Shown: piece after piece, positions 1 through 64,000 of the stretch | Layout: every line of letters begins with the position of its first letter | How positions within the stretch are numbered: the first letter of the stretch is position 1 | Assembly (NCBI RefSeq): GCF_000469135.2 | Contig: NZ_CP048117.1 | Span: forward strand, 2,021,501-2,085,500 | Direction of reading: 5' to 3' | Length of the DNA stretch: 64,000 nt | DNA from: Bacillus sp. SB49 | GTDB taxonomy: Bacteria > Bacillota > Bacilli > Bacillales > Halobacillaceae | Translations under genes and position numbers: made by a program | Notes under the pieces: generated by a model | What the model was told of the DNA's origin: nothing | Seen by the model: the letters and a program-made list of their open reading frames with translations, nothing else | Databases searched by the model: none

Positions 1-144
1 GTAATAGATATTTACTTCATGATCGAAAACGTGAAGGGTGCGGAACCCGATATCAAAGGACTGCTCCACCCCGACACGCTCATTCATAATCCTGCGATTC
101 TGCTCCAGCTTCATGACAATCGGCGTCTTTTGTTGTTCAGGCAT
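1..144 (-). CDS. spoVAF: SpoVAF, N-terminal 48 residues (truncated by window edge)
   Basis: This gene runs leftward out of the window, so only the first 48 residues are present. The readable end (SFDIGFRTLHVFDHEVNIYY) is like the conserved start of SpoVAF/GerA-family A subunits, where a similar stretch precedes the first cytoplasmic domain. An AAGGAGA ribosome binding site lies just before the ATG. It is the last visible gene of the spoVA operon, 23 bases after spoVAE. In Bacillus, SpoVAF is an inner spore membrane protein that aids germination. The identity rests mainly on operon position and this short match; SpoVAEA, which is absent here between spoVAE and this gene, is the main alternative. 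Confidence 0.75.
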   Translation of the reverse strand, partial: MPEQQKTPIVMKLEQNRRIMNERVGVEQSFDIGFRTLHVFDHEVNIYY

Positions 145-167
145 CACTTCATCTCCTTGCTATAGCA

Positions 168-518
168 TTATCCTTTCGGCTTAAAAAACACAGCGACAAT
201 GAATCCGAACAGGATGGCAGAAGCGATCCCGGCAGATGTCAATTCAAAGATTCCTATGGCAATTCCGATCAGTCCGTGATCCTCCGTCTGCTCCATTGCC
301 CCGTGCAGGAGGGAGTGCCCGAAGCTCGTAATCGGTACGGTCGCCCCTGCGCCGGCAAATTCAATTAAGTTATCATAAAGATCGAAGGCATCGAGGACCG
401 CCCCTGCTACAACAAAAGAGGACATAACGTGTGCGGGCGTCAGTTTAAATACATCAAACAGAATTTGTCCAATGACACAAATGCCTCCGCCCACCAGGAA
501 AGCCCACAAAAAAGTCAT
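168..518 (-). CDS. spoVAE: Stage V sporulation protein AE (SpoVAE/SpoVAEB), DPA channel membrane subunit
   Basis: A 116-residue, very hydrophobic protein with about three to four membrane spans. It carries the [15 protein letters not shown] segment that it shares with SpoVAC, so the two are paralogues. In Bacillus these proteins form the inner-membrane channel that moves Ca-dipicolinate into the forespore and out again at germination. Its ATG overlaps the end of spoVAD by four bases (ATGA), which implies translational coupling. The length matches the usual SpoVAEB of about 116 residues. Confidence 0.95.
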
Positions 519-1528
519 GACGGTTCCCCCTTTCCTAATACGACGGCATGTGCGATGCCAGGTATCGATTCTTTCTGCTGAATCATCATCGGGTTCATGA
601 GGGCACCCGTTGCTACAATAAGGACACGCTTATACTTACCTGCTTTTAAATCCTGAACAATTTTTCCGTAGGTAACGACCGCGGAACAAGCGCACCCGCT
701 TCCCCCGGCAAAAACCGGCTGGTCACTGTGATAAACGAGATTACCGCAGTCCTTATGAACATCTGATATGTCGTACCCGTCCTGCTTCATTAAATCACGA
801 AGGATCGGAGTACCGACAGACGAGAGGTCTCCTGTTGCAATCAAGTCGTAATCCGAAGGCATCCTCCCCATATCTTCTAGATGTGTCTTAATCGTATCCC
901 AGGCCGCAGGAGCCATCGCTGAGCCCATATCGAACGGATCCTTGATGCTGTAATCCATGACTTTCCCGATAGTGGCCGCTTCCACCTTCACCTCCGAAGG
1001 GACTCTGGAAAGAATGGCCGCGCCGCTGCCTGTCACAGTGAACGTCGCGGTTTTCGGCTTCTGTCCTCCGTATTCTGTCGGATACCTGAACTGCCTTTCT
1101 GCTGTACAGTTGTGGGAACTGACGGCCGCCAGCACTTGGTTCGCATAACCGGATTCCACAAGAGCTGCTCCGGTTGCCAGCGTCTCCATACTTGTCGAGC
1201 AAGCTCCAAACATTCCGATGAGCGGAATCCCAAGCTGTCTCGCCACATAGTTTCCTGTCACGTTTTGGTTCAACAGATCCCCAGCCAGGAAGAGGTCGAT
1301 AGCGGATTGATCGACACCAGCTTTCTGAAAGGCTGTATGAACAGCTTCCATCATCAGTTTTCGTTCTGCGAGTTCCCAGTTAGCTTCTCCGCAGTGCAGC
1401 TCTTCATGAATAATATCGAATGTTTCTTTCAGGGGGCCTTCCCCTTCCATCGGTCCTACAGATGTTCCGGTCGACTGGAGGTAGACGGCATCATTGAAAG
1501 ACCACGATTGCTTTCCTGTTTTTCCCAT
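515..1528 (-). CDS. spoVAD: Stage V sporulation protein AD (SpoVAD), DPA-binding subunit
   Basis: A 337-residue protein of thiolase-like fold. It includes the [14 protein letters not shown] segment where beta-ketoacyl synthases keep their nucleophilic Cys, and a late [18 protein letters not shown] motif. SpoVAD is known to bind dipicolinic acid and is thought to work with the SpoVAC/SpoVAE membrane proteins rather than as an acyltransferase. An AGGAGGTAAACATT leader gives a strong start at 1528. The gene sits 12 bases after spoVAC and overlaps spoVAE, as in the B. subtilis operon. Confidence 0.97.
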
Positions 1529-1540
1529 AATGTTTACCTC

Positions 1541-1999
1541 CTAAAATATAATCGACCACAAATAACGAATGATTCCCAGCACGTAAGCAGAAACGACACC
1601 GAAGACGATGACGGAACCCGCAAGCTTAAATAAGTTCGTAGCAACGCCGAGCACCAGTCCTTCCGATTTATGTTCCAAGGCTGCGGAAGTGATGGAGTTG
1701 GCGAAACCCGTAATCGGCACGGCAGAACCCGCTCCTGCGAATTGTCCGAGTTTATCATAGACACCAAAACCCGTCGCCAGCGCAGCGAGTAGAATAAGCG
1801 TCGCCGCGGTGGGATTCATTGCATTCTCTTCTTTAAAGTCAAACCAATGCACATACATCTGGCTGATCAGCTCACCAAAGACACAAATGAGCCCTCCTAC
1901 GATGAAAGCTTTGAGGCAATTCATGACGATGGGCGGTTTGGGCTGATACGTTTTACTTACCTTTTCAAAGTTCTTCTCGTTCATCGTTTGCTTTTCCAT
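1541..1999 (-). CDS. spoVAC: Stage V sporulation protein AC (SpoVAC), DPA channel
   Basis: A 152-residue protein with a hydrophilic N-terminus followed by several membrane spans. The GQFAGAGSAVPITGFANS segment is the SpoVAC/SpoVAE signature. SpoVAC is reported to behave as a mechanosensitive channel for DPA release in germinating spores. An AGGAGG site lies eight bases before the ATG at 1999. The gene is 18 bases after spoVAB and within the single operon that starts at the sigma-G-type promoter at 3063-3091. Confidence 0.96.
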   Translation of the reverse strand: MEKQTMNEKNFEKVSKTYQPKPPIVMNCLKAFIVGGLICVFGELISQMYVHWFDFKEENAMNPTAATLILLAALATGFGVYDKLGQFAGAGSAVPITGFANSITSAALEHKSEGLVLGVATNLFKLAGSVIVFGVVSAYVLGIIRYLWSIIF

Positions 2000-2017
2000 G
2001 ATGTAACCTCCTGATGC

Positions 2018-2428
2018 TCATTTAACGAATATAATCCATTGAAACAAGGAACCTGCTATTTTCCCCAGCACTAACGCCATTAATAACGTAAACAAAAAGC
2101 CATCTACTCCTATGCGCTTGAACAACAAGGGAAATACGTTCAACACTTCTGTCAATGCAGCAGCGAGCATCCCGATGAATATGCCATGGAAGAGACCCCA
2201 AATTATGATTCCGACCAGAGACATATGGACAGGCACGTCTCCAAAGGATAAATAGATGCCGCAGAAAACACCCAGGATAATAGCGGTCTCGTAAACACGG
2301 AGTTTGGATTGCGACCGGCTCAACTGCATCAGCCGGGGAACGATTCCAAGCACCGTCAGAAAAGCGACGAACCCTGTCCCGACCGCGATGCCCGCAGCTA
2401 GACCGATCAATATTTCAATGATCCACAT
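2018..2428 (-). CDS. spoVAB: Stage V sporulation protein AB (SpoVAB)
   Basis: A 136-residue integral membrane protein starting MWIIEILIGLAAG, with about four to five predicted spans. I chose the ATG at 2428 rather than the upstream in-frame start at 2524, because it gives the usual SpoVAB length (about 140), begins directly with the first span and has an AAGGTGG site upstream. It overlaps the end of spoVAA by 14 bases. SpoVAB is needed for DPA uptake into the forespore, but its exact role in the complex is not known. Confidence 0.92.
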   Translation of the reverse strand: MWIIEILIGLAAGIAVGTGFVAFLTVLGIVPRLMQLSRSQSKLRVYETAIILGVFCGIYLSFGDVPVHMSLVGIIIWGLFHGIFIGMLAAALTEVLNVFPLLFKRIGVDGFLFTLLMALVLGKIAGSLFQWIIFVK

Positions 2429-3029
2429 CCTGTTTTTCCACCTTATTTTCTTTGATGGCCACATAATGATCGAGGTCTTCCTGATAATTGAAAATCTCCA
2501 CTTCCATTGGACTCGGTTCTTCATTAAACCGCTTCTGGAACCAGTGGTTGAAGAAGAGGATCATACCGACCCCCAGTCCTATGGAATATGGAACCTGGAT
2601 CCACAACGGGTGCTCTTCCTCTTCTCCTGTCAACATAAAGTGAAGCTTCTGCTGAACGGATTCCATGCTGACATCGTAGTGAAAGTTCATGATTGCCATC
2701 GCTGCACCGATGAATAACAAAATCCAGATTCCTGCGATCAATAATGGTGAAGGTTCTTTCTTTCGATCCTCTACATGGACTACGCACTGGCTCGGTCCAA
2801 TCATTTCGATCTCAACGTCCGGATTTCCGGCTAGTATTTGTTCGATGACCATGAATGAGTCGATCACCACGATATTCTGATCCTCTTTAGTAACCTGATG
2901 AAGTTCCATGTGTTCGACTTCTTCCAAGTGACGTCCGGGACCCACGACCCGCGCGATATCCGAGAGGCGGATGACCGCACCGGGCGGGACATAAATCGAC
3001 TGCTTCATGCGGATATAGATCGGCGTCAT
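2415..3029 (-). CDS. spoVAA: Stage V sporulation protein AA (SpoVAA)
   Basis: A 204-residue protein, starting MTPIYIRMKQS. It has a soluble N-terminal domain of about 110 residues and then two membrane spans near residues 115-135 and 165-185. The ATG at 3029 is chosen because GGGAGGCGA lies just upstream and because the family is about 206 residues long; a longer reading from 3089 would overlap the promoter. First gene of the spoVA operon, which equips the inner spore membrane with the DPA channel. A sigma-G-like promoter is found 34-62 bases upstream. Confidence 0.94.
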   Translation of the reverse strand: MTPIYIRMKQSIYVPPGAVIRLSDIARVVGPGRHLEEVEHMELHQVTKEDQNIVVIDSFMVIEQILAGNPDVEIEMIGPSQCVVHVEDRKKEPSPLLIAGIWILLFIGAAMAIMNFHYDVSMESVQQKLHFMLTGEEEEHPLWIQVPYSIGLGVGMILFFNHWFQKRFNEEPSPMEVEIFNYQEDLDHYVAIKENKVEKQDVDH

Positions 3030-3062
3030 ATCATTCGCCTCCCTGGATTGATTTGTTGCACT

Positions 3063-3091
3063 TATTATGTGTGTGTTGGGTGAAATCATAC
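3063..3091 (-). promoter_or_regulatory. Sigma-G-type promoter of the spoVA operon
   Basis: Read on the minus strand, a GTATG element (3087-3091) is followed after 17 bases by CATAATA (3063-3069). This fits the forespore sigma-G pattern (GHATR, 17-18 bases, CATNHTA). Its place 34 bases before spoVAA agrees with sigma-G control of spoVA in B. subtilis. Confidence 0.8.
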
Positions 3092-3121
3092 AGAATCACC
3101 GAGATGAGGGTTTGGACAAAC

Positions 3122-3153
3122 AAAAAAAGACTGCACCCCACTGGGTACAGTCT
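3122..3153 (-). terminator. Rho-independent terminator after sigF
   Basis: On the minus strand AGACTGTACCC and GGGTGCAGTCT form an 11-bp stem (one G-U pair) with a four-base loop, followed by seven T. It begins at the sigF stop codon and separates the spoIIA operon from spoVA. Confidence 0.9.
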
Positions 3154-3899
3154 CAACTTGTATCGGTCATCGTTTCTTTCATGTCTGCGAGGATCTTTTT
3201 TTCCAATCTCGAGACCTGAACCTGAGAAATTCCAAGACGTTCTGCTACTTCCGTCTGCGTCTGGTCTTTATAGTAGCGGAGATAGATGATCAACCGCTCA
3301 CGTTTATCCAGTCTGCTCATGACATCCTGCAGGGTAAGGTGGTCAAACCAATTGTTATCCTCTTCTGCAATTTGATCGACAAGCGTGATTGGATCTCCTT
3401 CATTCTCATAAACCGTCTCATAGATCGACTGCGGCGAGCGCCCTACTTCTTCTGCCTGAACAATTTCTTCTGTTGTAAGTCCAAGGGCATCGGCGAGTTC
3501 ATTAACCGTAGGAGAGCGTCCGTTCTCTTTGAGCAGCTCTTCTTTCTTCGCACGCACCTTATGATTAAGCTCTTTCAGACTCCGACTTACTTTCACACTC
3601 CCGTCATCCCTGATGAAACGCTGGATTTCCCCGATTATCATGGGTACGGCATATGTGGAGAAACGGACATCATAGCTCAAATCAAATTTGTCGATCGATT
3701 TCAAAAGTCCGATGCATCCGATTTGATATAAATCATCCTGGTCATATCCCCTGCGCAAATAGCGCTGCACGACAGACCAAACGAGCCTCGTGTTCTTCTC
3801 GACAAGGAAATCTCTCGCCTTATGATCCCCGGACTGACTCTTCTTTATCAAGTCTTTGACATCTTTGTCGGACAGACGTTCCTTTGTCGTATCGCTCAT
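3153..3899 (-). CDS. sigF: RNA polymerase sigma-F factor, forespore-specific
   Basis: A 248-residue sigma-70-family factor. Region 2 (DDLYQIGCIGLLKSIDKFD), region 3 and a C-terminal helix-turn-helix of region 4 (TQTEVAERLGISQVQVSRLEK) are all present. It directs the first forespore gene set after the asymmetric septum forms. The ATG at 3899 follows GAGGGA and lies 10 bases after spoIIAB; an earlier in-frame start at 3926 would overlap spoIIAB and lacks a site. It is held inactive by SpoIIAB, encoded next to it. Confidence 0.98.
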   Translation of the reverse strand: MSDTTKERLSDKDVKDLIKKSQSGDHKARDFLVEKNTRLVWSVVQRYLRRGYDQDDLYQIGCIGLLKSIDKFDLSYDVRFSTYAVPMIIGEIQRFIRDDGSVKVSRSLKELNHKVRAKKEELLKENGRSPTVNELADALGLTTEEIVQAEEVGRSPQSIYETVYENEGDPITLVDQIAEEDNNWFDHLTLQDVMSRLDKRERLIIYLRYYKDQTQTEVAERLGISQVQVSRLEKKILADMKETMTDTS

Positions 3900-3909
3900 T
3901 CGCAGTCCC

Positions 3910-4350
3910 TCAATTACATAGAGCACGGGAGGAGGTCAATTGTTTCGTCATACGAATCGTTGTCCCCATCCCCGGCTCTGATGTAATATCGACTTGGTCC
4001 ATGAAGTTCTCCATAATTGTAAAACCCATCCCCGACCTTTCCCACTCGGGTTTTGAGGTGTATAAAGGTTCTTTCGCCATATCGATGTTCTCAATGCCGC
4101 GCCCACGATCCTGGATAATTAATTCAATCTCTTCCCCTTCAATAGCGCAGGTTAAAAGAACTTTTTCATCCGCTTTCTCTTCATACCCGTGAATAATTGC
4201 ATTGGTTACGGCTTCTGATACGACCGTTTTAATATCCGTCAGTTCTTCCATCGTCGGATTTATTTGACTGATAAAAGCTGCTACGGATACACGCGCCAGA
4301 GATTCGTTGGCACTGATACTCGTGAATTCGATGGTCATTTCATTTCGCAT
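3910..4350 (-). CDS. spoIIAB: Anti-sigma-F factor and serine kinase SpoIIAB
   Basis: A 146-residue GHKL-fold protein. The N box ([12 protein letters not shown]), G1 box (DRGRGI) and G2 box ([11 protein letters not shown]) are intact, so it should bind ATP. In B. subtilis it binds sigma-F and phosphorylates SpoIIAA on a serine. The start MRNEM matches the B. subtilis protein's MKNEM. It overlaps spoIIAA by 16 bases, so the two partners are probably made in coupled amounts. Confidence 0.98.
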
Positions 4351-4700
4351 GATGCCACCCCCAGTACCTCAAGCGCAGTCGCTTCGTCCTCAACATGCTT
4401 CATGATTTTAAACATTCCCGACATATCGAACAGTCGTTTCACCTCAGGACGTATGGAACAAAGCATCATTTCATTCCCTCTCGCCTGAACCTCTTTGTAA
4501 CGGCCAAGCATTACTCCAAGTCCGGAGCTGTCCATAAAGGACAACTTCTCTAAATTGACGATTACATGTTCGACTCCGGGATTCTTTAAATGTGTCTGCC
4601 ACTTCTCTCGAAGCTGGGTAGCCTCATGATGATCCAACTCTCCATCCAGACGAACAAGCAATACGTTTTCATTCACAGCAAATTGTACACGAAGACTCAA
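4335..4700 (-). CDS. spoIIAA: Anti-anti-sigma-F factor SpoIIAA (TTG start)
   Basis: A 121-residue STAS-domain protein with the MDSSGLGV motif that holds the serine phosphorylated by SpoIIAB. Unphosphorylated SpoIIAA frees sigma-F in the forespore. I place the start at a TTG (4698-4700) because a strong GAGGAGG site lies eight bases before it and the protein then begins [10 protein letters not shown], in line with the usual length of about 117. An upstream ATG at 4733 would add 11 residues without a ribosome binding site. The C-terminus overlaps spoIIAB. Confidence 0.93.
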
Positions 4701-4740
4701 GTGGTTCCCCTCCTCATACGATATAAGAGTCACACTAAGA

Positions 4741-4769
4741 CTTTCGTATTTTCCACCTCTATTTCCTGC
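4741..4769 (-). promoter_or_regulatory. Sigma-H-like promoter of the spoIIA operon
   Basis: On the minus strand GCAGGAAAT (4761-4769) fits the sigma-H -35 pattern RNAGGAWWW exactly, and 12 bases later TACGAAAG (4741-4748) is a partial match to RNNGAAT. It lies about 40 bases before spoIIAA. The B. subtilis spoIIA operon is sigma-H and Spo0A dependent; I did not see a clear Spo0A box. Confidence 0.65.
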
Positions 4770-4795
4770 ATGAAAACAATACTAGCCCAAAAATG

Positions 4796-5971
4796 CTAAA
4801 ACCTCTGAAAGCTCGTCAAATTCCTCCAGGAACGCTCCCACAGTTCAAGAATACTCGCTCTCTTTACTGGATCCTTCGTTTCAAGACGCACTTTAGCCAC
4901 TTCCTTCCCGTCTTTCTTAACGGCTACCCACCCCATGTGCGTCCCTTTATCCATAGGAATGTCGACCTGTCCGCCCTTCTTCAATTCTGTCTGGTAATCG
5001 GCTTTCTTTTCATTCTTTTTCTTTAATACAACCACGTCTTTCTCAGGATACAGCTTAATTTGACGCGGTTTCCCTCTTGTTTCCGTCACCACGTCCATTG
5101 CTTTATCCTTGGAATGGAGTTTGACAGCTTCATACTGTCCAAAACCATAATCTAAAAGGCTTGTAATATCCGCGTTTCTTTTCTTTGGATTTTCAGCACC
5201 CATGACCACCGCAATCATATGCATCCCGTCCCTGGTAGCAGATGCAGTCAAGCAGTACTTGGCCTCTGATGTATAACCCGTTTTCAAACCATCCATGCCT
5301 GGATAGGACTTGATCAATTTATTGGTATTAACAAGCCAAAATTCCTGATCTGTACCTTTTCTTAAGTAATCTTCATATATTTTCGTATAGTTCGTCACTT
5401 CTTCATGAAGCAGCAGTTCTCTTGCCATGACAGCCATATCATGTGCCGTGCTGTAATGACCCTCTGCCGGTAGACCGGTTGGATTCTTAAACTGGGTATT
5501 CTTTAATCCAAGATCCTTGGCTTTCTCATTCATCCGGTCAACAAACGCCTTTTCACTGCCGGCAATTCTTTCTGCCATCGCTACACTGGCATCGTTTCCA
5601 GAGGCTACAGCGATTCCTTTCAGCATTTCCTCCACCGTCATTTCTTCTCCTTCTTCAAGGAAGATCTGCGATCCCCCCATGGAGGCGGCATGTTCACTGA
5701 CTCTTACTTTTTCGTTGAGTTTAATACCACCGGTCTCTAATTCCTCCATGATCAAAAGCAGCGTCATAATTTTCGTCATACTGGCAGGCGGCAGCTGTTT
5801 GTCCGCATTTTTATCGTATAGCAGCATTCCGCTGTTTTTTTCCAAAAGTACAGCGGAATTCGCTGATTGAGTGATGTCGGAAGCTGCTTTTTCCTCGGCA
5901 AAGGAAACCGTTCCCGGCATGACAGTCAAAAGAAAGAAAACTGCGGCGATCGTACCAATCAATTTTCGCAT
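4796..5971 (-). CDS. dacF: D-alanyl-D-alanine carboxypeptidase DacF (PBP, S11 family)
   Basis: A 391-residue penicillin-binding protein with a signal peptide (residues 1-25, cleavage near VSFA-EE). The three active-site motifs are present: SMTK (S64-K67), SGN (124-126) and KTG (230-232). A beta-rich C-terminal domain (PBP5_C-like) and a probable amphipathic tail follow. DacF trims cortex peptidoglycan stems in the forespore. I take the ATG at 5971 with GGAGG eight bases upstream; a TTG at 5977 is too close to that site. No terminator separates it from spoIIAA, so some read-through into the sigF operon is likely, as in B. subtilis. Confidence 0.96.
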   Translation of the reverse strand: MRKLIGTIAAVFFLLTVMPGTVSFAEEKAASDITQSANSAVLLEKNSGMLLYDKNADKQLPPASMTKIMTLLLIMEELETGGIKLNEKVRVSEHAASMGGSQIFLEEGEEMTVEEMLKGIAVASGNDASVAMAERIAGSEKAFVDRMNEKAKDLGLKNTQFKNPTGLPAEGHYSTAHDMAVMARELLLHEEVTNYTKIYEDYLRKGTDQEFWLVNTNKLIKSYPGMDGLKTGYTSEAKYCLTASATRDGMHMIAVVMGAENPKKRNADITSLLDYGFGQYEAVKLHSKDKAMDVVTETRGKPRQIKLYPEKDVVVLKKKNEKKADYQTELKKGGQVDIPMDKGTHMGWVAVKKDGKEVAKVRLETKDPVKRASILELWERSWRNLTSFQRF

Positions 5972-6003
5972 AAACAAGACCTCCCATTGGCTTTAAGTGC
6001 CCC

Positions 6004-6032
6004 TATTCTTCCCTTACCAGCATCTTCTATAC
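6004..6032 (-). promoter_or_regulatory. Possible sigma-F promoter of dacF
   Basis: On the minus strand GGGAAGAATA (6004-6013) matches the sigma-F -10 pattern GGNRANAMTW fully. GTATA (6028-6032) lies 14 bases upstream, one to two bases closer than usual. dacF is a sigma-F gene in B. subtilis, which supports the call; the spacing weakens it. Confidence 0.45.
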
Positions 6033-6170
6033 ATAAGGGAAAAAATACTGCACAAATACAAACAACGCCCCCGCAGAGACGTTGAAAATAATATGGAAGG
6101 TTGTAGATTGGGAAATTAAAGAAAACGTGATTTTCACTACAGAAAACAAAAGAACGATAAGCTGAAAACG

Positions 6171-6200
6171 ATAAAATCCCGGCACTGCCTGCCGGGATTT
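6171..6200 (-). terminator. Rho-independent terminator after pdp
   Basis: ATCCCGGCA and TGCCGGGAT form a perfect 9-bp stem (6176-6184 with 6190-6198) around a five-base loop, followed on the minus strand by TTTTAT. It ends the deoB-punA-pdp operon. Confidence 0.88.
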
Positions 6201-6203
6201 GTT

Positions 6204-7505
6204 TTACTTGATGATGTTATGAATCAGCTTTGGTTTAGAAACTTTTTCTTGTGCGATTGTGTACGCTTCCTTCACTTTATCAATGGAGTCTTGAGGAGTT
6301 TCAACATCACTCAACAGAACAACCAGGGCCTCTCCAGCTTTTACTGGATCACCAATTTTTTTCTTCAATGTAATTCCTACTCCATGATTAATCTCGTCAT
6401 CTTTGGTCGCACGCCCCGCACCAAGGTACATGGCAGCAATACCGATTGACTCTGCATCAATGGCAGCGATATATCCCGCTTCCTCCGCCTCGACCGCGAC
6501 TTCGTATTTTGCTTTGGGGAGCAGATCAAGATTATCAATCATAGAAACGTCTCCCCCCTGTGATTCTACAAGGGTACGAAGGGATTGGAATGCCTTCCCG
6601 TTCTCAATATTTTGCTCTAAGGCAGCATAGGCATCCTCATAGGAGGCAAATACTTCTGCAAGAACCGCCATATGGGAAGCGATTTCCAAGGAAAGCTCCC
6701 GTAAATCTTCTACTCTTTTACCTTGGAGGATTTCTGCAGCTTCTTTAATTTCATTGGCATTACCCACTTCAAATCCAAGCGGTTGGTTCATATCGCTAAT
6801 TACTGCGACTGTTTGTCTGCCAAGATTATTGCCGATATCCACCATCTCACGCGCGAGCGCCTCAGAATCTTCCAATGTTTTCATGAATGCTCCGGAACCG
6901 GTTTTCACATCGAGCACAATACTATCCGCACCGGATGCGATTTTCTTACTCATAATAGACCCTGCAATAAGGGGAAGGGAGTTCACGGTACCTGTCACAT
7001 CACGAAGAGCATAAAGCTTTTTATCGGCAGGAGCAAGGTTTCCAGTTTGCCCCGCTACTGCTAATTTATGTTTGTTTACGTTTTCAATAAAGCGTTCTTT
7101 TGTCATCTCGATTTCGAGACCCTCTATAGATTCGAGTTTATCCAGCGTACCACCGGTATGACCCAGTCCGCGTCCCGACATTTTCGCAACCGGTATCCCT
7201 ACGGAAGCTACGAGCGGTCCAACAATGAATGTAACCTTGTCCCCTACACCACCGGTGGAATGCTTGTCCACTTTCTTGCCATCTATGGCGGAAAGATCGA
7301 TCGTTTCTCCTGAATTTACCATAGCCTGTGTCAATGTTGCTGTTTCCTCCGGCGTCATCCCCTGGAAATAAATAGCCATCGTTAGTGCAGAAGCTTGATA
7401 ATCCGGTATCTCGCCTTTTGTATAACCATCAACGAAAAATTCAATTTCTTCTTTCGTCAATTCTCCACCATCGCGTTTCTTAACGATCACATCATACATA
7501 CGCAT
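6204..7505 (-). CDS. pdp: Pyrimidine-nucleoside phosphorylase
   Basis: A 433-residue member of the thymidine/pyrimidine-nucleoside phosphorylase family. The KHSTGGVGDK phosphate-binding motif, the MSGRGLGHTGGTLDKLE signature and the C-terminal PYNP lipoyl-like domain (GVGITLKKKIGDPV) are present. It splits uridine, thymidine or deoxyuridine with phosphate to give base and (deoxy)ribose-1-phosphate. AAGGGTGG precedes the ATG at 7505. It is the last gene of the salvage operon; DeoB downstream in the pathway turns the pentose-1-phosphate into the 5-phosphate. Confidence 0.97.
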   Translation of the reverse strand: MRMYDVIVKKRDGGELTKEEIEFFVDGYTKGEIPDYQASALTMAIYFQGMTPEETATLTQAMVNSGETIDLSAIDGKKVDKHSTGGVGDKVTFIVGPLVASVGIPVAKMSGRGLGHTGGTLDKLESIEGLEIEMTKERFIENVNKHKLAVAGQTGNLAPADKKLYALRDVTGTVNSLPLIAGSIMSKKIASGADSIVLDVKTGSGAFMKTLEDSEALAREMVDIGNNLGRQTVAVISDMNQPLGFEVGNANEIKEAAEILQGKRVEDLRELSLEIASHMAVLAEVFASYEDAYAALEQNIENGKAFQSLRTLVESQGGDVSMIDNLDLLPKAKYEVAVEAEEAGYIAAIDAESIGIAAMYLGAGRATKDDEINHGVGITLKKKIGDPVKAGEALVVLLSDVETPQDSIDKVKEAYTIAQEKVSKPKLIHNIIK

Positions 7506-7545
7506 CTCGCATCCACCCTTTACTTTTTAGGAATTAGAATTATCA

Positions 7546-7576
7546 GCGGTGCTCTCAACACAGGCAGGAGCACCGC
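7546..7576. repeat. Intergenic hairpin between punA and pdp
   Basis: GCGGTGCTC (7546-7554) and GAGCACCGC (7568-7576) are a perfect 9-bp inverted repeat with a 13-base loop in the 87-base gap between punA and pdp. No T run follows on either strand, so it is not a standard terminator. It may be an mRNA processing or stability element that lowers or uncouples pdp expression. Confidence 0.75.
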
Positions 7577-7592
7577 AAATGTTTAAATGCTC

Positions 7593-8414
7593 TTAAGCCG
7601 GAAGACCACGAAGAAGATCTTTAACAAAACCGAGGAAGTCTTCCCTTACCTGTGCTGTCGTATCGATCACTTCGTCATGGGTCAGGGGCTGGTCAAGAAT
7701 GCCCGCTGCCATATTAGAAATACAGGAAATGCCTAGTACACGCATCCCGGAATGGTTCGCTACCATTACCTCCGGCACCGTTGACATACCGACAGCATCT
7801 CCACCAAGTGTACGGAGCATGCGGACTTCTGCACCGGTTTCATAGGCAGGTCCGGTATTTCCGACGTAAACTCCCTGCTGAACCTTAAGATTAAGGCGCT
7901 CTGCCGATTGGTGTGCGTGTTGGATCAAGTCACGGTCATAAGCTTCCGACATATCCGGGAAGCGGGGCCCAAGATCCTCATCGTTCGGCCCGATCAGCGG
8001 ACTATTTCCCATATTATTGATATGGTCCGTAATAATCATCAAGTTGCCAGGCTGGAACGTTTCGTTAATTCCACCAGCCGCATTCGTGACGAACAGCGTC
8101 TCAACGCCAAGCTCCTTCATAACTCTGACAGGGAAGGTCACCTGCTGCATGCTGTAGCCTTCGTAATAATGGAAACGGCCCTGCATAGCGATTACCTGCC
8201 TGCCCTCAAGCTCTCCAATCACGAGTTGTCCTTTATGTCCGGACACCGTCGATTCTGGAAAATGTGGAATTTCCTTATAAGCGATTGTGACGGGGTTTTG
8301 AATTTCGTCAGCCAGAACACCCAAGCCCGATCCAAGAATAAGTCCAACGGTCGGTTGATGAGTTAACTGCTCCCGTATAAATGATGATGCTTCCTTGATT
8401 TTCGTTTGAACCAT
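7593..8414 (-). CDS. punA: Purine-nucleoside phosphorylase (trimeric type)
   Basis: A 273-residue PNP of the trimeric (mammalian-like) class. Visible motifs are the phosphate loop LILGSGLG, the GRFHYYEGY segment, VTNAAGGIN, the purine-site segment GVYVGNTGPAYET and EVMVANHSGM. It converts guanosine and inosine (and the deoxy forms) to base and pentose-1-phosphate. It lies 15 bases after deoB and upstream of pdp; in B. subtilis the orthologue is called pupG or punA. A signal-free cytoplasmic enzyme with the usual length. Confidence 0.97.
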   Translation of the reverse strand: MVQTKIKEASSFIREQLTHQPTVGLILGSGLGVLADEIQNPVTIAYKEIPHFPESTVSGHKGQLVIGELEGRQVIAMQGRFHYYEGYSMQQVTFPVRVMKELGVETLFVTNAAGGINETFQPGNLMIITDHINNMGNSPLIGPNDEDLGPRFPDMSEAYDRDLIQHAHQSAERLNLKVQQGVYVGNTGPAYETGAEVRMLRTLGGDAVGMSTVPEVMVANHSGMRVLGISCISNMAAGILDQPLTHDEVIDTTAQVREDFLGFVKDLLRGLPA

Positions 8415-8429
8415 GTTTTCTACTCCCCT

Positions 8430-9608
8430 TTATTTAATTTCTTTCAAAAAGCTAGTTCCGTATTCCGGTAAGGTAATGGAAAAATTATCAGATATCGTTG
8501 CCCCTATATCAGCAAACGTACGACGCTGCGCGATCTCCGTTCCTTCTTGAATTCCCTTATGACAAACAAGAAGCGGCACGAGCTCTCTCGTATGATCCGT
8601 CCCGTGATGAACAGGGTCGTTTCCATGATCTGCCGTAATGATCAACAGGTCATCCTCACGCATTTTATCCAACACTTCCGGAAGACGGGCGTCATAGGCT
8701 TCCAGAGCTTCTCCGTATCCTTTGGGATCACGACGGTGACCATATTTCGCATCAAAGTCCACCAGATTTAAAAAGCTCATGCCTTGGAACTCCTTATCCA
8801 TGGAGTTTACCAGTTGATCCATCCCGTCCATGTTATCTTTCGTGCGGATCGCTTCCGTTACCCCTTCCCCGTCATATATATCTGATATCTTTCCAATCGC
8901 GATGACATCAAGGCCGTTGTCTGCCATTTCATTCATTACCGTACGGCCGAACGGCTTCAATGCATAGTCATGACGATTAGACGTTCTTTCGAATGCACCT
9001 GGTTTACCGACAAATGGACGAGCAATGACACGACCCACCATGTATTTTTCATCTTTAGTCAGTTCTCTGCAGAACTCACAGATTTCATAAAGCTCTTCCG
9101 GTGGGATGACTTCTTCATGAGCTGCTATCTGCAGGACCGAGTCTGCAGACGTATAGATGATCAAATCGCCTGTATTCATATGATGCTCGCCGAGCTCATC
9201 GAGAATTTCCGTTCCGGATGCAGGTTTATTTCCGACAATCCCACGTCCGGTTTTCTCTTTGATTTGATCCAGTAATTCGTCCGGGAACCCATTTGGAAAT
9301 GTTCGGAACGGCTGATCGATATACAGACCCATGATTTCCCAGTGTCCGGTCATCGTATCTTTTCCGTTAGAAGCTTCCACCATCGTCGTATAGTGGGCTT
9401 TTGGATGATCTACTGGATCAATACCTTTGATTTCTCTGATGTTACTGAGCCCGAGACTGCCCATCACAGGCATTTTCAGCCCCCCCATATGTTCGGCAAT
9501 ATGACCGAGGGTGTCGGCTCCTTTATCATTAAATTTCTCGGCATCGGGAGCTTCCCCGATTCCGACAGAATCCATTACGATTACAAATACTCGCTTGAAT
9601 GCATCCAT
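8430..9608 (-). CDS. deoB: Phosphopentomutase
   Basis: A 392-residue alkaline-phosphatase-superfamily enzyme. The metal-binding Asp of VMDSVGIG (D13), the catalytic-Thr region ([10 protein letters not shown]) and the C-terminal metal motif ([18 protein letters not shown]) are present. It interconverts (deoxy)ribose-1-phosphate and -5-phosphate and so feeds the products of PunA and Pdp into central metabolism. A GGAGGG site precedes the ATG. First gene of the operon; called drm in B. subtilis. Confidence 0.97.
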
Positions 9609-9706
9609 TGATGATCCCTCCTAATGTTTAATTTCCCAATTTCAAGAATATTTACCCCACAAATTAAGTTGTAGGATGTCAGACAACTAAAAATAAAAAA
9701 ATTATC

Positions 9707-10594
9707 TCACGCACGGGGATGATAAGAGCGGTATACATCCTTTAATCTTGTTTTCGAAACGTGCGTATAAATTTGAGTCGTGGAAATATCCGCATGTCCA
9801 AGCATCTCTTGAACCGCCCTCAAATCTGCCCCGTTCTCCAGCAAATGCGTGGCAAACGAATGGCGCAGCGTGTGCGGAGTCAGCTCCTTGTTCACACCCA
9901 TCTCCCTAGCAACCGCTTTCAGTATCTTCCAGAATCCTTGCCGGGAGAGCGCATTCCCGTGATGGTTCACGAAAAGCTCTTCCGTCTTTTTTTGCTTTAT
10001 TAACGATCCACGACCAGCTTCAAGGTAATGCTCCACAGCTTCTTTAGCCATATCACCTAAAGGAATAATTCTTTCCTTCGATCCTTTTCCAAGACACCGT
10101 ACAAACCCCATCGTCAAATGCAGATCACTCACTTTAAGTGAAACGAGCTCCGTCACGCGGAGGCCGGTAGCATAGAGCATTTCAAACATCGCCTTATTCC
10201 TCGCAGAAAGCGGGTCTTTCGCATGAATGTTCAGCAATTTCTCTACATCTTCTGAAGAAAGAACCTTTGGAAGCTTTCGTTCCTTCTTTGGAGTTTCAAT
10301 ATGTAAACTCGGATCTTGATCTGTCACTTTTTCTCTAATTAAAAACTGATGAAAAAGACGGATGGAAGAAAGAAACCTGGCAACAGTGGCAGCAGAGCGG
10401 TCCTGGTCATTTAAATGATGCATGTATTTCATGATGTGCGCCCTCGTAATCTGCCCCCAGTTCTCCATCCCTTCCCGTTCCTCCATGAACGAACGGTATT
10501 GAGTAAGGTCGCGCTTATACGATTGAATCGTATTCGGGGACAGGCCGCGTTCGACAGTCAAATAATGAAAAAAATCTTCCAAAGCGAATTGCAT
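9707..10594 (-). CDS. xerD: Site-specific tyrosine recombinase XerD
   Basis: A 295-residue tyrosine recombinase with an N-terminal SAM-like DNA-binding domain (residues 1-90) and a complete catalytic set: R146, K170, H241, R244, H267 and nucleophile Y276. XerD resolves chromosome dimers at dif with its partner CodV/XerC. Its place between yqzK/fur and deoB is the same as ripX in B. subtilis, so it is the housekeeping enzyme and not a phage integrase. Seven bases separate it from yqzK upstream. Confidence 0.96.
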
Positions 10595-10601
10595 TGTCGA
10601 T

Positions 10602-10820
10602 CTACTCTCCTAATTGGAAAAATATCGATAACCGATCCGTCCACGATTGCTCGGCAGGTTGATAGACTTTGACCGCCGCTCCCCCCGGAGGATCATACCG
10701 ATGCTGCCTTTCGTATTCTCCATGGACCATTCGAAGCGCCATGTAGAATATACAAGTGCAGATGGTAAATACAATGAGGACTTTCAGTAAATCCTTCAGC
10801 CCGTGCTGAAATTTAGACAT
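10602..10820 (-). CDS. yqzK: YqzK-like small membrane protein (DUF4227)
   Basis: A 72-residue protein with one membrane span (about residues 12-30) and a polar C-terminal tail. It fits the DUF4227/YqzK family in length, and sits between fur and xerD exactly as yqzK does in B. subtilis. Its function is unknown. It ends seven bases before xerD and is probably cotranscribed with it. Confidence 0.85.
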
Positions 10821-10984
10821 GAATTTCCATCTCCTTTAATCATACCTTGATTAAGGATATGCCTAAATTCCTGCTGATTATACGTAAATAATCAATGGAG
10901 ACGCCATAGGTAAGAAAACCGTCCTCTTTCCGTTCCATCTAGCACTAACGTACACGATTTCATGCTTTTTGTAAATATAGAATA

Positions 10985-11020
10985 ACAAAATAAAAAGCCA
11001 CTATGCATACTCATAGCGGC
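10985..11020 (-). terminator. Rho-independent terminator after fur
   Basis: On the minus strand GCCGCTATG pairs with CATAGTGGC (one G-U pair; 11012-11020 with 10997-11005), followed by TTTTTATTTT. It begins eight bases after the fur stop codon. Confidence 0.85.
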
Positions 11021-11027
11021 GATTCTA

Positions 11028-11504
11028 TCACTCTTCAGTTTCTGTGCTTGTTGAAACCGCGACTGCTTGTTTCTGGCAGACCCTGCATATACCATGAAAC
11101 GTTAATCGATGGTCCTTCACTTCAAAGCCCCACTGGCCTTCAATGATCTTTTCCACATCACCGAGCAGGTCTTCTTCAATCTCTTCCACTGATCCACACT
11201 CAATACATACGAGGTGATGATGAAAGTGTTCGGCTCCTTCTTTTCTCAAGTCATACCTTGATACTCCATCGCCGAAATTAATCTTATCTACTACTTTTAA
11301 TTCGGATAATAATTCCAGTGTTCGATATACGGTCGCTAATCCTATCTCCGGTGCTTTCTCTTTTACGAGGAGGTAAACATCTTCTGCACTTAAGTGATCT
11401 TCTTCGTTTTCCAATAAAACACGGACGGTAGCTTCCCGTTGAGGCGTCAATTTGTAACTTTGGGAATGTAGCTGCTTTTTAATTTTCTCTATACGATGTT
11501 CCAT
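11028..11504 (-). CDS. fur: Ferric uptake regulator Fur
   Basis: A 158-residue Fur-family repressor. It has an N-terminal winged helix (YKLTPQREATVRVLL; GLATVYRTLELL), the HHHL metal site (95-98) and two CxxC pairs (C100/C103 and C140/C143) for the structural zinc. Its position between spoIIM and yqzK/xerD matches B. subtilis fur rather than perR or zur. PerR-like and Fur-like boxes lie 64-101 bases upstream, consistent with the PerR control and autoregulation known for B. subtilis fur. Confidence 0.95.
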   Translation of the reverse strand: MEHRIEKIKKQLHSQSYKLTPQREATVRVLLENEEDHLSAEDVYLLVKEKAPEIGLATVYRTLELLSELKVVDKINFGDGVSRYDLRKEGAEHFHHHLVCIECGSVEEIEEDLLGDVEKIIEGQWGFEVKDHRLTFHGICRVCQKQAVAVSTSTETEE

Positions 11505-11567
11505 ATCGTTCGTCCCTCCCTCGCAATTGCATTCTCATTATAATTCAGAGACAGAACGAGTGTCAAA

Positions 11568-11582
11568 TTATAATGATTATTA
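11568..11582. promoter_or_regulatory. PerR-like box upstream of fur
   Basis: TTATAATGATTATTA matches the PerR consensus TTATAATNATTATAA at 14 of 15 positions. It lies 64 bases before the fur start. B. subtilis fur is PerR-repressed, so the site is plausible; Fur and PerR boxes differ by only one or two bases and cross-talk cannot be excluded. Confidence 0.7.
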
Positions 11583-11590
11583 TCTGTTAA

Positions 11591-11605
11591 CGATAATCAT
11601 TATTA
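11591..11605. promoter_or_regulatory. Fur-like box upstream of fur
   Basis: CGATAATCATTATTA matches the Bacillus 7-1-7 Fur box TGATAATNATTATCA at 13 of 15 positions. It is eight bases from the PerR-like box, and the two together form a longer inverted repeat (TAATGATTAT and ATAATCATTA). Located in the gap between spoIIM and fur. Confidence 0.6.
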
Positions 11606-11618
11606 AGTGATAGTTTAA

Positions 11619-12257
11619 TCATTTATAAATCCACTTCAGTACGTATTCCAACACGGAATTAGATACGAATACCTCGATCAGTGATGCTACAAGCAGAATA
11701 ATCAGCAAGACTCCGAACAACGCGCTGTATCTACCGAACGCTTTCAAAATAGGTTGGTGCACCTTCCGTATAAAAAGCTGCCTGCACAGAGTCAAGGAGA
11801 ATATCAATGCCAGCGACCCAGCAATCAGGTAAACGGGTATAATGATCAAATTCTGCGGTGCGATAGAAACAGAAGATATGACAAGCCCGTACCAACCCAT
11901 CTGATTTACTAGAAAGCCGACCGAAAAACCAATAACGAGTCCTTTGATGAAAAGAAGAACCGTAATGATCGGCATTCCTATTACGGAGATACCGAGAAGG
12001 AAGAGCAGCAGCATATACTTCATATGGTATAAGATGCTGTCCTGCCACAGAACCGCTCTGCTCGAACCTTCCACGGACGTCTGCTGCTCGAAAAACTGCT
12101 CCAAGTAAAAGAAAAGATCCTGTTTCTGAACAAAGTTCATACTGTTTACGATGACCGCTCCAAAGACCATTCCCATAATGAATAGCACAAAGATAAACAC
12201 AAATATATTCATGTGTGTCTTGACGTCATTTTGAACCATTCTCACTCCGTGCTGCAT
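11619..12257 (-). CDS. spoIIM: Stage II sporulation protein M (engulfment)
   Basis: A 212-residue membrane protein with about five spans and the SpoIIM-domain segment (GMPIITVLLFIKGLVIGFSVG). SpoIIM forms the engulfment complex with SpoIID and SpoIIP in the mother cell; it anchors the peptidoglycan hydrolases. I chose the ATG at 12257, which follows GGTGGAGA by seven bases and gives the family length of about 214; the reading from 12287 lacks support. It follows yqxK and precedes fur, as in B. subtilis. I found no convincing sigma-E promoter. Confidence 0.93.
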   Translation of the reverse strand: MQHGVRMVQNDVKTHMNIFVFIFVLFIMGMVFGAVIVNSMNFVQKQDLFFYLEQFFEQQTSVEGSSRAVLWQDSILYHMKYMLLLFLLGISVIGMPIITVLLFIKGLVIGFSVGFLVNQMGWYGLVISSVSIAPQNLIIIPVYLIAGSLALIFSLTLCRQLFIRKVHQPILKAFGRYSALFGVLLIILLVASLIEVFVSNSVLEYVLKWIYK

Positions 12258-12340
12258 CGTCACTTCTCCACCCTTCTGTCCACTCATTCTATGACTAATC
12301 TATGAGCGAAAAGAAAAAAGTAGACCAAGGACCTTCTATA

Positions 12341-13489
12341 TTAATGGATCTTTCCGAACTTACCGCCTCCGCCGGCAGCTATATCAAGCTCTCCCTTTCT
12401 CATTTGAATGATATAGTGGACGATGGAGGAGGAAACGATTTCTTCCAGTTCCACAGATGGAACGTCATGAATGACGGCCATCTCAGACCCGAAAGCAGCA
12501 AGGAGTTTTTCATACGTTTGCTTTCCTATACCCGGCAGCGTTTCCAGAGGCACTTGATACACGTATGGAGGGCGCTTTGTTACCTGTCCCTCGTCCGACA
12601 GTTCCTTAATTCTTTCGGAAACACCTTTAACCAGACGGCTTTTTCTGCATGTACAGCCGGTTGCCGTCACCGGATGCAGGCAGTTTCCGCAAACGGTTTT
12701 ATGATACTTCCCCATTTTCGGATCCATACCATAATTGGCGACGATACGGCGTCCATCTTTTCTATGTAATGCAAGCTTTAATTCTTCCAATGACAATCCA
12801 TCCATTCTTACCAGTTGATACTCTCTGGCAAGCTTACCAAGAGAATGCGCGTCAGAATTCGTAACATAGGTGTAAGGAGCGAGTTCAGCTAACTGGGAAG
12901 CCATCTCCGTATCTGCACTCAATCCAAGTTCAACCGCATCGATTTTATCAGAATCAAGGATCTCTCTCAACGACTTTTTTACACCTTTACCGTAAAGGCT
13001 TTTGAATGGAGTGAAAATATGGGCAGGTATAAAAAGGCCGCCATTTTCTCTAACATAAGTCTGCAGTTCTCTCGCTGTACCATAAAAGCGCTGAGAGCTT
13101 AAGCTGACATTTTTCATTTTCTTCGAAAGCCATAAGCTGAATCGACGCATCGTATCTATGGTAGGAAAATAGCAGAGAACGTGAATGGGACCCTGACAGG
13201 ATGCATCATATATTTCCACTTCTGAACCTAAGAGGAGGGTGGTGCTGTCGGAGCGCACTCCCCCTCCGGAAACTTCTTCCGCATATCCCCGATCGATCAA
13301 ATCTTCCACCTCATCCAAAACAGCGGGTGACTGAGCGTCGATAATACCGATCAAATCAAGGCCTTTTCGTCTGCTGGCCTCCAGGAAAATGTTTGTGAGT
13401 GTGAGCGTTTTTGATCCGGTAATTTTAACAGGGCCGCCTTCCCAGTCCCTCCCTATATGAACATGAAGATCGACAAAGTAATCTTTCAT
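12341..13489 (-). CDS. yqxK: Endonuclease Q (EndoQ)-type PHP nuclease, YqxK
   Basis: A 382-residue protein with an N-terminal PHP metallo-phosphoesterase domain (HVH at 9-11, PAH near 155-157, NSDAH at 211-215), a central four-Cys zinc motif (C267, C270, C279, C281) and a C-terminal helix-hairpin-helix-like region (LPGIGKQTYEKLLAAFG). This domain order is that of the EndoQ family, which nicks DNA 5' to deaminated bases such as deoxyinosine and deoxyuridine; a Bacillus pumilus member has been shown active. It lies two bases after nudF in the same operon, so repair and nucleotide clean-up functions are paired. Confidence 0.88.
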   Translation of the reverse strand: MKDYFVDLHVHIGRDWEGGPVKITGSKTLTLTNIFLEASRRKGLDLIGIIDAQSPAVLDEVEDLIDRGYAEEVSGGGVRSDSTTLLLGSEVEIYDASCQGPIHVLCYFPTIDTMRRFSLWLSKKMKNVSLSSQRFYGTARELQTYVRENGGLFIPAHIFTPFKSLYGKGVKKSLREILDSDKIDAVELGLSADTEMASQLAELAPYTYVTNSDAHSLGKLAREYQLVRMDGLSLEELKLALHRKDGRRIVANYGMDPKMGKYHKTVCGNCLHPVTATGCTCRKSRLVKGVSERIKELSDEGQVTKRPPYVYQVPLETLPGIGKQTYEKLLAAFGSEMAVIHDVPSVELEEIVSSSIVHYIIQMRKGELDIAAGGGGKFGKIH

Positions 13490-13491
13490 TC

Positions 13492-14046
13492 TTATCCATT
13501 CCTTCTTAATTTTAAATAAAGAATCGCATAAGCGGTCTTTGCATCGTGGATCTTCTGCTCCTTCTCCAACTGTTCCGCTTCTTCTACGGTTATTTCCATC
13601 AGTTCCACAAATTCATCCACATCCCCTGCAGGCTTTTCATTCAATTTTTCTACACGATCGGTAAAATAGACGTGGACGATTTCATCAGCGAAACCTGGTG
13701 AAGTATAAAAGGAAGTGATAAGATTTAAGTCATCGCTCGTGTAACCCGTCTCTTCTTCCAATTCCCTTAACGCGCAGGCCTTCGGATCTTCTCCCGGTTC
13801 CAGTTTTCCGGCAGGGATTTCTACGAGGTTCTTCTCGAGTGGTTTCCGGTATTGCTCGACGCAGATCAGTTTCCCTTCATCCGTTAGAGCTATGACCGCA
13901 ACGGCGCCCGGATGTTTGATCAATTCCCGTTTAGATGTTTTCCCGTCGGGTAATGTTACACTGTCAATATCTAATTGAACGATCTTCCCTTTATAGATTG
14001 TTTCTGTTTTATATGTTTTCTCTTCAAAATTACTCAAGATGCTCAT
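13492..14046 (-). CDS. nudF: ADP-ribose pyrophosphatase (Nudix)
   Basis: A 184-residue Nudix hydrolase with a complete box from G80 to G101 (GKLEPGE then RELEEETG). The N-terminal SNFEEKTYKTETIYKGKIV segment is typical of ADP-ribose pyrophosphatases, which cleave ADP-ribose to AMP and ribose-5-phosphate. It is first in the nudF-yqxK pair and orthologous by position to B. subtilis nudF (yqkG). Confidence 0.94.
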   Translation of the reverse strand: MSILSNFEEKTYKTETIYKGKIVQLDIDSVTLPDGKTSKRELIKHPGAVAVIALTDEGKLICVEQYRKPLEKNLVEIPAGKLEPGEDPKACALRELEEETGYTSDDLNLITSFYTSPGFADEIVHVYFTDRVEKLNEKPAGDVDEFVELMEITVEEAEQLEKEQKIHDAKTAYAILYLKLRRNG

Positions 14047-14133
14047 CCTCTCTAAACTCTTTCTTCATTTTAACATAGGAAAGGCAGAGACAAAGCATCA
14101 CAACTACCAGTACTCACAAGAAAGGATGATTCT

Positions 14134-15054
14134 ATGAATAAACGTCAATTAGGGAAAACAGATTTGTATTTATCTGAAATCAGCCTTGGCTGCATGTCCC
14201 TCGGAACCGATCAAGCACAAGCAAAATCAATCATCGACCGGGCCATTGACAGCGGGGTGAACTATTTGGACACCGCAGACCTCTACGATTACGGAAAGAA
14301 TGAAGAATTAATAGGGGAAGCGATCCGTGGACGCCGCCAGGATTTAATTATCGGATCGAAAGTAGGGAACCGTTTTACACCGGGGGAAGAAGGTTGGACA
14401 TGGGATCCATCCAAAGAACACATAAAAAGCAGCGTCAAAGACAGCTTAAAACGGTTAGGAACGGATTATATCGACTTATACCAGCTTCACGGCGGTACCA
14501 TTGATGACCCGATTGATGAGACAATCGAAGCGTTCGAAGATTTAAAATCAGAAGGGTGGATCAGGGAATACGGCATATCCTCCATTCGTCCGAATGTGAT
14601 AAAGCAATTTGCAGAGAAATCCTCGATTGCCAGCGTCATGATGCAGTACAGCGCTCTCGATCGAAGGCCGGAGGAAGAGATCCTTCCCCTGCTCCATGAG
14701 TATGAGATCAGCGTCCTGGCACGCGGCCCTCTTGCTAAAGGCATCCTCTCTGACCGTGGAATAGAAAAAGCGCGCGATAAAGCAGGCGACGGCATCCTTG
14801 AGTATGATGCTGATGAAGTGATGTCCATCGCTCGTGATTGGAAAAAAGTAAGCAACACTTCAAAAAGTGCGGAAGCTGTTGCCCTCCAATATGTTCTTCA
14901 TCATCCGGCCGTTACGACAGCCGTATTTGGTGCAAGCTCTGTGGAACAGTTGGAACAGAACCTCACTTTTTTGGAAGCAGCTCCTCTTTCCGATGCGGAG
15001 TACAACAATATTCAATCCCTTACAAAAGACATTACTTATCAACAACACAGATAA
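14134..15054 (+). CDS. yqkF: Aldo/keto reductase (YqkF-like)
   Basis: A 306-residue aldo/keto reductase with the TIM-barrel catalytic set: LDTADLYDYGKNE (Asp and Tyr), the Lys of IIGSKVG and the His of LYQLHGG. The C-terminal NADP site segment (VFGASSVEQLEQNL) is present. AGAAAGGATG precedes the ATG. It is divergent from nudF, the same arrangement as yqkF in B. subtilis. The physiological substrate is unknown. Confidence 0.9.
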   Translation: MNKRQLGKTDLYLSEISLGCMSLGTDQAQAKSIIDRAIDSGVNYLDTADLYDYGKNEELIGEAIRGRRQDLIIGSKVGNRFTPGEEGWTWDPSKEHIKSSVKDSLKRLGTDYIDLYQLHGGTIDDPIDETIEAFEDLKSEGWIREYGISSIRPNVIKQFAEKSSIASVMMQYSALDRRPEEEILPLLHEYEISVLARGPLAKGILSDRGIEKARDKAGDGILEYDADEVMSIARDWKKVSNTSKSAEAVALQYVLHHPAVTTAVFGASSVEQLEQNLTFLEAAPLSDAEYNNIQSLTKDITYQQHR

Positions 15055-15063
15055 CCATATTTC

Positions 15064-15101
15064 CCGGTGTGCGCTCTCTTTTGTTTCTGGGCACACACCG
15101 G
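15064..15101. terminator. Hairpin between convergent yqkF and dipeptidase genes
   Basis: CCGGTGTGCGC and GCACACACCGG form an 11-bp stem with one mismatch and a 16-base loop, 10 bases after yqkF. The T tracts on both sides are poor (TATTTC; AAATATGG on the other strand), so it is a weak bidirectional terminator. Confidence 0.5.
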
Positions 15102-15125
15102 TATTTCATGTGTCTATCTCCATCA

Positions 15126-16172
15126 TTACTTCCAAGTATTCGAAAGAACTCTCCTCCAGTTACCTTGTGTAATTTTATAGATTTCCCCCTCTGTCATTCC
15201 TTCCTTCTCCAGTATTCTTAAGATCTTTGGAACACCCGTCACATCATGCATTGAGTATGGAATCCGCGTGCCGTCAAAGTCTGATCCAAGTGCGACGTGG
15301 TCAATGCCCATCCGTTCGATCATGTAATGAATATGTTTTACAATTGCAGAAAGCGCTACATCCTGTCTATTGACACCGTCTTCTGTCACCATGTTGGGGC
15401 TGGTGCTGTAAGTGACACCAACGAGCCCCCCGCTGTCTTTGACCGCATCCAGCTGCCGGTCGGTCAGGTTCCTGGATATTGGACAAATGGCATGAGCATT
15501 TGAATGGGTTGCGACAAGCGGGGCGTCTGTCAGCGTGGCAATGTCCCAAAAACCTTTTTCGTTTATGTGAGATAAATCAATCATCACACCAAGAGCATTA
15601 CATACCTTCACGAGCCTCCTTCCAGCCTCCGTTATTCCCGGCCCGGTGTCCGGAGAGGATGGAAAGCGATAAGGGACGCCTTCTCCAAAGATATTTTTCC
15701 TAGCCCAAACCGGCCCGAGGGAGCGGAGTCCTGCATGGTAATAAACATGCAGAGCATCCAGCCCCTCATCAATCGGCTCCGCTCCTTCCATGTGAAGTAT
15801 CCCGCCCATCCATTCTCCATTCCATGCTTTATCCAAATCCTCCACCGTTCGAACGGCTTTAAACCTCCCCTCAGAGCAAGCCTCCAGCTGATAAAATCGG
15901 GAAATTAACGTATTGGCAATTTTCCAAGCATAATCAGGATCCAAAGAAGCGGGAAAGGATTTCTCATACCCCTGCTCCGTTTTGTAAGTCACCTGAGCAG
16001 GATCTGTGTCGGGATTGGGACAGAACACCGCAAAGAAACCTGCCGCAAAACCTGCCGCCATACCCTTTGAATAATCTAAATGGCCGTTAGGAATTCCCTT
16101 GAAAAATTTATCCACCCCATCTTCCAGCATTAGCAGGGTATCGTTATGACCGTCGATGAACCGGTGTATCAT
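15126..16172 (-). CDS. Membrane-type dipeptidase, peptidase family M19
   Basis: A 348-residue zinc dipeptidase. The first metal motif is HNDTL (DGHNDTLL), followed by the bridging Glu region (GGILHMEGAEP), the HSNAH motif and the SDFDG motif. The family cleaves dipeptides, often with D-residues; some are beta-lactam hydrolases. The start MIHRFIDGHND at 16172 is chosen because it begins right at the conserved core and has AAAGGA upstream; an extension to 16301 would run through the terminator of the preceding gene. It stands alone. No signal peptide is seen, so it is probably cytoplasmic despite the renal-dipeptidase name. Confidence 0.9.
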   Translation of the reverse strand: MIHRFIDGHNDTLLMLEDGVDKFFKGIPNGHLDYSKGMAAGFAAGFFAVFCPNPDTDPAQVTYKTEQGYEKSFPASLDPDYAWKIANTLISRFYQLEACSEGRFKAVRTVEDLDKAWNGEWMGGILHMEGAEPIDEGLDALHVYYHAGLRSLGPVWARKNIFGEGVPYRFPSSPDTGPGITEAGRRLVKVCNALGVMIDLSHINEKGFWDIATLTDAPLVATHSNAHAICPISRNLTDRQLDAVKDSGGLVGVTYSTSPNMVTEDGVNRQDVALSAIVKHIHYMIERMGIDHVALGSDFDGTRIPYSMHDVTGVPKILRILEKEGMTEGEIYKITQGNWRRVLSNTWK

Positions 16173-16269
16173 CCTTCTCCCCGTCCTTTCTTGCTTGATT
16201 TGCTCTTCTGTTATCGACAGTAGAAGCTGTTCAGGATTACAGGTTCTTCTCTTTAACATGTACATGCAT

Positions 16270-16298
16270 AAACAGGAGACAGTTTTCACCGTCTCCTG
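16270..16298 (-). terminator. Rho-independent terminator after the DinB-like gene
   Basis: CAGGAGAC (16273-16280) and GTCTCCTG (16291-16298) form a perfect 8-bp stem with a 10-base loop. It follows the stop codon of the minus-strand gene by 15 bases. The following TTTATG is short; on the other strand CATTTTTAAT follows, so it may work both ways. Confidence 0.7.
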
Positions 16299-16313
16299 CA
16301 TTTTTAATATGAT

Positions 16314-16841
16314 TCAGGAAGAAACTTTCTTCTCCTTCATGGAACGAATCAATGCCCTTATTTGACCTCGATGATTAATCTCGTCTTCCAACACATGAAA
16401 CCATAAATAATAATGATTAAAGGTCACTCCGTTTGACCATACATCTTCTTTGTAAAGCCAGTCATCATTTTTACCCTTGAGGTAGTCCAGCGTCTGATCC
16501 CTCGTCGCTTCCAATACATCCAGAAGATCGTCGATAGACATGCCATGCACATGCTGTTTTGCCTTTTCCCCAAGTTCGAGTGCTGCCCCCCACTCTTTTC
16601 TTTCCGATTCATCCATGTCCCTCTGTTCAAAACTAATGAGCTGGTGGACATATTCGACAGCAGCTATGTGCGAGAGAAGCGCACCGATAGAATTTCCGCC
16701 CTCCATGGACCAATCAAGTTCTTCCGTACTAAGATCCGCTACTTCCTGGATTGTGATCGCACGGGTGTGTTCCAGCATCCAGACGAGTTCACCGACTTTT
16801 CCCGTAAACCCTTTCTCCGATTGAACTTGATAAGAAATCAT
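16314..16841 (-). CDS. DinB-family (DfsB/bacillithiol-transferase-like fold) protein
   Basis: A 175-residue four-helix-bundle protein. The conserved histidine near residue 58 (ALLSHIAAVE) and the C-terminal HVLEDEINHRGQI motif give the three-histidine metal site of the DinB/YfiT superfamily. Some relatives are bacillithiol S-transferases; the substrate here is unknown. AAGGGGG precedes the ATG at 16841. The gene is monocistronic, ended by the hairpin at 16270-16298. Confidence 0.85.
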   Translation of the reverse strand: MISYQVQSEKGFTGKVGELVWMLEHTRAITIQEVADLSTEELDWSMEGGNSIGALLSHIAAVEYVHQLISFEQRDMDESERKEWGAALELGEKAKQHVHGMSIDDLLDVLEATRDQTLDYLKGKNDDWLYKEDVWSNGVTFNHYYLWFHVLEDEINHRGQIRALIRSMKEKKVSS

Positions 16842-17016
16842 CCAGCTTCCCCCTTCACTAATAACAAAATGTCAAAGGTGGTGTTCATACCCCTTTGCAT
16901 ATATACATATTCGACGTACAGGTACTATAACCTTCTTAAGAATTGGAGAAGGAATCGAATTTTGTAGATATTTTTGTTGTTTAAAATTTCTGAAATGACG
17001 GTATATGCTAAGTATT

Positions 17017-17037
17017 AACAAACTGGACCTGTTTGTT
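17017..17037. repeat. Inverted repeat upstream of a possible peptide gene
   Basis: AACAAAC (17017-17023) and GTTTGTT (17031-17037) are a perfect 7-bp inverted repeat with a seven-base centre, 41 bases before the 34-residue reading frame. It has the size of a repressor operator, but no partner is identified. The rest of the 16842-17078 gap is AT-rich and shows no gene. Confidence 0.35.
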
Positions 17038-17078
17038 CGCCAAAAGCCACCATACTAATTCCATTACAGGAGGAAAAA

Positions 17079-17183
17079 ATGATGAAAATTAAAGTGGGTA
17101 TTTGGAGCAAACTGACAAACTCGGACAAAATGACCTTATTGAAAGCAGCAAGTCAACAAGGAGCGACCGTGAAGAGTGCATAA
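17079..17183 (+). CDS. Possible 34-residue peptide, unknown
   Basis: A short frame MMKIKVGIWSKLT... ending TVKSA, 34 residues. It is supported by an excellent ACAGGAGGAAAAAATG start region and by its place in a 537-base gap otherwise without genes. It has no membrane span and no clear signal peptide; it is basic and mildly amphipathic. I do not recognise it. It could be a real micropeptide, a leader peptide or the N-terminal remnant of a lost gene. A perfect palindrome follows about 80 bases downstream. Confidence 0.4.
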   Translation: MMKIKVGIWSKLTNSDKMTLLKAASQQGATVKSA

Positions 17184-17261
17184 ACGGACCCATTCTTCTT
17201 CCTATCCCTTCATTCATGCTGCATACATCCAACCATTCAACGCTAGCGGGCCTCTCCCTGA

Positions 17262-17290
17262 GATATAAGACAAACCATTTGTCTTATATC
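17262..17290. repeat. Perfect 13-bp-arm AT-rich hairpin
   Basis: GATATAAGACAAA and TTTGTCTTATATC pair perfectly around a CCA centre. It lies downstream of the possible peptide gene and is followed by TTCGTTTAC, a weak T tract. It may be that gene's terminator or a protein binding site. Confidence 0.6.
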
Positions 17291-17319
17291 TTCGTTTACA
17301 TAATTAAATTATCGTATAT

Positions 17320-17362
17320 TAAAAATCACCACAGTACCCCTTTAAAAAGGTTTCCTGTGGTG
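17320..17362 (-). terminator. Terminator after the DAO-family oxidoreductase
   Basis: On the minus strand CACCACAG (17355-17362) pairs with CTGTGGTG (17327-17334), with an inner CCTTT/AAAGG pairing, followed by ATTTTTAAT. It lies 17 bases after the stop of the gene at 17379. Confidence 0.85.
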
Positions 17363-17378
17363 AGAGTGGTATGGAAGT

Positions 17379-18491
17379 TTATAAAAATAAAGAGGATGGA
17401 GGGTAGTTCTCTAATGGCAAATCAACGGTGTTTCCCGATGCAAGGTTTGCTAACTGTAAACCGACATAAGGACCGCTGGTCAACCCGGAGGCTCCAAGTC
17501 CATTTGCGACTATCAGATTTTCTATCCCGGGAACGTTTCCGAGGACAGGTGTATTCCCCTTGGTAAACGGACGGAATCCGACCTTTGTTTCGACGTGAGC
17601 TGCCTCCGCCAGACCCGGAGCCACTCGAAGTGCTTTGTCCAACAATTGATGAACAGCTCCTGCCGTTACGTCTACATTAAAGTCACTGCGTTTTTCTTTT
17701 GTTGCCCCGACCACAATCTTCCCTTTATCAAAGGAAAGGATATAATGATTGAAAGGTGGCAGTACTACCGGCCAATTCTCTGTCGCAAACTCAGGCATTT
17801 CAAAATGCAGGATCTGAGCTTTTTCAAAATGGACGTTCGATTTAAGCCCTACATCCTGAAAAAGCTGGTTCATCCATGCTCCAGAGGTCAAGAGGTACCT
17901 GTCGGCATTAATGGTCCGACCATTGACTTCGACCCCTTCCACATTTCCACTATGCATGAGTAAACGTGCATCTCCCTTTATATACGCTGCCCCTAATTTC
18001 ACGGAAGCATTCAGCATGGCTTGGGCAACTTTGTCGCCGTTCACTCTTGCGGCACCACTTATATGAAGGGCACGATAAGACTCGGACACCAACGGGAACA
18101 TCTCCCTCGTCTCTTTTGTTGTCAGCTTGGACAACTCTCCCATCTCTGTTGCTTCTCGTCTGCGTTCAACTGCAAGGTCGTATTTACGATCCAGTTTTTC
18201 ATCCGTATCGAATAGGTTAATGGCACCTGTTTTTCGGTAGCCGGTTTCTCTTTCTCCGTATTCAACAAGCCGTTCAACGAGCGGTTCATAGTATGCAGCC
18301 CCTCGGATAACCAGTTCATACCAGTCCTTGTTGCTTCTATTTGTTAACCAGGGGCAGATAATACCAGCGGCGTTTCTTGTTGCCTGCCCCGGCTCGAACC
18401 GATCGATAATCACGACTTCCTCTCCCTTTTCTACTAAATGGAGAGCTGTAGAGGCACCAAGTATCCCTGCTCCTATGATGATATGTTTCAT
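17379..18491 (-). CDS. FAD-dependent oxidoreductase, DAO (glycine/D-amino-acid oxidase) family
   Basis: A 370-residue flavoprotein. It starts with the Rossmann motif HIIIGAGILGAS (residues 3-14) and carries the DAO-family C-terminal VGFRPFTKGNTPVLG and ANGLGASGLTSGP segments. Such enzymes oxidise the amino group of glycine, D-amino acids or sarcosine-like compounds. The ATG at 18491 follows AAGGTG; a TTG at 18506 is possible but coincides with the ribosome binding site. It is similar to B. subtilis YurR in type. It lies downstream of the SIS gene at 18548 with a 56-base gap; whether it belongs to the GlcNAc operon is unclear. Confidence 0.85.
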   Translation of the reverse strand: MKHIIIGAGILGASTALHLVEKGEEVVIIDRFEPGQATRNAAGIICPWLTNRSNKDWYELVIRGAAYYEPLVERLVEYGERETGYRKTGAINLFDTDEKLDRKYDLAVERRREATEMGELSKLTTKETREMFPLVSESYRALHISGAARVNGDKVAQAMLNASVKLGAAYIKGDARLLMHSGNVEGVEVNGRTINADRYLLTSGAWMNQLFQDVGLKSNVHFEKAQILHFEMPEFATENWPVVLPPFNHYILSFDKGKIVVGATKEKRSDFNVDVTAGAVHQLLDKALRVAPGLAEAAHVETKVGFRPFTKGNTPVLGNVPGIENLIVANGLGASGLTSGPYVGLQLANLASGNTVDLPLENYPPSSLFL

Positions 18492-18547
18492 TATTAACAC
18501 CTTCAAATTAGGATTTTGTATTGCACCTCATTTTACTAGAGAATTCA

Positions 18548-19264
18548 TTAAAATGAAATCCGCCCCTTGTATTTTTCGATCAAGCGGGAGTTATGATCGT
18601 CCGCACCATCGACATTTCCACTTTTAAATATCGGCGGTTCCATTCCTCTTGACAGCAGCACATCCATCACATTTGCCATCAAATAATGCAAAAGGGCCGA
18701 TCCAAGGACAGAGGAGACGGGTCCAAACTTCGTATCCAGGTTCTCTCTTTCTTCCACGGCATCACCAACCGGCACCATAGAATCGACTACGGCATCGACT
18801 ACATCCTCCAAGCGTTTGCCGGATACATGCCTGGATTCTTGAGAGGAAGTGTAATAGAGCGATTGAATGGACAGAACGAAGGCACCGGATTCTTTAGCAA
18901 ACATAGCTGCATCAATCGGTGCAGGATTTCTTCCGGATGTGGAAAACACGACCATCACGTCTTTCTCTGTGATGGTCTCCTGCTCTAAATACGAAAGGAC
19001 AAATCCATCCGTCCTTTCATTATTGGATGACTGTAGTGCCCCTTGGTGCAGCATCAGCGGCTCGATAAAAATCGGTTTGACAGGTACCAAACCTCCAGCA
19101 CGGTAAAATGCATCCTGCGCCAGCAGTCCGGAGTGACCACAGCCAAACATGTAGATAATCCCTCCGGCCTGTATTCTGTCTGCCAGAGATTCAGACAATT
19201 TCTCCGGGATGCCCGTCTGTTCCAAGTCTTTCAGTTTCTGAATTACTTTAAGTAAATAGCTCAT
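18548..19264 (-). CDS. SIS-domain protein (UPF0309-like sugar phosphate binding)
   Basis: A 238-residue single SIS-domain protein. The phospho-sugar binding loops are visible as FGCGHSGLLAQ and VFSTSGRNPAP. It follows nagR by 13 bases and belongs to the nag operon. A role in handling N-acetylated amino-sugar phosphates is a fair inference from this position, but the reaction is not known. The ATG at 19264 is chosen because GGAGGGAAG precedes it. No GlmS-type glutaminase domain is present. Confidence 0.82.
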   Translation of the reverse strand: MSYLLKVIQKLKDLEQTGIPEKLSESLADRIQAGGIIYMFGCGHSGLLAQDAFYRAGGLVPVKPIFIEPLMLHQGALQSSNNERTDGFVLSYLEQETITEKDVMVVFSTSGRNPAPIDAAMFAKESGAFVLSIQSLYYTSSQESRHVSGKRLEDVVDAVVDSMVPVGDAVEERENLDTKFGPVSSVLGSALLHYLMANVMDVLLSRGMEPPIFKSGNVDGADDHNSRLIEKYKGRISF

Positions 19265-19277
19265 AGACCTTCCCTCC

Positions 19278-20003
19278 TTACGTCCGGTGTATTTCACTGA
19301 TGAATTTATATCGGTCGGCGCGGTAGGAAGATTTCACCACTTCAAAAGGGGTCCCATTTGTAAGGACACTAAGCCTTTCTATATGAAGAACAGCTGCCCC
19401 GTAAGGAATGGCCAAAAGCTCAGACTGCTCCTGATCTGCAGTCGTCGCTTCAATTACCTGTGTCGCTTTGTCGATCTTATAGTCATGATTCTCTTCTATA
19501 TGTTCATATAAAGATCCCATTACAATCGATTCATCTACTCCCGGCACAAGAGCGATCGGGAGGAACGTCCGTTCAACAGCCATAGGCTTCCCATCAGCAA
19601 ACCGTATACGCTGGATTTCATAAACTTCTTCTCCTTGTTCCAAATGCAGCTTTCTGGCTATGTCCGGAGGAGCAGGGATGACGGAAAATCCGATCAGTCT
19701 GCTCGTTGCTGTCATTCCACGCTTCTTCATATCTTCGGTGAAGCTTGTCATTCCCGTAAGAGGCTGCTCGATCTTTCTCTCAGAAACGAAGGTACCCTTT
19801 CCTTTTTCCCGGTACAGAGCCCCTTCATTTACAAGATTGGAAACGGCCTGTCTTACCGTCATTCTGCTAACACCGTACTGTTCACTCAGCTCCCTTTCGG
19901 ATGGTATCGTCTTCCCAACACCAAACAGCCCTGATTCAATCTTTCCTTTGATATCTTCTTCGATCTGATAGTACATCGGAAGAGGTGATTTCTTATCAAG
20001 CAT
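19278..20003 (-). CDS. nagR: GntR/HutC-family repressor of GlcNAc genes (NagR/YvoA)
   Basis: A 241-residue regulator with an N-terminal winged helix (SERELSEQYGVSRMTVRQAVSNL, split here: helix-turn-helix near residues 35-60) and a C-terminal UTRA effector domain. NagR (YvoA) of B. subtilis senses glucosamine-6-phosphate or GlcNAc-6-phosphate and represses nagAB and nagP. It overlaps nagB by eight bases. A DasR/NagR-type operator lies upstream of the operon's first gene at 23895-23910. Confidence 0.93.
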   Translation of the reverse strand: MLDKKSPLPMYYQIEEDIKGKIESGLFGVGKTIPSERELSEQYGVSRMTVRQAVSNLVNEGALYREKGKGTFVSERKIEQPLTGMTSFTEDMKKRGMTATSRLIGFSVIPAPPDIARKLHLEQGEEVYEIQRIRFADGKPMAVERTFLPIALVPGVDESIVMGSLYEHIEENHDYKIDKATQVIEATTADQEQSELLAIPYGAAVLHIERLSVLTNGTPFEVVKSSYRADRYKFISEIHRT

Positions 20004-20739
20004 CGTTTCCTTCCTCCACTCCGTATGCTTCTTTATCCAGAATCAGCGTAACATTGGGGTGATTCATAAGAATGGAAGCTGGAAAATTCACGTCGACTTC
20101 TCCTTCCAATAAACGGGCAATAGCCTTCCTCTTTCTCTTGCCGGAAGCCAACAGGAGTATTCGTTCACTCTTCATAATGGAGCGGATGCCCATCGTTATC
20201 GCATGGGTAGGGACCTCTTCCTTCGTATTGAAAAAACGGGCATTCGCTGTTCGGGTAGAGGGGGTCAGTTCCACCACATGTGTTTCGCTTTCCATGCTGC
20301 TGCCGGGTTCATTGAAGCCGATATGACCGTTCTCCCCGATTCCGAGGAGCTGCAGATCAGGGGGACCGATGTCCTCAATTAAGGATTCGTACCGCCTGCA
20401 CTCCTTATCCAAATCTTCACACGTACCCTTTGGCACATAGGTGTTTGCTTCATCGATATTTATATGAAGAAACAGCTCATTTTTCATAAAATACCGGTAA
20501 CTCTTTGGGTGTTCCTCATCTAAACCGATATATTCATCAAGATTGATCGTTGAAACCTTGGAGAAATCCACTGTGTTCTCTCCATTTGCACGGATAAGCT
20601 CCTTATACGTTCCAATCGGTGTACCCCCTGTCGCAAGCCCAAGTACAGTTTCCGGTTTCTTATCAATTTGATGGACAATAATATCTTTCGCCCGTTCACT
20701 CATTTTTTTATAGTCATCGACGATGATCAACTGCACCAT
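19996..20739 (-). CDS. nagB: Glucosamine-6-phosphate deaminase
   Basis: A 247-residue enzyme with the LATGGTPIGTY phosphate site, the INLDEYIGL catalytic Asp segment and GIGENGHIGFNEPG. It converts glucosamine-6-phosphate to fructose-6-phosphate and ammonia. The start MVQLIIVDDY at 20739 has AGGAGGGG just upstream and lies within the 3' end of nagA (26-base overlap), so the two are coupled. Length agrees with the family. Confidence 0.96.
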   Translation of the reverse strand: MVQLIIVDDYKKMSERAKDIIVHQIDKKPETVLGLATGGTPIGTYKELIRANGENTVDFSKVSTINLDEYIGLDEEHPKSYRYFMKNELFLHINIDEANTYVPKGTCEDLDKECRRYESLIEDIGPPDLQLLGIGENGHIGFNEPGSSMESETHVVELTPSTRTANARFFNTKEEVPTHAITMGIRSIMKSERILLLASGKRKRKAIARLLEGEVDVNFPASILMNHPNVTLILDKEAYGVEEGNDA

Positions 20740-21907
20740 TACCCCTCCTGTCATATGCAATAATGCCTTTACAAATTGTCATACTCACCTGTGTTTGGTC
20801 ATTAAGGAGAACAATATCCGCATCTTTTCCAACAGTAATCGTCCCTTTTTTATCTGCTACTCCTGTTTGTTCTGCTGCATTAAGGGAGGTGATCCGGACA
20901 AAGTCATGCCAGCTCATCTTCATGGCTTTTTTTATCTTTTCCGCAGCCTCTTCCAAACGAAGGATGCTGCCGGCAAGGGTGCCGTCCTCTAATCTTGCTT
21001 CTTTTCCGGAGACATAGACGGATTGTCCCCCCAGGTCATACGTTCCATCTTTTAAACACTTAGCCCGCATTGCATCGGTAATCAAAATCAGCCTGTCCGG
21101 CCCGATCATTTGATAAGCCGCTCGAACAGCTTCCGGATGAACATGAATATAATCCGCAATTATTTCCACTTTCAACCTTTTATCAAGGAAAGCAGCACCA
21201 ACGATTCCCGGTTCTCTATGGTGGAAACCACTCATCTGATTGAACAAATGAGTGACGTGACTCGCTCCGTGATCTGCAGCTTTAACTGCCTGATCAAACG
21301 TCGCTTCACTATGACCAATAGATGCTGTCACACCTACCGAAGAAAGGTGGCGGCATAGTTCCAGCCCAGCTTCTGATTCCGGATCCATTGTGACGAGCCG
21401 GATGTTACCACGGCTCACTTCCTGCCACTTATCAAATAATGTGGAAGATGGTGGAATAATGTGCTCCACCGGCTGTGCACCCGCTTTGTTCTCATTAATG
21501 AAGGGACCTTCTAAATGAATGCCGATTACTTCTGCATTTCCAGGGGACTGCCCATATTTGATATAGTCTCCGGCGTTTTCAAGCGCTTTTTCGATCGCTT
21601 CTTTGGACTGGGTCATCGTCGTGGCAAGAAACGCAGTCGTTCCCTCTTCGGTCAGCTTTAATGCCATACCCTCCAAAGCTTCACGCGAAGCATCCATGAC
21701 ATCGTGCCCGGCCGCACCGTGCACATGAACATCTATAAACCCCGGCACTAACGTGTTCCCTCTTCCATCAATGACGGTTCCTTGAGGAGCGATCGTCCCC
21801 TTCTCGACTTTTTCTATCTTACCCTCCTTTATTTGAATGGTGCCGTTATCTATAACCTCGTTATCCGTAACGATTCTGACGTTGTGGATCTGCATGATAT
21901 CTGTCAC
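20714..21907 (-). CDS. nagA: N-acetylglucosamine-6-phosphate deacetylase
   Basis: A 397-residue amidohydrolase. The first metal motif is DVHVHGAAG, with the metal-binding Glu in GIHLEGPFI, then histidines in GHSEATF and HLFNQMSGFHHREPG, and the catalytic Asp in ILITDAM. It removes acetate from GlcNAc-6-phosphate made by the PTS permease encoded 12 bases upstream; NagB acts next. Confidence 0.96.
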   Translation of the reverse strand: MTDIMQIHNVRIVTDNEVIDNGTIQIKEGKIEKVEKGTIAPQGTVIDGRGNTLVPGFIDVHVHGAAGHDVMDASREALEGMALKLTEEGTTAFLATTMTQSKEAIEKALENAGDYIKYGQSPGNAEVIGIHLEGPFINENKAGAQPVEHIIPPSSTLFDKWQEVSRGNIRLVTMDPESEAGLELCRHLSSVGVTASIGHSEATFDQAVKAADHGASHVTHLFNQMSGFHHREPGIVGAAFLDKRLKVEIIADYIHVHPEAVRAAYQMIGPDRLILITDAMRAKCLKDGTYDLGGQSVYVSGKEARLEDGTLAGSILRLEEAAEKIKKAMKMSWHDFVRITSLNAAEQTGVADKKGTITVGKDADIVLLNDQTQVSMTICKGIIAYDRRGNGAVDHRR

Positions 21908-21919
21908 GATTATCCTCCC

Positions 21920-23827
21920 TTACTTTATCGATAAAAGACCTTTGTCTCCCTGCATCTTATCCTCCGTAGCTAAAAGCTGGAATGATTCCTCTTTTAAATT
22001 CGTAAATATAATCGGTGTAATTAGAGAAGGTGCGTGCTTAGAGACATAATTTAAATCAACACGAAGCAGCGGCGTTCCTTTCTTCACTTTCTGCCCGGCA
22101 TTTACGAGACTTTCAAACCCTCTCCCTTCCAGTTTGACCGTATCCAGCCCTACATGAATGAGAATCTCTAATCCGTTATTCATTACGATTCCGACGGCGT
22201 GTTTCGTCGGGAAAACTTGAACTACTTCTCCGTCGACGGGCGAGCAGAAAACATCCCCTGCCGGATCCACAGCAAATCCCTGCCCCATCATACCTTGAGC
22301 AAAAACCTGGTCGGGAACTTCGGTCAGCGGCAGAATCTTTCCATCCACAGGCATCTGAAATTCATCGGACTCCAGTGTATAACCTTCGGATTCAACCTGT
22401 TCCATCGTTCCGGCCTTTTCCTTTTCAGAATCCGATAAAGGAAGCAAGCCGGTCTCTATTTGTTTCTGCATGGCGGATGCCAAGAATTCGACCGTTGTGC
22501 CAACAACAACTTGTACATTCGTTTTACCGACTTTCATGACTCCTTTGGAACCCAATCGTCTTAATGCCTGCTCATCCACTACTTCCCGATCTGCCATCTG
22601 CAGGCGCAGTCGAGTCGTGCAATAATCGAGCGAGACGATGTTATCTGGACCACCGAGTGCATGAAGATATCGGGCTGCCTTCTTATCGTAGGCGTTCTCT
22701 TCCTGTTCTTCCTCCATAATATCCTCTTCGTCTTCCCGTCCAGGTGTCTTTAAGTCCAGTTTTACAATTAGGAAATAGAACAATACGAAATACAGGACGA
22801 ACATGATTAATCCGATCAAGATCAAAGAAACCGGGTTTTCTGCAATGTTGTAGTTAAGTGCAAAATCAATCAATCCGGCAGAAAATCCAAAACCGTGACG
22901 GATGTCAAACGCGTAGGCTAACGCCATAGCTACCCCTGTTAAGATCGAGTGGACGACATAAAGAAGGGGGGAGAGGAACATGAACGAAAATTCAATCGGT
23001 TCTGTAACCCCGGTCAGGAAAGATGTAAGGGCGATACTTAAGAGCATCCCACCGACAGCTGCTTTCCTGTGCTTCTTTGCAGCCATATACATGGCAAGAC
23101 ATGCAGCCGGAAGGCCGAACATCATAATTGGGAAGAAGCCGGCAAGGAAATAGCCCGCATTCGGATCCCCGTTGAGAAAACGATTTATTTCACCATGAAC
23201 CACGGCATCCGCCGCCGTTGTGAATGTACCGAAATCAAACCATATAAATGTATTGATAACGTGATGCAGACCGACAGGAATGAGCAGACGGTTCAAAACG
23301 CCATAAATACCAGCACCAATTTCTCCGGCGTTTAAGATCCAGCCGGTCGCCGCATCAAGCGCATATTGTGGATATACCCACAAATATCCGAGTACGAACG
23401 ATAAAATGACCATGACGAGGGATGTAATGATCGGAACAAACCGTTTTCCGCCGAAGAATGATAAAAATTCAGGGAATTTAACATCATTAAAGCGGTTATA
23501 CAATAATCCAGCAATGACTCCTGCGATTACTCCGGCAAACACTCCCATATCGATCGTATCATTGATGGCGGTGATCCCGTTTGTCAGTACAAGGTATCCG
23601 ACCGCGCCAGCCAGAGCTGCCGCCCCACTACCGTCTTTCGCAAATCCCATGGCAATACCTATCGCAAAAATGAGAGCAAGGTTTTCCAGTATTCCATTCC
23701 CTGCCGCAGTCATAAATGGAATACCAAACATATCGTCCATCCCAAGCCTGACCAATAATGCTGCTGCAGGCAGGGTGGCAATCGGAAACATAAGCGACTT
23801 TCCGATCCGTTGTAAAAAATTCAGCAT
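21920..23827 (-). CDS. nagE: N-acetylglucosamine-specific PTS permease, EIICBA fusion
   Basis: A 635-residue protein with three PTS domains in the order IIC (1-360, ten or so spans), IIB (about 380-455, phospho-Cys C403 in LDYCTTRLRL) and IIA (about 485-635, phospho-His H558 in EILIHVGLDT). It brings in GlcNAc as GlcNAc-6-phosphate. Unlike B. subtilis NagP, which lacks a IIA domain, this one has its own, so it need not borrow IIA from another permease. First gene of the nagE-nagA-nagB-nagR-SIS operon. Confidence 0.94.
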   Translation of the reverse strand: MLNFLQRIGKSLMFPIATLPAAALLVRLGMDDMFGIPFMTAAGNGILENLALIFAIGIAMGFAKDGSGAAALAGAVGYLVLTNGITAINDTIDMGVFAGVIAGVIAGLLYNRFNDVKFPEFLSFFGGKRFVPIITSLVMVILSFVLGYLWVYPQYALDAATGWILNAGEIGAGIYGVLNRLLIPVGLHHVINTFIWFDFGTFTTAADAVVHGEINRFLNGDPNAGYFLAGFFPIMMFGLPAACLAMYMAAKKHRKAAVGGMLLSIALTSFLTGVTEPIEFSFMFLSPLLYVVHSILTGVAMALAYAFDIRHGFGFSAGLIDFALNYNIAENPVSLILIGLIMFVLYFVLFYFLIVKLDLKTPGREDEEDIMEEEQEENAYDKKAARYLHALGGPDNIVSLDYCTTRLRLQMADREVVDEQALRRLGSKGVMKVGKTNVQVVVGTTVEFLASAMQKQIETGLLPLSDSEKEKAGTMEQVESEGYTLESDEFQMPVDGKILPLTEVPDQVFAQGMMGQGFAVDPAGDVFCSPVDGEVVQVFPTKHAVGIVMNNGLEILIHVGLDTVKLEGRGFESLVNAGQKVKKGTPLLRVDLNYVSKHAPSLITPIIFTNLKEESFQLLATEDKMQGDKGLLSIK

Positions 23828-23852
23828 ATAGTAAATCCTCCTTCAATATTGA

Positions 23853-23866
23853 TGAAAACGTTTTAT
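23853..23866. promoter_or_regulatory. Candidate cre (CcpA) site before nagE
   Basis: Read on the minus strand, ATAAAACGTTTTCA matches the cre pattern TGWAANCGNTNWCA at 12 of 14 positions with the central CG. It lies 26 bases before the nagE start, downstream of the NagR-type operator, where CcpA would block elongation or initiation in the presence of glucose. Confidence 0.55.
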
Positions 23867-23894
23867 CAAGTAATAAGATATCATCCATTTATAT

Positions 23895-23910
23895 AGTTGT
23901 CTATACCAGT
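23895..23910. promoter_or_regulatory. NagR/DasR-type operator before nagE
   Basis: On the minus strand ACTGGTATAGACAACT differs at two of 16 positions from the DasR-responsive element ACTGGTCTAGACCACT that YvoA/NagR homologues also recognise. It is 68 bases before nagE, and a nagR gene is in the same operon, so autoregulated induction by amino-sugar phosphate is likely. Confidence 0.8.
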
Positions 23911-23995
23911 TAGCATTTACATACCTTCTTTTTTAAATCGTGCAGAAAATACCATGGTATGATATTTTTAAAGAAAGTTTAAAGGGGGATGAGCC

Positions 23996-24181
23996 GTGAA
24001 CAAACAAATGAAAAGCGGCATCGGCCTCATCGGCAGCCTGTTGTTAGTTATGGTCGGCCTATACCGATTATGGACGAACCAACTAGAAGAAATGTCTATA
24101 ATCGTTGCCTACTTGTTCCTCGGAGTAGGAATAATCGGAACTATTACCAATGGTGTTAAATGGAAAAAACACAGCAGATAA
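23996..24181 (+). CDS. Small two-span membrane protein, unknown
   Basis: A 61-residue protein that starts at GTG (MNKQMKSGIG...), supported by AAAGGGGGATGAGCC upstream. It has two hydrophobic segments (about residues 8-24 and 34-52) and a basic tail (KWKKHSR). I do not recognise the family. It is monocistronic, divergent from nagE, and closed by a strong terminator. Confidence 0.7.
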   Translation: MNKQMKSGIGLIGSLLLVMVGLYRLWTNQLEEMSIIVAYLFLGVGIIGTITNGVKWKKHSR

Positions 24182-24199
24182 TATTCTGCCGTGTTTTTT
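24164..24199. terminator. Bidirectional rho-independent terminator
   Basis: AAAAAACACAGCAGA (24164-24178) pairs with TCTGCCGTGTTTTTT (24185-24199) apart from one mismatch. The A and T runs allow it to end both the small plus-strand gene and the MurE-like gene that ends at 24219. Confidence 0.9.
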
Positions 24200-24218
24200 C
24201 TTCATTTATTTTCAAGCT

Positions 24219-25676
24219 TCAAACACGGATTTTCCTTTTTTCAAGGATATAATCCACTGTTTCTCTATCGGAGTGAACGGAATAACAGAAGTCCTGTTGG
24301 TAGGTCTCATGCCCTTTTCCGGTGATAATCACCCATGTACCGCTTTCAGCCTCCAGTACTGCATTCTCAATAGCGATCGTTCTGTCCGATACAAAGGTCC
24401 CTCGGTCACCTGCGAAAGTTTCCTGGATCATGGTCACCTCTTCTTTCATTTCACTTACAGAAACACCGTTTAAATCATCCATCGTCAATACCGTTCGATC
24501 CGCATGTTCCAGAGAAGCAAGAAGCATTTTCTCCCTTTTAGATATGTCTCTGTTGCCTCTAAAACCGAAGACGTGACATATAGAGGATGCCCCTTGAGCT
24601 CGTACCGCTTGTAATGTATGGGAGATACTATCTGCTGTATGAGCGTAATCAATGACGATCGTTACATCAAAATCCGTCCGAATCACTTCGAACCTGCCTT
24701 TAATCCCCTCAAACTGCTGTAATGATTCCAAAACAGCATCGGTAGGAATGTCAAGACTTTTCGCTACGGCATAGGCTTGGGCGGTGTTGTATAAGTTGTG
24801 CTCCCCCTCCAATGGAGAAGGTAGGACCACATGCTGGTTTTCTTCTCTAAGAAGTACCATGGACGATGCTGGAAGAAGGCTTTCCATTTTCAGAGAACAA
24901 CCTTGTTCCTGACCAATCGTCTTCAAAGGTTTATCTTCGAAACAGGAGGCAAGCTTGCTTCCCCACGGATCGTCTGTGTTTATAATGGCTGCTCCATTCT
25001 TTTTCAGCATCGTAAACAACTTCGACTTCGCCTGAAAATATTCTTCCATTGTCCTGTGATAATCCAAGTGGTCATGGGTGAGGTTTGTGAAGACAGCATA
25101 ATCAAAGGAGATGCCTTCCAGCCGATACTGCTCCAGACCATGAGAGGACACTTCCATAATAATTAGATCGTCCTCACTTTCTGCCAGCAGCTTTTGTATA
25201 GTGGGTGCATCCGGTGTGGTTTGATCGGCCGGAAGCGTTTCACCATTTACAATATTGTCGATCGTCCCGAACAAACTGCAAGTATAGCCATTCTGTTCAC
25301 AAATATGTTTTAGGATATGACTGGTTGTCGTTTTCCCGTTTGTTCCGGTGACTCCAATGACAGTCTTCTTCTCGGCCGGATATCCGTAGAATGCAGCTGC
25401 TGCTTGACCAAGGAACTTCCGGCTATTATCCACTTGGATATAAGGAACCGGAAGTCCTTCCAATGGCTTCTCTCCAACAACTAAGACCGCTCCTTTTTCT
25501 ATCGCGTTGCTGATGAAAGCATGACCATCCGAATTATATCCGGGCACGGCCACAAACACATATCCTTCCTCCATGGCACGGGAATCGGCAGTGACCCCTT
25601 TCACCATGCTCCTTTGTTCTTCCATATTTAGTGGCGCCTGTATAGATGTGTATTGAATCAATGTCTGTACTCTCAC
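24219..25676 (-). CDS. MurE-like Mur ligase with altered substrate motifs
   Basis: A 485-residue Mur ligase with the MurE domain order: N-terminal UDP-binding domain, central ATPase (GTNGKTTT at 111-118, carbamylated-Lys position K217 in FQAKSKLF, NLTHDHLDYH) and C-terminal domain. In the C-terminal domain the meso-DAP signature DNPR of ordinary MurE is replaced by DDLN (400-403). The usual GGDRD segment reads RGNRD, and the YAHTPD segment reads YAHTAD. It therefore probably adds an amino acid other than meso-DAP, or acts on another substrate. GTG start with AAGGAG upstream. It is not in a dcw cluster; it stands alone. Confidence 0.85.
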   Translation of the reverse strand: MRVQTLIQYTSIQAPLNMEEQRSMVKGVTADSRAMEEGYVFVAVPGYNSDGHAFISNAIEKGAVLVVGEKPLEGLPVPYIQVDNSRKFLGQAAAAFYGYPAEKKTVIGVTGTNGKTTTSHILKHICEQNGYTCSLFGTIDNIVNGETLPADQTTPDAPTIQKLLAESEDDLIIMEVSSHGLEQYRLEGISFDYAVFTNLTHDHLDYHRTMEEYFQAKSKLFTMLKKNGAAIINTDDPWGSKLASCFEDKPLKTIGQEQGCSLKMESLLPASSMVLLREENQHVVLPSPLEGEHNLYNTAQAYAVAKSLDIPTDAVLESLQQFEGIKGRFEVIRTDFDVTIVIDYAHTADSISHTLQAVRAQGASSICHVFGFRGNRDISKREKMLLASLEHADRTVLTMDDLNGVSVSEMKEEVTMIQETFAGDRGTFVSDRTIAIENAVLEAESGTWVIITGKGHETYQQDFCYSVHSDRETVDYILEKRKIRV

Positions 25677-25849
25677 TGGCTGCTTCTCCTTTTAGCACGA
25701 AGTTTATAGTATCCTGCAGCCTCATTTTAACGCGTTCCCTCCACAAAGAAAGGTGGGTTATCAATATGTAATTTGATTTTAATATCTATTGTAAATATTG
25801 GATGAAATTTTCTATACAAGCGAATCACTCATCAAGGATAATGCCTTTT

Positions 25850-25882
25850 AAAGAACGAGCCTCTTGCGTTAGAGAGGCTCGT
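25850..25882 (-). terminator. Terminator after the lipoprotein gene
   Basis: ACGAGCCTCT (25855-25864) and AGAGGCTCGT (25873-25882) form a perfect 10-bp stem. On the minus strand TCTTTAAAA follows, a modest T tract. It is 36 bases beyond the lipoprotein stop. The rest of the 25677-25918 gap shows no gene. Confidence 0.75.
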
Positions 25883-25918
25883 TTACTCACGACACTATTC
25901 ATTAAGTTTGTTTATATT

Positions 25919-27175
25919 CTATCTTGGAAGGTCGAACGTGACCGTTTCCCCTTTGTACATTTTTTCACCATCATCAGCGATGAACGGACCGAATTCCAGT
26001 TGGAAAGACCCGTAAGATTCAAAATCGTCTTTTCTGAAAAGAAAGACGTGGTATTTCTCTCCGGATTCTCCCGCTTCAACGGCTTGCGGATCGGATGGTT
26101 CAACCATGCCTTGTGAAAGCACGGAAGCCCGGCCGTCATCTACATTCACTTTAGACCCTAAATTCCATATACTCACAGGTTGATCGGATTGATTATCCAA
26201 CGAGAGCTTGATGGTGAGCGCAACCATGCCCGCGTCACCAAAGTTCGAGAACCTCGCTTCATTACCAGCAGTCGGTTCGATCTCAGCATACTGGACGCCA
26301 TCCAGTGTCACTTGGACATCCCCAAGCTGCTTGGATTCGTCGATACCCTCTTCTTCAAATATCATCGTCTTATTCGCAAGGTTTCCTGTTGTCAACTCGT
26401 CCGGATATAGATTAGATTCCGCTTCTACTTCTTCTTTTTGTTGTTCACCGTATACGAAATCAAATGTTTCGTTTCCTTTGTAAGAATCGCTGAAGCTGCT
26501 ATTATCCGCAGCTCCCCCTTCGATCACCAACTTCGGTTTAACACTTTGGAGCACATCGAATTGATCGTTGGTCATTGTGAATGTAACCAGACCTGTTACT
26601 TCTTCCCCTGCAGCGTATTTAGAGGTTTCCTCTTCCACTTCCGACTTTGGATACTCATCTCTTACGAAAGTTCTGGAAGAGGTAAGAAAATCTGTCGAGT
26701 TCATCCCTTGGAGCCTTAGAAAACTCGGATAATACATCGCTTTATCTTTCGTATTGTTCACTTTCACTTCCGCAACGACAACATAGCCGTCGTTTTGATC
26801 ATCGAATTCTATGTACATGTCATCGTTCATGTCCGTGACTTTCAGGACCTGATACTTCTCTACAGACACAATGAATCCGTCCATATCGTTTTTGAAACCA
26901 GGATCTTCATTCGTATATAGCACTTCAACATCGCCTTCTGATTGTTCGGTGATATTATCTGTCATAACTTCCCCCCCATTGGGCGAAGCTTCCTCCTCAT
27001 CTGTTGCTTTCTCCTCTTTCTCCTCTTTCTTTTCTTTTTCTTCACCTTCGTCTTTTTTCTTTTCTTCTGCTGCTGTGTCCTGGTTATCTGAAGAACCGGT
27101 TTCTTCAGACGAGCCACAGGCAGCAAGGAAAAAAGCCAAGACAGTCATTAGAATAAGCAAATACCTCTTGTGCAT
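25919..27175 (-). CDS. Lipoprotein with DUF5068/DUF4352-like domains
   Basis: A 418-residue secreted protein. The lipobox is LAAC (residues about 17-20) after a short signal peptide, followed by a Glu/Lys-rich acidic linker of about 50 residues and then two beta-rich domains (about 85-215 and 240-415). The second resembles the first in phrasing (EVKVNNTKDKAM; TIKLSLDNQSDQPVSIW), as in the telokin-like DUF4352 or DUF5068 families. Function unknown; extracytoplasmic and membrane-anchored. GAGAGGG precedes the ATG. A 28-bp perfect palindrome lies 42 bases upstream. Confidence 0.75.
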   Translation of the reverse strand: MHKRYLLILMTVLAFFLAACGSSEETGSSDNQDTAAEEKKKDEGEEKEKKEEKEEKATDEEEASPNGGEVMTDNITEQSEGDVEVLYTNEDPGFKNDMDGFIVSVEKYQVLKVTDMNDDMYIEFDDQNDGYVVVAEVKVNNTKDKAMYYPSFLRLQGMNSTDFLTSSRTFVRDEYPKSEVEEETSKYAAGEEVTGLVTFTMTNDQFDVLQSVKPKLVIEGGAADNSSFSDSYKGNETFDFVYGEQQKEEVEAESNLYPDELTTGNLANKTMIFEEEGIDESKQLGDVQVTLDGVQYAEIEPTAGNEARFSNFGDAGMVALTIKLSLDNQSDQPVSIWNLGSKVNVDDGRASVLSQGMVEPSDPQAVEAGESGEKYHVFLFRKDDFESYGSFQLEFGPFIADDGEKMYKGETVTFDLPR

Positions 27176-27216
27176 GTTCTCAACCCTCTCTCACAGAATT
27201 TAATAAAACCTTAACC

Positions 27217-27244
27217 ATATTAACCCAAATATTTGGGTTAATAT
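27217..27244. repeat. 28-bp perfect palindrome upstream of the lipoprotein
   Basis: The sequence ATATTAACCCAAAT followed by its exact reverse complement spans 27217-27244, with no loop. It is 42 bases before the lipoprotein start and has the form of an operator for a dimeric repressor rather than a terminator (no T run). No regulator gene is adjacent. Confidence 0.85.
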
Positions 27245-27392
27245 TTATAAAAGGAATATTTTAGTTATAAATAACCATACTTTGGTAGAAATAAACCAGT
27301 AATAATACATTCACGAGAAAAAAGGCCCACCCAATAAGAATCAGTATGGAACCTTCCAAGAGCGCCCTGGAAGATGTTTTATAAATACGCAC

Positions 27393-27425
27393 AAAAAAAC
27401 GCCCGGAAATTCCGGACGTTTTTCC
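27393..27425 (-). terminator. Terminator after the small Lys-rich gene
   Basis: On the minus strand ACGTCCGGAA and TTCCGGGCGT pair with one G-U pair and a one-to-two-base loop, followed by seven T. It starts at the stop codon of the 33-residue gene. Confidence 0.88.
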
Positions 27426-27427
27426 CT

Positions 27428-27529
27428 TTAACGATATGGATTTTGTTTTCCAGTACCGTTTGTCTCCCCTTTTTCTCTTCTTAATGCGTTAAGATCTTTC
27501 TTATTTTTGTTCTTTTTCTTTTCACCCAT
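27428..27529 (-). CDS. Small Lys/Asn-rich protein, 33 residues
   Basis: A 33-residue frame (MGEKKKNKNKKDLN... ending QNPYR). It is supported by a GGGAGGT site eight bases upstream and by a strong terminator right at its stop codon. It is highly basic with no membrane span. Short Lys-rich proteins of this type occur in many Bacillaceae, often as annotated hypotheticals; I cannot name the family. It could bind nucleic acid, but that is only suggested by charge. Confidence 0.65.
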   Translation of the reverse strand: MGEKKKNKNKKDLNALRREKGETNGTGKQNPYR

Positions 27530-27592
27530 AAGATGACCTCCCTTCCCCTTTAGTTTGTCTAAATGGTCGGAAATCAGCAGAACCATTGGATG

Positions 27593-27766
27593 TCAGCGAT
27601 TCCAGACACTGACGAATATGACAACCGCTGCAAACACAATGGCGGATATGGATAGAATTTTGATAAATCCTTTCTTAGATAAAGCGTTATTCGTTGTTTC
27701 TCGACGAGCTGTCCAATATAGAATTCCAAATGTGACGAGGAAGGCTGCCGGAAAAAACCATTCCAT
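27593..27766 (-). CDS. Small membrane protein, unknown
   Basis: A 57-residue protein starting MEWFFPAAFLV, with two hydrophobic segments. The ATG at 27766 is chosen for the AAAGGAGGGATTGGAG upstream; a longer frame to 27826 would overlap the previous gene. It is the third gene after the XRE regulator and another membrane protein, so the three probably act together. I do not recognise the family. Confidence 0.65.
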   Translation of the reverse strand: MEWFFPAAFLVTFGILYWTARRETTNNALSKKGFIKILSISAIVFAAVVIFVSVWNR

Positions 27767-27780
27767 CTCCAATCCCTCCT

Positions 27781-28155
27781 TTACATCTTTTTGGATAGAA
27801 TTACCCAGGAAAGGAATACTGTACAAATATTCAACGCAATCAACATCTGGATGACCATGGAGGCCGTAAGGTTAACTCCTGCTTCCAGCAGCGTAAGTAA
27901 AGCAAACATATAGATAAGCATGGCAAAAAAAGAATAGAACAATCCTTTATAACGAATCAGCTGCATACGCTCGTCCTTCTGTTTGAACTGTGGGTGCAGA
28001 TACGCCATGGAAAAACTCATGACCGCCATCGATACCATTAAATAAGCAGGCATGGACGGCAGCGTTCCTGCAAGAACAGATATAAGAATGAAGAACAGCG
28101 CCTGTACACTGAATAGTCCACCTGCTACTTTATACGCCAGTGGATAATAATCCAT
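27781..28155 (-). CDS. Four-span membrane protein, unknown
   Basis: A 124-residue protein with about four membrane segments and a charged loop in the middle (HPQFKQKDERMQLIRYKG). Its start ATG shares a base with the stop of the XRE gene (TAATG), so translation is coupled. Membrane proteins of this kind (DUF2178-like in shape) are common partners of small XRE regulators in Firmicutes. Function unknown. Confidence 0.75.
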   Translation of the reverse strand: MDYYPLAYKVAGGLFSVQALFFILISVLAGTLPSMPAYLMVSMAVMSFSMAYLHPQFKQKDERMQLIRYKGLFYSFFAMLIYMFALLTLLEAGVNLTASMVIQMLIALNICTVFLSWVILSKKM

Positions 28156-28355
28156 TATTTTTCCTCCTCAAAAATAAATATATCTTCAATGGCAGCCTGA
28201 AAAATACGTGCAATTTTAAATGCTAAAGGCAGGGATGGATCATATCTTCCTTTCTCGATGGATATAATCGTCTGTCTGGAAACCCCTAACTTTTCTGCCA
28301 GACGATCCTGTGATAATTGATGTTTTTTTCTATAGGCTACTAAATGATTTTTCAC
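28155..28355 (-). CDS. XRE-family transcriptional regulator (small)
   Basis: A 66-residue helix-turn-helix protein (HQLSQDRLAEKLGV... with the recognition helix SRQTIISIEKG) of the short YozG/YvaO-like group. I start it at GTG 28355, preceded by AAAGGGCGG and TAGGG. It is first in a three-gene operon with two membrane proteins. The promoter at 28383-28411 is embedded in a 17-bp-arm inverted repeat, which suggests that it represses its own operon. Confidence 0.85.
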   Translation of the reverse strand: MKNHLVAYRKKHQLSQDRLAEKLGVSRQTIISIEKGRYDPSLPLAFKIARIFQAAIEDIFIFEEEK

Positions 28356-28379
28356 AATTACCCTACCGCCCTTTCTATA

Positions 28380-28433
28380 AAAAGAATAATGTAAAGCCAC
28401 CTTTACGTCAAGGTAACTTTACATTATTCTTTT
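28380..28433 (-). promoter_or_regulatory. Promoter within a long inverted repeat, XRE operon
   Basis: On the minus strand TTGACG (28406-28411) and TATTCT (28383-28388) are 17 bases apart. AAAAGAATAATGTAAAG (28380-28396) and its exact reverse complement (28417-28433) flank the element with a 20-base spacer, so the left arm covers the -10 box. This is a classical layout for autorepression by a dimeric or tetrameric regulator. Confidence 0.8.
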
Positions 28434-28579
28434 CGATTCCCTGAGTTGTTTTTCAAGCAAGCTTTTTGTTTACCATAATTTTTTTATGTATAGTAAATGT
28501 GTGGGAATGATTTTTTATCGTGCTTCCTTTTTGCAAGAAGGCTGTATACGTCGTAAAATCAAAAGAAAGGAGGATGAAT

Positions 28580-29302
28580 ATGGCACAACAGATAAGTAAT
28601 AAAATTGCGTACATAACCGGTGCAGGAAGAGGGATTGGTAAGGCCACTGCTTTGGCACTGGCAGAAGAGGGTGTTCACCTTGGCTTGATGGCCCGAACGG
28701 AGAGTTCTCTCCATGAGGTGGCTGAGGAAGCCGCGAAGTATGGTGTTAAAGCCGTCACAGCTCCTGTAGATATTTCGGACATCCAAGCGGTCAATAAAGC
28801 CGTAGCAACATTGGAGGCAGATTTGGGAAAAGCGGACATCCTTATTAATAACGCGGGGATCGGCTTGAACGGATCGTTCCTTGAGCTGGAGCCTGAAGAG
28901 TGGAAACGGACGTTTGAAGTAAATGTCTATGGTACTTACCATGTCACTAGAGCCGTCCTTCCTCACATGGTGGATAAGAATAAGGGAGATGTCATCACGA
29001 TCTCATCCAGCAACGGTCTCAAAGCCACAGCAGGTTCAACTTCCTACAGCGCTTCTAAATTCGCTGTCCAGGGGATGACGGAAGCATTAATGCAGGAAGT
29101 TCGCCGCCATAACATTCGCGTCTTCACCATGAACCCGAGTCTTGTCGCAACAGAACTTGTCTTTGGTGACGAGCTGGAGGAGAAGAACCAAGACAAATTC
29201 ATGCAGCCGGAAGACCTGGCAGAATTCATTATATCCCAGTTGAAACTGGATCAGCGTATTTTCATTAAACAATCGCTTCAATGGGCAACCAATCCATTTT
29301 AA
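28580..29302 (+). CDS. Short-chain dehydrogenase/reductase (FabG-like)
   Basis: A 240-residue classical SDR. The cofactor motif is TGAGRGIG (13-20), with NNAG (90-93) and the catalytic S-Y156-xxx-K160 set. The ATG at 28580 follows AGGAGG by six bases; an upstream reading from 28520 is not supported. Commonly annotated as a 3-ketoacyl-ACP reductase, but the short C-terminus (TELVFG... QWATNPF) fits a general oxidoreductase; the substrate is unknown. Monocistronic with a strong terminator. Confidence 0.85.
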   Translation: MAQQISNKIAYITGAGRGIGKATALALAEEGVHLGLMARTESSLHEVAEEAAKYGVKAVTAPVDISDIQAVNKAVATLEADLGKADILINNAGIGLNGSFLELEPEEWKRTFEVNVYGTYHVTRAVLPHMVDKNKGDVITISSSNGLKATAGSTSYSASKFAVQGMTEALMQEVRRHNIRVFTMNPSLVATELVFGDELEEKNQDKFMQPEDLAEFIISQLKLDQRIFIKQSLQWATNPF

Positions 29303-29345
29303 ATCAAAACACCTCTCATTTTATTGATGAGAGGTGTTTTGATTT
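29301..29345 (+). terminator. Strong terminator after the SDR gene
   Basis: AAATCAAAACACCTCTCAT (29301-29319) pairs perfectly over 19 bp with the arm at 29327-29345, which ends in TTTTGATTT. It begins within the stop codon. Confidence 0.92.
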
Positions 29346-29398
29346 CCCTTTCTTATTCCCGCTTTTCTTATAGGATTACTGATTAAAGACACCGTTTT

Positions 29399-30748
29399 TC
29401 ATGGGCTTAATTGTTTTGAAATCACATCCGCGATGTACACACCGGAGGCAGCTGCCTGGGAGAGAGAATGCGTTTCGCCAGAGCAGTCTCCAGCCAGATA
29501 AAGTCCGGAAATCTCCGTTTCAAAGCAGCGGTCTGTCGACATTTTCGGTTCATAAAATTTAGCATCCATTCCATAAAGAAGGGTATCCTCATCCATAGTT
29601 ACACCAGTCCAATTCTCTAACCTTCGGAGCAGCGTTTCCATCGCTGAAATATAAAGATCGGGAACTTCATCTTTAAGAAAACCAGGGTCCGCCGCAAGGG
29701 AAGGTTTGACCCGGTTGTAAGTCAATGTTGACGTTGGTTTGTTCTGCCGAAGATCCCCGAGCCGCTGGACGAGAATTCTTTCATCCTTTCGATTAATTCC
29801 TCCCAGCACCTTGGATGCTGCTTTCATAGCAGCTTCGTATGTATGGAAATACTGAGGAACGAAAAGGGTGAAATTTAAATTGCCGCTCGGACCGCCTCCC
29901 TCGTATTGATTCTGCCCATCTGCCATCGTCCATCCGTGCTGAAACTTTCTAATAATCCTTCCGTCCGGGTTCATGCAGTAGGTCGTAGCCTCCCATTCGT
30001 CCGCTGCTATCCTCCATTTTGTTTCAAATGTGCGATCCAGAATGCTGTCTAGCTGGCCACGCTTCATCTCCACTCTAAGCCCGAGATCAAGCCTTGTTTT
30101 CAAAGATTTTAATCCTAGTTCCGCTGCCTGATTGAGCATCCAGTCACTTCCGCTTTTTCCTGTTGCAAAAATCACCTTTTTTGTTCGGATGATCCCTTCA
30201 CTCGTGCGGAGAAGAAAAACGTTCTCATTCGACGTGACCTCATATACATCGGTCTGGAAAGAGAAGCTGATGGATTTCTTCAAGGTTTCAAACATGTTCT
30301 GAAAAACACGTTTTGATACTTTTGTTCCCAAGTGCCGGACAGAGGTGGTCAGCATCTCCAGGGAGTGTTCACGCGCCTCTGCTGCCAATTCCTTATTCCA
30401 CGTGTGATAGATCCTCTTCACGTCCCCACCATAATCACAAAGAATGTCATCAACAGCCTTCATGTATTCCATCGCTTTTCTGGAGCCGATTTTTTTATAC
30501 AGTTCTCCTCCAAAAGCATTGGTATAATTGAATTTCCCTTCGGATTTTCCGAGACCGCCAAAGCCGAAATAACGATCGCATAACTGACCGCACGTACACG
30601 ATTGTCCAATCTCCGACCCACAAAAACGATTGGCAAGAGGTTTTCCTTTATCTATTATTTTGATGGATAAAGGGTTTCTTTTCTGTGCCAGACGACAAGC
30701 AAGGAAGGCCGCACTTACACCGGCACCAATGATGGTGACGTCATACAT
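29399..30748 (-). CDS. FAD-dependent dehydrogenase (COG2509-like)
   Basis: A 449-residue flavoprotein beginning with the Rossmann motif VTIIGAGVSAAFLA. A Cys-rich stretch (CGSEIGQSCTCGQLC, residues about 43-57) precedes FGGLGKSEGKFNYT, a pattern typical of the COG2509 FAD-dependent dehydrogenases. The C-terminal LYLAGDCSGETHSLSQAAASG closes the FAD site. The reaction is unknown. It overlaps the acetyltransferase gene upstream by eight bases. Confidence 0.82.
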   Translation of the reverse strand: MYDVTIIGAGVSAAFLACRLAQKRNPLSIKIIDKGKPLANRFCGSEIGQSCTCGQLCDRYFGFGGLGKSEGKFNYTNAFGGELYKKIGSRKAMEYMKAVDDILCDYGGDVKRIYHTWNKELAAEAREHSLEMLTTSVRHLGTKVSKRVFQNMFETLKKSISFSFQTDVYEVTSNENVFLLRTSEGIIRTKKVIFATGKSGSDWMLNQAAELGLKSLKTRLDLGLRVEMKRGQLDSILDRTFETKWRIAADEWEATTYCMNPDGRIIRKFQHGWTMADGQNQYEGGGPSGNLNFTLFVPQYFHTYEAAMKAASKVLGGINRKDERILVQRLGDLRQNKPTSTLTYNRVKPSLAADPGFLKDEVPDLYISAMETLLRRLENWTGVTMDEDTLLYGMDAKFYEPKMSTDRCFETEISGLYLAGDCSGETHSLSQAAASGVYIADVISKQLSP

Positions 30749-31310
30749 CGGTCTTCACCTTTGCGTACACACACGTATCCGTAAGTTTCGATCCATCAAC
30801 AGATTTGTCTTCATTCCTTAAGATCCCTTCAAGATCAAACCCCAGCCCTTCCGGGACAGCTCTGCTCCGTCGATTGTCGGACTCGCACCGTATTTCCACC
30901 CGTGCACAATGCAATCCTCTGAATGCATAATCTGTCAGCACCGATACCGCTTCCCTCATGTACCCTTTACCTGTTGCCTGCTTATCCAACCAGTACCCGA
31001 TCTCTACTGCCGGGACATTCCAATTGATCCTGTGGAATCCACACGTCCCGACATAGCTGCCGCTTTCTTTCTCAAACAGAAGGTACCGGAGGTTTGTGCG
31101 AAGGTAGAATTTCGCACGGGATTCGCGCGCGTTCGCTTCTGTTTCTTCTACTGTGGGAAGCTGCTGCACGAAACCAAGCCAAGGACGCAGTTCCTCTATT
31201 GATCTGCGAATCGACGCATTGATCTCAGCCCCGTCCCCTGGTTCAGGTATCCTTAAGATTAACCGATCCGTTTCTAACTTCTCTTTCACATCCACCATTA
31301 CCGGATTCAA
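30741..31310 (-). CDS. GNAT acetyltransferase, RimJ/RimL type (TTG start)
   Basis: A 189-residue acetyltransferase. The LETDRLILRIPEPGD opening and the acetyl-CoA loop QATGKGYMREA are typical of the RimL/YdaF group, which acetylate ribosomal proteins or small amines. I choose the TTG at 31310, since AAGGGGTG lies a suitable distance before it, while the ATG at 31298 is 16 or more bases from the site. It overlaps the COG2509-like gene. Confidence 0.85.
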   Translation of the reverse strand: MNPVMVDVKEKLETDRLILRIPEPGDGAEINASIRRSIEELRPWLGFVQQLPTVEETEANARESRAKFYLRTNLRYLLFEKESGSYVGTCGFHRINWNVPAVEIGYWLDKQATGKGYMREAVSVLTDYAFRGLHCARVEIRCESDNRRSRAVPEGLGFDLEGILRNEDKSVDGSKLTDTCVYAKVKTDV

Positions 31311-31347
31311 AGTAACACCCCTTAAAAAAGAATATCTTTCACCCGCC

Positions 31348-31833
31348 TTATTCCTTCTTTCCAGTCGCTTCTCTCACCATAGTTATAAACTTGTCCGGAC
31401 CACTATAGAAGGCTTGATCTGCCTCAAAACCCATCCGTGAATAAAGACGGATGGCACGCCTGTTAAACGTGGCAACAGATAGACGCAGACAGCTTTCGGA
31501 GTCTTTTTCCACCTCATCCAGTACAGCTTTGAAAAACGGTGTTCCTTTTCCCTGTCCCGTCCAGGACGGCTTCAACCCTACTCCAATATCCGTACAACGG
31601 CGCTCATAGGCTCCAAAAGGATACCCAGCGGGGACGCGGGCACTCGGACCAGTACAATAGAAGCCGATGAGGTTCTCCCCTACAAACGCTGCCACATAGC
31701 TTCCATCCAAACGCTCCTTCACATTTTCTTCGTTTACAGCTACATTATAAAAATCATAGGGCGGCTCATAAGCGAAACGAAGAGATTCTATCGCCAGCTT
31801 CTTCGTCATTGGATGAAAAGTGATGGACGTCAT
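31348..31833 (-). CDS. GNAT acetyltransferase
   Basis: A 161-residue GNAT protein with a recognisable acetyl-CoA segment (PSWTGQGKGTPFF) and C-terminal RAIRLYSRMGFE. The ATG at 31833 overlaps the stop of the EAL gene by four bases, indicating coupling; a GTG at 31845 is an alternative. Its substrate is unknown. Confidence 0.82.
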   Translation of the reverse strand: MTSITFHPMTKKLAIESLRFAYEPPYDFYNVAVNEENVKERLDGSYVAAFVGENLIGFYCTGPSARVPAGYPFGAYERRCTDIGVGLKPSWTGQGKGTPFFKAVLDEVEKDSESCLRLSVATFNRRAIRLYSRMGFEADQAFYSGPDKFITMVREATGKKE

Positions 31834-33044
31834 TGCAGTAAACACTCATGATTATAGAGATAAGCATAGCGTAAATCGATGAAGAGAAAATGAGTGTCCG
31901 TAAGCGGAAAACTAAAGGTACGAACCATTTCCTTCGTTTCAATATCGGAATAAAGGTCGGACAACAGCCCGGTATTCCAAGCCTTCATACGCATAACGTT
32001 CTCAAGGAAATATGGACGAAAAGCCCAGTTAGATCCTTTTTTGTGCGGCTCCATCTGCCATTCACTGTCACGCTTCCGAAAGTTGGCAGATACTTGCTGC
32101 CCTTCTCCATTACAAACGAACATCCGAAAACTCTCCTCATCAAAAAGATCCGTCACTTCTGCAATGAAAGTATCCGCTTTTTTAGGGCCCTCCCATTTTA
32201 CCAGCAGTCCTTTCACCTTTTCTTCCCATTGCCTTACAAATAGCAGCCGTTCTTCTATAAGTGTGCGCTGTCTATGGACATATCTTTTTACCTTTTCGGA
32301 CAGATCGACAGCCAGTGACTCCTTTTCAACAAGGTCAAACGACGGATACGCTAAGTAATACCCTTGGTAGTACCTGCTCCCATTTTTCCATGCGAAATAA
32401 AGCTGGAAATCATCCTCTATGTTTTCAAATAAGAGGGCTGCTCCTATCCTGTGGGCCAGCATAGACAAGGAAAACATGACATCCTGGAATTCGTCCCCGT
32501 TATGCTTACGGATAATGCCTGAATCTATTTTAAGAATATGCGGCTCTAATTGACGGATTCGGTCAATGTTCGAACTTTTTGCTCCGACGTGGTCTACGGC
32601 TACTTGAATACCGTACGTCTTGTAATATAGGAGAAGGTGACCGAGCGTTTCGAAATCTTCATCAAAATCATGCTCCGTCACTTCAATCACGACCCTGTTC
32701 AAGTGAAAACCTTTTTGGTCATACAAAAGAAGCGTCTCCAGAAGAGCTTCTCCATCGTTCACGAGGAGCTGGCTGGCATTCCTGTTGATGAACAGCATTC
32801 CGTCCTTCTCCTTCTCCAACATCTCGTCCATTGCAAGTTTCAACAGGTGTTGATCGACTTCCTCTTTGAATTCTTCCGGCACATCTTCATCTTGGAAAAA
32901 AGGGCCCAATGACTTCCAGCGGTCTTCATCCTGGATACGTCCCAATACCTCATATCCGATCACATCATGATCGATTGCTCCAATCACCGGTTGGAAGACA
33001 GGCTTGATATTATGTAAATTCCCAATGACATCGAACGGGTCCAT
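31830..33044 (-). CDS. ykuI: EAL-domain protein of the YkuI type, probably a c-di-GMP sensor
   Basis: A 404-residue protein with an N-terminal EAL domain (1-250) and a PAS-like YkuI_C domain (about 260-400). The signature reads EVLGR (E32-V-L) instead of EAL. Later motifs include NRNAS, VIEVTEHD, VDH in place of the catalytic DD pair, ILKID, FENIE and YYQGYYL. The DD-to-DH change argues against phosphodiesterase activity. B. subtilis YkuI likewise binds c-di-GMP without known turnover. First gene of a pair or trio with the acetyltransferases downstream. Confidence 0.85.
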   Translation of the reverse strand: MDPFDVIGNLHNIKPVFQPVIGAIDHDVIGYEVLGRIQDEDRWKSLGPFFQDEDVPEEFKEEVDQHLLKLAMDEMLEKEKDGMLFINRNASQLLVNDGEALLETLLLYDQKGFHLNRVVIEVTEHDFDEDFETLGHLLLYYKTYGIQVAVDHVGAKSSNIDRIRQLEPHILKIDSGIIRKHNGDEFQDVMFSLSMLAHRIGAALLFENIEDDFQLYFAWKNGSRYYQGYYLAYPSFDLVEKESLAVDLSEKVKRYVHRQRTLIEERLLFVRQWEEKVKGLLVKWEGPKKADTFIAEVTDLFDEESFRMFVCNGEGQQVSANFRKRDSEWQMEPHKKGSNWAFRPYFLENVMRMKAWNTGLLSDLYSDIETKEMVRTFSFPLTDTHFLFIDLRYAYLYNHECLLQ

Positions 33045-33228
33045 GTGTCCTCCTCCTCTTATCCTTTTCCCACATTATACAACAATTCTGACTATGATCT
33101 AGAACATTTCCACCTTTTCTACCCATCTCCCCGCAACCTCAGGGAGCAATCGCAGCGATATTTTCGGCATGCTTTCCACTTTCTAAACAAACCGGCGCCG
33201 TATGTGTAAATACAGCAAAAAATAGTTC

Positions 33229-33256
33229 ACCGATCTGGGCATTCGCACATACGTTA
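33229..33256 (+). promoter_or_regulatory. Sigma-K-like promoter of the Cys-rich spore protein gene
   Basis: AC (33229-33230), 17 bases, then CATACGTTA (33248-33256) matches the mother-cell sigma-K pattern AC-N16/17-CATANNNTA. It lies 33 bases before the start codon at 33290. A late mother-cell promoter fits a spore-surface role. Confidence 0.7.
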
Positions 33257-33289
33257 TCAAAACAAGTGACTTTTGGAGGAGGGCGGGGT

Positions 33290-34207
33290 ATGAAAGAGAT
33301 GGAATCAACCTGCGTTCGTGTTAAAGAAGTATATGACTGGATGGAAACCCGTACATGTAAAGAATTGGTGCGCCGCGTACTCGTTCCTAATTCCACTTCC
33401 GAAGCAGAAGAGTGTATTTGTATTCCTTATTATGTAAGAAATGATTCAGAAGACCCTTCGCCCATTTATACAACCGTCGGTCTTAATGCTGTAGAAAGCT
33501 GTTATGCTGTAACCCATACATGCACCGGGAACTGTGAACTGACTATATTAGTCAATGGAAAGGAAGAGACTTCCCTCGCTTCCGGGGATACGCACCTGGC
33601 TGAAAAGGATCATCTAGAATCGATCACCATTCTTCCAGATCCTTATGGGCAAGGATGCAAGGGGACTTTGACCTTGGATATTTCTTACTCCGCCGGCTAC
33701 CCGGCTCGCGAGTTTCAACGGAGAGAGCTCCCCTGTTATTTAACCACCGCAGAAGGAACTATCCTAACGTCTGCTGGTCCAGATACGTTCTACTGGCAGA
33801 TTGAGAAAACATCCGAACAGCGCTCTTTCCCTTTGAGGGACGGAAGCCGGGTTCTGCTTAATAGAATTTCAGCAGCTTTCCGCACACACGTTACCGTAGA
33901 TATTTATGATCGTGCTGGTGACGTCGTTACCCCCTGTACCTTCCCCGTAGAAATAGAAGAGACGTACTATCTATGTGCACCGGATGGTTGCAAATTCGAG
34001 GGATATGTTACTGAATTTCTTCCCAACGCATACGTCATCCCTGCAGAAGAAAATGGATGCGTATGTCTGGATATCCATCTATCCTTATGTATCTCCCATC
34101 ACATGAAAGCCTTCGGTGACCGAACAGCAGCTATAAGGGGAGCACTATGTTCACCTAGAGAAGACATTCCTCTTCCATGTACTCCCCCACCTGTACCCAT
34201 CTGTTAA
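33290..34207 (+). CDS. Cys-rich probable spore coat/exosporium protein, unknown family
   Basis: A 305-residue protein with many cysteines (for example C8, C23, C42, C44) and two beta-rich halves (about 20-150 and 150-290). The N-terminal CVRVKEVYDWM motif resembles one I associate with Bacillus and Clostridium spore-surface proteins. The end is short, Pro-rich and Cys-terminated (PLPCTPPPVPIC). There is no signal peptide or membrane span, as expected of a protein assembled on the forespore from the mother cell. The ATG at 33290 follows GGAGGAGGGCGGGG. It is convergent with the collagen-like and Ena-type genes. I cannot name the family with confidence. Confidence 0.6.
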   Translation: MKEMESTCVRVKEVYDWMETRTCKELVRRVLVPNSTSEAEECICIPYYVRNDSEDPSPIYTTVGLNAVESCYAVTHTCTGNCELTILVNGKEETSLASGDTHLAEKDHLESITILPDPYGQGCKGTLTLDISYSAGYPAREFQRRELPCYLTTAEGTILTSAGPDTFYWQIEKTSEQRSFPLRDGSRVLLNRISAAFRTHVTVDIYDRAGDVVTPCTFPVEIEETYYLCAPDGCKFEGYVTEFLPNAYVIPAEENGCVCLDIHLSLCISHHMKAFGDRTAAIRGALCSPREDIPLPCTPPPVPIC

Positions 34208-34237
34208 TACGTGCGTATATTTCTATGCGTATTACAA

Positions 34238-34288
34238 GAAGCATTTGCCGGCTCCCCTAATTCTTAAAAGAAGCTGGCGAAATACTTC
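34238..34288. terminator. Long imperfect hairpin between convergent spore genes
   Basis: GAAGCATTTGCCGGCT (34238-34253) pairs with AAGCTGGCGAAATACTTC (34271-34288) with one mismatch, one bulge and a G-U pair. It lies in the 84-base gap between two convergent genes and probably ends both. T tracts are weak. Confidence 0.55.
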
Positions 34289-34291
34289 TCG

Positions 34292-34900
34292 TTATACTAA
34301 TTCGTCATCAATACGGATGATTGTAAGAGTAGCTCCTTGACCATCCTGCAAAGTTGCTGCACCCAGGAGGCCGAATAATTCAAGGCTAATCGTGTCTCCC
34401 ACATCCAGGGATACTATAATATCCGCATTAAAACTGCTGACACTTAACACAGGGTTGGTCTCAGAGGCTTCCAATGGAGTACCATTGACCGTAAGTCTTG
34501 CTCCCAATAGTAATGCAGCTGTTGTATTTACTTTGTAGGACAAATAATAACGCCCGGAAAGTGTGATAGTAAATACCGTGTCTGTAGGATCTACTGTGAT
34601 ATTTTTTACATTCTGTGAGTTCGGTAATGGAACGGTTGTTCCTCCAAGTACCACAGCAATTAGAGCTCCTTCTGTATTAGCCGCGAATCCAGATGTTTCC
34701 GTAACAACAGGACCTGCTGGACCAGCGGGTCCTACTTCTCCTTGCGGGCCTGCCTCCCCCTGTGGACCTGCCGGACCTGTTTCTCCCTGTGGACCTGCCG
34801 GACCTGCCTCTCCCTGTGGACCTGCCGGACCTGCCGGGCCTTCAGGTCCTCTTAAACCGCGGACACAATCTCCACTTCCATCATAAAAGTTTATAGCCAT
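34292..34900 (-). CDS. Collagen-like BclA-type spore fibre protein
   Basis: A 202-residue protein with three parts: a 14-residue N-terminus ([14 protein letters not shown], one Cys), a collagen-like stretch of 17 Gly-X-Y triplets at residues 15-65 rich in GPA, GPQ and GEA, and a 137-residue C-terminal beta domain of the BclA/C1q-like trimer type. Such proteins form hair-like fibres on the spore surface, and in B. cereus-group spores a BclA-like protein caps the endospore appendages. The ATG at 34900 (GGGAGA upstream) is chosen; the longer frame to 34969 overlaps the Ena gene without a site. It lies 55 bases after the Ena-type gene. Confidence 0.85.
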
Positions 34901-34955
34901 TACTCTGTTTCTCCCTTCCATAATAGTAAGAATTCCTGCCCATAGCCGGAATTTT

Positions 34956-35339
34956 TTACACTGCATCACAATTGACTTGATAACGCGGCGTCAAACAAAC
35001 TAACCCGGAGGAAATATCTCCTTCTTCGCTATCAGGTACAGTGACTTCAATGCGCGTAAAGTTCGTTGCGGTAAAGCTTACACTGCCCCCCGCATATACA
35101 ATTAAAGGCGTGCCTACCTGCGTTCCATCATTATAAAAAGTGACGCTGATAAACTCGGCAGCACCAGAGTCATACGCAACGAAACCGGAACTAAAAACGT
35201 TCACTCCACTTGTCACATATATATCTTGGTTGACTCCCTGCGGCATGCTCCATCCTACGCAGACTTTATCCTTAACAAAATCACAAGATACCGTAGTATC
35301 CGTATTGAAACAATCAAAACAATCGGAACAACTCGCCAT
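34956..35339 (-). CDS. Ena-type (DUF3992) endospore appendage subunit
   Basis: A 127-residue protein. The N-terminus is a Cys-rich arm (C4, C7, C10, C19), followed by KDKVCVGW (C27), a predicted beta-jellyroll core, and C115 and C124 near the end. This fits the Ena1A/Ena1B pilin family, in which the N-terminal connector reaches into neighbouring subunits and is held by disulphides. A good GGAGG site precedes the ATG. It is first in a two-gene unit with the collagen-like gene. I found no clear sigma-K promoter upstream. The family call rests on remembered motifs, not on a search. Confidence 0.75.
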
Positions 35340-35475
35340 TCTTTTAACCTCCGTTCGCCATAAATAAGAACTACAGTCATATCGTATTAGTTAATATCTG
35401 AACCGGAGACGGCCAATGACTCATACAGGATGAATTTATAGGTATTTATAATTTCCTTTTTTAAATGTACATAGT

Positions 35476-35520
35476 AAAAAATACCGAGACCTCCTCCAAA
35501 TATGGAAGAATATCGCGGTT
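35476..35520 (-). terminator. Probable terminator after the TRAP permease operon
   Basis: On the minus strand ACCGCGA and TCTCGGT (one mismatch) bracket an inner CTTCC/GGAGG pairing, followed by ATTTTTTAC. It is about 30 bases past the dctM-type stop. The rest of the 35340-35550 gap holds only the leader of the Ena gene. Confidence 0.55.
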
Positions 35521-35550
35521 TTATAACCCTTACTCTTTTGTTGTCAGTAT

Positions 35551-36849
35551 TTATTGACCGGAGAAGATGTCAGGGCTCATCTTTTCCGGCAGATAAAAGG
35601 CGATGTCAGGTAGAAATGCCACGAATAACAACACGACAACCACCACTGCTATATAAGGAATAACTGCTTTGAACGAACGCTCCACAGGCAGCTTTCCGAT
35701 CTTCGCAGCTAGTAGGAGACATAGTCCGTAAGGCGGGGTAACCAATCCTACAGCAAGCGTCATAACGGTAACGATCCCCAGCAGTACCGGACTTACATCG
35801 AAAGTCAATGCCACGGGAAGCAGGACAGGGATAAACAGAATCATGGCAGGTATGGCATCCATAAATGTTCCAACAAATAAAAAGAAAGCGATAACAATTA
35901 ACAGGAAGACCCACTTGCTGTCAATGTTGTTTGCGAAGAATTGCTCCGCCCAAGTGGACAACTGATAATAACTCATCAATTCTCCAAGCGCATTTGCAGC
36001 TGCTAACGCAAACAAGGAAAGGGAACTTAATGTAAGTGTATCAACAAGAATTTTAGGAAAATCCTTGATTTTCAATGTCTTGTAATAAAACATCCCCACG
36101 ATAACCGTATAAATAGAGGCGAAAGCTGCTGCTTCTGTAGCTGTAAAGATGCCTGTGATGATCCCTCCAATCAAGATGACAGGAGTCATTAATGCCGGGA
36201 CCGCATCAAAAAACTGCTTGAAGAAATTTGATATTGAGGCTTTTTGATAGGTCGGGTATCCTTTCTTTAAAGCCAGGAAATAAACAATGACCATCATGGA
36301 AATGCCTACGAGGATCCCCGGGATAATGCCCGCCAGGAATAGAGCACCTACAGAAACATTCGTAAGTCCAGCGTATATAATCATAGGAATGCTGGGCGGG
36401 ATGATAACTCCAATAGTAGAAGAGGCTGCAGTAACTCCGACAGCCGTACCGGTATCATACCCCTGCTTTTTCATATTGGGAATTAAAATTTTCCCAACTC
36501 CTGCTGTGTCTGCCTGGGAAGCTCCAGACACCCCGGCGAACAACATAGATACAAGGATGTTGGCATGGGCCAGTCCACCCTTTATATGCCCGACCATGGA
36601 CAAAGAAAAATCAATGAGTTTCTGGGATATCTTTCCACTGTTCATTAGATTCGCTGCAAGGATGAACAAGGGAACTGCCAGCAGGACAAATGAATCCAAG
36701 CCGTTGAACATTTTAACCGGGATGGTGACTTCAGGAATATAAGGGATATTAAATATGCCCACGAGAGCAACGATTCCAATGACGAAAGCGATGGGAATCC
36801 CTATGACCATCAATAAAATAAAAATGCCGACTAATAATGGACCGATCAT
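35551..36849 (-). CDS. dctM: TRAP transporter large permease (DctM)
   Basis: A 432-residue, 12-13-span permease of the DctM family. Typical segments are visible: FVLLAVPLFILAANLM near the start, GASQADTAGVGKILIP, ASSTIGVIIPPSIPMI and VGLVTPPYGLCLL. With DctQ and DctP it drives sodium- or proton-coupled uptake of an organic acid. It overlaps dctQ by four bases. The linked catabolic genes suggest a sugar acid as substrate. Confidence 0.94.
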   Translation of the reverse strand: MIGPLLVGIFILLMVIGIPIAFVIGIVALVGIFNIPYIPEVTIPVKMFNGLDSFVLLAVPLFILAANLMNSGKISQKLIDFSLSMVGHIKGGLAHANILVSMLFAGVSGASQADTAGVGKILIPNMKKQGYDTGTAVGVTAASSTIGVIIPPSIPMIIYAGLTNVSVGALFLAGIIPGILVGISMMVIVYFLALKKGYPTYQKASISNFFKQFFDAVPALMTPVILIGGIITGIFTATEAAAFASIYTVIVGMFYYKTLKIKDFPKILVDTLTLSSLSLFALAAANALGELMSYYQLSTWAEQFFANNIDSKWVFLLIVIAFFLFVGTFMDAIPAMILFIPVLLPVALTFDVSPVLLGIVTVMTLAVGLVTPPYGLCLLLAAKIGKLPVERSFKAVIPYIAVVVVVLLFVAFLPDIAFYLPEKMSPDIFSGQ

Positions 36850-37322
36850 AGTGCTGCCTCCTCTTTGGAGAATTCCTTAATGTTTTTAATAACGTGGCCA
36901 AGCGTGTAAACTGCCATCGTAGCTCCCATAACAGGAACGGAAATCCACACATAGCCCATTTTCATAGCCTCTATAGATACCCATTCATAATCCCAGAAGC
37001 TGACGGCTGCCTGCCATCCAAAATATACGATAGCTGTACTGAATAATAGAATGATAAGATCATTAATCAAATACAGAACGTTTTTGTATTTCCCTTTTGC
37101 TTTCCTTAATAAGAAATCAAACTGAAAATGTTCCCTCCGGTTCACCATGACACCAGCCCCCATGAATACAGACCATATGAAGGAGTACGTAGCGAGCTCT
37201 TCGGTCCATATAGCGGAAATGCCCATAAATCGAGTGACTACTTGAATGACAATCGTAACGAAGAAAGTAAGAAGGAACACAACACCGATGGTCAGTTGGA
37301 CTCTTTCCAGTAGTTTTATCAT
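36846..37322 (-). CDS. dctQ: TRAP transporter small permease (DctQ)
   Basis: A 158-residue, four-span protein of the DctQ family. The segment IWTEELATYSFIWSVFMGAGV is the family signature. It forms the membrane core with DctM. GGAGG lies ten bases before the ATG. Gene order dctP-dctQ-dctM is standard. Confidence 0.92.
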   Translation of the reverse strand: MIKLLERVQLTIGVVFLLTFFVTIVIQVVTRFMGISAIWTEELATYSFIWSVFMGAGVMVNRREHFQFDFLLRKAKGKYKNVLYLINDLIILLFSTAIVYFGWQAAVSFWDYEWVSIEAMKMGYVWISVPVMGATMAVYTLGHVIKNIKEFSKEEAAL

Positions 37323-37349
37323 CTACACTTGGCCTCCCTGATGAAATTA

Positions 37350-37373
37350 GGAAGCCGGGATCGGCCGGCTCCC
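37350..37373 (-). other. Intergenic hairpin after dctP
   Basis: AGCCGG (37353-37358) and CCGGCT (37365-37370), extended by GGA/TCC-type pairs, form a GC-rich hairpin in the 58-base gap between dctP and dctQ. No T run follows. Such hairpins behind binding-protein genes often protect the upstream mRNA and raise binding protein over permease. Confidence 0.6.
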
Positions 37374-37380
37374 TTCCTTT

Positions 37381-38400
37381 CTATTCCAATTCTTTGATTT
37401 GCTTAAGGATATCCTGCGCACCAACTTTATCCGCCGTCTCCTTTTGGATCGGTTCAGCCGCATCCATGAATGGTTGGCGATCAATTTCGTTCACTTCCGC
37501 CCCATCTTTTACTGCCTGCTCCTTATACTCTTCTTCCTGGGCATTTACCGCTTCTCTTTCTGCCTTTACGGATGCTTCGGCAGCTTCTAAGACTGCTTTC
37601 TTCTGCTCTTCTGAATAGTTATCGAACTTTTTGCCGTTAATCAAAAGAAAACGTGTCGTATAGTCATGGGCTGTTTCAGTAATATATTTACCATTATCTA
37701 CTTTGTGATGATTTTGCTGCACGAAATACGGATAGGAGTTTTCAGCCGCATCTACAACGCCCTGCTGCATTCCCTGGTACAGCTCTCCCCATGCCACAGA
37801 CGTAGGAACCGCGCCGACCTGTTCCCAATAATCCGCTACTGCACCGGAGGTCTGTGTTCGATATTTCATGCCCTTAATGTCTTCGATTGTTTTAAGAGGT
37901 TTCTTTCCATAGTAATGTCGTACACCCGCCGACCAATATCCCAGCAATTTAAAATCATTCTTTGATTTCTCATTGATGATATCGGCCATTTCCTTTCCTA
38001 TGGAACCGTCAACTACCTTTTCCCAATGGTCATAATTTTTAAATACATAGGGTACTGCAAAAAGGTCAATCTCTTCAATTCCCGTTTTAGACATAAAGCC
38101 GGGAGAAACAAGAACGATATCTGCTCCGCCAAGTTTTAATTTCTCCACCAACTCTGATTCACTTGTTCCCAATGTGCCTGCATGAACTTCTACTTCAATT
38201 CCCGCGCCTGCACTTTCAGCCGTTTCTTTGAAAGCTTCCATCCCAATTTGATAAGGGTTTTCCGGAGACGTTTGGTTATGAGCGGCTACGATCTTGATGC
38301 TTCCTTCTCCGGAAGGATTCTTAGCTTCACCATTGCTGCAGCCTGCTGAGACAAAAGCGATGATTGCAAAAGAACAAAAAGCCATTAGTAATTTCTTCAT
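37381..38400 (-). CDS. dctP: TRAP transporter substrate-binding lipoprotein (DctP)
   Basis: A 339-residue DctP-family binding protein. It has a signal peptide with a lipobox (SAGC, Cys near residue 21), then the periplasmic-binding fold with the conserved MKYRTQTSGAVADYW segment; the Arg here normally holds the substrate carboxylate. The protein catches an organic (sugar) acid outside the membrane. First transporter gene, 27 bases after the aldolase gene. Confidence 0.94.
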   Translation of the reverse strand: MKKLLMAFCSFAIIAFVSAGCSNGEAKNPSGEGSIKIVAAHNQTSPENPYQIGMEAFKETAESAGAGIEVEVHAGTLGTSESELVEKLKLGGADIVLVSPGFMSKTGIEEIDLFAVPYVFKNYDHWEKVVDGSIGKEMADIINEKSKNDFKLLGYWSAGVRHYYGKKPLKTIEDIKGMKYRTQTSGAVADYWEQVGAVPTSVAWGELYQGMQQGVVDAAENSYPYFVQQNHHKVDNGKYITETAHDYTTRFLLINGKKFDNYSEEQKKAVLEAAEASVKAEREAVNAQEEEYKEQAVKDGAEVNEIDRQPFMDAAEPIQKETADKVGAQDILKQIKELE

Positions 38401-38427
38401 TAAATGTCCTCCTCCTATTGGATGCGC

Positions 38428-39081
38428 TTACATAGTAGAAAAAGATAGATTTATTTTTTTCTTCACCATCGAGACATAATCCTCGGTTAACTGTTCCAAC
38501 GACGTGTAATCTTCGGTCTTTTGATAGGCAGAGGGTCGGACCAATTGGCTTCCAATCCCGACAGCATCCGCGCCGCTTGTCAAATATTCCTCCATATTCC
38601 CGAGATGAATCCCCCCTGTAGCCATAACTTTAATGTCAGGGAACGGACCTTTTAGACTTTTAATATATTGCGGGCCCATAACATGCGCTGGAAATACTTT
38701 AACCATTGCAACTCCGTACGTTAGCGCCTGGCTGATTTCCGTTGGAGTGAGGACTCCCGGAACACATAGTTTCCGGTATCGGTGGGTAAGCTTTATTGTG
38801 TCGATGTTCAATCCCGGAGATACGATGAATTCTGCTCCTGAAGCAATCATTTCCTTCGCCGTTTCTGGATCAAGCACCGTACCAGCACCAACCAGCATCC
38901 TAGTTCCGAACTCTTTCTTCACATCAGCTATCATGGCTGCCGCTCCAGGTGTCTCTGCCGTAATCTCCACTGCTTTTATACCACCTCTAAGCAAGGCTTC
39001 CGTAATGGGAACAATCTTATCTCGTTCTACCCCTCTGATGACAGGAGTCAGGCACAGCTTATTTAAGATCTCTTCCTGCAC
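38428..39081 (-). CDS. kdgA: KDPG/KHG aldolase (2-keto-3-deoxy-6-phosphogluconate aldolase type)
   Basis: A 217-residue class I aldolase. The catalytic Glu lies in VEITAETPG (E39), the Arg in PVIRG, and the Schiff-base Lys is K128 in VKVFPAHVMGP. It splits 2-keto-3-deoxy-6-phospho sugar acids to pyruvate and an aldehyde phosphate. GTG start at 39081 with AGGAGGGG upstream. In operon with a PfkB-type kinase that would supply the phosphorylated substrate. Confidence 0.9.
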   Translation of the reverse strand: MQEEILNKLCLTPVIRGVERDKIVPITEALLRGGIKAVEITAETPGAAAMIADVKKEFGTRMLVGAGTVLDPETAKEMIASGAEFIVSPGLNIDTIKLTHRYRKLCVPGVLTPTEISQALTYGVAMVKVFPAHVMGPQYIKSLKGPFPDIKVMATGGIHLGNMEEYLTSGADAVGIGSQLVRPSAYQKTEDYTSLEQLTEDYVSMVKKKINLSFSTM

Positions 39082-39092
39082 AGTTTCCCCTC

Positions 39093-39635
39093 CTATTCTA
39101 AATTGGCGTGTCTTGCCGCCATTTCTTCTTGATCGCCACCCACTACCTGTATAACCACAGCATCCAAAAAGAGGTGGACGGATTGATCAAACTGGTTACC
39201 AAGAGGCTGAATGGTTTCCGGTTCACCCGCGTTTCTTTTCTTCGTCGCTGCAGGAACAAGAACATATGTATCGCACTTATCCAGAATTGGCGCATCCGAA
39301 TTAGTAGTAACAACAGCGGTTCTCGCTCCTGCTCCAGCCGCCGTTTCCGTATATTGGACAAGACCTGAGGTCGTACCGGAACCAGTTATGGCAATAAGGA
39401 GATCCCCTTTTTCGATAGTTGGTGTAATTGTTTCCCCGGTTACATACACTTCAAATCCTCCATGCATAAGCCTCATCGCAAACGCTTTTCCCATTAAACC
39501 CGACCGGCCTTCTCCCGTCACGAATATCCGATTTGCTTTGCCTAATTCCGCTGCAAGTTTCAAGGCTTGGTCCTCATTTATATTACGAAGCACATCCGTG
39601 ACTTCCTTGGCTACCTCAACAATAATTTCCTTCAA
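39093..39635 (-). CDS. hxlB: 6-phospho-3-hexuloisomerase-like SIS protein (HxlB type, TTG start)
   Basis: A 180-residue SIS-domain isomerase. The GEGRSGLMGKAFAMRLMH and AITGSGTTSG loops are typical of PHI/HxlB, which interconverts hexulose-6-phosphate and fructose-6-phosphate. The start is a TTG at 39635 with GGGGGCG nine bases upstream; no ATG or GTG is in reach. It overlaps the HxlA-like gene by 20 bases. Confidence 0.87.
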   Translation of the reverse strand: MKEIIVEVAKEVTDVLRNINEDQALKLAAELGKANRIFVTGEGRSGLMGKAFAMRLMHGGFEVYVTGETITPTIEKGDLLIAITGSGTTSGLVQYTETAAGAGARTAVVTTNSDAPILDKCDTYVLVPAATKKRNAGEPETIQPLGNQFDQSVHLFLDAVVIQVVGGDQEEMAARHANLE

Positions 39636-40257
39636 CCTTCATCGCCCCCTTTATAGCTTCCGCTTCCGCTTTTGGATTCTCTGCTTTCGTTAGTGCACTG
39701 CCCACAATGACGATTTGCGGTTCGTACTCGGACAAGGTCTTTATTTTATCTATGCTTATCCCACCAGCTACCGCTATATCAAAGTCTGGATACTCTTTAA
39801 CTAACGAAAATAACTCATCCATCTCCGCGCCCTTCTTTTTCTGCATATCTTTTCCATAATGAAGACCAACCAAGTCGACACCAAGGTTCGACAGCTCTTT
39901 CAGCCTGGTTTCATTTTGAACATTTAACAGGTCCACCATGACTCGCTTTCCGTATATTTCTGCCATTAGAAGAGAATCCTTAATTGTTTGATCCGCAGAA
40001 AAGGCCATAACCGTAGTGACATCTGCACCTGCCCTGAAAGCTTGTTCCGACTCGTGCTTGCCGGCATCACATGTTTTCATATCTGCAACCAAAGTCGATT
40101 CAGGATACGCGGCTTTTAATTCAGCGAGAAAAGAAACACCGTACTCTTTAATGACACCTGTCCCGACTTCAATCCAGTCCACGTATGCCTTCGTTTCTTC
40201 GATAAGATCGATGCAATTTTCTTTGGTCATTCTATCCAATGCAAGCTGTAACTTCAT
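39616..40257 (-). CDS. hxlA: 3-hexulose-6-phosphate synthase-like decarboxylase/aldolase (HxlA type)
   Basis: A 213-residue OMP-decarboxylase-superfamily barrel. The metal and catalytic motif reads VADMKTCDAGKHE, where HPS has ADLKIMDAG; the opening MKLQLALDRM and late VAGGISIDKI also fit. Homologues either join formaldehyde to ribulose-5-phosphate or decarboxylate 3-keto-gulonate-6-phosphate. The deviations and the sugar-acid neighbours leave the reaction open. It overlaps hxlB. Confidence 0.82.
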   Translation of the reverse strand: MKLQLALDRMTKENCIDLIEETKAYVDWIEVGTGVIKEYGVSFLAELKAAYPESTLVADMKTCDAGKHESEQAFRAGADVTTVMAFSADQTIKDSLLMAEIYGKRVMVDLLNVQNETRLKELSNLGVDLVGLHYGKDMQKKKGAEMDELFSLVKEYPDFDIAVAGGISIDKIKTLSEYEPQIVIVGSALTKAENPKAEAEAIKGAMKVEGNYC

Positions 40258-40265
40258 AAGCTCCC

Positions 40266-41219
40266 CTACCTCTCTATCATTTCTTTCTCCCCAAGCTGAA
40301 CAAATACATCTTCCAATTCAGGCAATCCTTCATTATCCCCGTGTACACTTACCACCATGGATCCAATGGTATTAGCAAATGCTAACGTTCGGTCCAAGGA
40401 CCATCCTTGAAGCAGACCATAAATGAAGCCGGCATCAAATCCATCCCCGGCGCCTACCGTATCAACCACTTTGGCTGGAGGTACGGCAGGCATAGTAGCG
40501 GATTGATTATCTTTAAACGCATAAGCACCTAAATCTCCGTGTTTTACAGCCACAGTAGTTATTCCATAAGCGGTACACGCAGCGGCAATATCACGTGGGT
40601 CCGTCACTCCAAATAACAGTTCCGCCTCTTCGACACCGGTAAGCATGATATCTACATAAGGCAGCAACTCCTTTAAGGACTCTTTTGCTTCTTCTCTGCT
40701 CCATAGCTTCAAACGGATATTCGGGTCGAAGGAAATTAATGCCCCATGATCTTTGGCATATGTAATCACCCGCTTCAACAATCTTATGTTTTTTGCCGGG
40801 TTGATCGCAGCAAATACTCCTGTTATGTGGAGCACCTTCGTATCGCGGATGAAATCCATATTGAACGTCTGTTCTGTGAGTGTCTGTGTAGGGGAATTAC
40901 TCCTGTAATAGAACGTGCTGCCACTTCCATCCTCTTTGATCTCCTTGAAATTAATGGAGGTAGGATGTCCGTCCACAAGCTTCACTTCTGATACGTCAAT
41001 TCCTTCCCCTCTTGCAAAATTGCGAATATACTTTCCGAATTCATCCTTTCCAAGTCGGCTGATCCAAGCAGTTTCCAGCCCAAGTCTTGCGCAGCCAATG
41101 GCGAAGTTAAACTCAGCGCCCCCTGCTTTACGCTCAAACGTATGAACATTCCTCAGCGGTCCTTTTTTCAAAGGGTCGAATGTAATCATTGCATCTCCTA
41201 TCGTCGCAACATCTTTCAT
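40266..41219 (-). CDS. kdgK: PfkB-family sugar kinase, 2-keto-3-deoxygluconate kinase-like
   Basis: A 317-residue ribokinase-fold protein. The GGAEFNFAIGCARLG substrate segment and the C-terminal DTVGAGDGFDAGFIYG motif (catalytic Asp, anion hole) are present. KDG kinases have this GGAexNvA form. It lies between the LacI regulator (overlap ATGA) and the HxlA-like gene, and its product would feed the KDPG-type aldolase. Confidence 0.85.
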   Translation of the reverse strand: MKDVATIGDAMITFDPLKKGPLRNVHTFERKAGGAEFNFAIGCARLGLETAWISRLGKDEFGKYIRNFARGEGIDVSEVKLVDGHPTSINFKEIKEDGSGSTFYYRSNSPTQTLTEQTFNMDFIRDTKVLHITGVFAAINPAKNIRLLKRVITYAKDHGALISFDPNIRLKLWSREEAKESLKELLPYVDIMLTGVEEAELLFGVTDPRDIAAACTAYGITTVAVKHGDLGAYAFKDNQSATMPAVPPAKVVDTVGAGDGFDAGFIYGLLQGWSLDRTLAFANTIGSMVVSVHGDNEGLPELEDVFVQLGEKEMIER

Positions 41220-42250
41220 TTCCCATCACCATCTCCTTTCCCCTTCTTTAGAGAGTCTCGGATCATCAAAGTCGGCTGGAACCGAAGATCAGACTCCCGT
41301 ATCTCTTTTTTAGTAATTTGATTGAGAAGCAGTTCCGCGGCCTTTTTCCCCATTTTAAAAGTTGGTTGAGCAACGGTGGTAATGGCCGGAGAGTAAAATC
41401 CTGCGAAGGAAACATCGTCAATTCCTATCAACGCCAATTCATCCGGTATAACCACATTCTTCCTTTTGGCATATTTCAAGATTTCGATCAAAACGAGGTC
41501 GTTACCGGCCAGGAGAGCATCCGGAGGTGTATCCAATCTCAACAGCTCTTCCAATTGGTCTGTCAGGCCCTGAGGTTCAGCGCTGACAATATAATCTTCT
41601 GAAACCGCGATGCCATGGTTACTCATCGCTTCTTTGTAACCTTCGATTCTATCTATCCTAGTAGAAATATGCTCAAGGATGGATGTCGTAATAACAGCGA
41701 TCCGCTCATACCCTTCTTCTACTAGGTGGTCGACCGCAAGTTTGGATGCTTTTCGATTATCAAGCGATACGGTCGGGATGTGGACGTCGGTTATCGTGCG
41801 GTCGAGAAACACGACAGGGTACGAAGCGTCCTTCATTTGTCTATACAAGCTAAGATTGTTCCCTGTAGGGAAAATGATCAGCCCATCCACCTGCTTCGCC
41901 CGCAGCATTTCAATATAATGTCTTTCTTTGACAGGATCATCATCTGCGTTACAAATAATCGTATGGAAATCTTCCCCGTGGCAATAGTCTTCGATCGCTC
42001 TTGTGACTTCTGTAGTAAATGTGTGCAGGATATTCGCTACAATGACACCTATTGTCTTTGTGGATTTCTGCTTTAAACTCCGCGCTACGATATTAGGCTG
42101 GTAACCAAGCTCCTGAATCGAAGCTTCAATTCTTTCCTTTGTCTTTTCCCCCATGTACGTGTAGCGTTTATTCAAATATTGAGAGACCGTGCTCTTCGAT
42201 ACATCTGCATGCTTTGCCACATCGGCTATTGTCACTGTCATTTTATACAT
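41216..42250 (-). CDS. LacI-family regulator of the sugar-acid operon (KdgR-like)
   Basis: A 344-residue LacI-family repressor: N-terminal helix-turn-helix (TIADVAKHADVSKSTVSQYLN), hinge (PNIVARSLKQKSTKTIGVI) and periplasmic-binding-type effector domain (70-340). It heads the operon and overlaps the kinase gene. Two tandem copies of TAAATCGGTTTA lie just upstream at 42273-42297 and are probably its own operators. ATG at 42250 is weakly supported by AAAGAG; 42241 is an alternative. Confidence 0.88.
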   Translation of the reverse strand: MYKMTVTIADVAKHADVSKSTVSQYLNKRYTYMGEKTKERIEASIQELGYQPNIVARSLKQKSTKTIGVIVANILHTFTTEVTRAIEDYCHGEDFHTIICNADDDPVKERHYIEMLRAKQVDGLIIFPTGNNLSLYRQMKDASYPVVFLDRTITDVHIPTVSLDNRKASKLAVDHLVEEGYERIAVITTSILEHISTRIDRIEGYKEAMSNHGIAVSEDYIVSAEPQGLTDQLEELLRLDTPPDALLAGNDLVLIEILKYAKRKNVVIPDELALIGIDDVSFAGFYSPAITTVAQPTFKMGKKAAELLLNQITKKEIRESDLRFQPTLMIRDSLKKGKGDGDGK

Positions 42251-42272
42251 CGACTCTTTCTTTTAAGTTTAA

Positions 42273-42297
42273 TAAATCGGTTTAGTAAATCGGTTTA
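42273..42297. promoter_or_regulatory. Tandem operators for the LacI-family regulator
   Basis: TAAATCGGTTTA occurs at 42273-42284 and again at 42286-42297. Each is a near-palindrome around CG, the form bound by LacI-family dimers. They lie between the promoter at 42303-42331 and the regulator start, in position to block transcription. Confidence 0.8.
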
Positions 42298-42302
42298 GTG
42301 AT

Positions 42303-42331
42303 AGTATAATGCCTTTGTAAGCGTTTTACAA
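42303..42331 (-). promoter_or_regulatory. Sigma-A promoter of the sugar-acid operon with overlapping cre-like site
   Basis: On the minus strand TTGTAA (42326-42331) and TATACT (42303-42308) are 17 bases apart. TGTAAGCGTTTTACA (42316-42330) overlaps the -35 side and matches the cre pattern at 12 of 14 positions on the minus strand, so CcpA repression is likely in addition to the LacI-type operators. Confidence 0.7.
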
Positions 42332-42472
42332 TCATTATTTTCAGAAATTTCTACACAGATAACCCATAAAGTTACTATTTTTGTCACGACAGCTGTATCT
42401 TCATTAGTGAATTTCTCGGGTTTTTTTAATATACTTAGATTGGACAACTTAAAGAGAGATGGTGAATTTCAC

Positions 42473-43003
42473 ATGGAGATTAAAAAAGATTTCAATTACG
42501 TCCCTTGGGTCGTGGGGCTTTCAATTGTCATTAACGCCATTGTTGTGGCACTATTATTTGTACCTGAAATAGAAGGCGATACAGGTTTTGATATTACACT
42601 GCTTCCTCTGTTAAATGCAGTTTTTAATTCCTTTACGTTCGTTTTTCTATTGGCAGCGTTGTTTATGATTATTCGAAAGAATATTAAATGGCATAAACGG
42701 TTCATTTTCGCCGCTTTCACAACAACAGCATTGTTCTTAATTTCTTACCTGACCTACCATTCGATGGCTGAGTCTACTCATTTTGGTGGGGAAGGAATAA
42801 TCGTACCTATCTATTACTTCATCCTGATCACCCATATCGTTCTTGCAGCGCTGATCGTACCATTAGCACTTGTTACACTATTCCGTGGGCTTTCCATGCG
42901 CGTCGACAAACACAGAAAGATTGCCCGCTGGACGATGCCCCTCTGGCTGTATGTCAGCCTGACAGGCGTCATTGTTTACCTAATGATCTCCCCATATTAT
43001 TAA
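42473..43003 (+). CDS. DUF420 membrane protein (CtaM/YozB-like)
   Basis: A 176-residue protein with about five spans and conserved histidines in the WHKRFIFAAF, YLTYHSM and ITHIVLAALIVP segments, typical of DUF420. B. subtilis YozB and S. aureus CtaM of this family are needed for maturation of haem-copper oxidases. The start at 42473 (MEIKKDFN) follows GGTGA by eight bases. No oxidase or haem genes adjoin it. Confidence 0.85.
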   Translation: MEIKKDFNYVPWVVGLSIVINAIVVALLFVPEIEGDTGFDITLLPLLNAVFNSFTFVFLLAALFMIIRKNIKWHKRFIFAAFTTTALFLISYLTYHSMAESTHFGGEGIIVPIYYFILITHIVLAALIVPLALVTLFRGLSMRVDKHRKIARWTMPLWLYVSLTGVIVYLMISPYY

Positions 43004-43007
43004 ACGC

Positions 43008-43046
43008 AAAAAAGATCCAGGAACCTGCAGGTTCCTGGATCTTTTT
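43008..43046 (+). terminator. Strong terminator after the DUF420 gene
   Basis: AAAAAGATCCAGGAACC (43009-43025) pairs perfectly with GGTTCCTGGATCTTTTT (43030-43046) around TGCA. Confidence 0.93.
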
Positions 43047-43125
43047 ATGGGTAGGTTTGAGAAAAATTATATCGGGAAAGTATAAAAGTAGTTACATCTA
43101 TTCTTTTCGTTATAAGGAGCATTCC

Positions 43126-43356
43126 ATGGATATTTTGAAACATATGTTGGAAGAAGGCTATGGTTCCGCCAGGTTTTCCTCTGTCAGCGGGAAAGAATTC
43201 CACGTTGACCTCCATGACTTGATAAGCAGTAAGGAGCTCTTTGATAAGATGGAGATTATTCCACGGGCAATTGAGTATTTCCCCTTTGAAAGGGTCCCAT
43301 ATATCGCCCTCAATGACGGGGAACAATCCTACAAAATTAAACTTATTAAATTATAA
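43126..43356 (+). CDS. Conserved-looking hypothetical protein, 76 residues
   Basis: A 76-residue soluble protein (MDILKHMLEEGYG...) with a TAAGGAG site eight bases upstream. It has a mixed alpha/beta character and ends with a basic stretch. No motif is recognised. It is bracketed by terminators on both sides, so it is a monocistronic unit. Confidence 0.65.
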   Translation: MDILKHMLEEGYGSARFSSVSGKEFHVDLHDLISSKELFDKMEIIPRAIEYFPFERVPYIALNDGEQSYKIKLIKL

Positions 43357-43362
43357 CCATAT

Positions 43363-43400
43363 AAGAAAGCAGACCTTATTCACCGGCCTGCTTTCTTTTT
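43363..43400. terminator. Bidirectional terminator
   Basis: AAGAAAGCAG (43363-43372) pairs with CTGCTTTCTT (43388-43397) around a 15-base loop, with T/A tracts on both strands. It separates the 76-residue gene from the convergent acetyltransferase gene that ends at 43399. Confidence 0.85.
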
Positions 43401-43923
43401 ATTTTCTGCTTATCCAAAACCGCTTGACTACGTTGCCGTCCTCTTCCACGAAGTCTTGGTCTTCCTTCCCCCCATTTTTCAAAATAGCTTTCCAAGACCC
43501 TGTATTCCACTGATCACATACGACAAGGACATCCGTTATCTTCATTTCCCAGGCTTTCTCCAATGAAAGGCGCAGTAATGTCGTTGCATAACCATTCCTT
43601 CTTTCCGAAGGTCGGATACCATATCCTATATGACCGCCTTCTTTTCTCAGACGATCTGTCAATTTGTGGCGTATGTTGGTAACACCGATTATTCGTTCTT
43701 GTTTATCCATCATCCAATAGGTGGTGTCCGGTACCCACCCGGGAGGAAGATAGACTCCTCGTTCATTATTTTCCAGGAATTCTATCATCTCGTCAAAAGC
43801 ATACGGATCTTTCTCTATGACCCATGGTATCATCGTTTCTCCACTTTCCAGCCATTCCTTATAATAATTTATGTAAGCATCCTTCCACTTCAAGGCAGGC
43901 TTCACCAGAGTCATTTCACTCAT
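43399..43923 (-). CDS. GNAT acetyltransferase
   Basis: A 174-residue GNAT protein. The acetyl-CoA loop is RPSERRNGYATTLLRL, and the segment GVYLPPGWVPDTTYWMMD is typical of a subgroup found in Bacilli (YokL-like). Substrate unknown. Its start overlaps the end of the next acetyltransferase gene by four bases, so the two are cotranscribed. Confidence 0.85.
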   Translation of the reverse strand: MSEMTLVKPALKWKDAYINYYKEWLESGETMIPWVIEKDPYAFDEMIEFLENNERGVYLPPGWVPDTTYWMMDKQERIIGVTNIRHKLTDRLRKEGGHIGYGIRPSERRNGYATTLLRLSLEKAWEMKITDVLVVCDQWNTGSWKAILKNGGKEDQDFVEEDGNVVKRFWISRK

Positions 43924-44396
43924 CTTTCCCCATCTCCTTTCACCAAAACGATTTCATCCAAAATTGGTATCCCTGTAGAAGAAAAGCGGGGGATGGATGG
44001 TTTTACTAATCTCGCTTTTTCAACCGCTCCTCTAACGACGGACTTCAATCGGAAGCCTCTGCGCTGATAGAAACGGATAGCATGAATATTTTCATTTGTC
44101 GTGATTACCTTAATCCTTCGACCATCTGCTACACTCTCGACTCTATCAATCAGAAGAGAACCTATCCCTCTTCCTTCCCTCAAGCTGTCCAGAGATACGA
44201 TTTCCACTTCCTCCTCACTCTCCACGTATGTGATGAGACCGATAATTTCTGCTTTTTCCCCCACATATGTGAACCCATCTAACTTCCTGCAATCGTAGAT
44301 CCCGCTTGATACGATCATATATGGACTGTCCCAGTTATCCTTAAAAAAGGAATCCCACTTTCCCTTAGCTGTCTCCTGTTTTTTGTATATATTCAT
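43920..44396 (-). CDS. GNAT acetyltransferase
   Basis: A 158-residue GNAT protein with the loop SLREGRGIGSLLIDRV and a C-terminal AIRFYQRRGFRL. The ATG at 44396 follows CGGAGC by eight bases and is preferred over the longer frame to 44429. It lies upstream of, and overlaps, another acetyltransferase gene. Confidence 0.83.
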   Translation of the reverse strand: MNIYKKQETAKGKWDSFFKDNWDSPYMIVSSGIYDCRKLDGFTYVGEKAEIIGLITYVESEEEVEIVSLDSLREGRGIGSLLIDRVESVADGRRIKVITTNENIHAIRFYQRRGFRLKSVVRGAVEKARLVKPSIPRFSSTGIPILDEIVLVKGDGER

Positions 44397-44415
44397 GAAA
44401 GTGCTCCGTACTTTC

Positions 44416-44847
44416 TCATCTACTCCCAATCTCCTTCAGAAACAGCGATTTATTTTTCGGGGATACTTTAATGGACTCCGCTGTTCCATAGTGAATTTCC
44501 AGGCGGTCAAAGGAAAGGGCAGGTGCCTGAAGTATATCCTTCACTTCCTCCACTCTCCTGATTTGGTCAAGCGGTACACGCTTCCGGAAAGGACCGTAGA
44601 CGATTTTCAACTCCTCGTGATCGATGATATATCGTGTCCCAAAATATATCCAGCCGACGAGCGCACTTATAACAACTGCAAAGATCACCTTGGCAATGTA
44701 AGAATTCGAAAGGCAGGGAATCATAAATACCCCCCACTCCAGTCCGCCTATCGCATCAATAAGTACCACTCCCATTACCAGAACCAAGAAGACGGATAAC
44801 CACTTGCTTTTCTTTGACGCGAATCGAAGGGATTGCTGATTGCTCAT
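44416..44847 (-). CDS. Bacterial PH-domain membrane protein
   Basis: A 143-residue protein with two membrane spans (about 16-34 and 50-68) followed by a PH-like beta domain (RYIIDHEELKIVYGPFRKRVPLDQIRRVEE). The pattern is that of bPH domain proteins of Bacilli. Function unknown. It is 19 bases upstream of the acetyltransferase pair and probably in the same transcript. Confidence 0.8.
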   Translation of the reverse strand: MSNQQSLRFASKKSKWLSVFLVLVMGVVLIDAIGGLEWGVFMIPCLSNSYIAKVIFAVVISALVGWIYFGTRYIIDHEELKIVYGPFRKRVPLDQIRRVEEVKDILQAPALSFDRLEIHYGTAESIKVSPKNKSLFLKEIGSR

Positions 44848-44987
44848 ACCATCTCTCCTTTATGGAAATTTTATACTACTACATTCTACGACCGGACCCC
44901 TGCATACGTTTCAAGAAAAACAACCATTTACAAAAATTAAAATATTCGCTAAGATGAAGGCATCCAAGACAACTGCATAACATGGAA

Positions 44988-45076
44988 CTTGCACTGGGGG
45001 AGCTGCATTTGCGGCTGAGAGGTTTATCCGACCCTTAGCACCCGAACTAGATAATACTAGCGTGGGGAAGTGCAGC
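44988..45076 (+). promoter_or_regulatory. TPP (thi-box) riboswitch aptamer
   Basis: The conserved thi-box elements are present in order: GGGGGAGC, the CTGAGA core (45015-45020), ACCCTT, ACCCGAACTAGATAAT and TAGCGTGGGGAA. Stem P1 is formed by TGCACT (44990-44995) and AGTGCA (45069-45074). It controls the ykoFEDC operon. The 3' side of P1 can also pair with the terminator stem downstream, giving a transcription-attenuation switch. Confidence 0.95.
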
Positions 45077-45126
45077 CTGACTCTCGCGATCAGACTTCTT
45101 TTTTGGCTTTTCTTTTCGATTGTTGG

Positions 45127-45155
45127 ACTGCATTCCCATGGAATGCAGTTTTTTT
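45127..45155 (+). terminator. Riboswitch terminator (expression platform)
   Basis: ACTGCATTCC (45127-45136) and GGAATGCAGT (45140-45149) form a perfect 10-bp stem with a three-base loop and a seven-T tail. The left arm CTGCATTCCC can instead pair with GGGAAGTGCAG (45065-45075) of the aptamer, ten base pairs with one bulge. TPP binding would lock P1 and so let the terminator form. Confidence 0.92.
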
Positions 45156-45179
45156 GTGTTTAAAAAAGGAGGAAATTAT

Positions 45180-45779
45180 ATGACTCAAGTATGTGGAAAT
45201 TCAAAAATTGCCGGCTGCTCTTTTTCTGTCCATCCTATGTGTAATGACTTTCAGGATATGATCATGACAAGCCTTCAACAGACCGACACATCCAAAGTAT
45301 GGATGAAAACGGATCATGTTACGACGACGGTTCGCGGACGTTTGGAACACGTCTTTGACGTAGCCAAAGCCGTCTTTCACCATACCGCCGTCACAGGGGT
45401 TCATGCCGCATTTCAGGGGACGTTTTCCATCGGCTGCCCGGGCGATTCTACTGGTGATGTGTACCTGGATGAAACATCTAACGTGATGAACAGGAATACA
45501 GCAGCTGTCAAACAGGCGGTGGCAGCTAAGTTTTCTCTATACCCTTTAGGTGGAGGTAAGTATATGGAAACGATTTACGAAAAGATTGAAAGGATGAGAG
45601 AACAAGGCATTTCTGTAACACCTGACCACTATTCCACCAGGCTGGAGGGGGATATCCACGACATCTTTCACGGTTTGGAAAACGTGTTTAAGGAAACAGA
45701 GGCCGGTGGATCCTCCCACACCGTGATGACTGTGAGCATTTCTGCAAACAGCCCATCTAAAAAGGAGGAGGAGGAATGA
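45180..45779 (+). CDS. ykoF: YkoF thiamine/HMP-binding protein
   Basis: A 199-residue protein made of two repeats of the same ferredoxin-like fold: residues about 8-95 (AGCSFSVHPMCNDFQDMI) and about 105-190 (KFSLYPLGGGKYMETI). The same repeat layout is known from B. subtilis YkoF, which binds thiamine or its hydroxymethyl-pyrimidine part. The ATG at 45180 follows AGGAGGAAATT. First gene behind the TPP riboswitch; overlaps ykoE by four bases. Confidence 0.94.
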   Translation: MTQVCGNSKIAGCSFSVHPMCNDFQDMIMTSLQQTDTSKVWMKTDHVTTTVRGRLEHVFDVAKAVFHHTAVTGVHAAFQGTFSIGCPGDSTGDVYLDETSNVMNRNTAAVKQAVAAKFSLYPLGGGKYMETIYEKIERMREQGISVTPDHYSTRLEGDIHDIFHGLENVFKETEAGGSSHTVMTVSISANSPSKKEEEE

Positions 45780-46354
45780 AGAACTGGAAATTAAAAGAAA
45801 TCGTCGTCATGTCTGTACTTGCCGTCGTATTCGCTGTTGTTTACTTAGCTTTTCTACCTGTAGGCAAAGTTCTGTCCGGATTAATGGGTCCGATTGGATA
45901 TGACTTCATATATGGAATATGGTTCATTGTCTCCATTATCGCCGCCTACATACTAAGGAAACCAGGCGCTGCATTCTTATCGGAAACCATTGCCGCCACT
46001 GTGGAAATGCTGCTCGGGAATGCGTCCGGACCGATGCTCATTTTGACAGGCGTCATTCAAGGACTTGGGGCAGAGACCGCCTTCGCCATCACCCGTTATA
46101 AGAGTTACCAACTCCTTACACTTATGCTCTCCGGTATGATGGCTGCCGTGTTCAGCTTTTTCTGGGAATATTTCCGCCTGGGGTACAGCGCCTTAAGTAC
46201 GGATTACGTAGCAGCTATGTTCATCATTAGACTTCTAAGTGGAGCTCTCATCTCCGGGCTGGCAGGAAAAGCAATTGCCGATGCCCTTGCCAAAACAGGA
46301 GTGCTGTCAGGATTTGCTCTGGGTAAAGAACGTCGTAGGAAGCGGGCGGCATAA
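45776..46354 (+). CDS. ykoE: YkoE, ECF transporter substrate-specific (S) component
   Basis: A 192-residue protein with six or so spans and the MGPIGYDFIYGIWFIVSII and FLSETIAATVEMLLGN segments typical of YkoE. It is the S component of an ECF transporter for hydroxymethylpyrimidine or thiamine. It overlaps ykoD (one base) and ykoF (four bases). Confidence 0.94.
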   Translation: MKNWKLKEIVVMSVLAVVFAVVYLAFLPVGKVLSGLMGPIGYDFIYGIWFIVSIIAAYILRKPGAAFLSETIAATVEMLLGNASGPMLILTGVIQGLGAETAFAITRYKSYQLLTLMLSGMMAAVFSFFWEYFRLGYSALSTDYVAAMFIIRLLSGALISGLAGKAIADALAKTGVLSGFALGKERRRKRAA

Positions 46355-47979
46355 TGAAAATGATTTTTGAAGTTGACCATTTATCGTTGACTTATGACCA
46401 ACACCCGCAGCCGGTACTTAAGGATATAAACTTAAATGTCGCACAAGGAGACAGCGTTTTGGTACTTGGTCCAAGTGGCTCGGGAAAAAGTTCCCTGGTG
46501 CATTGCCTGACGGGACTTTATCCTGAAGAACTTGACGGCACCATGACCGGTACCGTCAAGATAGCAGGAAAAGATGCGTGCACCTATAAACCGGGAGAAG
46601 CAGCAAAAAAAGTAGGCGTCGTATTTCAGGATCCTGAAACGCAGTTTTGTATGCTTACAGTAGAGGAGGAAGTAGCTTTTGGTCTTGAGAATTTAGCCGT
46701 ACCTCCTTCGCAAATGCAGGATCTTATCGAACAGGCGCTCTCCTGGGTTGGTCTGGAACAATACAAGAAAGAAAAAATCCACGTCCTTTCCGGCGGCCAG
46801 AAGCAGAAACTGGCTCTTGCCTGTACACTCGTAATGGAGCCGGATGTGCTGATATTAGATGAACCAACAGCGAATCTGGACCCGGTTTCGGCTAGAGAAT
46901 TCATCGAGATCCTCTCAGAAATAAAGCGTAAGCGTAAACTGACTTTAGTAGTCATCGAACACCGGTTGGAAGGCTGGCTTTCTCTTCTTACACGCGTAAT
47001 CGTCCTTGAGAAAGATGGACATATGTTTAGTGAGGGACCACTTCTGGAAAATTTGAAAACCTATGGGCCTACCTTGATGAAAGAAGGCGTCTGGCTCCCC
47101 TACTCTGCCCGCACTGCCATGGCTCTTGGATGGAAGGGAAAGCTACCGCTGAGCATAGATGAGTATGTATCGCTGCCAATTCCTTTACCAGCTCCCGAAA
47201 TAAAAAAGCCGGCGACTGAGGGAACGCTATTGTCAGCAAATAACGTGGCATGGAAAGAAGTCCTTCATAATATCCATTTGGATATCCATCCTGAGGAATG
47301 GGTAGCCGTCGTTGGAGCGAACGGAAGTGGAAAAAGCAGTCTTTCCAAGCTTTTAGCGGGTATTATAAAGCCGTCCAACGGAGATGTTGCTTTCAAAGGA
47401 AGATCGATCACACGCTGGAAAGAGAAGCTTCTTCGCCGCGAAATCGGTTATGTTTTTCAAAATCCCGAACACCAATTCATAACAGATTCTGTATTTGAGG
47501 AAGTGTCCTACAGTTTGAAAGAGCGAGAAATGGATGAACAAGAGACGAAGGAAATAGTCCGGAAGACGCTTCGACTCTGTCAATTGGAAGGCTTGGAACA
47601 TTCTCATCCATTCCTTTTGAGTCAAGGACAGAAACGGAGACTCAGTGTCGCCACCATGCTCGTTTTGGATGTCAATCTACTTATTTTGGACGAGCCGACA
47701 TTCGGTCAGGATGCTGGTTCTACCGAAAGTCTTATGCAGATCCTGAAAGAAAAACACGACCAGGGCACCTCCATCATCATGATCACTCATGACATGGAGC
47801 TTGTCGACCGTTTTGCAACAAGGACCATCGTTATCCAGGAAGGCGGTATTCAATGGGACGGACCTACGGAAGAACTATGGGAAATAGAATCATTGGAAGA
47901 TTACCATTTGGAAACACCCCCGAGGCTGAAACTGACATCCTCAAGGGACGCAAAGGAGCGGACTCATGTCTTTTCATAA
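46354..47979 (+). CDS. ykoD: YkoD, double ABC ATPase of the ECF thiamine-precursor transporter
   Basis: A 541-residue protein with two complete ATPase halves. The Walker A motifs are GPSGSGKSS (about 35-43) and GANGSGKSS (about 327-335); the signature motifs LSGGQKQ and LSQGQKR and Walker B segments ILDEPT are all present. It powers the YkoE/YkoC transporter in place of separate EcfA1 and EcfA2 subunits. It overlaps ykoC by 14 bases. Confidence 0.95.
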   Translation: MKMIFEVDHLSLTYDQHPQPVLKDINLNVAQGDSVLVLGPSGSGKSSLVHCLTGLYPEELDGTMTGTVKIAGKDACTYKPGEAAKKVGVVFQDPETQFCMLTVEEEVAFGLENLAVPPSQMQDLIEQALSWVGLEQYKKEKIHVLSGGQKQKLALACTLVMEPDVLILDEPTANLDPVSAREFIEILSEIKRKRKLTLVVIEHRLEGWLSLLTRVIVLEKDGHMFSEGPLLENLKTYGPTLMKEGVWLPYSARTAMALGWKGKLPLSIDEYVSLPIPLPAPEIKKPATEGTLLSANNVAWKEVLHNIHLDIHPEEWVAVVGANGSGKSSLSKLLAGIIKPSNGDVAFKGRSITRWKEKLLRREIGYVFQNPEHQFITDSVFEEVSYSLKEREMDEQETKEIVRKTLRLCQLEGLEHSHPFLLSQGQKRRLSVATMLVLDVNLLILDEPTFGQDAGSTESLMQILKEKHDQGTSIIMITHDMELVDRFATRTIVIQEGGIQWDGPTEELWEIESLEDYHLETPPRLKLTSSRDAKERTHVFS

Positions 47980-48703
47980 CGTTAACCCGACAGTGAAAGC
48001 ATTGACGATCCTCGCCGTTGTCTTCGTGCTGGCTTTACGATACGATCCTGTCACCCCGGCGGTTTTCTCTGCTGCAACAATTGCCGTCACTTTTTTGTTC
48101 GGAAATGTAAATAAGAAGTTGTATGTGATCTATTTAATGATATTTTCCATCTTCGCCTTTGGGATGTTATGGACAACCATCGCATTCGCGGACGTTCCTG
48201 CAGATGCTAAGGAAACGGTTTCCTTGTTCGGATGGGTCGTCCCAAAAGAAGATTGGCTAATGGCATTATCTTTATCCTTCCGCATCATCGCATTTGCATC
48301 GCTTTCCTTATTGTTTGTCTTTACGACAAATATGGTGGAGTTTTTATTAAGCTTGATGCAGCAGCTTCGGCTGCCACCAAAACTCGCCTATGGCATTTTG
48401 GCAGGCTACCGCTTTCTTCCCATGATGAAGGACGAATTCCAACAAATCCGTGCAGCCCACCGGATCCGGGGCATCGAATACGCTTCCAGCCTGCAAGGAA
48501 GATGGATGCAATACCAACGTTATCTCATACCTCTACTAGCAGGAGCCATCCGAAAGGCAGAACGTACGGCTGTCGCAATGGAATCCAAAGGGTTTACAGG
48601 TAGTTGGAATCGTACCTTTTACAGACCCATGACTATCCGTAAGAAAGATTGGATGTTTCCGCTCCTCATGACGGCCATCCTTATGGGATCGATTCTCATA
48701 TAG
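47966..48703 (+). CDS. ykoC: YkoC, ECF transporter T component
   Basis: A 245-residue EcfT-type membrane protein with five to six spans. The coupling helices carry the conserved AHRIRGIE and AVAMESKGFTG motifs (ARG/ARS-type). It joins the YkoE substrate component to the YkoD ATPase. The operon ends with a strong terminator 20 bases downstream. Confidence 0.94.
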   Translation: MSFHNVNPTVKALTILAVVFVLALRYDPVTPAVFSAATIAVTFLFGNVNKKLYVIYLMIFSIFAFGMLWTTIAFADVPADAKETVSLFGWVVPKEDWLMALSLSFRIIAFASLSLLFVFTTNMVEFLLSLMQQLRLPPKLAYGILAGYRFLPMMKDEFQQIRAAHRIRGIEYASSLQGRWMQYQRYLIPLLAGAIRKAERTAVAMESKGFTGSWNRTFYRPMTIRKKDWMFPLLMTAILMGSILI

Positions 48704-48723
48704 GTAAATGATCATTCCCACTC

Positions 48724-48772
48724 CTAAAGAAAATCCGAACGACCAATTCAGGTCTGTTCGGATTTTCTTTAG
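48724..48772 (+). terminator. Terminator of the ykoFEDC operon
   Basis: CTAAAGAAAATCCGAAC (48724-48740) pairs perfectly over 17 bp with the arm at 48756-48772 (GTTCGGATTTTCTTTAG). It can serve both strands, although the convergent hydrolase gene ends at 48805. Confidence 0.92.
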
Positions 48773-48804
48773 TGTTATATTTCCTGGTTGGGACATGCAT
48801 TTGC

Positions 48805-49530
48805 TTACTCTTCCATGTCCTGTATCCAGTCCGTCATATCGTTTATAATGATGTCCTGCTGCTCCCATACGGTTATTTCAGCTTCCTTATCTCCTTTTTG
48901 AGGACCGTAAACACCAAACTGACCGTGATTACCACCAGGTATTTCCTTCCAAGTCGTCTGATTGGAAAGCAGCTGTTTTGTCTCTTCGACCTTATCAAGC
49001 GTCGTCAGTCCATCCCTCTCCCCGTATATCGAAAGGATGGGAAAGTCCGTTCCGGACAAATCATCTCCGGCAGGGTAGGAGGCCAGTAAAATTAACCCGT
49101 CGACCTCATTCATATTCCTGGAGGCAAAAGATGCAGCTGCGACCCCCCCAAGGGAATGACCGCCAACATACCAGTGCTTAACATTCGGATAGTCATCGAT
49201 CAATTGCTCTGCTTTATCGCTGTCCAACATGGCAAGATTAAGGGTGACTTCAGGAATTCCTGTTACATATCCATCATCTGCTAAATTTTCGGCAATATAG
49301 CTGTATGCTTCCGGCTCTACTTTCGCTCCTGGATAAAGGACGATTCCTCCTTTGACGGCACCTTGCGGAATGTAAGTGATCCACCCATCTATACGGGACG
49401 GAATTTCCGTCCTTTCTTTCAATTCCGGAGATGCTTTATATGTCTGCTGTGTCCAAATCAGAAAAGCTGCTACTCCAGCTGCAGCTAAGACAAGAAGACT
49501 AATACCAATATATTTCCACCTTTTCTTCAT
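48805..49530 (-). CDS. Membrane-anchored alpha/beta hydrolase
   Basis: A 241-residue protein with an N-terminal membrane span (8-26) and an alpha/beta-hydrolase domain. The nucleophile elbow is GGHSLGG (S126), with an Asp in SIYGERDG and a His in GGNHGQFG. It fits the 'alpha/beta hydrolase family' PF12695 group; the substrate is unknown. The ATG at 49530 follows GGTGGAGGGTAT; the longer frame to 49629 has no site. Confidence 0.85.
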   Translation of the reverse strand: MKKRWKYIGISLLVLAAAGVAAFLIWTQQTYKASPELKERTEIPSRIDGWITYIPQGAVKGGIVLYPGAKVEPEAYSYIAENLADDGYVTGIPEVTLNLAMLDSDKAEQLIDDYPNVKHWYVGGHSLGGVAAASFASRNMNEVDGLILLASYPAGDDLSGTDFPILSIYGERDGLTTLDKVEETKQLLSNQTTWKEIPGGNHGQFGVYGPQKGDKEAEITVWEQQDIIINDMTDWIQDMEE

Positions 49531-49729
49531 ATACCCTCCACCTTCATCTGTACCTTGGATTAATAGAATGATTCTATAAGATATAGATGGAGATTGTCCA
49601 GTTGGAAGATGGTTTGATATTAACCCCAATTGGTTATGCTTATGGATGATCCATTATTTTAAGAACCACTGAACAAGGAGCCGCATACGTTTGGTAAGAG
49701 ATGCAATGAATCATAAAGGAGGTCACCAT

Positions 49730-50263
49730 ATGGCTGATATCACCCTTGGAGATCCTGCTCCAAATTTCTACCTTCCCTCTGTAGATGGAAGTAATTTTCT
49801 CTTTGAAACACAGCGGAAACACTATGAAGAATCGTGGCATCTCATTGTTTTCTTTCGCGGGTCCTGGTGCCCTGTGTGTATAGAAACCCTTAAGGAACTG
49901 GAAGTGTACCATGCAGAGCTTCATAAGAACGATATACAAGTAACTGCCATAAGCGCAGAGCCTTTGAATAAATTGAAAAGAATGAAGGAAAAAGAGAACC
50001 TGACATTCCCTGTTCTATCCGATGAATTCTTTTCCGTTCTCGACGCTTTCGGTGTCTACATTCATAAGACAGGAGCCCCCTATGAAGATCACGGCGCGCA
50101 TGGCGAACCAGCATACTTTCTTTTCAATAAAGGCGGGACGCTTATGTACCAGCAGAAACAGACAGGTCCATTCGGGCGCCCTTCTCCAGAAGCAATCTTA
50201 CAGACCGCTGCATTGATCCGAAGTCATATGAAGACTACGCCTCCAAAAGAAGAAAGTGGATAA
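49730..50263 (+). CDS. Peroxiredoxin-like protein (AhpC/TSA family)
   Basis: A 177-residue thioredoxin-fold protein. The active-site motif is FFRGSWCPVC (C47 and C50), followed by a conserved Arg region and the cis-Pro segment HGEPAYFLF. The CxxC form is seen in redoxin-domain proteins that act as atypical peroxiredoxins or thiol oxidoreductases. AAAGGAGGTCACC precedes the ATG at 49730. Confidence 0.85.
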   Translation: MADITLGDPAPNFYLPSVDGSNFLFETQRKHYEESWHLIVFFRGSWCPVCIETLKELEVYHAELHKNDIQVTAISAEPLNKLKRMKEKENLTFPVLSDEFFSVLDAFGVYIHKTGAPYEDHGAHGEPAYFLFNKGGTLMYQQKQTGPFGRPSPEAILQTAALIRSHMKTTPPKEESG

Positions 50264-50346
50264 TTAATAAATCAACTTCAGAAGCTTTCTGAACACGGAA
50301 TGAATTAAGCATGTGAATGGTCCAAAAAGAATGCCCATTTTCTGTG

Positions 50347-51516
50347 CTATTGGTAGGAAGGAAGAGTATCTGGAAAGGACCTCCAATCCATCTGCATCTC
50401 TTCCTCACTCAGCAGACATCCATCCAGTTCCTTTTGAATGGTTTCCTTGTCCATATTTGCACCAATGAATACCAGCTCCGTCAATCGATCCCCATGCATA
50501 GTATCCCACTCATCATAGAGAGCCGGATCTTCTTCCAACAAAGCAGACTGCTCCTCTGCGGGGTAGGACGCTATCCAGGAACCTGCCTTCTGGATGGATA
50601 AAGACGGGCCGGCCTGGGAAAGCAGACCAATGGCTTCATTCCTGGAAGCAAGCCAGAAAAAACCTTTAGAACGGATGACTGTATCCGGCCATTTCTCGAG
50701 CCATTGATGGAACCTTTCCGGATGGAAGGGTCTTTTCCTTTTATAAAGAAACGATGCGATTCCGTATTCCTCCGTTTCCGGCACGTGTACTTCATTCAAT
50801 TCTTTGATCCAGCCTGCAGACTGACTGGCCTGCTCCCAATCAAATGAATAAGTACCCCACACTTCTTTTACATCCAGTTTCCCAAAGGATGTTTCGACAA
50901 TTTTGGCATCCGGGTTCAATCGACGCAACACGGCAGAAAGATACTCCCTGTCTTCATCCCTAACAAGATCCACTTTATTGACGACGATTACGTTGGCAAA
51001 CTCGACTTGGTCTATTAGTAAATCGATTACTTCCCGCTCATCCTCCTGACCTGACCCTTCCCCTTTGTCTATCAGTGACTCGCCAGATTGATAATCATGC
51101 CAGAAGCGATAGGCATCAACAACTGTGACCATCGTATCCAGTCTGCAGATAGAATTCAAATCAATTCCAGTTTCCTCATCTTTATAAGTGAATGTCTGTG
51201 CGACGGGGATAGGTTCGGAAATTCCTGTCGATTCAATGATAATATAATCGATATCCAATTTAGTTAATTTTTCCACTTCTATAATAAGATCTTCTCTTAA
51301 TGTGCAGCAGATGCACCCATTTTGAAGTTCCACCAATTTTTCCTGCGTGCGCTTAAACGCCCCGTGTTTAATCAAAGAAGCATCTATATTCACTTCACTC
51401 ATATCATTCACGATAACGGCTGCTTTGACCCCTTCTTTATTATGCAGAATATGGTTTAAAACTGTAGTTTTACCCGAACCTAAGAAACCGCTTAATACCG
51501 TAACAGGTACTCTCAT
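50347..51516 (-). CDS. zagA: CobW/COG0523 GTPase, ZagA (YciC)-like zinc metallochaperone
   Basis: A 389-residue G3E GTPase. It has Walker A GFLGSGKT (10-17), the metal motif GCICC (C68, C70, C71), the VVNKVDLV guanine motif and a C-terminal CobW_C domain. The CxCC type linked to Zur regulation delivers zinc to proteins under zinc shortage. It is third in an operon with the zinc-free S14 protein, and Zur-like boxes lie upstream of that operon. Confidence 0.9.
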   Translation of the reverse strand: MRVPVTVLSGFLGSGKTTVLNHILHNKEGVKAAVIVNDMSEVNIDASLIKHGAFKRTQEKLVELQNGCICCTLREDLIIEVEKLTKLDIDYIIIESTGISEPIPVAQTFTYKDEETGIDLNSICRLDTMVTVVDAYRFWHDYQSGESLIDKGEGSGQEDEREVIDLLIDQVEFANVIVVNKVDLVRDEDREYLSAVLRRLNPDAKIVETSFGKLDVKEVWGTYSFDWEQASQSAGWIKELNEVHVPETEEYGIASFLYKRKRPFHPERFHQWLEKWPDTVIRSKGFFWLASRNEAIGLLSQAGPSLSIQKAGSWIASYPAEEQSALLEEDPALYDEWDTMHGDRLTELVFIGANMDKETIQKELDGCLLSEEEMQMDWRSFPDTLPSYQ

Positions 51517-51532
51517 TCATCCTTTTCCTTTC

Positions 51533-52669
51533 TTATAAAGCAGAGATGCGCTCTGCCACTTTTCTTGCACCTGCAATATTCCTTGCAGCTGGACCAATTT
51601 CAAGCTCAGCTAACGGACCTGTGACAAAAAGGCCCGATGCCCACGCCAGATTTTTATCGGGTATTGGAAACCCACACGGGGCACAAGGCAGGTCGGCTTG
51701 GCATATGGTCTCTTTTAACCAGAGAGGAAGCTTCTGCTCTGATCCAGTAGCAAAAATGCATTCGTTCACTTCGATCGTACAACAGTCCAAGGACAGCTGG
51801 ATTTCCATCCCTTTATCCTCTACTTTCTCTATTTCACCTGTGTGAACAGTCAGCATCTTCTTTTTTTCCAACCTGTTAGCCTTTATGTGAAGATCCCTTG
51901 TTATCGACCCTTTATTACGGGCATGACGGATCATATCTCTTCGCTTTATATAGCAGGTGCTTTCATTAAATTTATTTAAATATTTTGGACCTAACCATCC
52001 GGGATCACTGTCAAAGTCCTTGATTCTGAACGGGTGACGTTTGATAAGATGGACCGGCTTCTCTGAAGTCTCAGCAAGCGATGCCGCCAAATGAACGGCT
52101 GACATTCCACCACCAATCACCGCCACTTCCCCTTCCTTTTGAAACGTATCGTGGGAAAAGACGTGGACAGGCTTTCTTTTCAACCCCTCCGCCCAGGCAG
52201 GTATAGATGGATACTCCGTCGCACCAACAGCAAGAACGACATTTTCAGCTATCATCTCTTCCCCGTCGTCAAGCTGGATCTTCCAAACATCGTTCAGCTT
52301 CCAGAGACCTCTTACTTTCCCTTTTTCCCAACACGACTTAAGATCAACAGCATGAAACATATCTTCACAGTGATTATTAAACATTTCAAGCATCGGGCGG
52401 TCATATCGACCGACAAACCCTTTCGTATATTCCTTCTGCTTCTTGTATTTTCTCAAGCTGTAAGGGTCGGGATGAAGATGATGAACGGAAGAGGACCGAA
52501 GATATTTCATCCCCACTTTAGAAGTTAATGTTTTCCATTTTTCCATTGGATGATCATGCGGGTCGATAATTACTACATCTTCCTTTCGCGTTTTCTCCTG
52601 AAGTAAAAGCCTTGTGGCAACGCTGCAACCGTGTACCCCTCCCCCAATAATCACCCACTCAAACATCAT
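51533..52669 (-). CDS. FAD/NAD(P)-binding oxidoreductase in a Zur-type operon
   Basis: A 378-residue flavoprotein with two dinucleotide-binding motifs, VIIGGGVHGCS near residue 5 and VAVIGGGMSAVH near residue 193. This layout is that of single-component flavin monooxygenases of the SidA/IucD or PF13454 type. A short segment (CQADLPCAPCGFP) holds three cysteines. It lies between the rpsN paralogue and zagA, so it is probably made under zinc starvation. The ATG at 52669 follows AGAGG; GTG 52675 is too near. The reaction is unknown. Confidence 0.8.
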   Translation of the reverse strand: MMFEWVIIGGGVHGCSVATRLLLQEKTRKEDVVIIDPHDHPMEKWKTLTSKVGMKYLRSSSVHHLHPDPYSLRKYKKQKEYTKGFVGRYDRPMLEMFNNHCEDMFHAVDLKSCWEKGKVRGLWKLNDVWKIQLDDGEEMIAENVVLAVGATEYPSIPAWAEGLKRKPVHVFSHDTFQKEGEVAVIGGGMSAVHLAASLAETSEKPVHLIKRHPFRIKDFDSDPGWLGPKYLNKFNESTCYIKRRDMIRHARNKGSITRDLHIKANRLEKKKMLTVHTGEIEKVEDKGMEIQLSLDCCTIEVNECIFATGSEQKLPLWLKETICQADLPCAPCGFPIPDKNLAWASGLFVTGPLAELEIGPAARNIAGARKVAERISAL

Positions 52670-52697
52670 TTTCACCTCTTATTCCTCTGTTTTGAGA

Positions 52698-52967
52698 TTA
52701 CCAGCTTGATTTCTTCACGCCGGGAATCTGGCCTTTATGGGCATAATCTCTAAACGTGATACGTGACATTTTGAATTTTCGCATATATCCGCGGGGCCTT
52801 CCTGTGACTGCACACCTTCCAGTCAACCTTGTAGGAGAAGAATCCCTCGGCAGTTTACGAAGGGCCTCATAGTCACCCCTTTCCTTTAGTTCTCTTCTCA
52901 AGCTCGCATACTTCGCGACTAATTCCTGACGTTTTCTTTCCTTGGCAATCTTCGATTTTTTAGCCAT
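52698..52967 (-). CDS. rpsN: 30S ribosomal protein S14, zinc-independent paralogue
   Basis: An 89-residue S14 of the long, zinc-free form. The zinc-ribbon CxxC pairs of the 61-residue form are absent; the conserved end is [21 protein letters not shown] (shown by its parts RITFRDYAH and PGVKKSSW). In B. subtilis the equivalent gene (rpsNB, yhzA) is Zur-repressed and replaces the zinc-binding form under zinc shortage. It heads the operon with the FAD enzyme and zagA. Confidence 0.95.
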
Positions 52968-52982
52968 CCTGTATCTCTCCCT

Positions 52983-53003
52983 AAAAAGTAATTATTACGA
53001 TTT
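52983..53003. promoter_or_regulatory. Zur-like box 1
   Basis: The 21 bases centred on 52993 match the Bacillus Zur consensus AAATCGTAATNATTACGATTT at 18 or 19 positions; the right half ATTACGATTT is perfect. It ends 16 bases before the rpsN start codon. Confidence 0.85.
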
Positions 53004-53013
53004 AAAAAACGTT

Positions 53014-53041
53014 AAAAAAAACACCCTCGAGGATGTTTTTT
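53014..53041 (-). terminator. Intrinsic-terminator hairpin between the two Zur-like boxes
   Basis: On the minus strand AAAAAACA, CCTCGAGG and TGTTTTTT form a stem (one mismatch) followed by a run of eight T. It either ends the acetyltransferase transcript from upstream or, if the promoter at 53061-53089 is real, acts as an attenuator in the leader of the rpsN-FAD-zagA operon. Confidence 0.8.
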
Positions 53042-53058
53042 AGTAACGATTACGATTT
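53038..53058. promoter_or_regulatory. Zur-like box 2
   Basis: Centred on 53048, the right half ATTACGATTT is identical to the Zur consensus and the left half keeps GTAA; about 16 of 21 positions match. It covers the expected transcription start of the promoter at 53061-53089. Confidence 0.65.
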
Positions 53059-53060
53059 AC

Positions 53061-53089
53061 ATGATATCGTATCGTTCCAATCTTGTAAA
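53061..53089 (-). promoter_or_regulatory. Possible sigma-A promoter of the Zur-type operon
   Basis: On the minus strand TTTACA (53084-53089) and TATCAT (53061-53066) are 17 bases apart. A transcript would start near 53054, inside Zur-like box 2. The terminator hairpin would then be in its leader. Confidence 0.5.
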
Positions 53090-53128
53090 GTTTCTTTCCT
53101 CTCATGAAGAATACCGTCCTTTCCAACA

Positions 53129-53677
53129 CTACGAAGACAGATCGTATTCCTCACTTAATAGCGAGTGAATGAAAGCGTCGTGACTTTGATCTTCACGGAC
53201 TAAATAGTTCCGCAGCGTCCCTTCTTTCTTAAATCCGAACTTCTCCAACATACGGTTGGAAGGAATATTATCAGGAAAAGTGACAGCCCCGAGCCTACGT
53301 ATCTTCAGCTCAAGAAAGGAAAAACGGATAATCTCTTTTACTGCTTCAGATCCCAATCCGAGACGCCAAAAGTCAGGATGAATCTCATAACCGATCTCCG
53401 CCCTCATGGCTCTTGGATTCCAATTGTTGAGACCAACTGTACCTATAAATCTTGACTCGTTCTTCACTGTAAGGCCCCAGCGGATTCCCCGCTTTTCCTT
53501 CCAAGTGGATTGGAAAGACCGGATGATTTCTCTCGCCTGCTCCGGAGTTTTCAATGCATCCATCCCATAATATTTGGTCACTTCTTCTCTGGACATGATG
53601 TCTAAATATGCAGCAGAATGCTTTCTTGATACATTAGTAAGTGACAATCTTTCTGTCTCCAAAATGGGAAATTCCAT
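53129..53677 (-). CDS. GNAT acetyltransferase, RimJ/RimL type
   Basis: A 182-residue acetyltransferase of the RimJ/RimL group. The opening LETERLSLTNVS, the loop WRLGLGSEAVKE and the ending SNRMLEKFGFKKEGTLRNYL are typical. I choose the ATG at 53677, six bases after AGGAGGG; the frame open to 53875 has no site. Substrate unknown. Confidence 0.87.
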   Translation of the reverse strand: MEFPILETERLSLTNVSRKHSAAYLDIMSREEVTKYYGMDALKTPEQAREIIRSFQSTWKEKRGIRWGLTVKNESRFIGTVGLNNWNPRAMRAEIGYEIHPDFWRLGLGSEAVKEIIRFSFLELKIRRLGAVTFPDNIPSNRMLEKFGFKKEGTLRNYLVREDQSHDAFIHSLLSEEYDLSS

Positions 53678-53748
53678 CTCCATCCCTCCTGATAAAATCA
53701 ACCATACCACACCCTTAGAGAAAAGAATAAAGAAATTTCGAAAAAATG

Positions 53749-53777
53749 TTGACGAGGAGTGAAGCGTTAGGTAATAT
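53749..53777 (+). promoter_or_regulatory. Sigma-A promoter of the Spo0M-like gene
   Basis: TTGACG (53749-53754) and TAATAT (53772-53777) are 17 bases apart. Transcription would start near 53784, leaving a leader of about 170 bases before the ATG at 53956. This rules out the in-frame ATG at 53746 as the start. I see no gene in the leader. Confidence 0.7.
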
Positions 53778-53955
53778 ATGGCTACAGTCTTTAGAAAAAG
53801 AAAGATCATTGATTTTTGTGCAGCGAGGCGAAGGCTCAGTGGGAGCTGTTCGTGATGGATCTGCCTCTTTTTCACAGGAATGGCGATGGACCTTTATTTC
53901 TCCGTCGGGAATTATAATTTTGAGCAGCTATCACTTTTGTTCGGAGGTCTTACCT

Positions 53956-54351
53956 ATGATTGCGAAACTACTGAACCTGGTTGGAGTTGGATCCCCAAAT
54001 GTTGATCTTGTGTTATCGAAAACGAATTTTCACCCTGGGGATACGGTAACCGGTGCATTCCATTTCCGGGGAGGAATTAGTACACAAACTGTGAAACGGC
54101 TTGAATGTGATCTGATGAAGAAAGAACCCGGGGAAAACCCCGTATGGATCCAAGCCGTCACAACCATTTTAATGGCCCGCACGATGGAATCAGGGACCCG
54201 TGAAGAGTATCCATTCAGCTTTGAGATACCAGATAACATCGACTGCTCCAATCCGGCTCTGACATATGAACTAAAAACACGTCTTGTTTTTACGAACGAT
54301 AAGAAAACATCCGATACGGATATGATTCATATCATTCCGAGACACGAATAA
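53956..54351 (+). CDS. Spo0M-family arrestin-like protein, short form
   Basis: A 131-residue protein with the arrestin-like N-terminal half of Spo0M (NVDLVLSKTNFHPGDTVTG...). Full Spo0M proteins are about 258 residues, so this has only one of the two beta-sandwich halves. Spo0M affects entry into sporulation and cell division in B. subtilis. GGAGGT lies seven bases before the ATG. No frameshift or leftover C-terminal half is seen downstream, because a terminator follows at once. Confidence 0.8.
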   Translation: MIAKLLNLVGVGSPNVDLVLSKTNFHPGDTVTGAFHFRGGISTQTVKRLECDLMKKEPGENPVWIQAVTTILMARTMESGTREEYPFSFEIPDNIDCSNPALTYELKTRLVFTNDKKTSDTDMIHIIPRHE

Positions 54352-54384
54352 AAAAACGCCGTCCCTTTGAGGGCCGGCGTTTTC
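54350..54384. terminator. Bidirectional terminator
   Basis: AAAACGCCG and CGGCGTTTT, with inner CCC/GGG, form a GC-rich stem with A and T tracts on both sides. It ends the Spo0M-like gene and probably the convergent SEDS gene (stop at 54387). Confidence 0.88.
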
Positions 54385-54386
54385 CG

Positions 54387-55526
54387 TTATGCGGCTATTT
54401 TGTCTTCCTGGTTTTTCTTTACTTTCGATACAGCGTGAATATTGATCAGGATACCCACAGAAAACATCATCATCAATAATGACGTTCCACCGTAACTCAC
54501 AAAAGGAAGTGGAACTCCAGTGAGCGGAATCATTCCCGTCAACCCTCCGAGGTTTACAGCTGTTTGTATTCCTATCAGACCCGATATCCCTATTGCCAAT
54601 AAACGCCCGAACATATCATGGCTCTTCATACTAATGAAAAGTCCCCTGAGTACAATCAAGGCAATCAATCCGAGTACCACAGTTACTCCAATAATGCCAA
54701 GTTCTTCTGCCACAACAGCCATGATGAAATCCGTGTGTGCTTCCGGCAGATAACCGAGCTTCTGGACACCTGCTCCGAGACCCGTACCAATCAAACCGCC
54801 ATTATGTATTGCAAGGTAGGAATTGATCAGTTGATAGCCGGAATCATCAGCGTTTTGAAAGGGCTGATAGGCTCCCTCAAAGCGCGACATCTGCTCTTCA
54901 CTAAGTCCGAACATATACAAACAGACGGCTGTTACACTAGCAAGTGTCAACAGGAATATAAGGTGGGACCGCTTCAGGCCGCTTGACATAATAACTAGTC
55001 CGGATACAGCAAGCGCAATAACGGCTGTCCCTAAGTCAGGCTGTTTAAATATCATACCGATGATGAGCATGGTCATGATGATAGGCGGCAGCAATCCGCG
55101 TGCAAAATCTTCAATGTAATCTTTTTTCTTCGTGTAAATAGCTGCAAGGTAGATAATCAATGTCATCTTGGCCAGCTCCGCAGGCTGAAAGCGCCCCAAA
55201 AACGGGATCGGCAGCCAGGATTGGGCGTTATTGGAAGTATGCCCGATGGCAAATACAAGCAGCAGAAGCACGATGGTCAATAAAAGCAGTAGTTTGAACA
55301 ACTTCCTGTAATTCCTGTAAGGAAGGACAATTCCGAGGAACAAAGCGAACAAGCCTATTATCCACGAAACCACCTGCCTTTTAAAGAAAAAATCAGGGGT
55401 TACATCGTACACCATCACACTACTGACCATACTCGCGCTGTACACCATCACTGTACCGAAAGCGGAAAGGGCCAGAACTGCGAATAGGATGGAAAAATCC
55501 ATGTTTTTTAAAATCTTCAGAATCAT
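54387..55526 (-). CDS. FtsW/RodA/SpoVE-family SEDS glycosyltransferase
   Basis: A 379-residue protein with ten membrane spans. SEDS motifs are present: GRFQPAELAKMTLI, FKQPDLGTA, SYLAIHNGGLIGTGLG, HTDFIMAVVAEELG and TGVPLPFVSYGGTS. Such proteins polymerise lipid II together with a class B PBP. Which paralogue this is (FtsW, RodA or SpoVE) cannot be told from sequence and context; no PBP gene adjoins. The ATG at 55526 follows GAGGGTTACCA; the longer frame to 55601 is unsupported. Confidence 0.9.
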   Translation of the reverse strand: MILKILKNMDFSILFAVLALSAFGTVMVYSASMVSSVMVYDVTPDFFFKRQVVSWIIGLFALFLGIVLPYRNYRKLFKLLLLLTIVLLLLVFAIGHTSNNAQSWLPIPFLGRFQPAELAKMTLIIYLAAIYTKKKDYIEDFARGLLPPIIMTMLIIGMIFKQPDLGTAVIALAVSGLVIMSSGLKRSHLIFLLTLASVTAVCLYMFGLSEEQMSRFEGAYQPFQNADDSGYQLINSYLAIHNGGLIGTGLGAGVQKLGYLPEAHTDFIMAVVAEELGIIGVTVVLGLIALIVLRGLFISMKSHDMFGRLLAIGISGLIGIQTAVNLGGLTGMIPLTGVPLPFVSYGGTSLLMMMFSVGILINIHAVSKVKKNQEDKIAA

Positions 55527-55653
55527 TGGTAACCCTCTTTCATCTGTTCCTTCCCTTAAATTATAAGGCTTATCTTCCCGTAAAAAAAGCATTCCTTTCA
55601 AATAACTTCGAAAGTAATTATAATGTCATATAGATAGGCAGGTGTTTTGTAAG

Positions 55654-56031
55654 ATGGTATACCTTTATGTCGGTATGGGTGGTTTTATCGGGGCTGTCCT
55701 GCGTTACCTCGTCGGGTTGTTTTTGATGGGGCCGGTTACAGGTTTCCCGTACGCCACGCTTTTTGCCAATTTGACCGGCAGCTTCCTGCTGCCCGTCCTG
55801 ACGATAGGCTTTTTAGAGAAGCATGATATTTCAAGAGAATGGAAGAGCGCAATTGGTACAGGATTAGTCGGATCTTATACGACTTTCTCGACTTTGACGA
55901 CAGATGCACTGGCTCTTTACGGAACAGGCGCGTCTATTCTTTCCATTACTTATATTATCATCAGCCTTGCCGGGGGGCTTCTATTATCTAAATTCGGTTT
56001 CGAACTCGGAAGAAGGAGGGTCGCATCTTGA
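55654..56031 (+). CDS. crcB1: Fluoride channel subunit FluC/CrcB 1
   Basis: A 125-residue four-span protein with the Fluc motifs GGFIGAVLRY, NLTGSFLLPV (Asn-Leu-Thr-Gly-Ser in place of the usual N-x-x-G-S/T/C) and GSYTTFSTL (central TTFST). It exports fluoride. It overlaps the second crcB by four bases. In Bacilli two such genes often make a heterodimeric channel of antiparallel subunits. No fluoride riboswitch is seen upstream. Confidence 0.92.
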   Translation: MVYLYVGMGGFIGAVLRYLVGLFLMGPVTGFPYATLFANLTGSFLLPVLTIGFLEKHDISREWKSAIGTGLVGSYTTFSTLTTDALALYGTGASILSITYIIISLAGGLLLSKFGFELGRRRVAS

Positions 56032-56399
56032 TTTTCTTAAAAATTTTCTTAGTGGGTGCGGGAGGTTTCCTCGGTGCCATCCTTCGGTATGAGGCAAGCG
56101 AGCGTATGAAAGGGTGGATGAATGGGGACTTCCCATGGGGAACGTACACAGTGAACCTCCTGGGTTCCTTCCTGTTGGGATTCTTAATAGGCAGGGATAC
56201 GCCCCCGTTGGTATTGTTATTCGCCGGAACAGGATTGATGGGCGCCTTTACAACCTTTTCCACCTTTAAGTTTGAGGCTGTTAAATTACTTGCGCAGGAG
56301 AAGCGGATAACATTCTACGTGTATCTTACCTTCAGCTACGCAGGCGGCTTGCTCTTTGCGTTTACAGGACTAAAACTCGGGCAATGGTTCGTATACTGA
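56028..56399 (+). CDS. crcB2: Fluoride channel subunit FluC/CrcB 2
   Basis: A 123-residue Fluc subunit with GGFLGAILRYEAS, NLLGSFLLGFL and GAFTTFSTFKFE. It is adjacent to and coupled with crcB1; the different charge near the N-terminal helices fits opposite membrane topologies. The stop lies within the left arm of a terminator. Confidence 0.93.
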   Translation: MIFLKIFLVGAGGFLGAILRYEASERMKGWMNGDFPWGTYTVNLLGSFLLGFLIGRDTPPLVLLFAGTGLMGAFTTFSTFKFEAVKLLAQEKRITFYVYLTFSYAGGLLFAFTGLKLGQWFVY

Positions 56400-56418
56400 A
56401 CCTTGTGCCCGAGTTTTT
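56372..56418. terminator. Terminator shared by crcB2 and the GDSL gene
   Basis: AAAACTCGGGCA (56372-56383) pairs with TGCCCGAGTTTT (56406-56417), with an inner GGTTC/GAACC stem. It overlaps both convergent stop codons. Confidence 0.9.
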
Positions 56419-57124
56419 ATTCATCAAAATCATATGCCTGGATAATCCGTTTCGTCAATCGTTCGTACCCTTTTTCATTCAGATGAAGTTCGTCACTGAA
56501 AATACGTGTCGTTTTTTCTTCAAAAAGATCATTGGTTTCTACAAACGTGATACCTGTATAAGAATCGATCAGACCCTTGCTCGTGCTATTCCATTCCTTA
56601 ATAATTTCATCTATTTTTCCATTATCCGGGTAAGGGTTATAAAGACCGAGAAAGAGGATGGGAGCATCTCCGTTCGAACCCCTCACCGTTTTCAAGATTG
56701 ATTTTAAATTCTTTACATAATCCTTTTTACCCGCAGCGATTGCCTCCTTATTGATTTCTGACAAGTCTCCCCCGTTACTTTCAATCAAGTCATTGGTTCC
56801 AATGAATAACAGGATATAGTCTGCCTTCTGCAATGACTTCAGAACTTCCGGATCATTCATCTGGGTTAGCATCCCGTCCGTCTGCTGATCAGGAATTCCG
56901 TAATTATCTACTTTCACATCTTCTCCATTCGTTTCAAACCACTGTTTAAGGTTTTCCACGTACCCTTGTCCGCTGTCATCTCCAATTCCATAGGTCAATG
57001 AATCTCCCAATGCGACAATTCGCTCCTCTTTTGGACCGAACCAATCATTTCCCGCACCTATCAGAATAATAGGGACGAAGACGACTAATACAGCAAGGAT
57101 GGCCTTAGTTGTTGTTTTTTTCAT
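56417..57124 (-). CDS. SGNH/GDSL-type esterase (YpmR-like)
   Basis: A 235-residue hydrolase with an N-terminal membrane anchor or uncleaved signal (residues 7-25). The SGNH blocks are ALGDSLTYG (S42), the Gly block near NYGIPDQQTD, FIGTNDL, and DELHLNEKGY (catalytic D and H). It resembles B. subtilis YpmR, a lipase/acylhydrolase-like protein of unknown substrate acting outside the membrane. Confidence 0.88.
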   Translation of the reverse strand: MKKTTTKAILAVLVVFVPIILIGAGNDWFGPKEERIVALGDSLTYGIGDDSGQGYVENLKQWFETNGEDVKVDNYGIPDQQTDGMLTQMNDPEVLKSLQKADYILLFIGTNDLIESNGGDLSEINKEAIAAGKKDYVKNLKSILKTVRGSNGDAPILFLGLYNPYPDNGKIDEIIKEWNSTSKGLIDSYTGITFVETNDLFEEKTTRIFSDELHLNEKGYERLTKRIIQAYDFDE

Positions 57125-57255
57125 GACTGCACCTCCGAATCCATGACACGTAGTTTCCCCAGTTACAAAGGAATAAAACTTTTACTGCGACGTTTAGTCA
57201 ATGATTTTTCAGCATAAACTAAGATCAAATCCGATAAAGGAAGGCGGCAGGAAGA

Positions 57256-57681
57256 ATGAAAGTCGTTTTCATTTGCCTATTGACAGGATTTCTACTTTTA
57301 AGTGGATGGATGTCCAGCCCGGAAACAGCAAAAAAGGAAGATAGGGTCCTGAAACAGTCCCTTTCTTCCTCTCCCCAACACGTGGAACAAATCCATATAG
57401 GAGTCATTTATCCAAATAATAAGGTCGTGCGCATTCGATTCCATTCCGGCAATCAGCAGTCTGCAGCCTATAGAGACGACCGGAACCTGATCAACTGGAA
57501 AGGGGAAGAGGCATGGAGGGAACTCGATGGCGTTCTTGAAAGCCTTATCTTATCTAAAGAATTGGACGAATCCTTCTATAAAAATGCTGTGCTTGAGATG
57601 TTTGCGATTTCCACAGATTATAAGGAATTCTCCATGGAAGTGACCTTCGAAGATGGAACAAAACTCAAAGTGGAAGAATAA
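57256..57681 (+). CDS. YusW-like secreted protein
   Basis: A 141-residue protein with a signal peptide (residues 1-20; no lipobox Cys) and a domain of about 100 residues that reads like the YusW family (YKEFSMEVTFEDGTKLKVE at the end). Function unknown. A GGCAGGAAG site precedes the ATG. Confidence 0.65.
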   Translation: MKVVFICLLTGFLLLSGWMSSPETAKKEDRVLKQSLSSSPQHVEQIHIGVIYPNNKVVRIRFHSGNQQSAAYRDDRNLINWKGEEAWRELDGVLESLILSKELDESFYKNAVLEMFAISTDYKEFSMEVTFEDGTKLKVEE

Positions 57682-57690
57682 ATAAACTAT

Positions 57691-57734
57691 AAAAACCAGA
57701 GAAACTCAGCTCAAAGGCGGTTTCCCTGGTTTTT
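57691..57734. terminator. Bidirectional terminator
   Basis: AAAAACCAGAGAAAC (57691-57705) pairs with GTTTCCCTGGTTTTT (57720-57734) with one mismatch. It overlaps the last codons of the minus-strand gene at 57711. Confidence 0.88.
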
Positions 57735-58019
57735 GAATTGTCGCGCATGCATCTTGGCAAAGGCGATGATACGGCGGTAAACATCCGGATGAATCTCTTT
57801 CTTTAAAGGGATATAAAGTTTAGCACTATCCTCGTCAATGATTTTGATCCGCTCTCCTCCCCTTACATAAAGAGTCACATAGAGGAACGGGTCCCTCATT
57901 TCAATCTGTCTGAGGTAATTTTTTGGAAACTGCGCGGTGATCAACAATCGATCTTCTACCTGCTTCAAAGAAAGCTGGCTGTGAAACGTTAGATTATTTA
58001 TTTCTTCCAAGTACAACAA
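57711..58019 (-). CDS. Hypothetical protein, 102 residues (TTG start)
   Basis: A 102-residue, basic, soluble protein (LYLEEINNLTFHSQ...) without a recognised motif. The only reasonable start is TTG (58019 or the next codon at 58016), supported by GGAGGTGG a few bases upstream. Its end lies inside the terminator of the convergent gene. Confidence 0.6.
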   Translation of the reverse strand: MLYLEEINNLTFHSQLSLKQVEDRLLITAQFPKNYLRQIEMRDPFLYVTLYVRGGERIKIIDEDSAKLYIPLKKEIHPDVYRRIIAFAKMHARQFKNQGNRL

Positions 58020-58140
58020 ACCACCTCCGCATTTTTACAGAATTTTATTAGGCCTATAATAACATTCCACATCCTCTACTTGAAATCCTACCCTTCCATC
58101 TACAGTGACTGTAAAGTTAGTGTGAAGGTTTTCTTAAAAC

Positions 58141-58171
58141 AGGAAAGGGCGGTCTCTGCCGCCCTATTCCT
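58141..58171 (-). terminator. Terminator of the lysine-degradation operon
   Basis: AGGGCGG (58146-58152) and CCGCCCT (58159-58165), extended by AGGAA/TTCCT, form a stem with a six-base loop. On the minus strand CCTGTTTTAAG follows. It is three bases after the lysine dehydrogenase stop. Confidence 0.8.
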
Positions 58172-58173
58172 TC

Positions 58174-59322
58174 TTACTTTAGGTCCTCATTAATCATGAC
58201 TCCGCGCTTCGCCATTTCCTCGATATACAACGCACCTGGAACGATGGACTCCGGCGGACATACACCTCGCTTGGATATGGCACCGCTTCCGATCATTTGT
58301 GCGACAACAGATATCGTATTAGCAGTCGCACGGGCCATTGCTGTCACCTTTGTTTCCGGGTCTTTATACGTCACCATCTCGTACTCGTATGTCTTCTCGA
58401 CGCCTGCCCTGTTTCCACCAACGCTCACGCGCAGGAGCACAGCATCCTCTTTATCTTTCAAGTCGACTATTGGGTCAATGGACTTTAGTAAGACCTCTCT
58501 CGTCTTTATCAGTGTTCCGCCTATTTCGACTGTATTGTCGGCTCCGGTTAAGTTCAAATCTACGAGCAGCTTCATTTTTTCAGCATGGCCCGGGTAGCGG
58601 ATCGTTTTGTACTCGAGCGTCTCTATATTCGGGTAGGATTTCAACAGCGTCGAAGTCCCGCCCGACGTATGGAAAGCTTCCAGCGGCCCGAACTTTGCGA
58701 AATAGATTTTTTCCACTTCTGTAAGGGATTCCACCTCCGTAAGTTTTCCACCACGAATGATTGTAGAAGGATCCGAATAATGATCGAGCAGACCTTCCAT
58801 GGAGAAGACATGATTATATTCAAGCGGGGGTTCTGGACGAACCGGTATCCCTCCTACGAACAGCCGGATCGAAGACAGGTGATTGAGCTTTCCAGCACCG
58901 AATCCGGAGAGAATATTTATCATCCCCGGAGCTACACCTAGATCCGGTATAATAGTCACACCCTCCTCTTTAGCCCGTTCATCAAGTTCGAGCACTTTAT
59001 CGGTTATGTGCCCGATATGCCCTCCAAGGTCCACCGAATGAACACCAACATCGATTGCTGTCCTCGCTACTATTTCATTAAAAGAATAGAACAAAGCATT
59101 GATGACGACGTCATAGTCCTTGAGAAAGGCCGCTAGCTCGTTCGTATTCCCGGCATCGACGACATGAGCACTGATTTTACCGCTGCTCAGCGATTTACAG
59201 ACCGCTTCTGCTCTTTTAAGGTCGATATCTGCAAGCCCGACCTTCTTCACGCCGGGACTGTGCACTAAATCACGCGCTGCTTCTTTTCCCATTAAACCAG
59301 ACCCTAGAACAGCTACTCTCAT
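58174..59322 (-). CDS. lysDH: L-lysine 6-dehydrogenase-like protein (saccharopine dehydrogenase family)
   Basis: A 382-residue NAD-binding enzyme. It has a Rossmann motif [12 protein letters not shown] at the start, [21 protein letters not shown] and [11 protein letters not shown]. These match my memory of the Geobacillus stearothermophilus lysine 6-dehydrogenase over most of its length, and not ordinary saccharopine reductases. The enzyme deaminates the epsilon-amino group of lysine to give allysine. Last gene of a four-gene operon; the aldehyde dehydrogenase upstream would act next. Confidence 0.85.
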
Positions 59323-59349
59323 TGTCCCATCCCCTTTTATATATTGATC

Positions 59350-60846
59350 TTAATCCACGTCGATTTGGGCCCTTTGGAGCTTTCCGCTGAAATCGACATA
59401 TACGGCTTTCCACTCTGTAAATACATCCAACGCAGCAACCCCGGAGTCTCGATGGCCGTTGCCTGTCCCCTTCGTACCTCCAAAAGGAAGATGGATTTCA
59501 GCTCCTGTCGTTCCGGCGTTTACGTAAACAATTCCTGTATCTAAATCTCTTTGAGCCGTAAAGACTTTGTTGACATCCTTTGTAAAAATGGAACTGGAGA
59601 GACCATATTCTACACTGTTGTTGATATCAACGGCTTCTTCAAAACTCTGGACAGGAATAAGCGAAACGACCGGTCCGAAAATTTCTTCTTTGGCTATACG
59701 CATGTCTTTTGTGACATCTGTGAACAGGGTGGGGGCAAAGTAGTTGCCTTTTTTATGGCTGCCGTTTTCCATAATATAGCCGCCCGTAAGCAGCTTGGCT
59801 CCCTCCGCTTTCCCAACATCAACATAGCCTTTTATTTTTTCGAGGCCGGACCGGTTAATAATCGGTCCTACTTTGATCGATTCATCCAAGCCGTTGCCGA
59901 TGGAAAGCCTGGCAATTGCTTTCTGAAGGCGCTCTTCCAGCTCATTTTTCACCTTCTCATGTACCATCACACGGCTGCACGCCGTGCAACGTTGGCCGCT
60001 TGTTCCGTAGGCGCTCCACAAGATCCCTTCTACGGCAAGGTCCAAGTCTGCGTCATCCATGACAATAACCGCGTTCTTTCCACCCATTTCAAGGGATACT
60101 TTCTTCAGACGCTCCCCGCATTTCCCTGCAATGGTGCGCCCGACCTGGTTGGACCCTGTGAAAGAGATGACGCGGATGTCCTCTTCTTCGATCATGGCTT
60201 CTCCCACTGTCGAACCAGAGCCGAAGACGACGTTAAGTACGCCTTCCGGAAGTCCGCAATCCTCAAAGATCCTTGCCAGTTCGAAAGCCATAATCGGTGT
60301 TTCCGTCGCAGGTTTCCAAACGACTGCATTTCCAGCTACAATTGCCGGAAATGATTTCCATGTAGCAATGGCAATAGGGAAATTCCAGGGGGTGATGATG
60401 CCGACAACACCGACGGGCGCGCGGACACTCATTGCGAATTTATCCTTTAACTCAGATGGTGTTGTTTGACCGAAAAGTCGTCTTCCTTCACCGGCCATGT
60501 AAAAAGCCATATCAATTCCTTCCTGCACTTCACCGCGGGCTTCCTCAATCACCTTTCCGTTTTCCATCGTTAATAATTGAGAAAGACGTTCCTTTTCTTC
60601 TTTCATCCTCTGACCGACTTTGTATAGAATTTCTGCACGCTGTGGTGCGGGTACTAGTGCCCATTTTCTTTGAGCCTTCTTTGCAGCCTTCACCGCATCG
60701 GAGACTTCCTTGCGCGTCGACAACGGAACATGAACGATCGTTTCGGATGTAGCTGGATTGACAACCGGCACCGCGGCTCCTGACTTGATTTCCTCCCATT
60801 TACCACCTATAAAGTTACGCAGTGTTTCCGTTTGAATATGACTCAT
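59350..60846 (-). CDS. Aldehyde dehydrogenase, probably 2-aminoadipate-6-semialdehyde dehydrogenase
   Basis: A 498-residue NAD(P)-dependent aldehyde dehydrogenase. The catalytic Cys is C287 (GQRCTAC), the general-base Glu is E253 (SLEMGGKN), and N155 lies in TPWNF. The family includes ALDH7-type and YfmT/YcbD-like enzymes. The next gene encodes a lysine 6-dehydrogenase, so allysine is the likely substrate, with 2-aminoadipate as product. GGAGGAGG precedes the ATG; one base separates it from the stop of the upstream gene. Confidence 0.9.
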   Translation of the reverse strand: MSHIQTETLRNFIGGKWEEIKSGAAVPVVNPATSETIVHVPLSTRKEVSDAVKAAKKAQRKWALVPAPQRAEILYKVGQRMKEEKERLSQLLTMENGKVIEEARGEVQEGIDMAFYMAGEGRRLFGQTTPSELKDKFAMSVRAPVGVVGIITPWNFPIAIATWKSFPAIVAGNAVVWKPATETPIMAFELARIFEDCGLPEGVLNVVFGSGSTVGEAMIEEEDIRVISFTGSNQVGRTIAGKCGERLKKVSLEMGGKNAVIVMDDADLDLAVEGILWSAYGTSGQRCTACSRVMVHEKVKNELEERLQKAIARLSIGNGLDESIKVGPIINRSGLEKIKGYVDVGKAEGAKLLTGGYIMENGSHKKGNYFAPTLFTDVTKDMRIAKEEIFGPVVSLIPVQSFEEAVDINNSVEYGLSSSIFTKDVNKVFTAQRDLDTGIVYVNAGTTGAEIHLPFGGTKGTGNGHRDSGVAALDVFTEWKAVYVDFSGKLQRAQIDVD

Positions 60847-60847
60847 A

Positions 60848-62503
60848 CTATTCCTCCTCCATATGACGCTCTCTAATTTGGTCGATCGTTGCTCCTACCG
60901 ATATCCGCTCGCGGTCCTCTTCAATTTCAATGAGGACCGGTCCATCTATCTGCAGGGCTTCTTCCAATACTTCACGGAATCGGGAAGCCGTTTTGACATA
61001 AAACCCTTTTGCTCCAACTTTGTTTGCCCATTCATGGAATGGAACTTGTCCCAGTTCTGTACCGATGACTTCACCTGGATAATGCATTTCCTGATGCATC
61101 CGAATAGTACCGTACATGCGGTTGTTAAATACGATACTGATGACAGGGATGTGATACCTTACCGCTGTTTCCAACTCCTGCATCGTCATCATAAATCCAC
61201 CGTCACCGGACAGGGATACCACTTTCTTTGTAGAGGAAGCAAGCTTTGCTCCAATCGCTGCCGGCAGACCATATCCCATAGCTCCTGAAGTAGGGCCGAT
61301 ATAAGTCCGATCCTTCCTGAATTGAAAAAAGGAGTGAAGCCACCCGGCAAAGTTCCCTGCATCATTGGTTATAATCGTATCTTCTGGAACCGTTGCTTGC
61401 AGATGACCGATTATTTGACCATTCAGCGTTTCGTCTCTCGACGTAAGCGTTCTTTCATAAACCAACCTTCGTTCCTTCCTCCATTCCTCCCACGTTCTAT
61501 TAAGAGAGAGAGCATTTAACGAATGTAATGATTCCTTTGCATCCGCTACACAACCGACATCCGGCGCAAAACTTGTTCCGAGAGTATCATAGGATATATC
61601 GATGTGTATGAGTTTCTGCCGCGGCTGAATTAAGGAATAATCCTGGGTGGTCACTTCGGAAAGTCTCGTTCCGACCGCAAGAATCACATCCGCACGTTGG
61701 ACGGTTTCTTTGACACCGCGGTCCAGCCCTAAACCTAAGTGGCCGACATAGTGAATGGAGTCGTTTGGATACACATCGTGCCTCCGAAATGCAGCCAGCA
61801 CCGGAATATCAAATTTCTCCGCAAATGTTCTTAATGAAGCTTCGGCCCCTGATGCAACGATTCCACCACCGGCAATGATAACCGGCCGGTCTGCCCCCTT
61901 CAGCAGATCGAGGATGTCTTGGATTTGACTGTCCGAGAGCTTCGGTTTCGGAATCTTTACAGGGGCCTTTTGAAATACCATGGAGGACGTCTGCTTTAAT
62001 ACATCTTCCGGCAGAGAAAGCACCACAGGCCCCGGTCTTCCTGTCCTTGCAATCCGGAATGCTCTTTGTACAAGTTCCGCTGTCCTTGGAGGCTCACGTA
62101 TTTCAGCCACCCATTTTGAAATCGGACGCAAAAAAGCCTCAAGATCCACTTCCTGAAAGCCTTCACGGCCACGAAAACCTGAGTGTACCTGACCAAGCAA
62201 AACGACCATTGGTGTAGAATCCTGGTACGCGGTGTGAACCCCAATGGTTAAGTTCGATGCCCCGACCCCTCTCGTAGCCAGAACCACCCCGGGTTTTCCG
62301 CTTGCCTTGGCATAACCTTCTGCCATGAAGGATGCTCCACCTTCATGTCTCGCAGAGATTAGCTCGATATTCTGCCTCTTCTTTATGGCGTCCATCACAG
62401 GAAGGTAACTCTCTCCGGGAACGCAAAACACTTTGGATATTTTCTCCCTGTTTAGACATTCAACGATGGCCTCTGCGCTTGTCATTGTTTTTTCTTCTTT
62501 CAT
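60848..62503 (-). CDS. ThDP-dependent enzyme, acetolactate synthase/2-oxoacid decarboxylase-like
   Basis: A 551-residue thiamine-diphosphate enzyme of the POX/AHAS family. The catalytic Glu is E54 (ARHEGGASFM), and the ThDP motif is SGDGGFMMT... ending VFNN. The central domain lacks an obvious FAD-specific segment. It could decarboxylate 2-oxoadipate or make a carboligated product; the first fits the operon. It overlaps the aminotransferase gene by four bases (ATGA), with AGGGGGGATC before the start. Confidence 0.85.
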   Translation of the reverse strand: MKEEKTMTSAEAIVECLNREKISKVFCVPGESYLPVMDAIKKRQNIELISARHEGGASFMAEGYAKASGKPGVVLATRGVGASNLTIGVHTAYQDSTPMVVLLGQVHSGFRGREGFQEVDLEAFLRPISKWVAEIREPPRTAELVQRAFRIARTGRPGPVVLSLPEDVLKQTSSMVFQKAPVKIPKPKLSDSQIQDILDLLKGADRPVIIAGGGIVASGAEASLRTFAEKFDIPVLAAFRRHDVYPNDSIHYVGHLGLGLDRGVKETVQRADVILAVGTRLSEVTTQDYSLIQPRQKLIHIDISYDTLGTSFAPDVGCVADAKESLHSLNALSLNRTWEEWRKERRLVYERTLTSRDETLNGQIIGHLQATVPEDTIITNDAGNFAGWLHSFFQFRKDRTYIGPTSGAMGYGLPAAIGAKLASSTKKVVSLSGDGGFMMTMQELETAVRYHIPVISIVFNNRMYGTIRMHQEMHYPGEVIGTELGQVPFHEWANKVGAKGFYVKTASRFREVLEEALQIDGPVLIEIEEDRERISVGATIDQIRERHMEEE

Positions 62504-63675
62504 ACAGATCCCCCCTTCCTCGCTTTCTTCATACGAATGACCGCTTGTTCCAGCCTATCTAAAGGAACAGACAAACTGATCCTTACATACCCTTCTCCAC
62601 CTTCGCCGAAAGCCGTGCCAGGGGTAATAATGACTCCCGCATTGTCGAGCATCTTCTCACAAAACTCTGCAGATGTTTCTCCCGCCGGTACCTTTGCCCA
62701 TATAAACAGCGTTCCCTTCGGTTTCAAAGCTCTCATATCTAGAGATTCTAAAGCACCCATCATCATCTCCAAACGTTTTTCATAGATGCAGTTGTTCTTT
62801 ATAACTTCCGATAGATCACTTTGAAGCGCAGTTGCCGCTGCCTTCTGAATCGGGAGGAACTGACCAGTGTCTTTATTGCTCTTTACTACCGACAACGCCT
62901 GGATCAATCGAGCGTTACCTACGACATATCCGATCCTCCACCCCGACATGTTGAAACTCTTTGACAGAGAACCGAACTCGACCGCGACTTCTTTCGCTCC
63001 TTCTACCTGAAGAATGCTTGGTGCACGATAGCTTCCGAAAGTAACCAGGTCATAGGCGGCATCTTGAATTAGAAAGATTCCTTTATTACGCGCAAAGGTT
63101 ACAGCTTGCTCGAATGTTTTCCGTTCCACGGTTGCTCCGGTAGGGTTGTTTGGATAGTTCATGAGCATCAGTTTTAATCGCTGGTCCTCCTGACCAAGGA
63201 GCCTTTCAAAAAGGGGCTTGTACCCGCTCTCCTCATACAGCCGGTATTTAATCCCTACACCATGAGCCAAGTGAATGGCGGATTGATAAACAGGATACCC
63301 GGGATCCGGCATAAGGACACCGTCTCCCGGGTCGATGACGGCTTCCAGCATATGGGCCAACCCTTCCTTGGAACCAATCAGGGCAAGCACTTCCGTTTCC
63401 GGATCCAATTGAACATCATAGCGTTTCTCATAGAAATCAGCGACCGCTTGTCTAAACTCTTCGCAGCCGCTGTATGGAGAATATTTGTGATTCGCCGGTT
63501 TGTGGACTTCATCCACCAACCGGTCGATGATGAATGGAGGCGTCGGCAGGTCCGGAGCCCCTATTCCAAGATCAATCACGTCTATCCCCTGCGCCTGAAG
63601 CGCCTGCTTCTTCTTTTGAAAAATAGAAAATAAATAGGTAGGTAAACGATCCACTAACTTCGAGCTATGCATCAT
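62500..63675 (-). CDS. PLP-dependent aminotransferase, class I/II
   Basis: A 391-residue fold-type I aminotransferase. The cofactor residues are N176-N-P-T-G180, D205 and the Schiff-base Lys K239 (SLSKSFNMSGWR). The sequence resembles the LL-DAP aminotransferase/MalY-PatB-like group of Bacilli. In this operon it probably transaminates 2-aminoadipate to 2-oxoadipate. The start (MMHSSKLVDR, 63675) follows GGAGG by ten bases. First gene of the operon. Confidence 0.88.
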   Translation of the reverse strand: MMHSSKLVDRLPTYLFSIFQKKKQALQAQGIDVIDLGIGAPDLPTPPFIIDRLVDEVHKPANHKYSPYSGCEEFRQAVADFYEKRYDVQLDPETEVLALIGSKEGLAHMLEAVIDPGDGVLMPDPGYPVYQSAIHLAHGVGIKYRLYEESGYKPLFERLLGQEDQRLKLMLMNYPNNPTGATVERKTFEQAVTFARNKGIFLIQDAAYDLVTFGSYRAPSILQVEGAKEVAVEFGSLSKSFNMSGWRIGYVVGNARLIQALSVVKSNKDTGQFLPIQKAAATALQSDLSEVIKNNCIYEKRLEMMMGALESLDMRALKPKGTLFIWAKVPAGETSAEFCEKMLDNAGVIITPGTAFGEGGEGYVRISLSVPLDRLEQAVIRMKKARKGGSV

Positions 63676-63863
63676 ACCATTCAAACCTCCAAGCGGAACC
63701 ATAATTGATCAAATGAACTGCCCACTATCTCATTCTATGGTCTGCCGTTCTGATTCATGATCATTGATTTTAAGAATCATAAATAATAGGGGACCGGCAT
63801 AAATTAAAGTGTACATCCGGACAACTTCCCTCCCTTGTTTCAAGAAATGATCATGTTGTTCCC

Positions 63864-63906
63864 AAGCCAGTCGGATTCATACTTCGTATGGGTTCTTCTG
63901 GCTTTT
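63864..63906 (+). promoter_or_regulatory. Terminator-like hairpin in the leader of the CoA-transferase gene
   Basis: AAGCCAG (63864-63870) and CTGGCTT (63898-63904) close a long stem that also contains CATAC/GTATG next to a TTC loop and several G-U pairs; CTTTTCCC follows. No plus-strand gene lies upstream, so it may act as an attenuator in the leader of the gene at 63956. The rest of the 63676-63955 gap holds no gene and should carry both divergent promoters. Confidence 0.6.
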
Positions 63907-63955
63907 CCCATGAGGGTACGCCCATATAATCCCAATCCAGATAGGATGTGGTGGT

Positions 63956-64000
63956 ATGACAACCGCACTAAGCGGCATACGTGTGTTGGATTTATCGAGA
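63956..64000 (+). CDS. CoA-transferase family III (CaiB-like), first 15 residues
   Basis: The frame MTTALSGIRVLDLSR runs off the window. The pattern L-x-G-I-R-V-L-D-L-S is the standard N-terminus of family III CoA-transferases. A GGTGGT site precedes the ATG. It is divergent from the lysine operon. Human SUGCT, a family III member, activates glutarate to glutaryl-CoA, so a role in the same pathway is plausible. Only 15 residues are visible, so the call is based on a short motif. Confidence 0.7.
   Translation, partial: MTTALSGIRVLDLSR

Follow-up and report, generated by a model that had tools for sequence, protein, structure and literature searches.

S-type endospore appendages (S-ENA) are staggered helical fibres of about 10 nm on spores, and Ena fibres are biologically known from the Bacillus cereus group only. 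S-ENA are anchored by a ring of Ena1C, and L-ENA are tethered by ExsL, which combines CotZ with DUF3992 (PMC12921279). The tip of L-ENA is the product of a BclA-type gene equivalent to the tip candidate described below (PMC12921279), and for S-ENA the coat receptor of the anchor and the ruffle gene still await assignment (PMC12921279, PMC11952670). A statement of 2021 confines the ena1/2 clusters to the B. cereus group (PMC8619143). Such a restriction does not hold for the pilin family, as among the genomes analysed here Enas were found in 32 of the 151 from the order and in 14 of the 301 from the class. The preliminary description of the present DNA had singled out an Ena locus outside the B. 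cereus group; its presence stands, but homologues are fairly common and, being labelled by Pfam and NCBI, they are not new as sequences.

The locus belongs to a salt-loving soil bacterium of the genus Halobacillus, which is not known for pathogenic species, and lies in a window of 64 kb (the whole stretch of DNA that was analysed), where three genes occupy 2.1 kb (Table 1). With a probability of roughly three in four, these genes encode a complete endospore appendage consisting of fibre, tip, and anchor. The stop codon of an ena pilin gene is followed after 55 bases by the ATG of a bclA-like gene, and the third gene converges on this pair. When re-derived from the sequence, the coordinates, lengths, and spacing of the three reading frames agreed in every point with the preliminary description. 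The window also contains a TPP riboswitch (RF00059, positions 44986-45085) that is unrelated to the fibre genes.

Table 1. Features of the candidate appendage locus (window positions) and location of the second triad of the genome.
Feature	Position	Strand	Remarks
Sigma-K-type promoter of anchor gene	33228-33256	+	CACC-N16-CATACGTTA, 33 nt before start codon
Anchor candidate gene	33290-34207	+	305 aa, 18 Cys; BMQ_0737-type coat protein with inserted Ena domain; best start ATG 33290; convergent with ena-bclA pair
N-terminal CVRVKEVYDW motif	33311-33340	+	Common to BMQ_0737-only coat proteins
Inserted Ena-like domain	33353-33712	+	About residues 22-141
C-terminal BMQ_0737-type spore-coat domain	33734-34195	+	About residues 149-302
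Tip (ruffle) candidate gene, bclA-like	34292-34900	-	202-aa collagen-like BclA-type protein; ATG at 34900
BclA_C (C1q/TNF-like) head domain	34307-34687	-	Pfam
17 GXY triplets	34706-34858	-	Residues 15-65, counted in translation
Ena pilin gene	34956-35339	-	127 aa, 7 Cys, S-type-like, Cys-rich N-terminal connector; co-directional with bclA-like gene
Second triad	L044 (G000:C1:3566000-3580000), 6281-7943	convergent layout	1.5 Mb from first triad

The Cys-rich product of the first gene of the pair had been read as an Ena/DUF3992 pilin, and profile search, structure, and phylogeny all point to this family. Neither of the two results named in advance as refuting this reading, a missing DUF3992 match or a different predicted fold, was obtained. 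PF13157 (Enas/DUF3992) matches the protein with 64.6 bits (1e-17; Pfam gathering cut-off 22), and in phmmer searches its closest solved chains are Ena2A (9i0y, 1.7e-9) and Ena1B (7a02, 4.4e-7), while Ena3A (8pdz) gave no match. An AlphaFold2 model (pLDDT 82.6) retrieved solved Ena entries with Foldseek before any other fold, in the order Ena2A (TM 0.74/0.82, rmsd 1.8 Å), Ena1B, Ena3A, and Ena1C. In a tree of 110 Ena domains, the pilin falls into a 22-row clade with 7a02 (Ena1B) and 9i0y (Ena2A; SH-aLRT 95), where its neighbours are pilins of Halobacillus sp. A5 and Virgibacillus chiguensis. In the core, its cysteines C27 and C115 correspond to C24 and C109 in Ena1B. The connector carries C4, C7, C10, and C19, and no adjacent pair of cysteines corresponding to the CC doublet of S-ENA pilins is found in it. 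Because this doublet is missing despite the common clade with Ena1B and Ena2A, the predicted protein is an S-type-like Ena pilin, and strict S-ENA membership is ruled out. Scans of genome contigs and of plasmids with this single pilin as query gave no matches.

The collagen-like partner was confirmed exactly as described, with 17 GXY triplets and a BclA-type C-terminal domain (PF18573 BclA_C, 170 bits, 1.8e-50; collagen, 3.1e-10), and solved BclA (1wck) matches it with 5e-8. At a collagen rise of 2.8 Å per residue (PMC11952670), the stalk would measure about 14 nm. The only two BclA_C genes of the genome each lie directly behind one of its two ena pilin genes, which argues against a chance adjacency. 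The possibility that the collagen gene is a random neighbour was rejected; the other collagen gene that was found in the genome stands beside a gene for a phage-type cell-wall lytic enzyme, far from ena. Across the 151 genomes of the order, the best five BclA_C matches are all adjacent to Ena genes, and within the clade of the window pilin a collagen-like gene accompanies ena at five of five loci (17, 24, 27, 145, and 223 triplets). The BclA-like protein might instead be a nap protein of the exosporium or coat, with only pilin and anchor forming a fibre or ring. Naps are formed by BclA of B. anthracis and B. megaterium (PMC4674009), and 17 triplets are short for a visible ruffle. However, no exosporium-leader family was detected in the protein at E <= 1 (NCBIfam), its gene closely follows ena both in this genome and in those of other genera, and the equivalent gene of L-ENA encodes the tip (PMC12921279). 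Moreover, in L-type loci the N-termini of tips (MCAQ[IL]..C) resemble those of pilins (MAQ[LI]G.C), a likeness not clearly imitated by the N-terminus of the window protein. A nap function is therefore improbable, and a tip function remains the preferred reading. At two loci, L088 (6655-9780) and L090 (6430-10382), the very long collagen-like genes of 145 and 223 triplets are flanked by two S-type-like ena genes; their products are good candidates for long ruffles.

The protein encoded opposite this pair has the length and the richness in cysteine reported before, and it also contains an Ena domain, a feature beyond the preliminary description. Proteins with BMQ_0737 only start with a CI..VYDW motif followed by a short spacer; an HMM built from them covers residues 2-21 and 142-303 of the anchor candidate, in which the spacer of about 34 residues is exchanged for about 120 residues. 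The family model itself (NF052457) scores 67.5 bits (1.7e-18), slightly below its curated cut-off of 71. An HMM derived from pilins alone, with the window protein and all anchors left out, reached 22.9 bits on the anchor candidate compared with 6.9 for the best of 200 shuffles, and an HMM of the Ena domains of other anchors reached 73.6 bits compared with 4.0 for shuffled sequence. The domain is diverged and forms a long branch in the tree; the N-terminal half searched alone had no Pfam match at E 10, and PF13157 exceeds its cut-off in homologous anchors. The eight best structure matches of the anchor model (pLDDT 74.9, pTM 0.47) include the PDB entries of Ena3A, Ena2A, Ena1B, and Ena1C. A plain Cys-rich coat protein was thus rejected because the Ena domain is found by HMM, and the predicted 305-residue product is a BMQ_0737-type coat protein with an Ena domain in place of the spacer. 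Such a fusion makes it a plausible fibre anchor and strengthens the earlier assignment of fibre, tip, and anchor, still the best reading, in the very part that concerns the anchor. Other architectures were also encountered. In genome G089 a BMQ_0737-type domain is fused to RCC1-like repeats (641 aa, L028), and an 844-residue protein of the Halobacillus genome described here (L110:3028-5562, minus strand) carries one as well. Might the BMQ_0737-type domain be a general coat-docking module? A 301-residue protein at L106 (6085-6990) consists of three tandem Ena domains.

The sigma-K-like promoter noted earlier in front of the anchor gene was also recovered, with a near-perfect sequence. The pattern CACC-N16-CATACGTTA occurs just three times in the 64 kb when both strands are counted, and a full sigma-K-type match precedes 7 of 10 anchor genes checked, against a background of 0.5-2% per 200 nt. 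Upstream of the ena-bclA pair, no sigma-K-type match was found.

A second, paralogous triad, likewise absent from the preliminary description, has the same convergent layout and comprises an Ena3A-like pilin (134 bits and 1.4e-38 to Ena3A 8pdz), a BclA_C protein that lacks a collagen stalk, and an Ena/BMQ anchor. The genome contains three Enas matches over the cut-off, namely two pilins and one fusion anchor, and the same profile search revealed no stand-alone Ena1C gene. Its two CotZ proteins are plain (frames of 173-180 aa) and encoded at loci without an Enas match.

Similar modules recur in other genera. All eight full-length matches to the window anchor in other genomes adjoin an ena pilin gene, and Enas and NF052457 are both over cut-off in single proteins of Virgibacillus, Peribacillus, Amphibacillus, and a Priestia megaterium plasmid. 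In Halobacillus sp. A5 and V. chiguensis, the two ena-bclA pairs are joined in a single cluster that has one anchor, and further triads are present in Peribacillus loiseleuriae, strain FJAT-29882, Amphibacillus marinus, and Priestia koreensis. An 8.9-kb mobilizable MOBQ plasmid of P. megaterium (NZ_CP071483.1, L216) carries a triad as cargo, consisting of genes for a BclA_C protein, an Ena/BMQ anchor, and an Ena3A-like pilin; NCBI labels both pilin and anchor 'S-Ena type endospore appendage'. At other Ena3A-type loci (in Bacillus nakamurai, in genomes G085 and G121, and on plasmid pNY3A), a CotZ-Ena protein (NF040827) with the architecture of ExsL is found instead of BMQ-Ena. The record of pNY3A (CP079755.1, L217) is filed as Klebsiella grimontii and contains Spo0E, CotZ-Ena, collagen tip, and Ena3A-like genes of Bacillus; it is probably mislabelled or contaminated.

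These comparisons bear on the possibility that the 305-residue protein is only a structural component of the coat or exosporium, whose Ena domain has no docking role and whose ena neighbours are co-regulated passengers. BMQ_0737 alone is a structural protein required for the outermost layers, according to work cited in PMC4656864, and the Ena domain of the anchor is diverged. Yet different genera have retained the insertion, in every case next to an ena pilin, and CotZ-Ena occupies the same place at other loci. The lineage of the anchor also tracks the type of pilin on the tree, with 4 label changes compared with a shuffled mean of 9.7, a difference that is inflated by the kinship of the genomes. 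In a tree of the anchors only, the window anchor forms a long branch without a settled position, and a single clade of S-type anchors would be compatible with the data (AU p 0.55). On balance, a purely structural role is unlikely, and the protein is better regarded as an anchor.

In H. karajensis DSM 14948 (L136, 8699-9425), an apparently broken Ena/BMQ anchor, divided between two frames of 142 and 77 aa, lies next to intact ena and bclA_C genes. This broken homologue, the patchy occurrence of the locus within the genus, and the related modules on plasmids would also fit a decaying or silent remnant transferred from another spore former. However, all three frames in the window are intact and have good ribosome-binding sites, the promoter is kept, and the G+C content matches the surroundings; orthologues of the pilin at 46-53% identity retain frame and gene order. 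A remnant is thus very improbable, and the locus is more plausibly a working appendage cassette.

For such an appendage the following model is proposed. Subunits of the jelly-roll pilin would polymerise on the spore while it develops and form a thin fibre, probably stabilised by disulfide bonds. The anchor would be made late, in the mother cell, if its promoter indeed responds to sigma-K. Its BMQ_0737-type domain and N-terminal YDW motif may fix it within the outermost layer of the spore, and the inserted Ena domain could offer a pilin-like docking face at which the fibre starts. With this polarity, the BclA-like protein would cap the distal end as a short ruffle made of the collagen stalk and a C1q-like head. 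Precedents for such a mechanism are ExsL and Ena1C (PMC12921279) and F-Anchor (PMC11952670). When ena1C is lost in B. paranthracis, unattached fibres appear in the medium.

Each of the three components belongs to a known kind of protein: pilins of the Ena family, tips of the BclA type, and anchors with an Ena domain. What is new, as far as predicted proteins and gene order go, is an anchor that fuses Ena to BMQ_0737, and the pairing of an S-type-like pilin with a tip gene of its own. The accessible ENA literature yielded no mention of this anchor design or of an operon-linked tip for an S-type-like pilin, an earlier mention being possible. We lean, if only slightly, towards a broader view, in which fusions of Ena with BMQ_0737 are widespread and constitute a third class of Ena anchors, in addition to Ena1C rings and ExsL, and can take the place of ExsL at loci that are otherwise equivalent. 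Together with the adjacent tip gene they would form self-contained fibre cassettes that spread from genus to genus, in part by way of plasmids, and the window would contain the first case of an S-type-like pilin whose tip is encoded in its operon. This tip gene bears on the ruffle of S-ENA, and the anchor, being integrated into a protein of the outer coat, reveals its coat partner through its domain composition. The replacement of CotZ-Ena by BMQ-Ena at equivalent loci points to a modular principle, whereby any outer-layer protein that acquires an Ena domain can seed a fibre.

Among the described systems, F-ENA (DUF4183 pili, F-BclA, and F-Anchor) share with the locus the combination of a fibre, a collagen tip, and an anchor with a pilin-like domain, and F-BclA also lacks an exosporium leader (PMC11952670). 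However, their pilin family is unrelated, and F-ENA identity was rejected because DUF4183 (PF13799) has no match in the genome. The pilin is nearest to Ena2A and Ena1B of S-ENA (Ena1A/B/C, Ena2A-C) by sequence, fold, and tree. Unlike S-ENA, the locus has one pilin gene rather than two and no Ena1C gene, and its operon includes a tip gene, while no ruffle gene is clearly assigned to S-ENA (PMC11952670); true S-ENA membership was rejected for want of the CC doublet and of an A/B/C gene set with Ena1C. The anchor agrees with the BMQ_0737 family (NF052457; P. megaterium) in the CI..VYDW motif and the C-terminal domain, and differs from it in the Ena domain that replaces the spacer. True membership in L-ENA, as found in B. 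paranthracis (exsL, l-bclA, ena3A), was rejected as well: the window pilin is S-type-like and not of the Ena3A type, in contrast to that of the second triad, the anchor is BMQ_0737 with an inserted Ena domain and not ExsL with its N-terminal CotZ domain and DUF3992, and its gene is convergent. Nevertheless, the locus and L-ENA have in common an Ena pilin, a BclA-type collagen tip encoded in the same operon, and an anchor in which an Ena domain is fused to a spore-coat domain.
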